From Candidatus Methanophagales archaeon (GTDB taxonomy: Archaea > Halobacteriota > Syntropharchaeia > Alkanophagales > Methanospirareceae): a stretch of DNA of 40,781 nucleotides. The notes beneath the pieces were generated by a model. That model saw only the letters and a program-made list of their open reading frames with translations. It made no database searches and had not been told where the DNA came from. The stretch spans positions 1-40,781 of the forward strand of contig JAUWND010000004.1 of NCBI GenBank assembly GCA_030612835.1, in the 5' to 3' direction. The position numbers were made by a program, and so were the translations under genes. Position 1 is the first letter of the stretch; every line of letters begins with the position of its first letter. Below are positions 1 to 40,781 of the stretch, piece by piece.

Positions 1-475
1 CATGCTTAGACAGTTCCGCTATGCTTTCCTCTGCAGGCTTGCCGGTCTTCCCAAACGGTTTTGTAATTATCAGCGTTTGCGATACACCAGGTGACGTGAG
101 TTCCCGTTTTAACGATGCCGACGCGGCTGAGAACGCAGTAACGCCCGGAACAAGTTCAAAATCAATATCCATAGACGAGAGGAAAGCCATCTGTTCCAGA
201 ATAGCGGAATAGAAGCTCAAATCGCCTGTATGGAGCCGCACTACTCGTTTTCCCGCTTTCGCAAACTCCGCGTACAGTGCAAATAAATCTTCCCTGGTCT
301 TTCCATAACTGTCTATCACTATCGCATCGCTCCGCGCATATTTCAAAATATCCCTGTGGACAAGTGAACCCGCATATAATACCACGTCCGCACTTTCTAG
401 TTCTCGCTTGCCTCTCAAGGTGAGCAGTTCCGGGTCACCCGGTCCCGCACCTACAAATACTACTTTCGTTTTCAT
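1..475 (-). CDS. cbiF: Cobalt-precorrin-4 C11-methyltransferase CbiF (3' end cut by window edge)
   Basis: This gene is not on the ORF track because it runs off the window. The reverse strand reads MKTKVVFVGAGPGDPELLTL and continues for about 158 residues to base 1. It is a tetrapyrrole methylase: GAGPGDPELLTL is the SAM-binding N-terminal loop, and YAGSLV, HTGDLSFYSA, VPGVTAFSAA and LTSPGVSQTLIIT match the CbiF/CobM branch. The enzyme methylates C11 of cobalt-precorrin-4 in the cytoplasmic anaerobic cobalamin route. The gene follows cbiL by 31 bases, and that gap is occupied by one end of the GxxExxY cassette. An alternative ATG lies two codons upstream (MVMKT). No strong Shine-Dalgarno motif is visible, so the cassette may have disturbed the original signal. 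The C-terminal third is outside the window. Confidence 0.93.
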   Translation of the reverse strand, partial: MKTKVVFVGAGPGDPELLTLRGKRELESADVVLYAGSLVHRDILKYARSDAIVIDSYGKTREDLFALYAEFAKAGKRVVRLHTGDLSFYSAILEQMAFLSSMDIDFELVPGVTAFSAASASLKRELTSPGVSQTLIITKPFGKTGKPAEESIAELSKH

Positions 476-485
476 AACCATAATT

Positions 486-931
486 AACCACAGATTACAC
501 AGATTTTCACAGGATTCTTCTTTTCACCTCCAAACTCTTTGTACCAAAGTTTAGTAATAAACCAACACGCATTTTGGTTGCCTTTAGATAATTTAATAAC
601 TGTGCTTCTTCAATTTCTGTTAAGCCCGATGTAGCTTTTATTTCTACTATTACTTTACTATCGACTATTAAATCAGGCTTATATTTTCTTGGGATTAATA
701 AGTCTTTGTAATAAATATCTAGCTCTTTTTGTCTCTCAAAATGGACCTTTTTCAAATTCAGCTCGTAACTTAACGCTTCTTCATAAACATATTCTAGGAA
801 ACCCGAGCCTAACTTGCGGTGAACTTCCATCGCTGCACCGATAATCTCTTGAGTTAGGTCCTTATAAAGCCACTTCCCCTTAGTATCACGCAGTTCCCCC
901 TTCTGTGTTAATCTCGTGTAATCTTGTGGTT
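486..931. mobile_element. GxxExxY cassette with terminal inverted repeats, inserted at the 3' end of cbiL
   Basis: The left end begins AACCACAGATTACACAGATT (from 486) and the right end, read from the opposite strand at 931, begins AACCACAAGATTACACGAGA. The two ends are imperfect inverted repeats of about 28 bases. Between them lies only the GxxExxY reading frame, opened into the cbiL frame. The same ends occur as gene-less pairs elsewhere in the window. I see no transposase inside, so mobility would have to be supplied in trans or by the nuclease-like protein itself (inference). Confidence 0.72.
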
Positions 932-1616
932 CCGTATCTATCGCCTTTTTTACGATAAGTGTGGAAAGATAGTGACGTGGTTCTTCTATCTCACTAACTT
1001 TTCCTGATATTAATTTTTGGTCCTCAAACCCGACCTTAACACATAGGATAGCCTTTTCACTGCCCAGTATATCCTCGATTTTATCCAGATCCTTTGGTTT
1101 GAGGAATATCAAAGAATCTGAGCTCTCTATTACTTGCATTGCGTTTTTTGCTTTTACGTCCGGAATAATAGAAACAATCTCCGTTCCTTCCACTAAGGGA
1201 ACCTGCGCAGTAGATGTGCAAGCTGAGAATGATGTCACGCCGGGAATTACTTCTACTTCCTCTACCAGGTCGTTGAAAACCTCTAAGAATCGGTAGAATG
1301 TGGAATACATGCTCGGGTCGCCCAGGGTGATGAATGCGGCAGTTTCACAGCTATTTCCTTTTGCCAATACCTCTTCTCGCGCCTTTTTCCAATACTGTTT
1401 TAGCTTAGCTCGGTCTTTCGTCATTGGGAATACAGGTTCAACCACAATACAATCCCGCTCTTTTATTACTTCTTCAACCGTGTGGAGCGCTCGACTCCGT
1501 TTAGCCTCGCTCGACCTCGGCGCTATTATCATATCCACGCCCTTGAGTATCTTATATGCTTTCAATGTGAGCAGTTCCGGGTCGCCTGGACCCACACCTA
1601 TTCCATATAGTTTCAT
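507..1616 (-). CDS. cbiL: Cobalt-precorrin-2 C20-methyltransferase CbiL fused to a GxxExxY nuclease-like domain
   Basis: Residues 1 to about 226 form a complete tetrapyrrole methylase of the CbiL type: GIGVGPGDPELLTL at the N-terminus, TLGDPSMYSTF, VIPGVTSFSAC, and a normal family ending near YLSTLIVKK. It would add the C20 methyl group to cobalt-precorrin-2. Residues about 247-369 are a different domain: a GxxExxY protein (G272-F-L-E-Y-V-Y278) with a PD-(D/E)xK-like signature (KPDLIV, then VEIK). The linker (EPQDYTRLTQK) is translated from an inverted-repeat end, and the stop codon lies in the matching end at 486-513. The insertion therefore removed the cbiL stop and created an in-frame fusion. 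CbiL alone is usually about 220-240 residues, so the extra ~140 residues are acquired. The gene overlaps cbiT by 4 bases. Assignment of both halves is confident; whether the fusion protein is active is unknown. Confidence 0.92.
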   Translation of the reverse strand: MKLYGIGVGPGDPELLTLKAYKILKGVDMIIAPRSSEAKRSRALHTVEEVIKERDCIVVEPVFPMTKDRAKLKQYWKKAREEVLAKGNSCETAAFITLGDPSMYSTFYRFLEVFNDLVEEVEVIPGVTSFSACTSTAQVPLVEGTEIVSIIPDVKAKNAMQVIESSDSLIFLKPKDLDKIEDILGSEKAILCVKVGFEDQKLISGKVSEIEEPRHYLSTLIVKKAIDTEPQDYTRLTQKGELRDTKGKWLYKDLTQEIIGAAMEVHRKLGSGFLEYVYEEALSYELNLKKVHFERQKELDIYYKDLLIPRKYKPDLIVDSKVIVEIKATSGLTEIEEAQLLNYLKATKMRVGLLLNFGTKSLEVKRRIL

Positions 1617-2203
1617 CTTTTCGCTCCATAGATTAGGAATACCGGATACGAGGGCGCGAGGGCGGTTTTACCGCCCAGGTCCTTGCCCTTGTTCAAGCAG
1701 ATATTCAGAACATTCGGATTGATACCCCTGCTTTTCAGTACATTCATGGATTCTACTACTGTCTCAAGCCGGACAGCGGCGATGATAATTCTGCCTCCGA
1801 GTTTCAAGTGCTTGAATACATTATCAAGCGATTTGTCAAGGTTATCCGTACCACCAAAGAAGATAACCTCAAAATTATGCGATAATTTGACATCTTCCAT
1901 TTCGCCTGATATGAGTTTGATTTGGTTATTTAAGCCGAAATCCGCTATGTTTCTTCTCGCTGTCTCAAAATTATCGTTATCCTTTTCCACTGCTGTGACG
2001 TCGCAACCTAACAGAGCGAATTCTATGGAAACGCTTCCTGAGCCGGTACCAACATCTAAAATCCGCTCGCCACCTTTTATCTGCGCCTTAGAAACGATAA
2101 TCGCTCTGATTTCTTCTCTCGTTAAGCCTGCTTTTGACCGTGAGAATAAACTATCTGGTATCCCGGGTGATTTGTATGGCCACTTCATTTCCTTTTGTTC
2201 CAT
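1613..2203 (-). CDS. cbiT: Cobalt-precorrin-6B (C15)-methyltransferase, decarboxylating, CbiT
   Basis: This is a class I SAM-dependent methyltransferase of about 196 residues, the usual size for stand-alone archaeal CbiT. It methylates C15 and decarboxylates the C12 acetate side chain in the anaerobic corrin pathway. Visible motifs are the family N-terminus WPYKSPGIPDSLF, the SAM motif ILDVGTGSGSVSIEFA, an acidic residue ending motif II (VTAVEKD) and LGGRIIIAAV. I chose the ATG at 2203 (MEQKEMKW) because homologues begin just before KWPYK; the ORF track start at 2227 would add eight residues. It overlaps cbiL by 4 bases, indicating translational coupling in one operon with cbiL and cbiF. A TATA-like GGTATTAAAT lies upstream on the same strand near 2271-2280. 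Confidence 0.92.
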   Translation of the reverse strand: MEQKEMKWPYKSPGIPDSLFSRSKAGLTREEIRAIIVSKAQIKGGERILDVGTGSGSVSIEFALLGCDVTAVEKDNDNFETARRNIADFGLNNQIKLISGEMEDVKLSHNFEVIFFGGTDNLDKSLDNVFKHLKLGGRIIIAAVRLETVVESMNVLKSRGINPNVLNICLNKGKDLGGKTALAPSYPVFLIYGAKR

Positions 2204-2227
2204 GTTCCGCCCATTTAATCCACGCAT

Positions 2228-2483
2228 TCCTTACTAACTAGCCTCTATTTTCTCAATTCTCTCTATTCACATTTAATACCTGCGTCTTACCAAATATTTT
2301 ACTTTCTTATATGTTTTTTCTTTTAGCACAGGCTAAATTTTCTTTTTTGTAAAAAGAAAAAGTGTTATGACGCCAGATAACGCGGATAATCGCCGCTAAA
2401 ACACTCGTCCATTCGCACCACCTTCACTACCTTTTCCTCTGTCTAAACCCTAATCCACTGGTAGTTCTTTGCAGTTATAGCCA
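2228..2483. other. Gap between cbiT and the small metal-transport-like pair
   Basis: The gap holds the hairpin repeat at 2314-2366 and a TATA-like box for cbiT. On the minus strand, directly overlapping the stop of the 107-residue ORF, a 13-codon ORF (MAITAKNYQWIRV) starts and soon ends. It could be a leftover of a third transport gene, but it is too short to identify. Confidence 0.4.
2314..2366. repeat. Dispersed hairpin repeat, copy 1
   Basis: This is an almost exact copy of a ~52-base sequence at 37623-37674 (both contain TTTTAGCACAGGCTAAATTT). It can fold: the T-rich left side pairs with AAAAGAAAAA on the right, and TAGC-ACAG-GCTA forms an inner stem-loop. It sits in the gap downstream of the 107-residue ORF and upstream of cbiT. 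Confidence 0.7.
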
Positions 2484-2807
2484 TTACTGCTCTTTATCCC
2501 CTCGCTCGTATTTCTTCTTCTGCTTCCAGCCCATATATGCCATTGCAACGCCTGCAATGCCTATTAAATACCCAAATCCTGCTATAATCCTCGAATATAA
2601 CGGCATTTCCGCGCTCGTTCCACCGGCTTCTGCAACGTCCTGACTTAAGTTTATCGTTGTTTCGCCTCTATGACCCGGCATGTGTGTTGCATTAACGACA
2701 ACTATCTTATGAACTACGTGCATACGGTGTGCGCTCACTACGCTTATGCAGAAACACGATAGAACTATGAGTACTACAAAAATACAAATCACCTGTTTCC
2801 CGTTCAT
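2484..2807 (-). CDS. Small secreted or membrane protein with an AHRMHV N-terminus, likely partner of the mini-CbiM
   Basis: This protein has 107 residues. Residues 1-26 are a signal peptide ending VVSA, so cleavage would expose a mature start rich in histidine (HRMHVVHKIV, then HMPGHRGE). Near the C-terminus is one membrane segment (about 75-95, IAGFGYLIGIAGVAMAYMGW) followed by a charged tail. An AH-R-x-HV start after a signal peptide recalls the small NikL/NikK-type partners of Nik/Cbi ECF metal transporters, but this protein is shorter than those I know. Its start overlaps the stop of the upstream mini-CbiM by 4 bases (ATGA), so the two are almost certainly co-translated. A role in cobalt or nickel binding or uptake is inferred from this context and the histidines, not shown. 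Confidence 0.6.
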   Translation of the reverse strand: MNGKQVICIFVVLIVLSCFCISVVSAHRMHVVHKIVVVNATHMPGHRGETTINLSQDVAEAGGTSAEMPLYSRIIAGFGYLIGIAGVAMAYMGWKQKKKYERGDKEQ

Positions 2808-2998
2808 TTCCCATCACCACCAAAACTTCCTATCAACTCTGGTTTAACCTTTACCAGAAAGGCAACGATAGAACCCGTAACTACTACTTCTATTCCTTTC
2901 TTTTTGCTCCACCAAATCGCTATCGCTATAAATACCACGGTTATTGCCCATCCTGCAGCCAATACCGGCGCAGATAGAACACCATCTGATATATGCAT
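2804..2998 (-). CDS. Mini CbiM/NikM-like protein (N-terminal segment only)
   Basis: This protein has 64 residues. The start MHISDGVLSAPVLAAGWAI closely matches the N-terminus of CbiM/NikM, where the free amino end with Met1-His2 helps to bind the metal ion in ECF-type cobalt/nickel permeases. A full CbiM has about 200 or more residues and several further membrane helices; here the ORF ends after the first helix and a short second hydrophobic segment. It is either a truncated remnant or a minimal stand-alone component. The 4-base overlap with the next gene and the lack of frameshifts favour a maintained coding unit. No CbiQ or CbiO gene is visible nearby. A TATA-like element (CTTAAATACC on the minus strand) lies about 40-50 bases upstream. 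Confidence 0.65.
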   Translation of the reverse strand: MHISDGVLSAPVLAAGWAITVVFIAIAIWWSKKKGIEVVVTGSIVAFLVKVKPELIGSFGGDGK

Positions 2999-3181
2999 TC
3001 CTTTTAATCACCCGAAGGAAGAGATGGTGTATCGGTATTTAAGCTTTTCTATTTTGTGTTTTCGGATTACAAGTGTTATTGGTTTGGCTAAGTATGGTGG
3101 CATAATGGCCAATATGCGATGGACTTGAGACAAAGGATACGCAGTTGGATTGATCGAATTCCACACAACTGCTACTCACTT
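2999..3181. other. Spacer upstream of mini-cbiM, no gene recognised
   Basis: Apart from the minus-strand promoter-like element of mini-cbiM (about 3035-3046), no convincing reading frame or repeat is seen. The sequence is the edge of the mobile island that follows. Confidence 0.4.
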
Positions 3182-3346
3182 CTATAAAACCGGTATTTTA
3201 CCGTTATCTTTGTACTGTTTGTACAATTGCTGAACTCTTCGCGGGCTTACCTCCTGCACGGCTGCAATTGAACTGCTGGGAGTTCCATGAGCCATTTCCC
3301 GTATGATCCACCGGATCTTTCTTTGATTGTGTCAGTCGTCTCATGT
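3182..3346 (-). pseudogene. Transposase N-terminal fragment (helix-turn-helix part, IS481/integrase-core type)
   Basis: The reverse strand, in a frame not listed on the track, reads RKIRWIIREMAHGTPSSSIA followed by AAVQEVSPRRVQQLYKQYKD and ends at a TAG (3182-3184) after GKIPVL. This pattern (WIIR-M-GTP, then a helix-turn-helix with VSxRRVQQLYK and GKIPVL) is the N-terminal DNA-binding part of archaeal IS481-like transposases. A complete protein would continue with a proline- and glycine-containing linker and a DDE core, which are absent. The listed ORF 3247..3666 on this strand is a frame artefact that only partly overlaps it. Confidence 0.6.
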
Positions 3347-3438
3347 AACTCAATCTGCTTATCTATGCACACCAAAAGCACGGGTAAAATAGATTTTTTG
3401 TTTATGGGCTTTATCAAAGTAGAATTCAATCTTATACT

Positions 3439-4659
3439 GTGAAGCCACGAATTATGCTTTCCGGCAATGGTGCTTTTGCACATTCCACCATGCAAATCCT
3501 TCGTGATAACGGAGCAGAAGTAAGCTGTTATCTTACCCGAGCTAATGGCAATTTTGGAGCATCTTCGGTTGGAAAAACTTGGATGCAAAGAGATCATCCT
3601 TCTCCTATTCCCATTATTCGAAAATGGAAACCCGATGTAATAATTCCCATGTCCATTGATTGGCATAATGAACCGTGGGTGACAGAGCTAAAAACACCTA
3701 TTTTTTCTCCCGTTGGAGAAGCAATAAAAATTGAACGTGATCGTGATTTCGCCCGTGCGTTATGCGAAGAATTTAACATTGCTTATCCTCAGACATATTT
3801 AGCAAAAAATAAATCGGCAGCTTTAGAAATTCTTAAAAATGATCCGCAACCATATGTAATCAAAAATCCCATTTGTTCTCCTAAAAGTCCGATTCATGCC
3901 ATTGTTTGTAAATCCGTAGAAGATACTTATGAGTGGTTGAATAGAGTTGATTTTTCGGAAGGCGTATTTTTACAGGAATATCTTGGTGCAGAAGAGATTG
4001 CCCATTTCGCTTTTGTTAGCAATGGGAATATTCAAAGCATTATGACGCATTGGGAATATAAACGCGCATTTACAGGAGATATGGGACCTATTGCTGGCGC
4101 ACCACTGGGCAGTCTGGTGGAACAAGATCTAAATGATAAATATGGCTTGATGCGCGAATTTATATTGCCGCTTCAGCCGTGGCTGGAAAAAACACACTTT
4201 TGCGGAATACTATCTGTAAGCGCGGTTAAAAAAAACAAAAGATGGTATGTAATTGAATACAATGTGCGAATCGGTGTAACGATCAATGCATTTATTTTAC
4301 AAATGCTTAAAAATCCGGCAGAGGTTATCATTGCTGTTGCAAGTGGCAGAAAAATTAAGCCGTCTTGGGATTACCCCCAAAAATGGGGCTGTTCACTTAC
4401 ACTTGCAGGTTACGGGTATCCATATCCATTGTCAGTAAAACCACCCAAATTACCTGTTTCACTTACTGCCACTTTGGATTGTGATTTGTGGTGGAATGAG
4501 GTAGATAAAACAGACAATGGATTATATACCTGCGGTCCTCGAATTGCGGAAGTGGCATCTCTTGCTAAAAATAAGCAAGACGCTGTAAGTATAGTATATA
4601 AAAACATTGAAAAAGTTCAATGTCTGGGGAGTTATTATCGCTTAGATATTGGGGGATAG
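3439..4659 (+). CDS. PurD-like ATP-grasp ligase, atypical
   Basis: This protein has 406 residues. The GTG start at 3439 is the first possible start after an in-frame stop and gives MKPRIMLSGNGAFAHSTMQI, like the glycinamide ribonucleotide synthetase (PurD) N-terminus. The ATP-grasp part is visible: YVIKNPICSPKSP, then VFLQEYLGAEEIAHFAFVSNG, then IEYNVRIGVTIN near residues 275-285. PurD normally has EFNVRFGDPE there; the GDPE metal/phosphate end is replaced, so the substrate may differ. A PurD-type C-terminal domain follows (GYGYPYPL). Codon use is more A/T-rich than the neighbours, and transposase remnants lie on both sides, which suggests transfer. No purine genes are adjacent. I regard it as an intact ligase of unknown substrate rather than the housekeeping PurD. 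Confidence 0.7.
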   Translation: MKPRIMLSGNGAFAHSTMQILRDNGAEVSCYLTRANGNFGASSVGKTWMQRDHPSPIPIIRKWKPDVIIPMSIDWHNEPWVTELKTPIFSPVGEAIKIERDRDFARALCEEFNIAYPQTYLAKNKSAALEILKNDPQPYVIKNPICSPKSPIHAIVCKSVEDTYEWLNRVDFSEGVFLQEYLGAEEIAHFAFVSNGNIQSIMTHWEYKRAFTGDMGPIAGAPLGSLVEQDLNDKYGLMREFILPLQPWLEKTHFCGILSVSAVKKNKRWYVIEYNVRIGVTINAFILQMLKNPAEVIIAVASGRKIKPSWDYPQKWGCSLTLAGYGYPYPLSVKPPKLPVSLTATLDCDLWWNEVDKTDNGLYTCGPRIAEVASLAKNKQDAVSIVYKNIEKVQCLGSYYRLDIGG

Positions 4660-4774
4660 GATAATAACCGTTCATGCGTGTTCGGATAAGAGGTTGACAT
4701 TCCAACTATTGATACTTTTTATATAGCATGAAAGCGATTATTTTACCTGATGAGCCAATATATGATACCAGATA

Positions 4775-5060
4775 ATGAAAATAGTAAGGATATATCCAGA
4801 AAGGACTTCGGAGGCTAAAATACTCCGATTGGGGCCCTGGCTCAGGGACTGTATCCTGCTCATCGACCGTGGGTAGTTCAAATACCGGTCCTTCAACAGA
4901 ATTGCAGGTTATGGTGGCTTTTTCGTTAGCAGGTCGAAAGGAAACGCTAATCCGTTGATTGTTTTGGCCAATCGAAAATGGCGAGGGAACGCGATAGATG
5001 TCGTGGGGCAGAAATATTCAAGGAATTTAAGAGCCACTATCGTATGGATCAGATACCAAG
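4775..5060 (+). pseudogene. IS4-type transposase fragment with internal stop
   Basis: From an ATG at 4775 the plus strand reads MKIVRIYPERTSEAKILRLG, then WLRDCILLIDRG, a TAG stop, and FKYRSFNRIAGYGGFFVSRS followed by NANPLI. The LLIDRGxFxYxxFxRI and GGxFVSRxKxNANP motifs are characteristic of the DDE core of IS4-family transposases. The stop replaces the aromatic residue expected after DRG. The N- and C-terminal parts of a full ~400-residue protein are missing, so this is a dead remnant, just downstream of the PurD-like gene. Confidence 0.68.
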
Positions 5061-5082
5061 TGCAAAACAAAAAAAAGTATAT

Positions 5083-5295
5083 AGACACAGATTAACACTA
5101 ATTAACGCAGATTATGGAAAGAATATAAACAGCGTGAGATAACCGAAAAGATAATTGGTGCTACCTACAAAGTACATAACACATTTGGTTCTGGGTTTTT
5201 GTTTTTTGAATCTCAAAGCAACCGGCAGGTCGGTAAGTTTAAAACGCGGTATAATAGATAAAAATAAATCCGTGCAATCTGTGTAAATCCGTGTC
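5083..5295 (+). pseudogene. Collapsed GxxExxY cassette between inverted-repeat ends
   Basis: The left end (GACACAGATTAACACTAATT, 5083) and right end (AAATCCGTGCAATCTGTGTA, about 5266) are inverted repeats of the same family as the cbiL cassette. Between them the plus strand reads KEYKQREITEKIIGATYKVH then NTFGSGFL, the N-terminal part of a GxxExxY protein. It jumps after a deletion and frame change to LNLKATGRSVSLKRGII, matching the C-terminal end of the intact copy (LLNYLKATKMRV, then LEVKRRIL). The central nuclease-like core is lost. The minus-strand ORF 5112..5318 on the track is antisense noise. Confidence 0.72.
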
Positions 5296-5351
5296 GGAAA
5301 TGTGTTGTTATAGGTCATTATTTATGTTGTGTCGTACTTAACCGAACACCT

Positions 5352-5495
5352 ATGAGAATCCTCCAGCGGGTTCGTAATGCCAATCCCGAAAACGCGAATC
5401 GAAACACGCATTTACGATCCAATTTTGGGCGCAATGGTCCATGTCCCTGTGGGTCGGGCAAAAAATATAAGAACTGTTGCGGCAGGCAGGCTTAA
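5352..5495 (+). CDS. 47-residue SEC-C motif peptide or gene remnant
   Basis: Too short for the ORF track. From ATG 5352 the frame gives [10 protein letters not shown] and ends with [19 protein letters not shown] followed by RQA and TAA. This is a perfect SEC-C motif (CPC...GKKYKNCC), a zinc-binding tail known from SecA and many small nucleic-acid-related proteins. The frame stays open upstream for at least another dozen codons without a clear ribosome site, so it may be the 3' stump of a longer lost gene. It lies in the mobile island between the collapsed GxxExxY cassette and the GGAGT repeat. Function unknown. Confidence 0.5.
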
Positions 5496-5635
5496 TAACT
5501 TTGCATATCTTCCATCCGGTTAACCTCCGACAACCAGGTATTTGGAATAAAACTGTTATAAGATAGTAATAATGTTAGGCAATTATCACTAACTGCATCT
5601 GGGGAAAAAAAAACGATGTTAGTTGTGTTTTTTAG

Positions 5636-5665
5636 GGAGTGGAGTGGAGTGGAGTGGAGTGGAGT
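5636..5665. repeat. GGAGT tandem repeat, six exact units
   Basis: Six head-to-tail copies of the pentamer GGAGT run from 5636 to 5665, preceded by TTTTTTAG and followed by AGATT. It is outside any gene I can support. The unit length is not a multiple of three and the array is perfect, which suggests recent slippage. Confidence 0.9.
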
Positions 5666-5827
5666 AGATTAGATGTATCCTGAAGAGGAGTTCAGAAATA
5701 GAGAGGGAATAACCTGTGTAGTGAACTTTTATCTATTGCTCTAGGCTAGGGACTTCATAGAAGCTCCTGGTACATTAGGGTTAATTTTGTAGCAGCTAGG
5801 CTAATTCATCACATTATATTAACACCT

Positions 5828-5872
5828 GTGGAAAAGGCAAATAGACGAAAAGAGGTTACAAGTCGTTATTTT
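5828..5872. repeat. Diverged direct repeat, copy 1
   Basis: Contains GAAAAGAGGTTACAAGTCGT, closely similar to GAAAAAAGGTTACGAGTCGT in the copy at 6568-6613, with further similarity upstream (GTGGAAAAGGCAAATAGA versus TTGCTGAAAAGACAAGTAGA). The two copies bracket the VapBC remnant, so they may be the borders of a former inserted segment. Confidence 0.55.
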
Positions 5873-6128
5873 TGAAAAATGGGCTTATAATACTGAGATA
5901 TATATGGCGCTATGGTAATGAAGGAGTTCAAGGTATAGTAGACTTTGTAAGACCAAGAATCATTTGGTCCAGCGTGCGATATGAAAGAGGTTTTTAGGTT
6001 AAAAGAAGGGCTAATCTCAATCAATGTAACCGGGCAACGTCTAAGGAGAGTGGTATATGGGAAAGCCGTACGTGCTCATTGAACAAGGGTGGTCGAAAGA
6101 TCTCTTCCAATTATACTGGTTTTGTAGG

Positions 6129-6336
6129 CTAATAGCTCACCACTTCGATCTCATCTATCCTTTCAAAGTGCTTAATATTCCTCGTAACGATCCTATTCTC
6201 GCCAAAAGAAAGAGCTATGGAGGCAATAAGGATATCCCTATCTTCGATCATTTTCGATGAACTCCTTTAGTTTTGCAATTGCACCAATATCTCTGCGATT
6301 TAGGTCGGCTATGAAAGACGTGTCGAGACAAACCAA
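6129..6336 (-). pseudogene. VapC-type PIN-domain toxin, internally deleted
   Basis: The TTG start at 6336 follows GAGGTGAT and the antitoxin stop by a few bases. The first frame reads VCLDTSFIADLNRRDIGAIA then KLKEFIENDRR and stops (6238-6240); LDTSF-AD is the PIN N-terminus with its first catalytic aspartate. The next frame continues MIEDRDILIASIALSFGENR, then IVTRNIKHFERI and EVVSY, the typical PIN C-terminal end. About 60 central residues of a ~130-residue VapC are missing and the halves are out of frame, so the toxin should be inactive. Confidence 0.72.
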
Positions 6337-6341
6337 AAAAA

Positions 6342-6482
6342 TCACCTCAATTTTAGCTTTTTACGCGTGTTTTCCTCAGCCGCATCAAGTAATGAGGCAT
6401 ATTCTTCGTCAGGCGTGCATTCCTCAATCCATTCGAGTAAAAGAGTGGCGTTTCCACTTTTTAATAATTGCTCAACTTTCAT
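6342..6482 (-). CDS. Probable VapB-like antitoxin (46 aa)
   Basis: Too short for the ORF track. The reverse strand from ATG 6482 reads MKVEQLLKSGNATLLLEWIE and ends TRKKLKLR. It is an acidic protein with a basic tail, placed a few bases upstream of the PIN remnant in the same direction, the classical antitoxin-toxin order. The stop is followed by the toxin start within 5 bases. I do not recognise the antitoxin subfamily; the call rests on position and size. With the toxin broken, the gene is probably a relic. Confidence 0.55.
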   Translation of the reverse strand: MKVEQLLKSGNATLLLEWIEECTPDEEYASLLDAAEENTRKKLKLR

Positions 6483-6567
6483 TTTGTTTCACTCAACTAA
6501 TATATAGTCATTCCAGGTATATTAATGCATGTCTATTTGATACGGGAAGTAATCGATTTTATTACAG

Positions 6568-6613
6568 TTGCTGAAAAGACAAGTAGAAGAAAAAAGGTTA
6601 CGAGTCGTTGCTT
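6568..6613. repeat. Diverged direct repeat, copy 2
   Basis: Partner of 5828-5872 (shared GGTTACnAGTCGTTnnTTTT). It is followed by a run TTTCTTTTTTTTTAAAAAAA that could form an AT hairpin downstream of the 54-residue ORF. Confidence 0.55.
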
Positions 6614-6675
6614 TTATATCTTTCTTTTTTTTTAAAAAAAAAGAATAAACAAAACTGGCAACAAAGTGTGAAGGC

Positions 6676-6840
6676 TTAAGATCCTTGATGAAGTTGATAA
6701 TCACCGATAAACCACGATCCTAACTCACCTTTTATTGCTTCCAATCTTTCCTCTATTTCGCTTGTGCAATCTTCTTCAGTCATATCCATATGCTGAAGTA
6801 TCAAAAACAACGCCTTTATCCTTCTTGTTATCTCATTCAT
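6676..6840 (-). CDS. Small unknown protein (54 aa) closing the CobN-like operon
   Basis: This ORF is missing from the track because of its length. It starts at ATG 6840, only 11 bases after the stop of the 1541-residue CobN-like gene, and has a good ribosome site (AGGTGAG) that overlaps the end of that gene. The product, MNEITRRIKALFLILQHMDM then TEEDCTSEIEERLEAIKGEL, is probably helical and soluble with an acidic middle; no signal peptide or metal motif is evident. Position and ribosome site make it a plausible real gene of the surface CobN-like operon. I do not recognise the family. Confidence 0.6.
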   Translation of the reverse strand: MNEITRRIKALFLILQHMDMTEEDCTSEIEERLEAIKGELGSWFIGDYQLHQGS

Positions 6841-6851
6841 TCACACTCACC

Positions 6852-9800
6852 TTATTTTTTTCTGCGTTTAAGACCTAATCCTATACCGATCAACACCAAA
6901 ACCACAATCACTGCTATAATACCCATCAGCGGGGCACCAGATATTGGGAATGCTGGTGATGCTTCTTCTGCTGGCTTCTCCTCTTTCATTACTTTACCTC
7001 TTTTCTCCGATGCTGCATCTGCCGGTTTCTTCAATTCTTCCCCTGTTTTGCTCACACCCGTTGTTTCAGTCGCATTAATGACACCTTCATCCGGTTCTGT
7101 TTCTGTTTCTGTTTCTGTTTCTGCTTCTGTACTCCTACGAGACCAGCTCCCCCCGCCGCCACCAGAGTAATATGTACTCTGTTCCGTAGATTGCTCTAGA
7201 GCCGAAGCAGAAACTATGCCCTGCATATAATCTTGCAACAGCACGTTCCCACAGGTATGATGACAGCATGTAACACCGTATTCTTCGACTGATTTTTGGT
7301 ATGTCTCTGCAAGAGTGGTCTTTACGTCTTCTGGCGGATCCCAATAGCCTTTTCTTATCGTTTCGAGCATTCTCGCGGTGATTGATTGTTGTGCATAAGG
7401 GTTGTTGCTGTCGAAGAACTCATTTAAACCGAGATCGTATTTGTCCTGGACATAGACGTCATAGACTCGATTCCACATATCTTCTGTAACGAGGTCAGGC
7501 ACTTCAACGTCCCATCTCCAAAATCGCTCCATAAATTCTTCCATATTTTTTGCGCCGGTATAATCATGTTCCATCATTCCTTCAATCCATTTCGGGTTAA
7601 AGTACCTGGTCATAAGTTCTCTGTTAAAGAAATGGCTCAAAGTCTCGACGGTTGGATTATTCTGATCACGCAAATTTGTTATATACAAATCAGGTGTTTC
7701 TCCTGAGACGCTCCTGACCGCCAGTGCAAGCCCCCCAAGATAACTATCAACTCCTTGATCCAAGACACCCACAACCTCAGAACTGCAGCTAAATATTCCT
7801 ATTTCTATCCCATCAAGATTATGTTCAAAGATATCTCTCAATTGTACTCCCCATACATCTGCACCATACATATAACTTGTTGCACTGAGGTACACATCAG
7901 CGACCTCATCTTCATTCTCCCACATGCTACTTGCTGGAATGGCTTCGTGGAGTCCTGGGCCAAATTTACCTATATCGTGGGTAAAAATCCGCACAGTCGA
8001 TAGTTTTCGTGCTTCTGTGTCATTATATCCATTATCTTTTAGCCATTGATAAAGAGAATCGCTATTTTCTTTAACATAGTTTGGATATTCGGTATCGCTT
8101 GCATTGGCTGCTAATCTTACCGCCTTTTCTAATAACTCGAATTTGTATCCGTATATATCCCGGTAAGAACCGGAAGTTGTCATTACCACATCTATTCTCG
8201 GTCTACCCAGTTCGTCTGATGAAATAAGTTCGACATCCTTCCATCTATCATGTTTCTCCCAAACAGGTTTAACACCCAAGAAATAAAGTATCTCAGATTC
8301 TACCACTCCATGATGTCTGTGTAACTCTGATGACCATAATACTACTCCTATCTTATGTGGATAGCTGTTATTATGTTTGGTTGTATGGAGTTGTAATTGC
8401 TGTTTAGCCATCTCTACTCCGATATTCCACGCCTCTTTTGTGGGCATCAAACGTCCATCAAAACTATACAGATTTTTGCCGGTTGGTAAGAGATCTGGGT
8501 GATCAACCAGATCCCCATGCAGTCCTGGATGGATATACCGCCCCTCCAGTGCACCTAATGTTCTTGCTACTTCCATTATACTTTCATTTACCAGATTTTT
8601 ATACTGAATTGCAAGAATTAAATCGCTTGTGATATTGTCAGACACTTGACCCAAAACCTTATTTTGTGCATCTTCTGGACCCATGTCGTTTAGCACAACC
8701 TCTGTTAGTAACTTCGTTGTGACACCTTCGGATGAGTTTATCACAGATACATCGTCTTTGAAAGATTCTCCAAACATTGATTCAACCATTGCTACCAAAC
8801 TCTCATTGGTCGGTGGTTCACTCAGTATGTGTAGCCCGTAGGGCATGTAAGATACTTTAATCTCGTTGAGATAATTATCTAACCTCTTGACGAAACTTTC
8901 AAACTTTGTAGTGTTGTCCAGTGCTGAAAAATTAACATCCAGAGCATGATCAAGATTCATATTCCTGGATTCATTGATTATAGTCTTTTTGTACTCTTCT
9001 TTCAAATAATCATCAAATGCCTGATTGTATAGTCTTATTTTTTGCTGCAAGTTTGATAAATCCCCATGCAAACCAGATGGGACCAGTGTAGGTGATAAAT
9101 AGCTTACCAGAACCATCCCACCTCTCCTTTTGCAGGTTTCACAGATATAATGCAATGGCCATGAGCATAGATTCGGCATATCTTGGAGTAATAACCCATT
9201 CCAATCGTATCTGCCCAAACCAAACTGTTTTCCTGCTAATGCAGGAAATGGCGATTCTCCCAGATGAACAACCGCATCTGCACCAAATTCATTCTTCATC
9301 GCCAGGTACCAGGCTATGTACTGGTGATATGGAGGTAATTCCCCCCCCTGATAAGACGGGAATTTATTATCTGGTTGATATAATTGCCATGCAACATCCT
9401 CCCTCATCGGATGAGGCGCAATAAGCACATTTCCAAACTGGAATTTGGGAATTACAATATATTTTCCAGTATCATTTTGCCATACCATTATATCTCCCGG
9501 TGGTTCGCCCCAATAATTTATTACCTCCTCTTGCCGATCTTCCGGAAGTTTTCTGAACCACTCCAGATATCTACTTTCCGGTATTAATATGGGATCTCCA
9601 GTTTCCACAAGAGTATCTAATGCTTCGGGAGCCCATTTACCGACATTTCTTCCTTTTTCGACCATCAATTTGGTTATATTATTGACATTTGGCAGAGGTG
9701 CACTTCCCACATTATACCCCCGTTCCTGCATCTGATGTAGGACTTTCTCTATACTTGCTGGCACATCCAAATACATTTCCATACTTGTCCCAAGAGTTGC

Positions 9801-11477
9801 TTTTCCAACTTCATCGTGTTTATGAGTGATAACAACTTTTTTATCCGAGTTATTCATGTAGCGCAGTTTTGCCCATGAAATAGCTCTATCTGTTATGTAA
9901 TCGGTTTGATAGTCTATCGGTTCGTAATGTTTTGTACCTGTTGTTTCATTATCTATTATTCGCGCATAAAAAACGGTTGGCTCAATTAGACCATCGATTT
10001 CTGACAAAGCAGCGTACTGTATCAGACGAGGTGTTATTCCTTCTCTAGTATCTTCCCATTCCGTTGGTGTCCTATAAGGGGCCCCGGTTCCATACAATAC
10101 AGGCACATTCAAAGATTTAAAATTTTCCCTCTCATTAACAAAATTGGGAAGAACATCGGTTGAGATTATAACATCGACTATGGGCTTGCTATCTTTGATA
10201 AAAAATTCATCTACGTTATATTGTCTACTCGATCCATATATCGCAATAACATTGCATGCCCTTCCCTCAATCGTTCTTATCAGGTGGTCCTGAGGCTTTG
10301 TATCTTCTCCTTTTTTCGCATATCTACCAAATATAATCCCAATTGTGATGTTTTCTGGATCATATACGTGATGTGTACCATCATCAGTTCCATACCATTC
10401 GAGATATTCGGTTAAATTCTCAAAAATTATTGGCGAATCTGGATGATATATCGCCCTATCTGGATCTGGAAAGGATAGTGGTGGTTCAACTACTGCATTC
10501 AAACCACAGAAGTTCACTCCAAGGTATATTATTAGCCTTTTAGCATTCTCTTTAACTCCATAATCCCAATACTTATGGATATCAGGATGGGCACTTAGAT
10601 TAACGTTGCCTGGAGATATAGCAAATGGATCCATCACGATTACATTAGTGTGTTCCTTCGCGGCGTCGAGCCTCGATGGGAAGTCAGGCATACCGTGAAT
10701 ATCGTAGACCCAACCACAAACAACTACCACATCATAAGTGCTGAGGTTGATATCATCTGGCAGTATGGGTTCCATTGGTGAATATGGAAGATAACATCTA
10801 TATACGCTAACATTTATCGTATCCTCTACTTCTTTTGATGCTTCGTTGAGAGTAGGTAGGGGTATACCATGCCCAGTAACCAAAAATATGATTTTAGGCG
10901 TTTTTGATGCGTTTGGAGGATCCACCTCGGTCTTATTCCCATAGAACTTATTATCCATGTAGATAATCAAATTTCTTACATTCTCATCTCCGCCATAGAC
11001 CCAATATTTCGTTATGTTTATATCTTCCACAGTCCCAATGCCGATGTTTGTCGTCAAATTATATACAATAACATACGCACTTTCGTTTATAGTCTCATTT
11101 ATGCTCGCAACGGTTTCGTTATCGAGAGAGGCAAAGAAAACAAAGCTTTCGTTATTGAAATTTAGCGATTTCGCTTCTGTTGCATTGTATATTTTAACAT
11201 CCATCGTTGCATTCACCGTATTCGAGGCATTCCAAAGCGATACCAAGTTATCATCCGTTCCAAGCACAAACGTTATGCTATTTCTCTTAACCACCCTATC
11301 AGTGGTATTTATTATGGTATTCCCGGATACATTTACAGGCAATGTCAAATTTCCCGCCATTGCCGCCGTATCATTATCTTCCGACTGTGCCTGTGCAACC
11401 ACAAATGGCGTAAATATCTGCGCCATGAACAACACTAATACAAACAATACGGTTAACTGTATGCTATTATTCTTCAT
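6852..11477 (-). CDS. Secreted, membrane-anchored CobN/HmuS-like protein, short paralogue with degenerate HGTxE motif
   Basis: This protein has 1541 residues. Layout: signal peptide 1-30 (ending VVAQAQ); a short N-terminal region rich in N-x-S/T sequons; the CobN/Mg-chelatase H-type core from about 190 to 1390 (start IIFLVTGHGIPLP; late motifs NPKWIEGMMEHDYTGAK and NNPYAQQSITARMLE); a VTCCHHTCGN motif near 1403-1413; a Gly/Ser and Glu/Thr linker; and a C-terminal membrane helix about 1510-1535 with an RRKK tail. Ordinary CobN is cytoplasmic and lacks the export and anchor signals. At residues 738-752, where family members have HGTxE-x3-GK, this copy has GESPFPALAGK, so the conserved His and Glu are missing. 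It starts immediately after the stop of its long paralogue, with the ribosome site inside that gene. A substrate-binding or partner role rather than chelatase activity is inferred. Confidence 0.85.
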   Translation of the reverse strand: MKNNSIQLTVLFVLVLFMAQIFTPFVVAQAQSEDNDTAAMAGNLTLPVNVSGNTIINTTDRVVKRNSITFVLGTDDNLVSLWNASNTVNATMDVKIYNATEAKSLNFNNESFVFFASLDNETVASINETINESAYVIVYNLTTNIGIGTVEDINITKYWVYGGDENVRNLIIYMDNKFYGNKTEVDPPNASKTPKIIFLVTGHGIPLPTLNEASKEVEDTINVSVYRCYLPYSPMEPILPDDINLSTYDVVVVCGWVYDIHGMPDFPSRLDAAKEHTNVIVMDPFAISPGNVNLSAHPDIHKYWDYGVKENAKRLIIYLGVNFCGLNAVVEPPLSFPDPDRAIYHPDSPIIFENLTEYLEWYGTDDGTHHVYDPENITIGIIFGRYAKKGEDTKPQDHLIRTIEGRACNVIAIYGSSRQYNVDEFFIKDSKPIVDVIISTDVLPNFVNERENFKSLNVPVLYGTGAPYRTPTEWEDTREGITPRLIQYAALSEIDGLIEPTVFYARIIDNETTGTKHYEPIDYQTDYITDRAISWAKLRYMNNSDKKVVITHKHDEVGKATLGTSMEMYLDVPASIEKVLHQMQERGYNVGSAPLPNVNNITKLMVEKGRNVGKWAPEALDTLVETGDPILIPESRYLEWFRKLPEDRQEEVINYWGEPPGDIMVWQNDTGKYIVIPKFQFGNVLIAPHPMREDVAWQLYQPDNKFPSYQGGELPPYHQYIAWYLAMKNEFGADAVVHLGESPFPALAGKQFGLGRYDWNGLLLQDMPNLCSWPLHYICETCKRRGGMVLVSYLSPTLVPSGLHGDLSNLQQKIRLYNQAFDDYLKEEYKKTIINESRNMNLDHALDVNFSALDNTTKFESFVKRLDNYLNEIKVSYMPYGLHILSEPPTNESLVAMVESMFGESFKDDVSVINSSEGVTTKLLTEVVLNDMGPEDAQNKVLGQVSDNITSDLILAIQYKNLVNESIMEVARTLGALEGRYIHPGLHGDLVDHPDLLPTGKNLYSFDGRLMPTKEAWNIGVEMAKQQLQLHTTKHNNSYPHKIGVVLWSSELHRHHGVVESEILYFLGVKPVWEKHDRWKDVELISSDELGRPRIDVVMTTSGSYRDIYGYKFELLEKAVRLAANASDTEYPNYVKENSDSLYQWLKDNGYNDTEARKLSTVRIFTHDIGKFGPGLHEAIPASSMWENEDEVADVYLSATSYMYGADVWGVQLRDIFEHNLDGIEIGIFSCSSEVVGVLDQGVDSYLGGLALAVRSVSGETPDLYITNLRDQNNPTVETLSHFFNRELMTRYFNPKWIEGMMEHDYTGAKNMEEFMERFWRWDVEVPDLVTEDMWNRVYDVYVQDKYDLGLNEFFDSNNPYAQQSITARMLETIRKGYWDPPEDVKTTLAETYQKSVEEYGVTCCHHTCGNVLLQDYMQGIVSASALEQSTEQSTYYSGGGGGSWSRRSTEAETETETETEPDEGVINATETTGVSKTGEELKKPADAASEKRGKVMKEEKPAEEASPAFPISGAPLMGIIAVIVVLVLIGIGLGLKRRKK
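7095..7130. repeat. TTCTGT hexanucleotide repeat coding the linker of the short CobN-like protein
   Basis: Six units (five TTCTGT and one TTCTGC) encode an alternating Glu-Thr/Ala run on the minus strand. The long paralogue has an interrupted, shorter version near 11717-11752, so linker length differs between the copies. Confidence 0.85.
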
Positions 11478-14400
11478 TCATCTTCTCCTCCGTTTATATC
11501 CTAATCCACTACCAATCAGCACCAAAACCACAATCACTGCTATAATACCCATCAGCGGGGCACCAGATACAGCGAATGCCGATGATTCCACAAGCTTATC
11601 CTCTTTCATTACTTTCCCTCTCTTCTCCGATGCTACCTCAGGCAGTTTCTTCAGCTCTTCGCCTGTTTTACTCACGCCCGTTGTTTCGGTCGCATTAATG
11701 ACCCCTTTATCCGATTCTGTTTCTGTTTCTTCTCCTGTTTCTGTTTCTGTACTCCTACGAGACCCGCCTCCACCACCAGAGTAATATGTACTCTGTTCAG
11801 TAGATTGTTCAGTAGCCGAAGCAGAAACTATACCCTGCTGGTAATCCTGAAACAGCGGATTGCCACAGGTATGATGACAGCATGTAACACCGTATTCTTC
11901 GACCGATTTCTGATATATCTCTGCAAGGTTGGTCTTTACATCTTCTGATGGATCCCAATAGCCTTTCCTTATCGCTTCGAGCATCCTCGCAGTGATGGAT
12001 TGCTGAGCCCATGGATTGTTCTCATCGAACCAATCCTGTAGCCCCAGGTCATATTTGTCCTGTACATAGATAGAATACATCTCGTTCCACATCTCTTCCG
12101 TTATGACATCCGGGCATGTGACATCCCAGCCCCAGAGGTTTGCCATGATCTCTGTTATCGCTCTGGCACCGGCATAATCATGTCCCATCATGCCCTCGAT
12201 CCAATATGGATTAAAGTACATCGAACGCAAGTCCCTCAAAATGACATGACTCAACGGCTCTAACTTTGCGCCATTTTGATCCTTGAGGTTGCTTATGTAC
12301 ATATCAGGCGCTTTACCAGTAATCTCGCGAACCGCCATGCTCAACCCACCAAAGAACTCAAAAGTGTGATCTATACCAAGCACGCTGTGGGAATGCGATG
12401 CCCACCCGAATAGTGCTACCTCGGTTCCGTTGAGATTCTGCTTGAATAGGTCTACGTGTTGCTCACCCCAGATCGTATCGCCATACACATTGCCCATATT
12501 CCTGATATAGAGGTCTGCAAGCGTGCTTTCGTTCTCCCACGTACCGCTGCCTTCAATGGCTGCAATAAACCCGCCAACGCCCCATACACCATCCGGTGGC
12601 CCGAAAATACGTGTCAATGAGAGCTCTCGCGCCTGCGATTTGGTATAGTTGTGCTCAATCAGCCATTGATATGTTGATTGAGTACTTTCATTCACATAGT
12701 TCCTGTGGTAGGGCGAATCATCCGATTCAGATGCTAGGCGTACCGCTTTATTGATTAACTCGATCTGATGCGGCCAATTCTCGCGATATATACCGCTCAT
12801 GGTGACAACGGCATCTATTCTTGGTCTACCCAAGTCCTCTATCGGTATGAGACGAACGTCAATGACGTTCTTGTTTCTATCCCATACAGGCTCCACACCC
12901 AGCAGATAGAAGAGTTCAGATTCAAGCACGCCCAAATCCTTCATTGTATTAAATGAGAACATAACAAAGCCGATCTTCCGTGGATAACTTGCATCGGTCC
13001 CGTTATAATATTTAGAGAGCAATTGATCTATCAGTTCCTTACCCACCTCCCATGCAGGTTCCGTCGGCACAATATTCGGATCAAAGCCATAGAAATTCCG
13101 CCCGGTCGGCAACACATTAGGATTTCTGATTGGATCGTTACTCGGTCCCGGAGGGATGTATTGCCCTTCAAGTGCGTCTAACGTTCTTGGTATTTCGATC
13201 ATGCATTCACGAAGATTCTCGGCGTACACTACCGCGAGCTTCAAGAAGTTTGTAAGTGGCGTCGCCTCTGCTATCGCATCATCTGATGCATCCTGTCTGC
13301 TTATAATGACCGTTGCGTTAGTCATTGGCGTTACACCATAACGGCCCTGCGCGAGTACTACACCAGAGATCGAGGAAGTACCGGCTATGCTATCCGGATC
13401 ATCTGTCATATTCAATATATCGTTTGCAGTTGTCTCATCGCCGAATGTCAGCCAGACCTCGATTTCGTTTAGGTGCTCACCATCGTCCACACTGGTATTT
13501 ATAGCGCCTATGAACCAGCAGCTCATTCCCGATATATACGTTAGCACTGTTATCGTGTAATTCCCGGCAGCGAGGTTGGAGAACGTGTAATTACCATTCT
13601 CATCTGTAGTTGTTCTTGTCAATGTGGTCCTGTTCTCTGATACGGACTCGGTAACATTTTCTGATCTGCCCAACACCTTCTCCTGTGCCTCTTTCGGTGA
13701 TGTTCCATTGATTATCACTGCCTCAAGAAGCATTCTCGTCTGGTTCACGGAGATGTTCATACTTTCGATATAATCCCTGAATTCATATCCGAGCAGTGAT
13801 TTGGTCATATCAACAATGCTATCGTTAGAGAGCGGTTTTCCCATAATATGCAACCCGTAGGGCATGTACTCTCTCTTTATCTCCAGTAGATAATCATGCA
13901 TCTCATCGAGGAACTCATCAAAGGCAGTCTCATTGCCCGCAGCAATCTCGTCCTGATCAACGCCCAGATCGTGATCGAGATTCAGATCACGGCACATCTC
14001 TAATATCTGCTCTTTATACTTGTTCCTGAGCGTGCCATTTTCCTCCCGTTCGTACAGCGGTATCGTCTGTTCGAGATTTGATAGATTACCGTATAGTCCT
14101 GCTGCAACGATCACAGGGGTTAGATGATCGATCATGACCGCATTGCCCCGTCTCTTCGCAATAACGCCTTCACCGATCCCTTCCACTTCGTAGTGGTACA
14201 CTACCGGCAGGTCATGGATCAAAATCGCAGGCCAGCACTCTTCTACAGATAACCCCACACCCTTTCCCGGCAGCCATTCCTGAGTTCCGTGCCTGCCGAC
14301 AGACACGATTGCATCTGCACCGTAGTCATGGCTCAGCCAGTAATAGAATGCGATATATTGATGCGTGGGAGGCACGGATTTATCGTGATACAGAGCAGTC

Positions 14401-17177
14401 ATATTCTGCGTTCCTGCACGCGATGGCTGTGGCGCGATCAGAATGTTACCGAGCGAAATCTTTGGTATCATGATGTACTTACCCGATTCATTTTCATAGA
14501 CCATGATCTCACCTGGTGGCGGACCCCAGCGCTCGATTACCTCCATCCTTTTCTGCTCCGGTAGTTCATTGAACAAGGCTAAATATTCATCTTCCGGTAC
14601 AAGCGCTACGTCACAGTTCTCTGCCACGTATTTTATCTGATCCGGCACCCAGATCCCGATATTTCTACCCTGTGTCAGCACCAAATCCAGCAGTTCCTTG
14701 TCTGTCGGGATTTCATCGCCGAGTGCATAGCCACGGTCATCCATAGCATGAAGAATATTCACGATGCTTGGCGCAACGTCGAGGTTTGCCGCAACCAGAC
14801 AGCTATCATTGCCCACCGAATGGTGATAATATATAATTGCAACTTTTCTCTCGCTGTTATTCGTATATTGTAAATTGCTCCATGATAGTGCCCGATCCAC
14901 AGCCCAGTCTACCTGGCTATCAATAGGTTGTAATAGCGATACCTCGTATGTCTCATTGTACACTCTGCCACCGACAACAATAAACTCTATCTCGCCTGCA
15001 ATTTCCATTACCGGAATCTGCATATTGAAATAAGGACCTTTGCCGGTGGTGCCAGTCTCCCACGCCTCTATGGTTGAATACAATTCAACGCATTTCATTA
15101 CCGGGACGTCTAAGAGTTCGAGATATTCACGCTGTTTTACCATCACTGTTAGCGGGCCCATACCCAACCCAAGGTCTATCATGACGTCAACTACCGATTC
15201 ACCGTCATCCATAAAGATCTTAGAGATATTTCCTTCAAATAACAGATATGGCGGATACGCAGCGATTACATTCGCGCCTCGCGCCTCTGTTTCTCTGATG
15301 AACTTATCTACTACGCCTATCTCACCGGTACCATATCGTTCCTTCCAGAATACGAGCCCTAGCGTCTGATTATTGGGATTGTAAACGTGATGATGACCTG
15401 TATCGTTTTTATACCAATCAAGATACTCGCTCAAACCCTCAAAGATTCGATCTGTATCAGGATGGTAGATTCCCTCGCCAGGGATGGTGCTCGGTTCTTC
15501 AATTGCACCATCTAAGCCACAGAACTCGATACCAAGATAAATCAAGAGTCGTTCCATATTCCTGATGTCGCGGCTGCCCCAGTATTGTCCGATGTATGGA
15601 TGCTCTGTAAGGTTGATATTACCAAATTCCGCATCGGTGCATATTACAGATACATTGTGCTCTTTTGCTGCTTCGAGTATTGGCACAACTACGTTCTGTA
15701 TCGGTTCTGTGTACAACCGGGATGCAAATATCACGTCATACGTTGTTAGATTCAGGTCCAAAGGGACATTATAATTACTATACACACTTACATTCAGACC
15801 GATATTCTCCGCTGCACGTTTGATCAAAAAGATGTCGCCATCCGCTATCGAGAAAAACGCCATCTTTGGCTCTTTATTTACGCTTTTGTTTACTCTTGAG
15901 AGTGCGCCCTCACCATCATAGGAGTATAGAGATACCGTCACCCCCTCTGATGGAGATGCAACACCACCCATGCCAACCGATAGAATAGTCCCATTAACGA
16001 TACCACTGCCTACCAAGCCATTGTATTCATAAAGCACTTTGCGCTGTGATAGTGCCGCTATCAATTCGGCATCTTCTGTGGTACTGAGGAGACGCTCACC
16101 CGCGGAATAATGCGCACCTTCTCGGACTCCAACTGTAAAGGTGACTGTCTTGTTGATACCTTGCATGCCTGGAGCCATAGAAGGGATGTACTTGTGCGCG
16201 ATGAAGCTGTAATTCCCAGCCGGAAGATTAGTGAACTCAAAGAACCCGTTCTCGTCAGTTATGACTTTTGATGATTCTATACACTCAAGCGAGACACCCA
16301 CAACATCTTCAAGCGAGCCATTGCCCGCGTAGGCGGTAATAGCAACCGAGGTATTGGCAATCCCTAAGTATGGTCCACCCATGTGAATAAGCGCAGTTCC
16401 CGTTATCATTCCCTTGCCCCCTAAGCCGTTATTTGGGTAGCTTGCATTCTGTGCTCTGGCTGCATCTACACCCGCTTCATCGCTGGGTTCCAGTCTCACC
16501 ACAACATCATCGTTTTTATTGCCCTCAAAAAGCTCTAAAGTAACGTTACCGACCGCATAACTCATTACACCCATAGGATTCTCTCCTGCTGCATACCCGG
16601 AGAGTGTATAATTACCGGGGGGAAGGCTCTTGAACCTGAAGTAGCCGCCCTCGCAGGTTGTTGTCGTAGGGGCTGATTCCTGATAGGCATAATTTTCCAA
16701 ACTGTCCTCATAACCGGTGATAAGAACGGTTATACCAGGAATGCCCACATAATTTGGACCCATTAAGATTCTAGCGTTCCCTCTGATAGACCCGGTCCCG
16801 GAGAGAGCAGAAGAGTTGTAAGAACCAGTAACGTTCTTGGCAGCGTTTAATGTTGCCTCAGTGGCCTGATCCACGCTTGCATTGATTGTCACACACTCGA
16901 TATGCTCGCCCTCGCCAAGTGTAACTGTAACAGTGCCAAGGGCATTGCCCCTTCCACTTTCTATATACGCAGTGAGTGTATAGGTGCCAGCAGAGAGATT
17001 GACGAAACAAAACGCTCCATCAGCACCTGTCTGCGTGCTGGTGGAAAGGGACGTAACTAAGTCCACTTCCGACTGTGCCTGTGCAACCGCTAAAGGCACA
17101 AATATTTGTGCCACGAACAACACCAGTATAAACAATACGACTAACCGCCTGCTATTCTTCTCCATCATTTTTGCCAC
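11478..17177 (-). CDS. Secreted, membrane-anchored CobN/HmuS-like chelatase with Cna-B-like domains, long paralogue
   Basis: This protein has 1899 residues. Signal peptide 1-34 (ends LAVAQAQ). Residues about 40-430 are beta-sandwich units of the carboxypeptidase-regulatory/Cna-B kind (repeated DENGFFEFTNLPAGNYSF-like motif). The CobN core starts near 437 (AFFSIADGD) and keeps GRHGTQEWLPGK at 961-972 (H963, E967), the most conserved CobN/ChlH motif. A further ~118-residue Cna-B-like insert (about 1185-1303) splits the core. The end has VTCCHHTCGNP (about 1763), a Gly-rich and Glu/Thr linker, and a membrane helix with a KRRRR tail. Possible starts are GTG 17177 and ATG 17168 or 17165; a TATA box 28 bases upstream of the GTG suggests a leaderless message. 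It probably inserts or removes a metal in a tetrapyrrole at the cell surface, by analogy with bacterial HmuS. Confidence 0.87.
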   Translation of the reverse strand: MAKMMEKNSRRLVVLFILVLFVAQIFVPLAVAQAQSEVDLVTSLSTSTQTGADGAFCFVNLSAGTYTLTAYIESGRGNALGTVTVTLGEGEHIECVTINASVDQATEATLNAAKNVTGSYNSSALSGTGSIRGNARILMGPNYVGIPGITVLITGYEDSLENYAYQESAPTTTTCEGGYFRFKSLPPGNYTLSGYAAGENPMGVMSYAVGNVTLELFEGNKNDDVVVRLEPSDEAGVDAARAQNASYPNNGLGGKGMITGTALIHMGGPYLGIANTSVAITAYAGNGSLEDVVGVSLECIESSKVITDENGFFEFTNLPAGNYSFIAHKYIPSMAPGMQGINKTVTFTVGVREGAHYSAGERLLSTTEDAELIAALSQRKVLYEYNGLVGSGIVNGTILSVGMGGVASPSEGVTVSLYSYDGEGALSRVNKSVNKEPKMAFFSIADGDIFLIKRAAENIGLNVSVYSNYNVPLDLNLTTYDVIFASRLYTEPIQNVVVPILEAAKEHNVSVICTDAEFGNINLTEHPYIGQYWGSRDIRNMERLLIYLGIEFCGLDGAIEEPSTIPGEGIYHPDTDRIFEGLSEYLDWYKNDTGHHHVYNPNNQTLGLVFWKERYGTGEIGVVDKFIRETEARGANVIAAYPPYLLFEGNISKIFMDDGESVVDVMIDLGLGMGPLTVMVKQREYLELLDVPVMKCVELYSTIEAWETGTTGKGPYFNMQIPVMEIAGEIEFIVVGGRVYNETYEVSLLQPIDSQVDWAVDRALSWSNLQYTNNSERKVAIIYYHHSVGNDSCLVAANLDVAPSIVNILHAMDDRGYALGDEIPTDKELLDLVLTQGRNIGIWVPDQIKYVAENCDVALVPEDEYLALFNELPEQKRMEVIERWGPPPGEIMVYENESGKYIMIPKISLGNILIAPQPSRAGTQNMTALYHDKSVPPTHQYIAFYYWLSHDYGADAIVSVGRHGTQEWLPGKGVGLSVEECWPAILIHDLPVVYHYEVEGIGEGVIAKRRGNAVMIDHLTPVIVAAGLYGNLSNLEQTIPLYEREENGTLRNKYKEQILEMCRDLNLDHDLGVDQDEIAAGNETAFDEFLDEMHDYLLEIKREYMPYGLHIMGKPLSNDSIVDMTKSLLGYEFRDYIESMNISVNQTRMLLEAVIINGTSPKEAQEKVLGRSENVTESVSENRTTLTRTTTDENGNYTFSNLAAGNYTITVLTYISGMSCWFIGAINTSVDDGEHLNEIEVWLTFGDETTANDILNMTDDPDSIAGTSSISGVVLAQGRYGVTPMTNATVIISRQDASDDAIAEATPLTNFLKLAVVYAENLRECMIEIPRTLDALEGQYIPPGPSNDPIRNPNVLPTGRNFYGFDPNIVPTEPAWEVGKELIDQLLSKYYNGTDASYPRKIGFVMFSFNTMKDLGVLESELFYLLGVEPVWDRNKNVIDVRLIPIEDLGRPRIDAVVTMSGIYRENWPHQIELINKAVRLASESDDSPYHRNYVNESTQSTYQWLIEHNYTKSQARELSLTRIFGPPDGVWGVGGFIAAIEGSGTWENESTLADLYIRNMGNVYGDTIWGEQHVDLFKQNLNGTEVALFGWASHSHSVLGIDHTFEFFGGLSMAVREITGKAPDMYISNLKDQNGAKLEPLSHVILRDLRSMYFNPYWIEGMMGHDYAGARAITEIMANLWGWDVTCPDVITEEMWNEMYSIYVQDKYDLGLQDWFDENNPWAQQSITARMLEAIRKGYWDPSEDVKTNLAEIYQKSVEEYGVTCCHHTCGNPLFQDYQQGIVSASATEQSTEQSTYYSGGGGGSRRSTETETGEETETESDKGVINATETTGVSKTGEELKKLPEVASEKRGKVMKEDKLVESSAFAVSGAPLMGIIAVIVVLVLIGSGLGYKRRRR

Positions 17178-17200
17178 AGAGAAGGTAGTATCAGAAACGG

Positions 17201-17208
17201 TATATAAA
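17201..17208 (-). promoter_or_regulatory. TATA box of the CobN-like pair
   Basis: The minus strand reads GAAAGTTTTATATACCG. TTTATATA is centred 27-28 bases before the GTG at 17177, the distance expected between an archaeal TATA box and the transcript start, so the mRNA may begin at or next to the start codon. The two CobN-like genes can therefore be transcribed apart from the upstream channel genes. Confidence 0.6.
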
Positions 17209-17234
17209 ACTTTCTATTTCTCATTTTGGGATAA

Positions 17235-17246
17235 GAGTTATAACTC
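17235..17246. promoter_or_regulatory. Perfect 12-base palindrome upstream of the CobN-like promoter
   Basis: GAGTTATAACTC is a perfect dyad about 30 bases upstream of the TATA box. A second perfect dyad, GAGAAGACTTCTC, lies at 17264-17276. The position upstream of TATA/BRE fits an activator site; the second could be a terminator stem after the DUF2149 gene. The regulator is unknown. Confidence 0.4.
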
Positions 17247-17321
17247 AAATGGATAAGAAAGCTGAGAAGACTTCTCTAGTCTCATAATACTATGGAGGGA
17301 GATGAAAAAGAAAAAGTGTTT

Positions 17322-17657
17322 TTACGTCCCATTTTCTGGCACATATATCACCTCTCCCGTTTCTAACCGGTACGCAATCCCCAATTTATGACCTTGACCA
17401 CCAGCCAATTCTTCTGTCATGTTCATCACCTTTATCTCCAGCCCTTTTTTGATAATCACCTGCATGTTCTCTTTTCCAGGATTCTTCACGATTGTTATGT
17501 CCGCAGTGGGGTTCAAGAGTTCAGGCACACTCGCCGAAAATACCAGTGCAATAAGTAGTGCAACTGCAAAGACCATTGCAGCGTCAAACAGGTTCGCCAC
17601 CCCACCCAGCGGGTCCTCCTCTTCATCCAGAATTAACCGCCTTCTCCGCCTTCTCAT
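17322..17657 (-). CDS. DUF2149 protein, ExbD/HmuV-like partner of the proton channel
   Basis: This protein has 111 residues. A basic N-terminus (MRRRRRRLILDEEEDPLGGV) is followed by one membrane segment (ANLFDAAMVFAVALLIALVF) and a small outward domain of about 65 residues. The DPLGGVANLFDAAMVFA pattern is the DUF2149 signature. The topology (cytoplasmic basic tail, one helix, external domain) equals that of ExbD/TolR, the partners of ExbB/TolQ. An acidic-then-Asp/Ala-rich entry to the helix could contribute to proton passage. It starts 1 base after the ExbB-like gene ends. DUF2149 genes are known to sit beside CobN-like and MotA/TolQ/ExbB genes, as here. The external domain may touch the CobN-like proteins (inference). 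Confidence 0.82.
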   Translation of the reverse strand: MRRRRRRLILDEEEDPLGGVANLFDAAMVFAVALLIALVFSASVPELLNPTADITIVKNPGKENMQVIIKKGLEIKVMNMTEELAGGQGHKLGIAYRLETGEVIYVPENGT

Positions 17658-17658
17658 T

Positions 17659-18276
17659 TTATCTTAATACCTCCACTACGTATTCCATATCACTCAAATC
17701 CTGTGTGTACCACCGCTTCTTGACTACTACGATTGCGTACGCGATACCACCTGTGAGGAGCCCGAGGACAGTTGTGCTGAACGCAACAACCATATTAGTT
17801 GCAAGCTGCTGGATATCTCCTGTGGTGAGCCCCATTAGTGCAGGCCCTAAGGGTATCAATGTACCCATTAATCCAAACATAGGCCCCAACTTTGCAACTA
17901 ATCTCGCCTTTTCCAGCTCTTTTGTTATCCTTAGCTCATAGTCCTGAAGCAACTTCTCCGCTTCGACCGAAAATTTAGTCTCCCGTAGTGACTCCACAAG
18001 ATCGGCAATGAAATCTTTTAGAAGGTCATTGGAGCCACTGGCATTCAGAACATCAGCCGCTTTATTATACTCCTGCTTCTGTATATGTTCATGTGCATTT
18101 CTGCATCCTGCCTTTAGCTTGGCCATATCCCTGCTCCTCGATGCGTATTCTGATAAAAATTGGCCTACTGAAATAAGTGCCCATGCCACCAGACCAAGCA
18201 GTATAATAATTACGGGGTAGAGCAGCGAATTCGAGATCATAAACATAGCCCCGATTATGCCACTAGATGCGTCCAT
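17659..18276 (-). CDS. MotA/TolQ/ExbB-type proton channel protein
   Basis: This protein has 205 residues and three membrane helices: about 17-38 (LYPVIIILLGLVAWALISVG), and two near the C-terminus, about 127-150 and 160-188. The block KLGPMFGLMGTLIPLGPALM then FSTTVLGLLTGGIAYAIVVV is the conserved ExbB/TolQ core with the channel-lining threonines. A cytoplasmic helical loop (about 40-125) connects helix 1 and 2, as in the family. The start has a strong ribosome site (AAAGGAGG) located inside the end of the DUF2162 gene, which it overlaps by 22 bases. Together with the DUF2149 protein it would form a proton-driven motor, here coupled to surface CobN-like proteins rather than to TonB. Confidence 0.9.
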   Translation of the reverse strand: MDASSGIIGAMFMISNSLLYPVIIILLGLVAWALISVGQFLSEYASRSRDMAKLKAGCRNAHEHIQKQEYNKAADVLNASGSNDLLKDFIADLVESLRETKFSVEAEKLLQDYELRITKELEKARLVAKLGPMFGLMGTLIPLGPALMGLTTGDIQQLATNMVVAFSTTVLGLLTGGIAYAIVVVKKRWYTQDLSDMEYVVEVLR

Positions 18277-19013
18277 TTTTTGCCTCCTTTATTTCTCTTC
18301 ACTCTTTTGTGCCTATCTATCAAAAAACCAACCCCTATAAGAGATGCCATCAATATGAATGAACGAAATATCATAGGATAATCTACGGAAAACTCCGGGT
18401 AGGGTATGCTTTTAGCCTGAATGTACGCAGGGATTATTAAAGGTGATAATAGGTAAAATAGACCGAATAAGATCATAACCGAGCCAAGTGTGGATGGATT
18501 TTTGATTCTTAAAACACCTGCGACCGAAGAAACCGTAAATGCGAATACGCATACACCGAAGAAGAAAATTGCACCTACAATGACTCCTATCCCTAAGTTG
18601 TTGATACTGGTGAGTTGAGAGAGCATCAAACAAGCAAGAAATGTTGCTGTTAAACATACAGGGCATGGAATAGAGAGCCATAGGAACGTCTTCCGCGAAA
18701 GGTCATTCGCACGAGAAAGCCATTCTCGCTTCGTTTTTATACCGAAATAGACGAGCCCTATTGCGATAATAAGGTGCATTATAACACCGGTTGCAAGGAT
18801 ATTCTGCGTTATATCAGGCGCGATAATACCTACCAAATAGCTAAGGATGATAGAAGCGCAAAAATAAATAAACGCTATGTAAACCACTTCCTTCCGCTTT
18901 AGGTTGGCGAAACCGCATCCTAAGCCGGTTTTTAATGCTAAGATTGCTACACCCGTGAGCACACCTAATGCAATGATAATATTTTGCTCGGTCATATAAT
19001 AATTACTTTTCAC
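18255..19013 (-). CDS. DUF2162 putative transporter (HmuT-like)
   Basis: This protein has 252 residues and about seven hydrophobic helices. It carries GLGCGFANL in the first loop and a conserved SIPCPVCLTATF motif near residues 113-124, a C-x-x-C pair at a membrane border that could bind a metal or be redox active. This pattern and the neighbourhood (ExbB-like plus DUF2149 plus CobN-like) match the DUF2162 family of predicted transporters. The GTG at 19013 is preceded by GGATGGATGA; an internal ATG six codons later lacks a ribosome site, so the GTG is preferred. It is the first gene of the block, and the 400-base upstream region should hold its promoter. It may move a metal ion, haem fragment or corrinoid (inference). 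Confidence 0.78.
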   Translation of the reverse strand: MKSNYYMTEQNIIIALGVLTGVAILALKTGLGCGFANLKRKEVVYIAFIYFCASIILSYLVGIIAPDITQNILATGVIMHLIIAIGLVYFGIKTKREWLSRANDLSRKTFLWLSIPCPVCLTATFLACLMLSQLTSINNLGIGVIVGAIFFFGVCVFAFTVSSVAGVLRIKNPSTLGSVMILFGLFYLLSPLIIPAYIQAKSIPYPEFSVDYPMIFRSFILMASLIGVGFLIDRHKRVKRNKGGKKWTHLVA

Positions 19014-19147
19014 TCATCCATCCTATACCCAGAACTTTCATCTTTTTCTTTACGCCCCTTTCTAATGAAGAAAAATACACCCTTAAATATCCCTCTGTTT
19101 GGGTAATAGCTATAATCCAAATAGGTATAATTTCGTATATGTGTGGC

Positions 19148-19266
19148 TTGACATTGTCACATTTCATTTAAAATCGGTTCGGGTTGTGATGGAGATAAAA
19201 TGACATATCTCCACTCTATATCCTCTGCGCTCTCTGTGAACTCTGCGGTTAATCTGACAATGTCAA
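19148..19266. repeat. Element with perfect 12-base inverted ends
   Basis: TTGACATTGTCA at 19148-19159 is the exact inverse of TGACAATGTCAA at 19255-19266. Inside is an 8-base stem (TGGAGATA / TATCTCCA, 19190-19213) and a stretch whose complement, GATTAACCGCAGAGTTCACA, recurs at about 21963. Confidence 0.6.
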
Positions 19267-19286
19267 GGTATAACTGATCTAAAAAA

Positions 19287-19401
19287 GTACAAGATTTTAC
19301 AAGACACTTTTTCTTTTTGCAAAAGAAAAATATACGTTCTTTTGGTAAAGCTTTTCTTTTTAAGAAAAGGTTTGTGGAAATCCGTGTAATCGTGTGGTTT
19401 T
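19287..19401. repeat. MITE-like copy of the GxxExxY-cassette end family
   Basis: The left end GTACAAGATTTTACAAGACAC and right end TCCGTGTAATCGTGTGGTTT are inverted relatives of the cassette ends. The middle contains two hairpins (CTTTTTGCAAAAG and CTTTTCTTTTTAAGAAAAG) and no gene. It lies just downstream of the Lrp gene. Confidence 0.55.
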
Positions 19402-19412
19402 AAAAGTTCTCG

Positions 19413-19898
19413 TCAACCCTCTTCGCATAAACACTCCAAAAGCGGGTCTTCCGGTTTATCCTTCATCGTTTGATACACTATGAACGTTTCCGTCCTCTCA
19501 ACAGCGCCAAATGATTGCATCAGCCTTAAGAATTCCGTCATCTCTTCCTTGTCCCGAAAAAGGAGTTCCAGAAAGAAATCAAACCTACCGAAGAGGAGCT
19601 GAATCTTTCTTACATTTCTACTGGCACTCAAGAACTCCACGAGTTCCGTCCTCAAATTCTCTTCCGGCTTCGCAATGAGGAGAACATAAGCCCTGAATGA
19701 GTATCCAAGCTTATCAGCATCTAAACACGCTGAAAATCGCTTTACTATACCCGCTTCTGATAGCTTCTTCAATCGCTCAAAAGCCACTTGTCTGCTTATC
19801 CCACATGCTCTGCCCAGCCCGGAATAAGAGTGTCTCCCGTTTTCAAGCAACGCCTTCAAAATACATTTGTCCTTCTTTTTCAACTTCGTTTCCATCAA
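19413..19898 (-). CDS. Lrp/AsnC family transcription regulator
   Basis: This protein has 161 residues. Residues about 8-60 form the helix-turn-helix (DKCILKALLENGRHSYSGLG then CGISRQVAFERLKKL); residues 68-150 form the alpha-beta RAM domain (FRAYVLLIAKPEE, GRFDFFLELLFRDKEEM, ETFIVYQTMKDKP) that usually binds an amino acid or other small ligand and drives oligomerisation. The gene is divergent from GTP-PEPCK with only 64 bases between start codons, so it probably controls that gene, itself, or both. A dyad that spans the TATA box lies in this gap. A repeat pair follows its 3' end. Confidence 0.9.
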   Translation of the reverse strand: MMETKLKKKDKCILKALLENGRHSYSGLGRACGISRQVAFERLKKLSEAGIVKRFSACLDADKLGYSFRAYVLLIAKPEENLRTELVEFLSASRNVRKIQLLFGRFDFFLELLFRDKEEMTEFLRLMQSFGAVERTETFIVYQTMKDKPEDPLLECLCEEG

Positions 19899-19913
19899 TT
19901 GTAAAAATAAAAT

Positions 19914-19939
19914 AAAGATATATTTATATATTGATCTTT
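19914..19939. promoter_or_regulatory. Divergent lrp/pckG promoter with dyad over the TATA box
   Basis: AAAGAT (19914) and ATCTTT (19934) are inverted and spaced by 14 bases that contain ATATTTATATAT, a TATA box for pckG about 39 bases before its ATG. Binding by the neighbouring Lrp-type protein would block or modulate transcription factor access. This is inferred from sequence symmetry and position only. Confidence 0.5.
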
Positions 19940-19962
19940 TTTATTTCTTTTGGTTTGAGAAG

Positions 19963-21885
19963 ATGAAAACGAAAGAGGAAAAGCGAAGTAGAGGGGTAGA
20001 AGATAAAAGAACAATGGAGATGTTAAAAGCGAGGTTGGGAGAGGAAAATTACCAGAAACTTATCAAGATATATAATCCTGAACTCCATCAATTTGTTGCT
20101 AAGTATATAGAGCTTTGCAATCCTGACAAGATTTTTGTATGCTCTGATTTACCGGAAGATCTCCAGTACATCCGACGAGAGACGATAAGAGCCGGTGAGG
20201 AGGAGGAACTTGCTATGGATGGGCATACAGTCCATTTTGACGGCTATTACGACCAGGCAAGGGATAAGGCGAATTCTAAGTTCCTTTTACCGCTGGATGT
20301 TGAGTTAGGACCTAATATGAATGCAATGGACCGAGAGGAGGGGCTCAAAGAGATTCACCCGATTATGAAAGACATAATGCAGGGGCACCAGTTGTACGTG
20401 CGATTCTTTTGTTTAGGACCACACAATTCACAATTCGCCATACCCGCAGTTCAACTTACCGATTCCGGTTATGTTGCGCATTCGGAGGATCTGTTATATA
20501 GACAAGGATACGATGAGTTCGTAAGATTGGGACGATCAGCACGGTTTTTGAAGTTTGTGCATTCCGCAGGAGAGCTGGACGAGAGGAAGACCTCAAAGAA
20601 CATAGATAAACGCAGGGTTTATATTGATCTTGAAGACGAGACGGTATATAGCTTGAATACGCAGTACGGTGGCAATACAATAGGACTTAAAAAGTTAGCG
20701 ATGCGTCCTGCGATAACCCGAGCGTCAAAAGAAGGATGGCTGACCGAGCACATGTTCATTATGGGCGTGCATGGCCCTTCCGGACGGGTGACCTATTTTA
20801 CCGGTGCGTTTCCTTCGCTCTGCGGTAAGACCTCTACCGCCATGCTACCTGGAGAGACTATTGTTGGTGATGACATAGCCTACCTCAGGAACATAGATGG
20901 CGTAATACACGCGGTCAACCCGGAGAATGGCATATTTGGGATAATACAGGGTGTAAACTCTGTGGACGATCCCCAGATTTGGAATGCGCTCCACAGCCCG
21001 GGCGAGGTTATATTCTCTAATGTGCTGATCACAGAAGATAAAGGCGTTCACTGGATAGGTAAAGACGAAGAAGAGCCGGAAAGGGGGTTCCATCATTCGG
21101 GTGAATGGACGCCCGGAAAGAGAGATGAAGATGATAATTTGATTTCGCTTTCGCATCCAAATGCCCGATTCACGCTCGACATGCGACTATTAGAGAATGT
21201 TGACCCAGAACTCAATAATCCGGCAGGTGTTTTGGTAGGCGGGATAATATATGGCGGACGAGATTCTGACACAAAAGTGCCGGTTGAGGAATCCTTCGAT
21301 TGGGTGCATGGTGTTATCTCCATGGGTGCCGCACTGGAATCAGAAACTACCGCCGCCACTCTAGGAAAAGAAGGCGTTAGAAAAATCAATCCCATGTCTA
21401 ACCTGGATTTCCTTTCTATACCTATTGGTAGATATATAGAATGTCATCTGAATTTTGGCGCTAAATTGAATAATCCACCACCTATATTCTCGGTTAATTA
21501 TTTCCTGAGTGATGCGGAAGGGAATTTCACGAATGATAAAACCGATAAGGCAGTGTGGCTTAAATGGATGGAACTGCGTTCACATCACGAAGTAGAGGCG
21601 ATAAAAACGCCCACCGGATTTATACCAAGATACGAAGATCTTAAAAGGCTGTTCCAGGAAGTGCTTAAAAAGGACTATTCTGAAGAGGATTACAATAAGC
21701 AATTCTCTGTGCGCGTAGCGGAAAATTTGGCTAAGATCGAGCGAGTGAAGGAGTTCTACAAGACAAAAGTGTATGATACACCGCAGATAGTATTTGAGGT
21801 GCTGGAAGAGCAAAGGCAAAGATTAATCCAGGCGGGTGAGAAATATGGCGATCCTATATCGCCATTAAAACTAAAACTTTCTTAG
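19963..21885 (+). CDS. pckG: Phosphoenolpyruvate carboxykinase (GTP)
   Basis: This protein has about 640 residues, counted from ATG 19963 (MKTKEEK). The track start at 19867 would add a Phe-rich leader read from the promoter, so I reject it. It interconverts oxaloacetate plus GTP with phosphoenolpyruvate plus CO2 in gluconeogenesis. The kinase-specific P-loop is GAFPSLCGKTSTAML (C287, K289, T290), followed by GDDIAYLR for metal binding. The FIMGVHGPSGR strand and RFTLDMR also fit the GTP-dependent, thermococcal-like archaeal branch. The gene is the only one facing right of the lrp promoter. A second possible start is the MEM nearby (MEMLKARLGEE). Function is confident. Confidence 0.93.
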   Translation: MKTKEEKRSRGVEDKRTMEMLKARLGEENYQKLIKIYNPELHQFVAKYIELCNPDKIFVCSDLPEDLQYIRRETIRAGEEEELAMDGHTVHFDGYYDQARDKANSKFLLPLDVELGPNMNAMDREEGLKEIHPIMKDIMQGHQLYVRFFCLGPHNSQFAIPAVQLTDSGYVAHSEDLLYRQGYDEFVRLGRSARFLKFVHSAGELDERKTSKNIDKRRVYIDLEDETVYSLNTQYGGNTIGLKKLAMRPAITRASKEGWLTEHMFIMGVHGPSGRVTYFTGAFPSLCGKTSTAMLPGETIVGDDIAYLRNIDGVIHAVNPENGIFGIIQGVNSVDDPQIWNALHSPGEVIFSNVLITEDKGVHWIGKDEEEPERGFHHSGEWTPGKRDEDDNLISLSHPNARFTLDMRLLENVDPELNNPAGVLVGGIIYGGRDSDTKVPVEESFDWVHGVISMGAALESETTAATLGKEGVRKINPMSNLDFLSIPIGRYIECHLNFGAKLNNPPPIFSVNYFLSDAEGNFTNDKTDKAVWLKWMELRSHHEVEAIKTPTGFIPRYEDLKRLFQEVLKKDYSEEDYNKQFSVRVAENLAKIERVKEFYKTKVYDTPQIVFEVLEEQRQRLIQAGEKYGDPISPLKLKLS

Positions 21886-21962
21886 GGGAAGTATTGCCAT
21901 AAGGGAACCCACAGTAAATAATCTACCCCTAGGTATGCGTATTTATGTAAGTTGATAGTATT

Positions 21963-21996
21963 AGATTAACCGCAGAGTTCACAGAGAACGCAGAGG
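21963..21996. repeat. Dispersed repeat GATTAACCGCAGAGTTCACA
   Basis: The sequence GATTAACCGCAGAGTTCACA and the bases that follow (GAGAACGCAGAGGA) recur, with one change, on the opposite strand at 19221-19254. It lies between pckG and aglB. No gene is visible in this 248-base gap; a TATA-like GTATAAAAGG for aglB is at 22055-22064. Confidence 0.6.
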
Positions 21997-22133
21997 AGGT
22001 AAGAACAACATATTTTATTCTATAGCTACTCTTATAGATCAAATAGGAATTCCCGTATAAAAGGTGGCTGTAGGACAAAAAAAGACTTACATAGAGGGGA
22101 ATCGTATAGTGAGTAAGCAGGAGTATATCAAGA

Positions 22134-24839
22134 ATGAAACGGATTGAAAAAGCATCTTTGATCTGTGGCCTTACGTTGGTCTTGTTATTCTGCTTGTCGC
22201 TCTATATCCGGGTCGCTATCCCGTACAACATCGTCTTTAATGACACATTCGTGCGATTTGGCGGCTATGACCCCTGGTATAACATAAGGCTTGTTGAAAA
22301 TACACTGCATCACTTCCCTCACCGCATCTACTTTGATCCGTTCACCGCTTATCCTCAGGGTACGTATAACCCTTTTGGAACTCCGTTATTTGATCTGTCG
22401 CTTGCGTTCATCGTATGGGCAGTAGGACTTGGAAATCCATTCGCTATTTTAACCCGGAGTATGATAGAAGAGATATGGGCGTGGTATCCGGCTGTTTTAG
22501 CTGCCCTTACTATCTTCCCGGTTTATTTCATTGGGAAAGGATTATATAACAGGGGTGCAGGACTTCTTGCCGCAGCTCTTATAGCCATCCTCCCCGGACA
22601 GTTCTTGATTCGTTCTCTATTAGGATTTACAGACCATCACGCTATGGAGACCCTTTTCAGCACGATTGCCATGCTTTTTCTTATCCTTGCGCTGAAGAGT
22701 GCGCGTGAGAAAGGAATAACTTTTCAGTCATTCTTAGGAGGAGATAGGGGTTCGTTAAAAAAGCCAATTGTATATTCCATCATATCTGGTGTTTTTCTAG
22801 GGTCTTATTTCCTCGCATGGTTCGGTGCTCCGCTTTTCATATTAATCTTGTGTACATATGCAGTGGTTCAACATGTCGCTGATCATCTTAGAGAGAAAGA
22901 CACCGATTATCTTTGCATTGTCTGCGTACCTGTTTTTATCATTCCCTTAGCTATGATAGCACCTGCACTTTCTTTTGGGTTCCTTTCCGAAATCCACAAG
23001 TGGTCTCTTCTTCTTGCCATATTCGTTCCGCCCGTTTTAACTGCGCTTTCTTTATTGATAAGAAAAGCAAAAATAAAACCTTATTGGTACCCTATAGTAG
23101 TAATTTTAGCAATAGCAGCAATAATTTCCCTTTTGTGGTTTTTCTATCCTTCTTTATACTCAGCGATAGTAGAACAGCTCCGATACGTATTCTTCCCTTC
23201 CGAGTCTTCTAAAACCATAATTGAGGCTCGACCCATGGAATGGGCCAATATATGGGCTTGGTTCACTACCACTTTCTTCCTCGCTTTTGTCGCCCTCGCA
23301 TGGATAGGTTATAATATCTGGAGGAAATGGCGTGCAGAGGAGATTCTTCTTTTCGTGTGGTGCGCAATAATGCTTTTTGCTTGCTTCGGTCAGGGCAGAT
23401 TTAGTACGTACTATGCAATAAATGTCGCCATCCTCTGTGGTTTCCTATCCTGGGAGATTATCGAGCTTGTGGCATTTAGAGGTGCAGAAAAAGGCGTCAG
23501 AGATATGAAAGAATCGAAAGGGCCGTTGGAAGAGAAAAGAGAGGATGCTATAAAGGGTAAGCGGAGAAGAAAAACGATAAAAACGCAAAAGAGTAATGAA
23601 ATAAAAAATAAAAAATTCTTACGCGTGGATGTTGTATTAACCTTCATCGTCATCTTAAGTGTTGTTTTTTTCTTCCCCTTAAATGAGTCATTGACAACGG
23701 CAAAGCTTGGCTGTGGAGGCCCGCGAGAGGACTGGTATGAATCGCTTTCCTGGATGAGGGGGAACACACCCGATACGGGTGTTGATTTTTATGCTTTATA
23801 TCCTCGCGATTATGCTTATCCTGACTCTGCATATTCCGTGATGAGCTGGTGGGACTATGGTAATTGGATCACTTATATCGCACATAGGATTCCGGTGGCT
23901 AATAACTTTCAGCAGGGTATAGGAGGGCCAAATAGTCCTGGCGCCGCCATTTTTTTCATTGCGAAAAAGGAATCAGTAGCAAATGCGGTCGCAGATGCAT
24001 TTGACGTGAGGTATGTTGTGAGTGCTTTCCCGATGGTAGATACAATGGCATCATATCAGGATCTATACGGGTCAATGACCTTCTGGGCTAATGACACAAC
24101 AGGACGCTATACGTTGGACCAAACAGAAGGGAGATCCATATTTGAGCTGAGAGAAGAATACTACAAGACGATGGTGACAAAGTTGCATATGTTCGACGGA
24201 AGTGAGACGCAATTCAAAGGCGGATACCTTGGGAAGTCATCCATATTGGTAATTAGACCATTTCAGACGAAACCATTGCAACATTACCGGTTGGTGCACG
24301 AGTCATCCACCTACATGCTACCACATGCTATTCTAAATGTCAAAACCGATGACTTGCAGGCATGGGAATGCTATGTTGGATCTAATTATACTATGGCGGA
24401 ACGATTAGCGTATGAACTTCGTCATGGCTTTACCGATCCGGAATATCCCGATTTGGCTAGATGGACCCCGCCTTTCGTTTCGCCGATGAGCTTTGTAAAG
24501 GTGTTTGAATATGTGAAAGGGGCGAAGATAGAAGGTAGAGCACCTAGTGGCGCTATTGTTGAGATAGCGACAAATATAACCACAAACCAGGGTAGAGAAT
24601 TTATGTACTCTCAAATAGCAATGCCTAACGGCACCTACGAATTTGTTGTGCCATATTCAACAGAAGGACCGATAGAAAGAGTCGGATACACAAATTTTGA
24701 TGTTCTCGCAGCCCCCTATGTCTTAAGGATAGGTCATATAGAAAACGAAACGATAGTATGGGATACAAGGCAGGTTGTGGTAGAGATCACAGAAGGAGAA
24801 GTGATGGAAGGGAAAACAGTAAGGGTCGATTTAGTGTAA
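22134..24839 (+). CDS. aglB: Oligosaccharyltransferase AglB (STT3 family)
   Basis: This protein has 901 residues. It transfers a lipid-linked glycan to Asn in N-x-S/T sequons of exported proteins. The N-terminal half is a multi-helix membrane region with GGYDPWYNIR (D46, part of the first external loop catalytic motif) and GFTDHHAMETLF. The soluble C-terminal half begins near 510 and carries the signature W572-W-D-Y-G576 (sequon binding). A strongly basic cytoplasmic insert (about 455-500, with KGKRRRKTIKTQKS) separates the last helices. Starts at ATG 22134 with AGGAG 11 bases upstream and a TATA-like box about 75 bases upstream, which gives a 5' leader. Its likely substrates include the sequon-rich CobN-like surface proteins in this window (inference). 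Confidence 0.93.
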   Translation: MKRIEKASLICGLTLVLLFCLSLYIRVAIPYNIVFNDTFVRFGGYDPWYNIRLVENTLHHFPHRIYFDPFTAYPQGTYNPFGTPLFDLSLAFIVWAVGLGNPFAILTRSMIEEIWAWYPAVLAALTIFPVYFIGKGLYNRGAGLLAAALIAILPGQFLIRSLLGFTDHHAMETLFSTIAMLFLILALKSAREKGITFQSFLGGDRGSLKKPIVYSIISGVFLGSYFLAWFGAPLFILILCTYAVVQHVADHLREKDTDYLCIVCVPVFIIPLAMIAPALSFGFLSEIHKWSLLLAIFVPPVLTALSLLIRKAKIKPYWYPIVVILAIAAIISLLWFFYPSLYSAIVEQLRYVFFPSESSKTIIEARPMEWANIWAWFTTTFFLAFVALAWIGYNIWRKWRAEEILLFVWCAIMLFACFGQGRFSTYYAINVAILCGFLSWEIIELVAFRGAEKGVRDMKESKGPLEEKREDAIKGKRRRKTIKTQKSNEIKNKKFLRVDVVLTFIVILSVVFFFPLNESLTTAKLGCGGPREDWYESLSWMRGNTPDTGVDFYALYPRDYAYPDSAYSVMSWWDYGNWITYIAHRIPVANNFQQGIGGPNSPGAAIFFIAKKESVANAVADAFDVRYVVSAFPMVDTMASYQDLYGSMTFWANDTTGRYTLDQTEGRSIFELREEYYKTMVTKLHMFDGSETQFKGGYLGKSSILVIRPFQTKPLQHYRLVHESSTYMLPHAILNVKTDDLQAWECYVGSNYTMAERLAYELRHGFTDPEYPDLARWTPPFVSPMSFVKVFEYVKGAKIEGRAPSGAIVEIATNITTNQGREFMYSQIAMPNGTYEFVVPYSTEGPIERVGYTNFDVLAAPYVLRIGHIENETIVWDTRQVVVEITEGEVMEGKTVRVDLV

Positions 24840-24881
24840 AAAGAACTACAAGAAAAATTGTCAACGGAGGGAGAGTAGAAT

Positions 24882-25331
24882 TCAAATCTTCTTCTCATAC
24901 ACTATTGCATCATCGCCATCCGCATAATAGCCTTTAATGAGATATGCCCGTTTATAACCCTGTTTTTTATAAAATCTTATCGCACCCCAGTTACTTTTTC
25001 TGACCTCCAGCGTGACTTTATCGAAACCGGACGCGCGAAATTCGTGATCCACTATCTTTAATAACCTTTTTCCTATTCCTTTCATTCCATATCCCTTATC
25101 CACTGCAAGTCCGGATATATGTCCATGCCCTCTTCTTATCGCGCCACCGACAAAACCAATAACCCTATCTGCCTTAGTAACGACAAAGAAATATCGCTCG
25201 AAGGAATGGTACAAATCCGCTATATCAGACGATGTATTTATTGTTCTTATATTCCCCTTCCATAGACGTACAATATCTCGCAGATCCGCTTCTGTTGCTT
25301 TCCTTATCTGCACTTCATATTCTATTTCCAT
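24882..25331 (-). CDS. GNAT-family N-acetyltransferase, RimI-like
   Basis: This protein has 149 residues counted from ATG 25331 (MEIEYEVQIRKATEADLRDI). The track start at 25547 would run backwards through the divergent phosphoesterase gene and is rejected. Motif A of the GNAT fold, which binds acetyl-CoA, is GLAVDKGYGMKGIGKRLLKI; motif B includes VTLEVRKSNWGAIRFYKKQG, which resembles RimI and archaeal N-terminal acetyltransferases that modify protein amino ends. YADGDDAIVYEKKI is the C-terminal strand. It is convergent with aglB and divergent from the phosphoesterase. The precise acceptor cannot be read from the sequence. Confidence 0.85.
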   Translation of the reverse strand: MEIEYEVQIRKATEADLRDIVRLWKGNIRTINTSSDIADLYHSFERYFFVVTKADRVIGFVGGAIRRGHGHISGLAVDKGYGMKGIGKRLLKIVDHEFRASGFDKVTLEVRKSNWGAIRFYKKQGYKRAYLIKGYYADGDDAIVYEKKI

Positions 25332-25398
25332 TTTTATTAATTTAAAGTCTAGATCTAATTTTAAGTATGCAAATAACAAAAATCGAGTGGAAGGGAAA

Positions 25399-26505
25399 AT
25401 GGATACAAAACGTATGAAAATATTTGTTCCCTTTTTTATATTCTGTCTGTTCACAAGTATTGCATCCGGAGAGGCAGGGTATGTAACGGATAATGACGGA
25501 CCTGAAATAGATATTACGAATATATCAGATGCGATAGAAGAAGCCAATTATAGCTCATTTAATGAGATAAACAATTTCACTACCTTTCCATTAGACATTG
25601 GTAATTACCTCTTTTCCTTTGCTGTTGCAACGGATATTCATTGGTCGAGTTCCAATAGTATTAGTGATTTTGGCCGTATGTATAAGTATAGTGACCGGCT
25701 CTTAGCAGACGTTGTCTCAGCAATCAATGCAGAAAGCGTTAACTTCACCATTTTATTAGGCGACTTAACCGATACTGGACTGGCATATGAGTTCGATAAT
25801 GTTACCGAACGGTTAAATAATCTAGATAGGCCCTTTTATCCGGTTATCGGTAATCATGACAAATCAGAAGGCGCATGGATAACACAATGGGCGGAATTAG
25901 GGCAGGAAAACACCACATATAGCTTTAATTTCGCCGGATGGCACTTTATCGTATTAGATAGTGTAAATGATACAGATACCGAGCAGGGCATCGTTACCGA
26001 TGATATTATGAAATGGTTACAGGATGATTTAAAAGCACATAAAACAATGCCAACCATAATATGCTTGCATTTTTTGGTTAATGATGTACCAGGACTCGCT
26101 GAGCTTTGTGCCATTTCGGGTCTTAACCCATACATAGAGAATAATAAGGAATTTAAGGTCATGCTAAATAACTATCCTAATGTTGCCGCCGTTCTTTCCG
26201 GGCATGGACATCTCAATAGCATCACATATAATAACAATGTTACCTTTATTGAAACCGCGAGCGTGATACAGTATCCTATTACCTACGATATTTATCGTGT
26301 TTATGAATATGGATTCATAAAAACTCAGCACAAGATATACCAGGACTTAAATATTAGTGAACTGAGCAGGGAAACGGCCATCAACTATCTGAATGATATA
26401 TTACCACGCCTCGGCGACTATTATGTAAGCTTTATTTTTGGTTCCTTGTCTGACAGGTCAATAAATGTCTCTTTCGCCCCCCAGAATCTTAGAGACGGTA
26501 ATTAA
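25399..26505 (+). CDS. Secreted calcineurin-like metallophosphoesterase
   Basis: This protein has about 368 residues from ATG 25399, which has AAGGGA just upstream; GTG 25387 and ATG 25414 are alternatives. The N-terminus is a signal peptide (KIFVPFFIFCLFTSIASG). The binuclear metal motifs of the superfamily are in order: ATDIHWSS (D-x-H), ILLGDLTDTG (GD-x-x-D), VIGNHDKSE (GNHD), then a histidine in ICLHFL and LSGHGHLNS (GHxH). The order and spacing fit class III phosphodiesterases and related 3',5'-cyclic nucleotide phosphodiesterase-like proteins. Since it is exported, it would cleave a phosphoester outside the cell. Many N-x-S/T sequons are present. The substrate is unknown. Confidence 0.85.
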   Translation: MDTKRMKIFVPFFIFCLFTSIASGEAGYVTDNDGPEIDITNISDAIEEANYSSFNEINNFTTFPLDIGNYLFSFAVATDIHWSSSNSISDFGRMYKYSDRLLADVVSAINAESVNFTILLGDLTDTGLAYEFDNVTERLNNLDRPFYPVIGNHDKSEGAWITQWAELGQENTTYSFNFAGWHFIVLDSVNDTDTEQGIVTDDIMKWLQDDLKAHKTMPTIICLHFLVNDVPGLAELCAISGLNPYIENNKEFKVMLNNYPNVAAVLSGHGHLNSITYNNNVTFIETASVIQYPITYDIYRVYEYGFIKTQHKIYQDLNISELSRETAINYLNDILPRLGDYYVSFIFGSLSDRSINVSFAPQNLRDGN

Positions 26506-26582
26506 AGCTTAACCCGCAACTGTTCAATATTCGGGTGACTGAAATCCGTAAATAGCACATTTAAACAGGGTAGCGATTTTTT

Positions 26583-27446
26583 TTATTCTTTGACGACCCT
26601 GCCACGGAATAGCGAATAAGTAAGAAAGGCATAGTAATCCGGACGATTCAAAATAAAATCCGGTGACTCTGGTTGACAGATCCGCTCAAATTCCGCCCAA
26701 TCTTCCCGTGTCACCTCAGATTGCGCTTCCGCCCAGAACATCTGGATTGTTGCCGTCAATGCGCGGCGGATGTCATCACTTAGCGGTGCCTGAACGTCCG
26801 TTACAAAGGTGTAGCCAGCCAGGTCTTCCAGACATGCGTCTCGTAGCCAGCCCCGCGTACATAAGAAGTGGAACTCCGGCTTCATACCATTGGTGAAAGG
26901 GGCGATCGCCGGAGAGGTCGTATTGAGCCGAGCCTCCAATAGCGGATATCCCGGGAGTAGCTTTTGTGAAGACCAGAAAAGGATAGCCACGCTGCCGCCC
27001 GGCTTCACTACCCGCGCTAATTCCTTCACCAATGGCAAAGGGTCTTCAGCCGGACAGCCTATCGCCTTGGGTCCGATCCATATGGTATCTGCACTCCATA
27101 TCCAATCGAAAGTGTCATCGTCGAACGGAAGTTTGTTCACGTCCCCTTCCTGAAAGGAAATTTGTTTCGACAATCGTGACTTCTTTACTTGTTCCTTCGC
27201 GTGAGCCAGAAGCTCAGGAGACAAATCAAGGCCTGTTACATGTCCCGCTGGTGCCACTGCCTCGGCTAACCACAAAGTATGGTGGCCGATCCCGCATCCT
27301 ACGTCCAGGCCTCGACTTCCCGAAGGTAGCTTCAGCGCTTGGATCGCCGACCGAATGGCGGGCTCTCGCAAAAGATCGGCACAAGACAGCATGCGCGCGT
27401 AAGCATCCATGTCCTGCACTTTACTTACCTTCTTTTCGGTTTCCAT
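26583..27446 (-). CDS. Class I SAM-dependent methyltransferase, GC-rich and possibly acquired
   Basis: This protein has 287 residues. The SAM-binding motif I is GLDVGCGIGHHTLWLAEAV (about residues 45-63), motif II ends VTGLDLSPE, and DVNKLPFDDDTFDWIWSADT and VVKPGGSVAILFW are the usual later motifs of the UbiE/MenG-like Methyltransf_11 type. The substrate cannot be read. By eye the gene is clearly richer in G+C than its neighbours on both sides, which points to transfer from a bacterial or other donor. It is isolated: it is convergent with the phosphoesterase gene and divergent from ubiA, with no operon partners. Confidence 0.87.
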   Translation of the reverse strand: METEKKVSKVQDMDAYARMLSCADLLREPAIRSAIQALKLPSGSRGLDVGCGIGHHTLWLAEAVAPAGHVTGLDLSPELLAHAKEQVKKSRLSKQISFQEGDVNKLPFDDDTFDWIWSADTIWIGPKAIGCPAEDPLPLVKELARVVKPGGSVAILFWSSQKLLPGYPLLEARLNTTSPAIAPFTNGMKPEFHFLCTRGWLRDACLEDLAGYTFVTDVQAPLSDDIRRALTATIQMFWAEAQSEVTREDWAEFERICQPESPDFILNRPDYYAFLTYSLFRGRVVKE

Positions 27447-27525
27447 GTCCCTAATACATATTTCTTTGTTGTGTAAAACTGTTAAAACTTTTTGAAAGAA
27501 AGGGTTTTTTAAAAAGAAAAGGGTT

Positions 27526-28395
27526 ATGAAGCGAAAACTAAAAGCTGTCTGGGAACTAACGAGGGCGGAGCATGGATTGATGTACGGTTTTGGAGTGCTA
27601 ATAGGGATAGTTATAGCAGGCGGGAGCGCCTATGCAGTAGCGATTTTAGGTTTTCTTATCGCACTATTCATTCAAGCAGGCACATTCGCGTTAAACGATT
27701 ATTGTGACCTGGACTCGGACATAGCAAACCGGAGGATGGATAGACCACTGGTGAGAGGCGAGCTAAGAAAAGAGGAAGCATTGCTAATCGCCTGCTTCGC
27801 CACTGCACTCGGCATTATATTTGCGATAGTCCTTGCGATAATCCTAAATAGCTTTATTCTCCTGCTCCTGGCACTTATATTAGCTGCATTGGGCATACTC
27901 TACGACATAAAGATGAAGGCATTCCTTGCGATAAGTAATATTTATATAGCAGTCACGATGGCAGTGCCTTTTATCTTTGGCGGATTAATAGCAGGAAGCG
28001 TAGATATGTCGCTGCTTGTCCTCTCTTCTATTGCGTTCCTTGCAGGTTTCGGAAGAGAAGTGATGAAGGATATAGCAGATGTAAAAGGCGATGCACTGAG
28101 GGATATAAAGAGTGTTGCTCGGATATACGGCGTGGAGAAGGCAAAGACGATCACTGTTCTTTCTTATTCTCTCGCGGTCATACTGAGTGTGATACCTTTT
28201 TTCCTGGTCAATACGACCTACTTCTTTAATCTTGCGTATATACTTGTGATTCTAGCTGCCGATGCTCTGTTTCTGCATGTGTGTATCAAACTGCGAAAAG
28301 AGGATGTAAACTACAACTATCTGAGGAAAGAGACGTTAATAGCAATTGCTATTGGGTTAATTGCGTTTGTATCTGGTGCTCTGGTCCCCTTATGA
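27526..28395 (+). CDS. UbiA-family prenyltransferase, probable digeranylgeranylglyceryl phosphate synthase
   Basis: This protein has 289 residues and about eight or nine membrane helices. The two Asp-rich motifs are N57-D-x-x-D61-x-x-x-D65 (ALNDYCDLDSD) and DIADVKGDALRD near 185-196, which bind Mg-diphosphate of the isoprenoid donor. In archaea this family attaches the second geranylgeranyl chain to geranylgeranylglyceryl phosphate during membrane lipid synthesis. Length and motifs fit, although other archaeal UbiA members exist (for quinone or haem chemistry), so the precise acceptor is a likely rather than certain call. It is divergent from the methyltransferase; a purine-rich tract (AAAAAGAAAAGGG) just before ATG probably is the ribosome site. 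Confidence 0.85.
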   Translation: MKRKLKAVWELTRAEHGLMYGFGVLIGIVIAGGSAYAVAILGFLIALFIQAGTFALNDYCDLDSDIANRRMDRPLVRGELRKEEALLIACFATALGIIFAIVLAIILNSFILLLLALILAALGILYDIKMKAFLAISNIYIAVTMAVPFIFGGLIAGSVDMSLLVLSSIAFLAGFGREVMKDIADVKGDALRDIKSVARIYGVEKAKTITVLSYSLAVILSVIPFFLVNTTYFFNLAYILVILAADALFLHVCIKLRKEDVNYNYLRKETLIAIAIGLIAFVSGALVPL

Positions 28396-28490
28396 TCTTA
28401 AATACGCAATGTAGGTAGCTAAGAGCTTTTAATTATTTTATAAAAGTACGCTAAAATAAAAAATCATTTGTATTTGTATAGCGAATCTAA

Positions 28491-28556
28491 AAAACCACGA
28501 GATTCCACAAGATTAACACAAGAAATCTCGTGAAAATCTGTGTAATCTTGTGGTTT
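28491..28556. repeat. MITE-like inverted-repeat pair, shortest copy
   Basis: Left arm AAAACCACGAGATTCCACAA and right arm (read in complement) AAACCACAAGATTACACAGA face each other with almost nothing in between, forming a 66-base near-perfect hairpin. This is the cleanest empty version of the GxxExxY cassette ends. It is between ubiA and coaD. Confidence 0.75.
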
Positions 28557-28616
28557 GCTAAACAAATACATTTATTCTTATAAAAAAATGTATATATATC
28601 CTTGGTTGTGAGAGAG

Positions 28617-29078
28617 ATGAGAATAGCAATAGGCGGCACTTTTGACCCGCTGCATGACGGGCATAAGAAGTTATTGAAGAAGGCGTATGAACTCTGTGAA
28701 GGTGGGGAAATTGACATAGGCGTGACATCAGATAAAATGGCACGTGCAAATAAGGACAGACTGGTTCTTCCTTACAATAGTAGGGCAGAGAAGATCAGAC
28801 AATATATGTATAAAGAATACGGGGTGAAGGTGAGAACGATGGAATTAAACGACCGATATGGCATCACCCTAGATGCGGATATTGATTCTATAGTTATATC
28901 GCCAGAAACGTATGTCATTGCGTTGACGATAAACGAACTGAGGAAAAAGCGTGGCAAGAATCCGATAAAGATAGTAAAAGTGGCACATGCAAAAGCAGCA
29001 GATGGGCAGGTAATCTCTTCTACGCGGATAAAAGCAGGCGAGATAGATGAACATGGGGCTTTACTTGCGCACTTATGA
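28617..29078 (+). CDS. coaD: Phosphopantetheine adenylyltransferase, archaeal type
   Basis: This protein has about 153 residues from ATG 28617 (MRIAIGGTFDPLHDGHKKLL); the track start at 28602 (TTG) adds five residues and lies within the promoter zone. The nucleotidyltransferase motif H-D-G-H is intact, and ISSTRIKAGEID resembles the late KMSKS-like ISSTRI of the family. It transfers AMP to 4'-phosphopantetheine to make dephospho-CoA. The size and motifs fit the archaeal/eukaryotic branch of PPAT rather than the bacterial one. TATATATA lies at 28591-28598, close to the start, so a very short leader is expected. Confidence 0.88.
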   Translation: MRIAIGGTFDPLHDGHKKLLKKAYELCEGGEIDIGVTSDKMARANKDRLVLPYNSRAEKIRQYMYKEYGVKVRTMELNDRYGITLDADIDSIVISPETYVIALTINELRKKRGKNPIKIVKVAHAKAADGQVISSTRIKAGEIDEHGALLAHL

Positions 29079-29115
29079 TGAGAAAGATACAGGATACAAG
29101 ATGCAAGTTGTCATA

Positions 29116-30222
29116 TCATATAACAAATTTGTTCTCTCCGTTCCTCAGGTTCTCACAGCCGGTCTTCAGCACCAGCACCATGTCCTCCAGTCGGACGCCA
29201 CCTACTTCCGGGTCATACAATCCCGGCTCTATTGTAATTACATTCCCTGCTCGTAGTTCGTAATCATTATCGCCAACGCTGGGTTTCTCATGTATATCCA
29301 ACCCCACACCATGACCCGTGGAATGAATAAAACCCCTCTTACTTCTTTTTCTTATCGTCCCGTATCCAATTTCCTCAAATATATCGCAGACACGATTATG
29401 CACCTCTTTGCATGTTACACCCGCTTTTAAGAGCGCTAATGCCGTTTCTTGCGCATGCTTAACAGCCACGTACATCTCTTTTAGCGCCTTTTCCGGCTCG
29501 CCTTTGGACACGGTTCTTGTCATATCTGCAAAATATCGCTCCAACCTCAATCTCGGGAAGATGTCTATGATAATGGCTTGATTTGCGTAAATGGGACCAG
29601 AACCAGCAAAATGGGGATCCGCAGCTCTTTTCCCGCATGCTACTATTGGCTCTCCGCCGTCACAGGTACATCCCGTGTCGAACAAAGCGTGTTCTATGTA
29701 TGTCTTTATTCGCTCAGACGTTAGGACCTTCCCGTTATCCATAAGACAGTTGTCCTTCACCGAAGATTTCTTTATAACCGTTATGGCGATCTCCATTGCG
29801 TGCTCGCATGCTCTTTGCGCCTTCCTCACATATTTTATTTCTTGCCCACCCTTTATCTCACGCTCTTTCGTCATTATGAGTTCCTCTACGGGCACTACAT
29901 CTATGCCCGTCTTTCTTAGTTCTTCGGCAGTGAATAAAGAGAAATACCTGGGCACTTCTATTGAGGTTATACCTTCTTCCAGAAGGACTTTTAGAATAAG
30001 CTCCTCTGTTTTTAGATCATGGCCGTAATCGAGCGAAGATCGAACTTCATTTACGATTGACTCCTTTTTCGCACGTTCATATTCCATCTGCGATACAATG
30101 AGGATGTCTTCGTGAGGCAAGCGAAGATAAACAAAAGGGTCTGCGGAGAGAAAACGAGTTGCGTAATACATATCTGCATTATGCATGCTCCCGCTGACCA
30201 TTAGAAGAGGTTTTGCACTCAT
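29116..30222 (-). CDS. M24 family metallopeptidase, Xaa-Pro aminopeptidase type
   Basis: This protein has 368 residues. An N-terminal creatinase-like domain (about 1-125) is followed by the pita-bread catalytic domain. The five metal ligands are visible: D220 (IIIDIFP), the Asp of FADMTRT 13 residues later, His in HSTGHGVGLDIHE, Glu in ITIEPGLYDPE and Glu in GVRLEDMV. These bind two metal ions, and HSTGHGVGLDIHE carries the substrate-binding histidines. It cleaves N-terminal residues next to proline in peptides in the cytoplasm. The start MSAKPLLMVSG is the only clear one. The gene converges on coaD with 37 bases between. Confidence 0.9.
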   Translation of the reverse strand: MSAKPLLMVSGSMHNADMYYATRFLSADPFVYLRLPHEDILIVSQMEYERAKKESIVNEVRSSLDYGHDLKTEELILKVLLEEGITSIEVPRYFSLFTAEELRKTGIDVVPVEELIMTKEREIKGGQEIKYVRKAQRACEHAMEIAITVIKKSSVKDNCLMDNGKVLTSERIKTYIEHALFDTGCTCDGGEPIVACGKRAADPHFAGSGPIYANQAIIIDIFPRLRLERYFADMTRTVSKGEPEKALKEMYVAVKHAQETALALLKAGVTCKEVHNRVCDIFEEIGYGTIRKRSKRGFIHSTGHGVGLDIHEKPSVGDNDYELRAGNVITIEPGLYDPEVGGVRLEDMVLVLKTGCENLRNGENKFVI

Positions 30223-30304
30223 GTCTTCTATTTTATCTCGCAGACATAAAATCTATATTTGTATAGCCACCACAATAAAAATCCTAAATCCCTATCTCTA
30301 AACT

Positions 30305-30940
30305 CTAAACCATTTCAAATCCAAGCATGCAAAAATCCTTCACCGGGCATTCCTCGCATCTCTTACGCCTGCAATATTTTATACCGAGTTTAACAAGTGC
30401 TGTCTCAACACGTGAAAGTTGTTCACCCTCAAATTCATGCAGATTAATGTCCAGACTCTCTGCTACGCTTTTAGCTTTGCTCGATACCTCCAGGCTTATC
30501 TGCCATACACCGCGCAATTCACGCAGGAATATCTGTGCCGTCACAGCGCCAATACCTTTAAATTCCTGTAACCTTCTAACCAAATCTTCTGTATCTGAAG
30601 ATTGACTGTAAAGGTTCTCCAGAGCACCATATTTATCTTTTAGCGTTTGCGATATATCGAGCAGCTTTGTCGCTGTGGAAAAGTCGTATCGCACATATCC
30701 ACCTTCATCCAGAACTTTTACCAGTTCGTCCCAGCCAGCGGCAATGATCTTTTCCATGCTGTCAAGTCCATACCGTTCAAATGTTTTGTACGTGTTAGCT
30801 GCAATCTTCTCGCTTATCCTCGCACCGAACAGGATGGAAGCTAAAAACCACTTGAACCTGCCTGCTGGCTCCGTCAGGTCTATCCCAAGGTCTTCAGTAT
30901 ACAAAGAGAAGTTAGCAAGAAGCAGTTCGATTTTTTTCAT
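30305..30940 (-). CDS. HhH-GPD / endonuclease III-like protein with iron-sulfur cysteines and atypical active site
   Basis: This protein has 211 residues. It has the helix-hairpin-helix of DNA glycosylases (LQEFKGIGAVTAQIFLREL, about 120-138) and a C-terminal cysteine set C-x4-C-x2-C-x5-C (YCRRKRCEECPVKDFC) resembling the [4Fe-4S] motif of EndoIII. The lysine that normally sits within the HhH (GxGxKTA) is absent (GIGAVTA), and the catalytic Asp of the VDTH motif is not seen; the segment reads WQISLEVSSKAK. It could be a glycosylase with another mechanism or a DNA-binding non-enzyme. It is divergent from another HhH-like gene (31090), and the pair may work on the same lesion or process (inference). 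Confidence 0.75.
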   Translation of the reverse strand: MKKIELLLANFSLYTEDLGIDLTEPAGRFKWFLASILFGARISEKIAANTYKTFERYGLDSMEKIIAAGWDELVKVLDEGGYVRYDFSTATKLLDISQTLKDKYGALENLYSQSSDTEDLVRRLQEFKGIGAVTAQIFLRELRGVWQISLEVSSKAKSVAESLDINLHEFEGEQLSRVETALVKLGIKYCRRKRCEECPVKDFCMLGFEMV

Positions 30941-31089
30941 GTTAACTCCGTTTCACTTCTGTTTGTTGATTGTGTTCCATCCTTAGACGCATTCCAAATA
31001 TTTTTAGTAGTGGTGAATTTACCTTACTCAATACGTAAAAATACAATGCATTTCACATATAAAAAGTCAGATGAAAGAAAGGGGCTATT

Positions 31090-31800
31090 ATGACAGGTTT
31101 AAATGGCATTTTTGAGGATCGATTTGGAGATGTTCTTACAGCAGCGAAAGAAAGCGAGCTTCGGTGTTTACAAGGTAAGCGGTGGGATGGGAATGCTGTA
31201 CTGATTGTTGTAGATGCCGCATTGGATTCGGTTGGATTGCACTACTTCAATATAGTTGTGCCACGAGTTAAGCGCTTTTACAACGATTACGTGAAGACGG
31301 ACGAGCTAAGCACTTTTAATGCCTTTTCAACGCTTTCTACAGAAGATGCGCGGTTGAGAGAGATAATGAATAACAAGCGTGTTTGGCAGGTAGCAATACG
31401 TATATGTCGCGTTTTAAGTAGCATTAAAATACGTAAGGGTTTGGATACTGATTTTGATGCGGTGCGGTACTGGGCGGAGCATGCAATGGTTAAGGATTGG
31501 CGAAATGATGAAATAGGGAAGATTAACGGTGTCGGACTGATAACATTTCAGTATCTGCGAATGCAAGCCGGTATAGATACAAGCGTGCCGGACAAAATAA
31601 TAAAGCGGGTGCTGGAACGAGAGTTAGGAGTACATGCGAATAATGATTTACTGTTCATCGACGAGATGGCACAGTTATCAAAAGCGATAGGCTATTCGCA
31701 AATAATGATCTGCTGGGCTATTTGGTTCCGGGAATTAAATATAAAAAAAAACACCGAAAAAAATTCTTGTGCTAATCTTGTGGAATCTCGTGGTTTTTAA
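31090..31800 (+). CDS. Unknown protein with a possible HhH-like segment; C-terminus rewritten by a repeat
   Basis: This protein has 236 residues and is mostly helical. Residues about 143-175 (KINGVGLITFQYLRMQAGID then TSVPDKIIKRVL) resemble the HhH-GPD layout, with a GVG hairpin and a PD pair placed like the glycosylase DTH region, but I do not recognise a named family. A TATA box (ACATATAAAAAG) and ribosome site (GAAAGGGG) precede ATG 31090. The last ~15 residues (NSCANLVESRGF) and the stop are encoded by a half copy of the repeat family at 31764-31797, so the original C-terminus was probably replaced or extended. It is divergent from the EndoIII-like gene. Confidence 0.6.
   Translation: MTGLNGIFEDRFGDVLTAAKESELRCLQGKRWDGNAVLIVVDAALDSVGLHYFNIVVPRVKRFYNDYVKTDELSTFNAFSTLSTEDARLREIMNNKRVWQVAIRICRVLSSIKIRKGLDTDFDAVRYWAEHAMVKDWRNDEIGKINGVGLITFQYLRMQAGIDTSVPDKIIKRVLERELGVHANNDLLFIDEMAQLSKAIGYSQIMICWAIWFRELNIKKNTEKNSCANLVESRGF
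31764..31797. repeat. Solo half copy of the cassette-end repeat inside a gene's 3' end
   Basis: The complement reads AAAACCACGAGATTCCACAA and then GATTAGCACAAGAA, matching the ends at 28491 and 37551. No opposite arm is found nearby. It supplies the final codons of the 31090 gene. Confidence 0.7.
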
Positions 31801-31863
31801 AATCCGCTATACAAATACTTCTTTTTAATATATATTATATTTAATATCTATCTGTATTGAGCC

Positions 31864-33084
31864 ATGAAAGAATATGAAGTCGAATGCATAAGATGCGGTG
31901 CGCACTACACGAAGGAAGACGTAGTATACACGTGCAGGAAATGCGATGGACTGCTGAATATAAAATACGACTATTCGGAGATAGACCCGAAACAAGTGGT
32001 GAACGCGAAAGGAGAAGGCGTATGGAAATATCGTACGTTATTGCCTTTTAGTAACGAGACAGAACAGGTAACAATAAACGAAGGGAACACGCCTTTGTAT
32101 AGATGCGACCGACTCGCTAAATCGATTGGCATCAGCGATTTATGGGTGAAACATGAAGGTCTGAACCCATCAGGGTCGTTCAAAGACCGTGGGATGACCG
32201 TAGGCGTAACGAAAGCGGTAGAATTGGGTGTGGGCGGTGTAGCATGTGCATCCACCGGTAATACCTCTGCATCACTTGCCATCTTTGCAGCAAAGGCAGA
32301 TCTCCCTTGCTTTGTCCTGCTACCAAAAGGTAAAGTAGCCTTAGGGAAAGTAGCACAGGCGATGATGCACGGTGCAAAAGTGTTCTCGTTAAGAGGTAAC
32401 TTTGATGATGCTCTACGTATTGTCCGTGTTTTATGCGAGGAAGAGAACCTTTATTTATTGAATTCCGTGAATCCGTATCGGTTGGAAGGGCAGAAGACGA
32501 TAGCGTTTGAAGTATCGGAAAAGCTTGAATGGAACGTTCCAGACCGTCTTATTCTGCCAGTTGGGAATGCCGGTAACATAAGTGCGATATTCAAAGGCTT
32601 TTCTGAGTTGAACATTTTGGGCATAACAGACGAGATTCCGAAGATGACGGGCATTCAAGCAGCGGGTGCGAAACCAGTAGTGGATGCCTTTAAAGCGGCT
32701 AAAGCTGAGATAACTCCAGAAGCTAACCCGGAAACCATTGCATCTGCAATACGAATAGGCGACCCCGTGAATGCGGCAAAGGCTTTGCACGCCATTAGAG
32801 ATTCCGGTGGTGTCGCGGAATCAGTGACGGACGATGAGATAACAGAAGCGCAGTTGGAATTAGCACGGGTAGAGGGCATTGGCGTAGAGCCTGCAAGTGC
32901 AGCTTCAATCGCAGGCCTGAAGAAATTAGTCGAACTGGGAGAGATAGCGAAAGATGAGCGAGTTGTTTGTATTACCACCGGTCATCTATTGAAGGACCCG
33001 GAACGTGTGATAAGCATATGTGAAGCACCGATAGAGGTGGATGCGGATATAAATGTGCTGCGTAAGATGTTGAGGGCGGTATAA
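31864..33084 (+). CDS. thrC: Threonine synthase
   Basis: This protein has 406 residues, normal for archaeal ThrC. The N-terminal zinc-ribbon-like part has two Cys pairs (CIRCGAHY and CRKCDGLL). The PLP lysine is K107 in NPSGSFKDRG; the phosphate-binding loop follows (ACASTGNTSASLA), and the late VEPASAASIAGL is typical of fold type II enzymes. It converts O-phosphohomoserine to threonine. A TATA-rich box (TTAATATATATTATATTTAA, from 31825) is centred 28 bases before ATG, suggesting a leaderless or nearly leaderless message. Related enzymes such as cysteate synthase share the fold, but the zinc-ribbon start and motifs favour ThrC. Confidence 0.9.
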   Translation: MKEYEVECIRCGAHYTKEDVVYTCRKCDGLLNIKYDYSEIDPKQVVNAKGEGVWKYRTLLPFSNETEQVTINEGNTPLYRCDRLAKSIGISDLWVKHEGLNPSGSFKDRGMTVGVTKAVELGVGGVACASTGNTSASLAIFAAKADLPCFVLLPKGKVALGKVAQAMMHGAKVFSLRGNFDDALRIVRVLCEEENLYLLNSVNPYRLEGQKTIAFEVSEKLEWNVPDRLILPVGNAGNISAIFKGFSELNILGITDEIPKMTGIQAAGAKPVVDAFKAAKAEITPEANPETIASAIRIGDPVNAAKALHAIRDSGGVAESVTDDEITEAQLELARVEGIGVEPASAASIAGLKKLVELGEIAKDERVVCITTGHLLKDPERVISICEAPIEVDADINVLRKMLRAV

Positions 33085-33150
33085 GGAGGATATGCGTCAG
33101 CGGTCGGTTAAAGAACAAGAAAGCATAATATCCAACTAAAATCAATTATT

Positions 33151-33258
33151 GACACAGATTAACACTAAAACTTTTTAGAAAAAAGTTTTACCAAAAGCCA
33201 ATTTCTTTGGTAAAGTTTTTAAAACTTTTTTAAAGAAAGGTTTGTGTAAATCTGCGTC
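33151..33258. repeat. MITE-like inverted-repeat pair downstream of thrC
   Basis: Left arm GACACAGATTAACACTAAAA, right arm TTTGTGTAAATCTGCGTCC. Between them are nested hairpins (CTTTTTAGAAAAAAG and TTTACCAAAAG...CTTTGGTAAA). There is no gene inside. Confidence 0.6.
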
Positions 33259-33320
33259 CTAAATTAAATTTATTTATGGGTAGAAGTTATACTTCATAAA
33301 ATAAACACTGAAAACGGAAA

Positions 33321-34310
33321 ATGAGCGTCACAATAACTTCACCAAGCAGACTCCATTTCGCACTTATAGACTTGAACGGTGAGCTTGGACGAGTAGATGG
33401 AGGAATAGGGGTAGCATTGAATGAACCCTCTTTGGAAGTAGCGGTATCTGCAGTAGATAACGATCAGATGGAAGCGGAAGAAGTTGTTTCTATATTAGAA
33501 CAGATAAGAAGTAGAATAGAGCTAAGAGCGAATTACCACGTAAAGATATTGAAGAAGTTACCATCACATGTGGGCTTGGGCTCCAGGACACAATTATCAC
33601 TAAGCGTGGCAAAAGCGATAAACGTGCTGGAAGGCCGAAGCGATAACGCGGTAGAATTAGCAAAACTGGTGGGTAGGGGTGGCACTTCCGGGATAGGCGT
33701 GGCGGCATTCGATAAAGGCGGGTTCATCTTAGATGGCGGTCATGTGTTTCGGAATGATAAGAGCCTGAAGAACGTGAAGGGGCTAAAAACGGGCTTCCTC
33801 CCTTCTTCGGCATCTAACGTGCCGCCACCACCGGTCCTCTTTCAGCATCCGCTACCCGAAGACTGGTTCTTTGTCATTGCAATACCACAAGTGAAAAGGG
33901 GCGCACATGGACCTGAAGAGCTAGAGATTTTCAAGCGGTGCTGCCCCATAGAGCGCGAAGAGGTGGAAAAAGTATGCCGGATTCTGCTTATGCAGACGTT
34001 ACCTTCCGTGCTTGAGAATGATATAGCAACATTTGCAGAGAGTCTAACAATGTTACAGCAGGTAGGGTTCAAGAGAATAGAGCTAAAGCTACAGCATGAA
34101 ATAATAAATGAGCTTTTCCACTTCTTCGATGCTCATGCCCTGGGGTATGGTATCTCCTCTTTTGGCCCTGTAACGTATGCAATAGTGAAAAGCGAGAAGA
34201 GAGCAAAAGAGCTCGCTGCGGCGACAAAAGCATTCCTGGATCAAAAGGCGATGCCCGCTTTAGTCTCTTATTCAAATACAAATAATACTGGCTATGGGGT
34301 GAGATACTAA
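33321..34310 (+). CDS. mptG: Beta-ribofuranosylaminobenzene 5'-phosphate synthase (beta-RFAP synthase)
   Basis: This protein has 329 residues of the GHMP-kinase fold. The N-terminus SPSRLHFALIDLNGELGRVD then GGIGVAL is the family hallmark, followed by a GHMP-type glycine-rich loop (LPSHVGLGSRTQL) and GRGGTSGIGVAAFDKGGFI. The enzyme condenses 4-hydroxybenzoate or p-aminobenzoate with PRPP, releasing CO2 and diphosphate, in the first committed step of the tetrahydromethanopterin arm. The gene therefore marks an organism using methanopterin C1 carriers: a methanogen, a methane oxidiser or a relative. Starts at ATG 33321. Confidence 0.92.
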   Translation: MSVTITSPSRLHFALIDLNGELGRVDGGIGVALNEPSLEVAVSAVDNDQMEAEEVVSILEQIRSRIELRANYHVKILKKLPSHVGLGSRTQLSLSVAKAINVLEGRSDNAVELAKLVGRGGTSGIGVAAFDKGGFILDGGHVFRNDKSLKNVKGLKTGFLPSSASNVPPPPVLFQHPLPEDWFFVIAIPQVKRGAHGPEELEIFKRCCPIEREEVEKVCRILLMQTLPSVLENDIATFAESLTMLQQVGFKRIELKLQHEIINELFHFFDAHALGYGISSFGPVTYAIVKSEKRAKELAAATKAFLDQKAMPALVSYSNTNNTGYGVRY

Positions 34311-34328
34311 CGAGTTCCCCTTTTTAGT

Positions 34329-34439
34329 AACCACAAGATTACACGGATTTTCACGAGAAATGTTGAAGATGCAAGATCCAAGTCAAACAGGTATCATGTA
34401 TCCAGTGTCATTTTCTTGTCTTAATCTCGTGGCTTTTAA
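34329..34439. repeat. MITE-like inverted-repeat pair downstream of mptG
   Basis: Left arm AACCACAAGATTACACGGAT begins 19 bases after the mptG stop; the right arm ends TTAATCTCGTGGCTTTTAAC. The filler includes AAGATGCAAGATCCAAG-type sequence like that near 29090. Confidence 0.65.
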
Positions 34440-34443
34440 CCAA

Positions 34444-34481
34444 TTTTGCACTTTGCACTTTGCATTTTGCATTTTGCATTT
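34444..34481. repeat. Heptamer tandem repeat TTTGCA(C/T)
   Basis: Five consecutive units: TTTGCAC twice, then TTTGCAT three times. It lies between the repeat pair and the argB terminator. Confidence 0.85.
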
Positions 34482-34515
34482 AATTACTCAAAATCCTACG
34501 GATTTTGAGTAATTA
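34481..34515. terminator. 16-base perfect hairpin at the argB stop, probable two-way terminator
   Basis: TAATTACTCAAAATCC and GGATTTTGAGTAATTA are exact complements with a TAC loop. The argB stop codon (TAA at 34513-34515, minus strand) is inside the right arm. mptG and argB converge here. T-rich sequence follows on the left side for the argB transcript (AAATGCAAAATGCAAAA region). Confidence 0.6.
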
Positions 34516-35385
34516 CGTTATCCCTTCGATCATCGTCCCAATACCACGATCAGTGAATAATTCGAGCAAAATGGAATGTGGTTCCCGACCATTAATAATA
34601 TGCGTAGTAACGCCGCCGGAAGCCGCTTTCAAACCCGCTTCTACTTTTGGTATCATCCCCTCGCCGATAATTTTAGTTGCTATAAGCTCTTCTATTTCCG
34701 CGGCTGTTACTTGCGAGATCAAAGTAGAAAAGTCCGCGGGATCACGCATCAAACCAGGAACATCAGTGAGTAATACCAGCTTCTTTGCCTTTATTGCACA
34801 CGCCATCTCGCCGGCTACCAAATCAGCATTCACGTTAAGGCTGTTTCCCGCCCCATCCACCGCTATTGGCGATATAACGGGAATATAATCCTTGTCCGCA
34901 GTTATATTTAGTATTTCTGCGTTTATCTTCTCTATCTCACCCACCCAGCCGAGGTCAACTTCTAGTTCCACGCCTTCGACTTTATGCTTCTGCTTCTTCT
35001 TCGCTACGATCAACTTGCCATCGTTACCTGATAAACCAATACCCTTACCACCATGTTTCCCGATAAGAGATACTATACGCTCATTGATGCTGCCTACAAG
35101 CACCATACTAGCTATTTCCATTGTTTCGTCATCGGTAATGCGAAGCCCCCCGATAAATTTGGGCTTCTTGCCCAGTCGCTCCATTATCCGCGTTATTTCC
35201 GGACCACCGCCATGCACCACGATGGGCGATATTCCAACGAATCTAAGCAGTACCAGGTCTTGCGTGATGCTATCCATAATGCTTTCGTTTACTAACGCAT
35301 GTCCGCCTATCTTTATCACTACTTTCGAGCCGTAGAACTCACGGATATATGGTAGCGCCTCTATCAGGATTTCCTCTTTCTTCAT
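34513..35385 (-). CDS. argB: Acetylglutamate kinase
   Basis: This protein has 290 residues, an amino-acid kinase fold. It phosphorylates N-acetylglutamate in arginine synthesis. Motifs: VVIKIGGHALVN (Gly-rich phosphate site with Lys), ISPIVVHGGGPEITRIM, GGLRITDDETMEIASMVL (acetylglutamate side), GLSGNDG, and the late KLVLLTDVPGLM and GEGMIPKVEAGLKAA. These separate it from the related LysZ or LysW-dependent kinases, although in archaea that alternative cannot be fully excluded. The start overlaps the hemB stop by 4 bases (ATGA), so it is translationally coupled to hemB. The stop is within a terminator hairpin. Confidence 0.92.
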   Translation of the reverse strand: MKKEEILIEALPYIREFYGSKVVIKIGGHALVNESIMDSITQDLVLLRFVGISPIVVHGGGPEITRIMERLGKKPKFIGGLRITDDETMEIASMVLVGSINERIVSLIGKHGGKGIGLSGNDGKLIVAKKKQKHKVEGVELEVDLGWVGEIEKINAEILNITADKDYIPVISPIAVDGAGNSLNVNADLVAGEMACAIKAKKLVLLTDVPGLMRDPADFSTLISQVTAAEIEELIATKIIGEGMIPKVEAGLKAASGGVTTHIINGREPHSILLELFTDRGIGTMIEGIT

Positions 35386-36341
35386 GTCTTTAATACCTTT
35401 GCAGCTTCTTTCGCGAAATAAGTGATAATCAAATCAGCACCTGCTCGCTTTATCGCTGTTAAGCCTTCCATCATTACGTCATTGTGATTTAAATATCCCT
35501 TCTCGGATGCAGCTTTTAGCATTGCATACTCGCCACTGACGCTATAAGCCGCCAGCGGAACATCAAACCTTGCACGAACCTTAGAGATAATGTCGAGATA
35601 TAAAAGAGCGGGTTTCACCATTACGATGTCCGCACCCTCTTGTATGTCCAGTTCCACTTCCCGGAGCGCTTCCCGTGCATTAGCAAACGCCATCTGGTAA
35701 CTGCTCCGGTCACCGAATTGGAAGCCCGAATCGGCCGCCTCGCGGAAAGGGCCGTATAAAGCTGAATTGTATTTCGCTGCATATGACATGATAGCAGTAT
35801 CAGAGAAGCCCTCGTCGTCTAGTTTCGCTCTTATCGCCTTTACCATACCGTCCATCATGCCAGAAGGGGCGACAATGTCCGCACCCGATTGCGCTTGACT
35901 TACCGCTATCTTGCCCAGCACTTCCAGTGTGGGGTCATTGAGCACTTGCCCATCCTCTATAAGCCCGCAATGCCCTTGTGTTGTGTACTCACAAAGACAT
36001 AGATCGGTAATAATAACAATATCATCAATATCCTGCTTTATTCGTCTAACAGCGCGTTGTACCACACCTTCGTTATTGAATGCTTCACTTCCTGTTTCAT
36101 TCTTACTCGCAGGTATTCCAAACAGCAGCACCGATTTTATACCCAGCGAACGTGCTTCTGAGACCTCATTTACTACTCCTTCTATTGGGTGTCTATACTG
36201 CCCGGGCATGGACTCAATCGGTTTTTTGGCTGCTATTGTCTCGTCAATGAACAACGGGAGAATCAAGTCGTCTACGGAAACCCTGCTTTCTGTTAATAGC
36301 TTCAAACCTCTCAAACGCCTCAGCCTAACTTTTGGGTACAT
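35382..36341 (-). CDS. hemB: Porphobilinogen synthase (delta-aminolevulinate dehydratase)
   Basis: This protein has 319 residues. It joins two aminolevulinates to porphobilinogen, the common start of haem, F430, sirohaem and corrin rings. The zinc site is visible in DLCLCEYTTQGHCG (three Cys), so it is the zinc-dependent type. The Schiff-base lysines are in SYAAKYNSALYGPF and DIVMVKPALLYLD; RSSYQM follows the flexible lid region. It has a strong ribosome site AGGAGG 13-14 bases upstream of the ATG. It is the first gene of a pair with argB. It links to the cobalamin genes and CobN-like system by pathway, not by distance. Confidence 0.95.
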   Translation of the reverse strand: MYPKVRLRRLRGLKLLTESRVSVDDLILPLFIDETIAAKKPIESMPGQYRHPIEGVVNEVSEARSLGIKSVLLFGIPASKNETGSEAFNNEGVVQRAVRRIKQDIDDIVIITDLCLCEYTTQGHCGLIEDGQVLNDPTLEVLGKIAVSQAQSGADIVAPSGMMDGMVKAIRAKLDDEGFSDTAIMSYAAKYNSALYGPFREAADSGFQFGDRSSYQMAFANAREALREVELDIQEGADIVMVKPALLYLDIISKVRARFDVPLAAYSVSGEYAMLKAASEKGYLNHNDVMMEGLTAIKRAGADLIITYFAKEAAKVLKT

Positions 36342-36415
36342 CTATTTATCCAGAACCTCCTAATAAAGTATAAAGAAAGTATGACTAAAAAAACCTTTCT
36401 TTTGAGCATAGATAA

Positions 36416-37510
36416 ATGATAATAGGTTTCCTCATCAATCCGATAGCGGGAATGGGCGGATCGGTAGGACTAAAAGGAACGGACGGACTGGTAGAGGAAG
36501 CGCTGATAAGGGGTGCTAAACCGATAGCATTAGAACGAGCGAAGAAATGCATGGATGCGCTAAATACCGACTATTTTATTCTCACTTGCTCGGGCGAGAT
36601 GGGCGAAGAAGCAGTAATAAAGCAGAGCTATGACGTGGTATACTCGTTCGATGGAATGAGCACGAGAGAAGATACAAAGAACGCATGTAAGCTATTTTTG
36701 GATAACGGGGTAGAGCTACTGCTGTTCTGTGGTGGTGACGGAACGGCAAGGAATGTATACAGCGTAATCGGAAAAGAGATCCCGATATTAGGTATCCCTG
36801 CGGGTGTGAAGATGCACTCAGCGGTATTTGCGATAACGCCAAAGAGTGCCGCGAAATTAGTCGAGCATTTTGTAAATATCAAATCAGAATTGCGTGATGC
36901 CGAGGTAATGGATACTGATGAGGATGCATACAGGCGAAACGAGCTGCAGATGAAGGTATTTGGGTATGCACGCACACCCTATGAGCCGGTTCTAGTACAG
37001 CAGGGTAAAAGCCTGTTCCAGAGTGTGGGTGAAGAGAGAGCGAAGGATGAGATTGCAAGATTCGCATCTGAGTTCATGATTCACGATGAGCTTTACATCT
37101 TAGGTGCCGGAACGACAATCCATAAAATCGCGGAGTTGCTTGGCTTGGGCGAGGAGAAGACGTTACTTGGTGTGGACGCAGTGAAAGAAGGAGAATTAGT
37201 CGGGAAAGATATGAACGAGCGTGAATTGATGCTGTTATTGGAGCAGGAGAAGAAAGCGAAGATAATGGTTAGTCCTATTGGCGCGCAGGGGTTCGTATTT
37301 GGACGTGGTAGTCAGCAGATAAGTGCAAAAGTGATAGAAACGGTCGGTGCGGAGAATGTAATTGTGCTTGCGACGCCGCACAAACTGAGTGAAACGCCGG
37401 TTCTTATGGTTGATACGGGCAGTGAGGAGCTGGACGAAAAGTTGAGTGGGTATATGAGTGTTGTTTGTGGCTATCGAATGGCGCAGAGGAAGGAAGTGAG
37501 AAAGGGGTGA
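36416..37510 (+). CDS. ATP-NAD kinase family protein (COG3199-like)
   Basis: This protein has 364 residues. The N-terminus IIGFLINPIAGMGGSVGLKG and the motif LLFCGGDGTARNVYSVIG (GGDGT, about 104-108), with LGIPAGVKMHSAVFA later, define the NAD-kinase/diacylglycerol-kinase superfamily. It is longer than classic NAD kinase and has an extra C-terminal domain (VLATPHKLSETPVLMVDTGS), as in the archaeal AcoX-like or predicted ATP-NAD kinase group. Phosphorylation of NAD is likely but not assured. It is divergent from hemB, with 74 bases between the starts containing a TATA-like AAGTATAAAG. Confidence 0.82.
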   Translation: MIIGFLINPIAGMGGSVGLKGTDGLVEEALIRGAKPIALERAKKCMDALNTDYFILTCSGEMGEEAVIKQSYDVVYSFDGMSTREDTKNACKLFLDNGVELLLFCGGDGTARNVYSVIGKEIPILGIPAGVKMHSAVFAITPKSAAKLVEHFVNIKSELRDAEVMDTDEDAYRRNELQMKVFGYARTPYEPVLVQQGKSLFQSVGEERAKDEIARFASEFMIHDELYILGAGTTIHKIAELLGLGEEKTLLGVDAVKEGELVGKDMNERELMLLLEQEKKAKIMVSPIGAQGFVFGRGSQQISAKVIETVGAENVIVLATPHKLSETPVLMVDTGSEELDEKLSGYMSVVCGYRMAQRKEVRKG

Positions 37511-37550
37511 AAGGAAGAAGTGATTTCTATTCGCAAGATAGTTAATCTTA

Positions 37551-37691
37551 AAAACCACGAGATTACACAAGATTAACACAAACCTTTTTGCAAGCAAAAA
37601 GCTTTACCAAAAAACCTATTTGTTTTTCTTTTAGCACAGGCTAAATTTTCTTTTTGTAAAAAAGAAAAAGTGTTGTGTAATCTTGTGGTTT
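37551..37691. repeat. MITE-like inverted-repeat pair with a nested hairpin repeat
   Basis: Left arm AAAACCACGAGATTACACAA, right arm GTGTAATCTTGTGGTTTGC. Inside is a second repeat, at 37623-37674, which also exists alone at 2314-2366, so one element has inserted in another. It lies 41 bases after the ATP-NAD-kinase-like gene. Confidence 0.75.
37623..37674. repeat. Dispersed hairpin repeat, copy 2
   Basis: Nearly identical to 2314-2366 (TTTTTCTTTTAGCACAGGCT and on), nested in the inverted-repeat pair 37551-37691. Confidence 0.75.
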
Positions 37692-37710
37692 GCTAAACAT
37701 CCATGAAAAA

Positions 37711-37719
37711 TATTTAAAT
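37711..37719 (+). promoter_or_regulatory. TATA box for the 37743 gene
   Basis: TATTTAAAT is centred 28 bases before the ATG at 37743, and there is no ribosome site before the ATG. This fits a leaderless transcript. The box begins 20 bases after the end of the inverted-repeat element. Confidence 0.6.
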
Positions 37720-37742
37720 GCGATTGCCGGAAACATTGACTT

Positions 37743-38540
37743 ATGCCCTACGAGAAATTCAGGAAAGAGGTAGAGAGGATACTGGAAGAGAAAGCGGAAC
37801 CTGTTACATGGAACGAGATAAAGGCGAGTTCGACAAAGCTAAAACAGAAAGCGCCGTATCATGTATATGTGCAGAAGCTACAAGGTGACATCGGTCTGGT
37901 GCGATTCAAACGAGGCCAGAGAACAACTTGGGCATTACGGAAATGGTTTGAGGTAGGTAAGTTCCGGGAGCTCTTGCCCAAGAAGGTTCGGCTTACAATT
38001 CTCTATTCCAAAAAGGAGCATGCCATTGCAGCAAATGAATACTGGGAACTGAAGCGGATATATCCATTGAAAAACTGGCTGAACCGATGGGATGTGATAG
38101 AAGCGGACGTGGATGACTTCTTCCCTGAAGAGGACAAAAGACCAGAGAGCATAAGGCTAAAAGTAGAAGGGATGGAGTATCTACGAAGGATAGAAGATGT
38201 CGAAGAGCGGGTAAGAATTGTGGAAAAGATAGCAGAGAGTGGCGAATTCATGCATACCGATGCCTGGAAAGGGAAGACGCTGGGAATGACAAAGCCGAGA
38301 TTCCGGTGCTTTTACTTCTACAACGGCAAATGCCAGTTCTTTTGTGATCAGAGCGTTTGCGTGGGTCATGATATGGACGTGGAAGATGGCGGTCTAGAAA
38401 TAGAGGGCGATAAGACGTATTTCATCTTGGAAGCGGTAGAACGAGAAGGGGGCGAGTATATATGGAAGAAGAGGTATGTGGATTGGTGCATGAAGTCGGT
38501 GATTTCTATCACTGATCCGAGACAGCGGAGGTTGTTTTAA
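37743..38540 (+). CDS. Unknown protein with an N-terminal winged-helix-like part and C-terminal cysteines
   Basis: This protein has 265 residues; I do not recognise the family. Residues 1-65 (ERILEEKAEPVTWNEIKAS through GLVRFKRGQRTTWAL) look like a winged helix: helices followed by a beta hairpin with basic residues, so DNA or RNA binding is possible. The middle is charged and helical. The C-terminal part has cysteines and aromatic residues (RCFYFYNGKCQFFCDQSVCV) spaced C-x8-C-x3-C-x4-C, which could hold a metal. There is no signal peptide or membrane segment. The promoter suggests leaderless expression. It appears to be a single-gene unit. Confidence 0.65.
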   Translation: MPYEKFRKEVERILEEKAEPVTWNEIKASSTKLKQKAPYHVYVQKLQGDIGLVRFKRGQRTTWALRKWFEVGKFRELLPKKVRLTILYSKKEHAIAANEYWELKRIYPLKNWLNRWDVIEADVDDFFPEEDKRPESIRLKVEGMEYLRRIEDVEERVRIVEKIAESGEFMHTDAWKGKTLGMTKPRFRCFYFYNGKCQFFCDQSVCVGHDMDVEDGGLEIEGDKTYFILEAVEREGGEYIWKKRYVDWCMKSVISITDPRQRRLF

Positions 38541-38640
38541 GGCGAGTAGCTTAATATTTTTTTTATAATATTAATGATAATAAATTTGTCATATACACAA
38601 AAAAAGAAAACTATGATAAATCCTTTAAATATTAGGTAAT

Positions 38641-40137
38641 ATGAGTTGTGGAAGTAAAAAGCGGATAGGCATAAGCGTCTGTGTTGCACTTACCATCCTG
38701 GTATTGCTACTTTCAGGAACAGCATCTGCGGAGCGAATAGACATTCCCGCGGATTATGCTACAATACAAAGCGGGCTAGATCATGCGCGTCCGGGCGATA
38801 CAATTTATGTGCATGCCGGGACATATCATGAACGGCCCCTAAAAATATTTACTCCCAACATAACTCTCATAGGTGCGGATGCTATAATAGAAGGAGATGG
38901 GCATGATGTGTGCCTGTACATAAATGCAAGAGGCGTAAAAATAAGCGGATTTGTGGTTCAGAATGGCGAGCGCGGTATCTGGCTCGAAGACTCTACCGCC
39001 TGTGTAATCACCAATAACACGGTCTTCAACAATAGAGGAAAAGGAGGTCCCAATACTGTTATACATGAAGGACATGGTATTGGGCTCACATCGTCTTCAA
39101 ATTGCATAATCGCAAATAACAAGGTACTTTCTAATTCCGCATATGGTATTGCGCTTTTTCAATCCACTAATAACGTAATAAGGGGGAACAGATGTGACCG
39201 AAATAGGGACTATCAAATTATCCTCGGCACAGATTCCTGTAACAATACAATAACTGAAAATACATTATCCGGTAGTGTCTACGGGCCCGGTATCTATATA
39301 TTTACTCGATCAAACAATAATGTCGTCACAAAGAATGTAATATTCAACAATTCAAATTCCGGTATTAATCTCCTTTCCACGCATCACAATCTCATATCTG
39401 ATAATATCCTGAAGTTTAATAGCTTTAACGGGCTGTGGATCGGTTCTACTTCGTCTACTTCAAATGGTAATATCATAGCTAACAATACCGTTACATCAAA
39501 TCAGAGGTGTGGGATTGAGGTATCAGGAGACGAGAATGAGATAATAAATAATACCGTGGTCGGGAACAAAGAGGGTATTTATATAAGAGAAGGAACTGGG
39601 AATAGGATTTATCATAACCACTTTAATAACAGAAAGAACGCCTACGATGGCGAGTCGAACATATGGGATAACGGCTATCCCGCTGGCGGTAATTACTGGA
39701 GCGATTATCCGGGCTCAGACATCTATATGGGGGTTGGACAAGACGAGCCTGGGAATGATAGTATCGGGGATATACCCTATATCATTGACGAAAATAGCAG
39801 CGATAACTTCCCCATTATCGGGATATACATACCGCCAATTAGTATCTCAAATGTCACCGTAAGCCCGGCAAAAGCATCGATAGTCACACAAATAACTGTC
39901 TGTGCTGATGTGTTCGCTATCTCAGGAGTGAAGGACGGCGGTGTAATTGCCGAAATTACGCGCGATGGGTCTGTGCTCAAGCAAATCCGGCTGCATGATC
40001 ATAATAAAGACGGAAGATACTGCAATTATCGTTACTTTATCGAGCCTGGGGTATATCACGTGGATGTGATTGCAAAAGACCGCGCTGGACATGATATGGC
40101 GTTAGAAGATGCAACAACAATTGTGATACTTGATTGA
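38641..40137 (+). CDS. Secreted right-handed beta-helix protein, NosD-like
   Basis: This protein has 498 residues. Residues 1-30 are a signal peptide (ALTILVLLLSGTASA). The ADYATIQSGLDHARPGDTIY start and repeated N-N-x-I-x-x-N units (for example SSNCIIANNKVLSNSAYGIA) from about 45 to 340 are parallel beta-helix (PbH1) repeats, as in NosD and carbohydrate-binding CASH proteins. GGNYWSDYPGSD through SIGDIPYII (about 350-380) is the usual NosD-type end of the helix. A ~95-residue Ig-like domain follows (ISNVTVSPAKASIVTQITV). There are many N-glycosylation sequons. It is probably surface-exposed; no membrane anchor is visible at the C-terminus. The role may be polysaccharide binding or structural. 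Confidence 0.82.
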   Translation: MSCGSKKRIGISVCVALTILVLLLSGTASAERIDIPADYATIQSGLDHARPGDTIYVHAGTYHERPLKIFTPNITLIGADAIIEGDGHDVCLYINARGVKISGFVVQNGERGIWLEDSTACVITNNTVFNNRGKGGPNTVIHEGHGIGLTSSSNCIIANNKVLSNSAYGIALFQSTNNVIRGNRCDRNRDYQIILGTDSCNNTITENTLSGSVYGPGIYIFTRSNNNVVTKNVIFNNSNSGINLLSTHHNLISDNILKFNSFNGLWIGSTSSTSNGNIIANNTVTSNQRCGIEVSGDENEIINNTVVGNKEGIYIREGTGNRIYHNHFNNRKNAYDGESNIWDNGYPAGGNYWSDYPGSDIYMGVGQDEPGNDSIGDIPYIIDENSSDNFPIIGIYIPPISISNVTVSPAKASIVTQITVCADVFAISGVKDGGVIAEITRDGSVLKQIRLHDHNKDGRYCNYRYFIEPGVYHVDVIAKDRAGHDMALEDATTIVILD

Positions 40138-40275
40138 GCGTACGCTTTCTTCTCTGGCAGGACAGGGTAGGGCAGGCTAGGCTAAAGAATCCACGCGATA
40201 AAAAAAAATAAAAAAATAAAAAATGTTTTTTTTCCTTTGCCTTTTTGGTGTTTATAGCCTAGTTAGTTTAGCTGC
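40138..40275. other. Convergent gap with A/T runs
   Basis: It contains GGTAGGGCAGGCTAGGCTAA, then A-rich and T-rich runs (ATAAAAAAAAATAAAAAAAT, GTTTTTTTTCC), likely transcription ends for both convergent genes. No gene. Confidence 0.4.
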
Positions 40276-40781
40276 TTAGGGGCAGCCTAACCAGTCACCT
40301 ATTTGAGCAGTTGAGCAATTAAGTTTGATTTCAATTGTCTTCTCTATACTGAACTGTCCAATAGTCTCCTCTCTACCGTAAGCAATTGTGTGATGATGCT
40401 CATTCGGATCTTTAGCTGAGAAGCCTATGTGCGATATACCGAGTACATCTGCCGATACTGTCTGTACTAGTGATGGAGTTCCTGGCCAAAGTACCTGACG
40501 CACTCTTGGAGGAATAGGTATGGGCCACACCTGATCTATCCCCGGCCCCCAAACACCGTTACCATACGTCACAACAGATTCTTTCTTCTGCAATTTCTCA
40601 CATTGCATGAAGTTGGCGTCTGTAACTGCACCAAGATCGTAGTTCTTCACGCACTTCTTCTCCATCCATTTCTGGTCATAACTGTGGTTCTGGTATGTAA
40701 TCGGGAAATACTCAACGTCAAATTCCTTCTCCTCTATTAAACCCTCTAGGCAGCGCTGATTCGCGGGTGCCCCGGGGTACG
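40276..40781 (-). CDS. Unrecognised protein, 3' part (5' end beyond the window)
   Basis: The track shows an ORF of 129 residues from 40665, but the frame stays open to the window edge and reads YPGAPANQRCLEGLIEEKEF then DVEYFPITYQNHSYDQKW upstream of that Met. The gene therefore enters from outside, and the visible part is about 167 residues. It is Pro- and His-containing (VWPIPIPPRV; DPNEHHHTIAYGREE) and has four cysteines, the last near the end. No membrane segment is visible in this part. I do not recognise the family. It is convergent with the NosD-like gene. Confidence 0.6.
   Translation of the reverse strand, partial: YPGAPANQRCLEGLIEEKEFDVEYFPITYQNHSYDQKWMEKKCVKNYDLGAVTDANFMQCEKLQKKESVVTYGNGVWGPGIDQVWPIPIPPRVRQVLWPGTPSLVQTVSADVLGISHIGFSAKDPNEHHHTIAYGREETIGQFSIEKTIEIKLNCSTAQIGDWLGCP

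Follow-up and report, generated by a model that had tools for sequence, protein, structure and literature searches.

The window examined here, a stretch of 40,781 nt from a contig (JAUWND010000004.1) of a Candidatus Methanophagales archaeon whose genome is a draft of 213 contigs, raises the question of how a methyltransferase of cobalamin synthesis came to end in a nuclease-like tail, and whether the DNA encoding that tail is a mobile unit. An earlier note, made from the letters of this DNA alone, had proposed that an element with inverted ends and a GxxExxY gene sits at the end of cbiL and was captured in frame. Profile searches and alignment confirmed the insert, its borders and the in-frame capture.

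A complete CbiL is fused to a GxxExxY domain

The minus-strand gene order is cbiT (1613–2227; TIGR02469 above cut-off), which overlaps the start of cbiL, followed by the cbiL-GxxExxY fusion (507–1616; 369 aa) and by cbiF (2–481; TIGR01465, E 5e-55), which runs off the contig end. Residues 1–224 of the fusion (945–1616) constitute a complete CbiL, the cobalt-factor/precorrin-2 C20-methyltransferase (TIGR01467, cobI_cbiL, positions 1–230 of 230; E 7e-61; 205.5 bits against a cut-off of 163.25), and residues 253–367 (516–860) are a full-length GxxExxY domain (TIGR04256, positions 1–115 of 116; E 7e-44; 148.9 bits against a cut-off of 35), in agreement with the methyltransferase with a nuclease-like tail that had been described. 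The same in-frame fusion recurs in a genome of the same genus (G003, 95% amino acid identity) and in two genomes of another genus (G006, 72%; G007, 71%), and it is therefore not an assembly accident. The domain's own start codon is ATG in G006 and CTG in both this genome and G003, suggesting that in the latter two the domain is made only as part of the fusion. Among the matches listed from 394 genomes of the phylum, no further GxxExxY open frame exceeds 300 aa; thus, a fusion of this kind is rare. Long upstream open frames at two loci (L137 and L142) and four shorter fusion candidates at loci of other archaea were rejected as out-of-frame or low-complexity readings. Elsewhere in the window (6852–17177), two very large adjoining cobaltochelatase-like proteins with a C-terminal membrane anchor were noted by eye, without a family search.

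The tail is a full-length member of TIGR04256 (Pfam PDDEXK_3, PF13366) and retains the motif Asp and ExK of the PD-(D/E)xK fold; the catalytic residues D73, E83 and K85 are invariant among 18 family copies. An AF2 model based on these 18 copies had a pLDDT of 93.3, and a model of the whole fusion, for which the alignment was thin, had a pLDDT of 44. The nearest solved folds in Foldseek were Cas4 SSO0001 (E 4e-4, TM 0.53), RecE, LHK-Exo and lambda exonuclease. Sequence comparison yielded no relative of known structure, and Cas4 profiles remained below cut-off (Pfam Cas_Cas4, 13.2 bits versus 22.7; PADLOC Cas4b, E 0.008). It is plausible, as an inference from the predicted structure and without activity data, that the protein is an end-processing or structure-specific nuclease.

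The insert has inverted ends built of a short iterated word

The insert occupies positions 486–931, exactly the coordinates first proposed for the element, and consists of the GxxExxY gene between inverted ends, read in frame from the complete CbiL. The border that comes first in gene orientation (903–931, minus strand; AACCACAAGATTACACGAGATTAACACAG), whose sequence also borders other copies, is translated as PQDYTRLTQ, as expected from the proposal that the right end serves as a linker. The left end had been placed between the new stop codon and cbiF; the downstream border (486–512, plus strand; AACCACAGATTACACAGATTTTCACAG), delimited by alignment of the ends, does more than follow the stop: the minus-strand TGA (507–509) lies inside it, and the border overlaps the last codons of the fusion.

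Inverted alignment of the two ends (487–512 on the plus strand, ACCACAGATTACACAGATTTTCACAG, against 903–930 on the minus strand, ACCACAAGATTACACGAGATTAACACAG) spans 28 columns, with 24 identities, two mismatches and two one-base gaps; the score was not equalled in 2000 dinucleotide shuffles. A repeat search with ungapped seeds missed these ends because they contain gaps. Within each border a short word, C-R-C-N-R-A-G or some variant, is repeated in an inward-facing array. No target-site duplication of reproducible length was found at the sites compared, and the outermost TA/TAA can be read either as a duplication or as part of the repeat.

The cbiL–cbiF junction preserves successive states of the insert

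Comparison with relatives lacking the insert had been suggested as a check, and 28 cbiL/cbiF junctions from 51 genomes of the archaeal family were classified by reading the junction sequences. Eight junctions show no trace of an insert, for example L047, L051, L055 and L057, where CbiL ends KKEEEE* or KKEEKEK* against the cbiF start. The in-frame fusion is present in four (this genome, G003, G006 and G007), all of which have both ends; the same fusion without inverted repeats, which would have spoken against the proposed element, was looked for among these and not seen. In one junction (L050), a complete insert is preceded by a CbiL stop codon; in five, the GxxExxY core is deleted (L009, L038, L044, L048 and L049); and in two, both ends enclose other filler (L042 and L045). 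One further junction has both ends around a VapBC-type pair (L059, 506–1211), namely an AF2212-like gene and a truncated PIN gene (Pfam E 7e-15 and 9e-13). The remaining seven keep the left end only (L039–L041, L043, L046, L052 and L056), and in several of these the CbiL C-terminus is encoded by the border, as in EPRDYTRL*, with a stop overlapping the cbiF ATG. G001, initially a candidate uninserted site, was rejected as such: it is a deletion remnant that keeps TKSLEVKRRIL, the last 11 nuclease residues, together with the downstream end.

The cbiL site can thus be read as one insertion in fossil stages—uninserted, fused, emptied, refilled and reduced to a few codons. It shows directly how the C-terminus of a metabolic enzyme can be rewritten by a mobile cassette, and certain protein tails confined to one lineage may accordingly be relics of borders.

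Border copies without the gene are abundant in the genome

The border sequence ACCACNNGATTNCACNNGATT, allowing at most one mismatch, occurs at 126 sites in the genome (reversed control, 0), as compared with six GxxExxY matches. Most of 30 sites examined are MITEs of ~105–150 bp with outer ends GTATTTGTATAGC / GCTAAACAAATAC and with asymmetric inner ends that are the same as those of the cassette; in the high-copy MITE at L064–L093, these outer ends enclose the inner border pair, and one locus (L078) is a bare 62-bp palindrome. The borders are consequently not diagnostic of GxxExxY, since most copies examined in this genome are MITEs without a gene and L059 holds other cargo. Within the window, a gene-less copy of the same border pair (28493–28557, unstranded) has outer ends like those of the genome's MITEs, and a second border-type palindrome without a gene (34328–34440, unstranded) is decayed. 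Among the GxxExxY copies of the archaeal family, the border word follows the subfamily (ACCACGAGATTACACAAGATT, ACCGCCGAGAACGCGGAGAGCGC, GGACGCAGATGAACGCAGAT, GACACAGATTAACGCAGATT and GCCACAGAGGACACAGAGG).

Several minor observations concern these repeats. Several contigs of the draft (seen at L158 and at other contig ends, C54, C158, C181, C183 and C187) start or finish at a distance of roughly 4 to 120 bases from a copy of the border, and the border repeats therefore seem to break the assembly. At L006 (G000:C158), a GxxExxY gene is interrupted by a MITE with a different border word, and at L084 a lone left border is followed by a HicA/HicB-like pair (by eye) with no facing right border.

Similar borders flank most sampled GxxExxY genes

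A single scan of a species-level collection of genomes supplied the best 80 GxxExxY loci, of which 76 were usable; they came from Chloroflexi, Acidobacteria, Planctomycetes, Bacteroidetes, Ignavibacteria, Proteobacteria, Cyanobacteria, Chlamydiae, archaea and other groups; as the best matches to a subfamily-weighted query, they are not a random sample. An inverted-arm score of at least 28 was reached by 72% of the 76 loci, versus 1.3% of 448 other ORFs at the same loci and 14% of cross-locus arms. Such borders thus accompany GxxExxY genes at most but not all loci: about a quarter have none above threshold, so that the refuting condition named in the note, GxxExxY genes elsewhere without such borders, applies to a minority of loci. 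For a large part of this minority, a decayed border or one built of a different word is possible but not proved. The word C[AG]C[AGT][AG]AG occurs 2.67 times per locus upstream on the plus strand and 2.71 times downstream on the minus strand, as compared with about 1.0 on the other strands and 0.13–0.19 in control windows, and at least two facing words on both sides are found at 53 of 76 loci versus 0.2% of 565 control windows. The period of the word is 8–11, with a mode of 9. Between arms, words agree in 87% of columns and spacers in 71%, and 123 of 168 word mismatches are not G-U compatible, which together favor recognition of a DNA sequence over RNA pairing; the word-versus-spacer comparison is partly biased, since words were located by pattern. 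In another archaeal genus (L261–L264), the GxxExxY flanks are a long inverted, unrelated sequence rather than short word arrays.

Similar borders around most of the sampled relatives in bacteria and archaea point, as far as sequence comparison can, to mobile cassettes of a widespread class. The common GxxExxY family has been defined only at the level of its proteins, whose function is unknown, and neither borders nor mobility were described in the open-access papers searched; an earlier description elsewhere is not excluded. The word-array context supplies the family with a genetic setting and an activity that can be tested, and annotators gain a border to search for around its genes.

Sampled insertions lie at the 3′ ends of operon genes

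The insertions examined are located at the 3′ ends of genes within operons, including trpE/trpG (L137), an NAD(P) transhydrogenase operon identified by eye (L165), and batD/batE in Flavobacterium, where the border's own TAA is the batD stop codon in L148 and L173. Much like the cbiL site, the Flavobacterium junction occurs with a full cassette, an emptied cassette, other palindromes or no insert; in the emptied one (L224), the BatD segment is identical to that of L225. At one site in the archaeal family, a GxxExxY cassette (G041, G042 and G043) and a MITE (G039, G038 and G028) begin and end at the same base, with flanks in G039/G038 92–100% identical to the query. A second site has emptied cassettes in this genome and G028 and no insert in G033/G034/G037. 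In the window, a TolQ/ExbB-like/TolR-like gene junction (17657–17659, minus strand) lacks an insert; G045 and G033 carry a GxxExxY cassette at the corresponding junction. Among 50,697 phage records no relative was found, and of 72,556 plasmid records just 8 have one; neither phages nor plasmids are therefore the usual vehicle.

The fused tail is constrained, and its insertion is younger than the split of the host genera

Between this genome and G003, CbiL has dN 0.032 and dS 0.156, and the GxxExxY domain has dN 0.009 and dS 0.072, with only 2 of 12 substitutions non-synonymous (dN/dS from an experimental library routine). The fused tail is thus under purifying constraint between these two species, and stand-alone GxxExxY copies show similar constraint. 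In the comparison of this genome with G006, CbiL has reached saturation but the domain has dS ~0.36; the two genera's inserts are thus younger than the divergence of their hosts, and they either arrived separately or were exchanged. The GxxExxY copies form a star-like tree, and a single clade of cbiL-linked copies could not be rejected (p-AU 0.49); repeated arrival at cbiL, which rests on the dS contrast alone, is therefore held to be likely but not shown.

Models for the origin and movement of the cassette

What is observed directly comprises the shared borders, junctions with and without the insert, recurrent loss of the nuclease core and differing contents at identical breakpoints. The explanation judged probable, though far from settled, is that a small cassette, consisting of one GxxExxY gene between word arrays and sharing its ends with a high-copy MITE family, has been moved or exchanged through its borders. 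Exchange or homing, perhaps via the Cas4/lambda-exonuclease-like protein, is the best guess for the mechanism, and movement itself remains unproven. The sampled cassettes sit at the 3′ ends of operon genes, where little harm is done. Originally cbiL and cbiF abut, the cbiL stop lying close to the start of cbiF or overlapping it, so that an element inserted immediately ahead of cbiF removes that stop; the border is open in the frame used and in two genera runs, by its spacing, into the GxxExxY frame, which yields the CbiL–nuclease fusion. Movement and exchange of contents would proceed by recombination or repair through the borders, with the nuclease putatively recognizing border words or processing broken ends, an inference without activity data. 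Against this explanation, no transposition or nuclease activity is observed, no reproducible target-site duplication was found, an unrelated transposase could move the MITEs, and CbiL without the tail persists in G001, G033 and others. A broader proposition, offered only tentatively, is that GxxExxY proteins are the enzymes of a pan-prokaryotic cassette class that recognize C-R-C-N-R-A-G arrays and drive exchange or homing of contents, with empty MITE-like border pairs acting as landing pads at operon junctions and four-helix-bundle genes with heptamer borders forming a sister class.

That the cassette is instead non-autonomous, moved in trans by an unidentified transposase that recognizes its ends, with GxxExxY as mere cargo (e.g., a defense or addiction nuclease), is somewhat unlikely but a serious possibility: MITEs with the same inner ends far outnumber the gene, their outer ends GTATTTGTATAGC / GCTAAACAAATAC resemble IS-type ends, and the VapBC-type pair in L059 lies inside the same borders. 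However, a related border design surrounds GxxExxY across many phyla, so that the transposase would have to be equally widespread (no systematic search was made), and the border word goes with the GxxExxY subfamily in the archaeal family. A role in RNA appears more doubtful. The predicted transcript pairs both ends around the gene, and RNase III or an archaeal counterpart might cut the cassette from the operon mRNA and spare its neighbors, in the manner of the Coxiella 23S rRNA IVS, whose inverted ends are 28 bp long, which contains heptamer repeats and an S23 (four-helix-bundle) ORF, and which RNase III excises (PMC4990558); four-helix-bundle genes in GxxExxY genomes also have heptamer-like inverted borders. 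Yet the predicted fold surpasses shuffles by only a small margin (z −1.8), the arms differ mostly by mismatches that G-U pairing would not accommodate, pairing does not need the invariant C positions of the word, and cutting at the ends would preclude the fused protein. Finally, selection of the tail as part of CbiL, for a use in cobalamin synthesis, might be inferred from a frame open in four genomes of two genera, the purifying pattern relative to G003 and the CTG at the domain start; it is very improbable, given that close relatives with CbiL >90% identical (G001, G033, G034 and G036) have lost the core at several different breakpoints, that stand-alone copies are similarly constrained, and that other long fusions are absent from the matches listed. 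The tail is unlikely to contribute to cobalamin synthesis.

Relation to known elements

The cassette as proposed shares with MITEs its terminal inverted repeats, multiple dispersed short empty copies and the absence of an internal transposase, but it carries a conserved nuclease gene under purifying constraint, its ends are iterated-word arrays and no reproducible target duplication was found. As with homing endonucleases, a nuclease gene occupies the same position in relatives and contents change between fixed borders; in contrast, the cassette lies at many sites, is associated with no intron or intein and has no cleavage shown, and its fold is nearest to Cas4/RecB/lambda exonuclease. Tn7-type ends also comprise several short sites in an inverted array, and the TnsA protein of these elements is a PD-(D/E)xK nuclease, but the cassette lacks a TnsB-like transposase, and no TnsA similarity appears among the fold matches listed.

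The closest described elements are the 23S rRNA IVS with an S23/four-helix-bundle ORF (TIGR02436), in which one small ORF likewise lies between inverted ends with short iterated words and decays while the ends stay. The cassette differs in residing in a protein operon, between cbiL and cbiF, rather than in rRNA, in encoding a predicted nuclease, in having the word C-R-C-N-R-A-G with a period of 8–11 instead of heptamers, and in that excision of its RNA is not shown. Four-helix-bundle genes occur in 24 of 30 GxxExxY genomes versus 0 of 14 control genomes; none of 31 such loci has the GxxExxY word arrays, and 20 of the 31 score 28 or more for inverted arms, which are built on other words, often ~7 bases long. 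These genes have borders analogous to those of the cassette and form a putative sister class of it. At L194–L223 and L063, the borders of these S23/IVS-type genes are inverted arrays of words such as CAGTTGT, AGGAGTC and TGACAGGG, among others, with many copies per genome.
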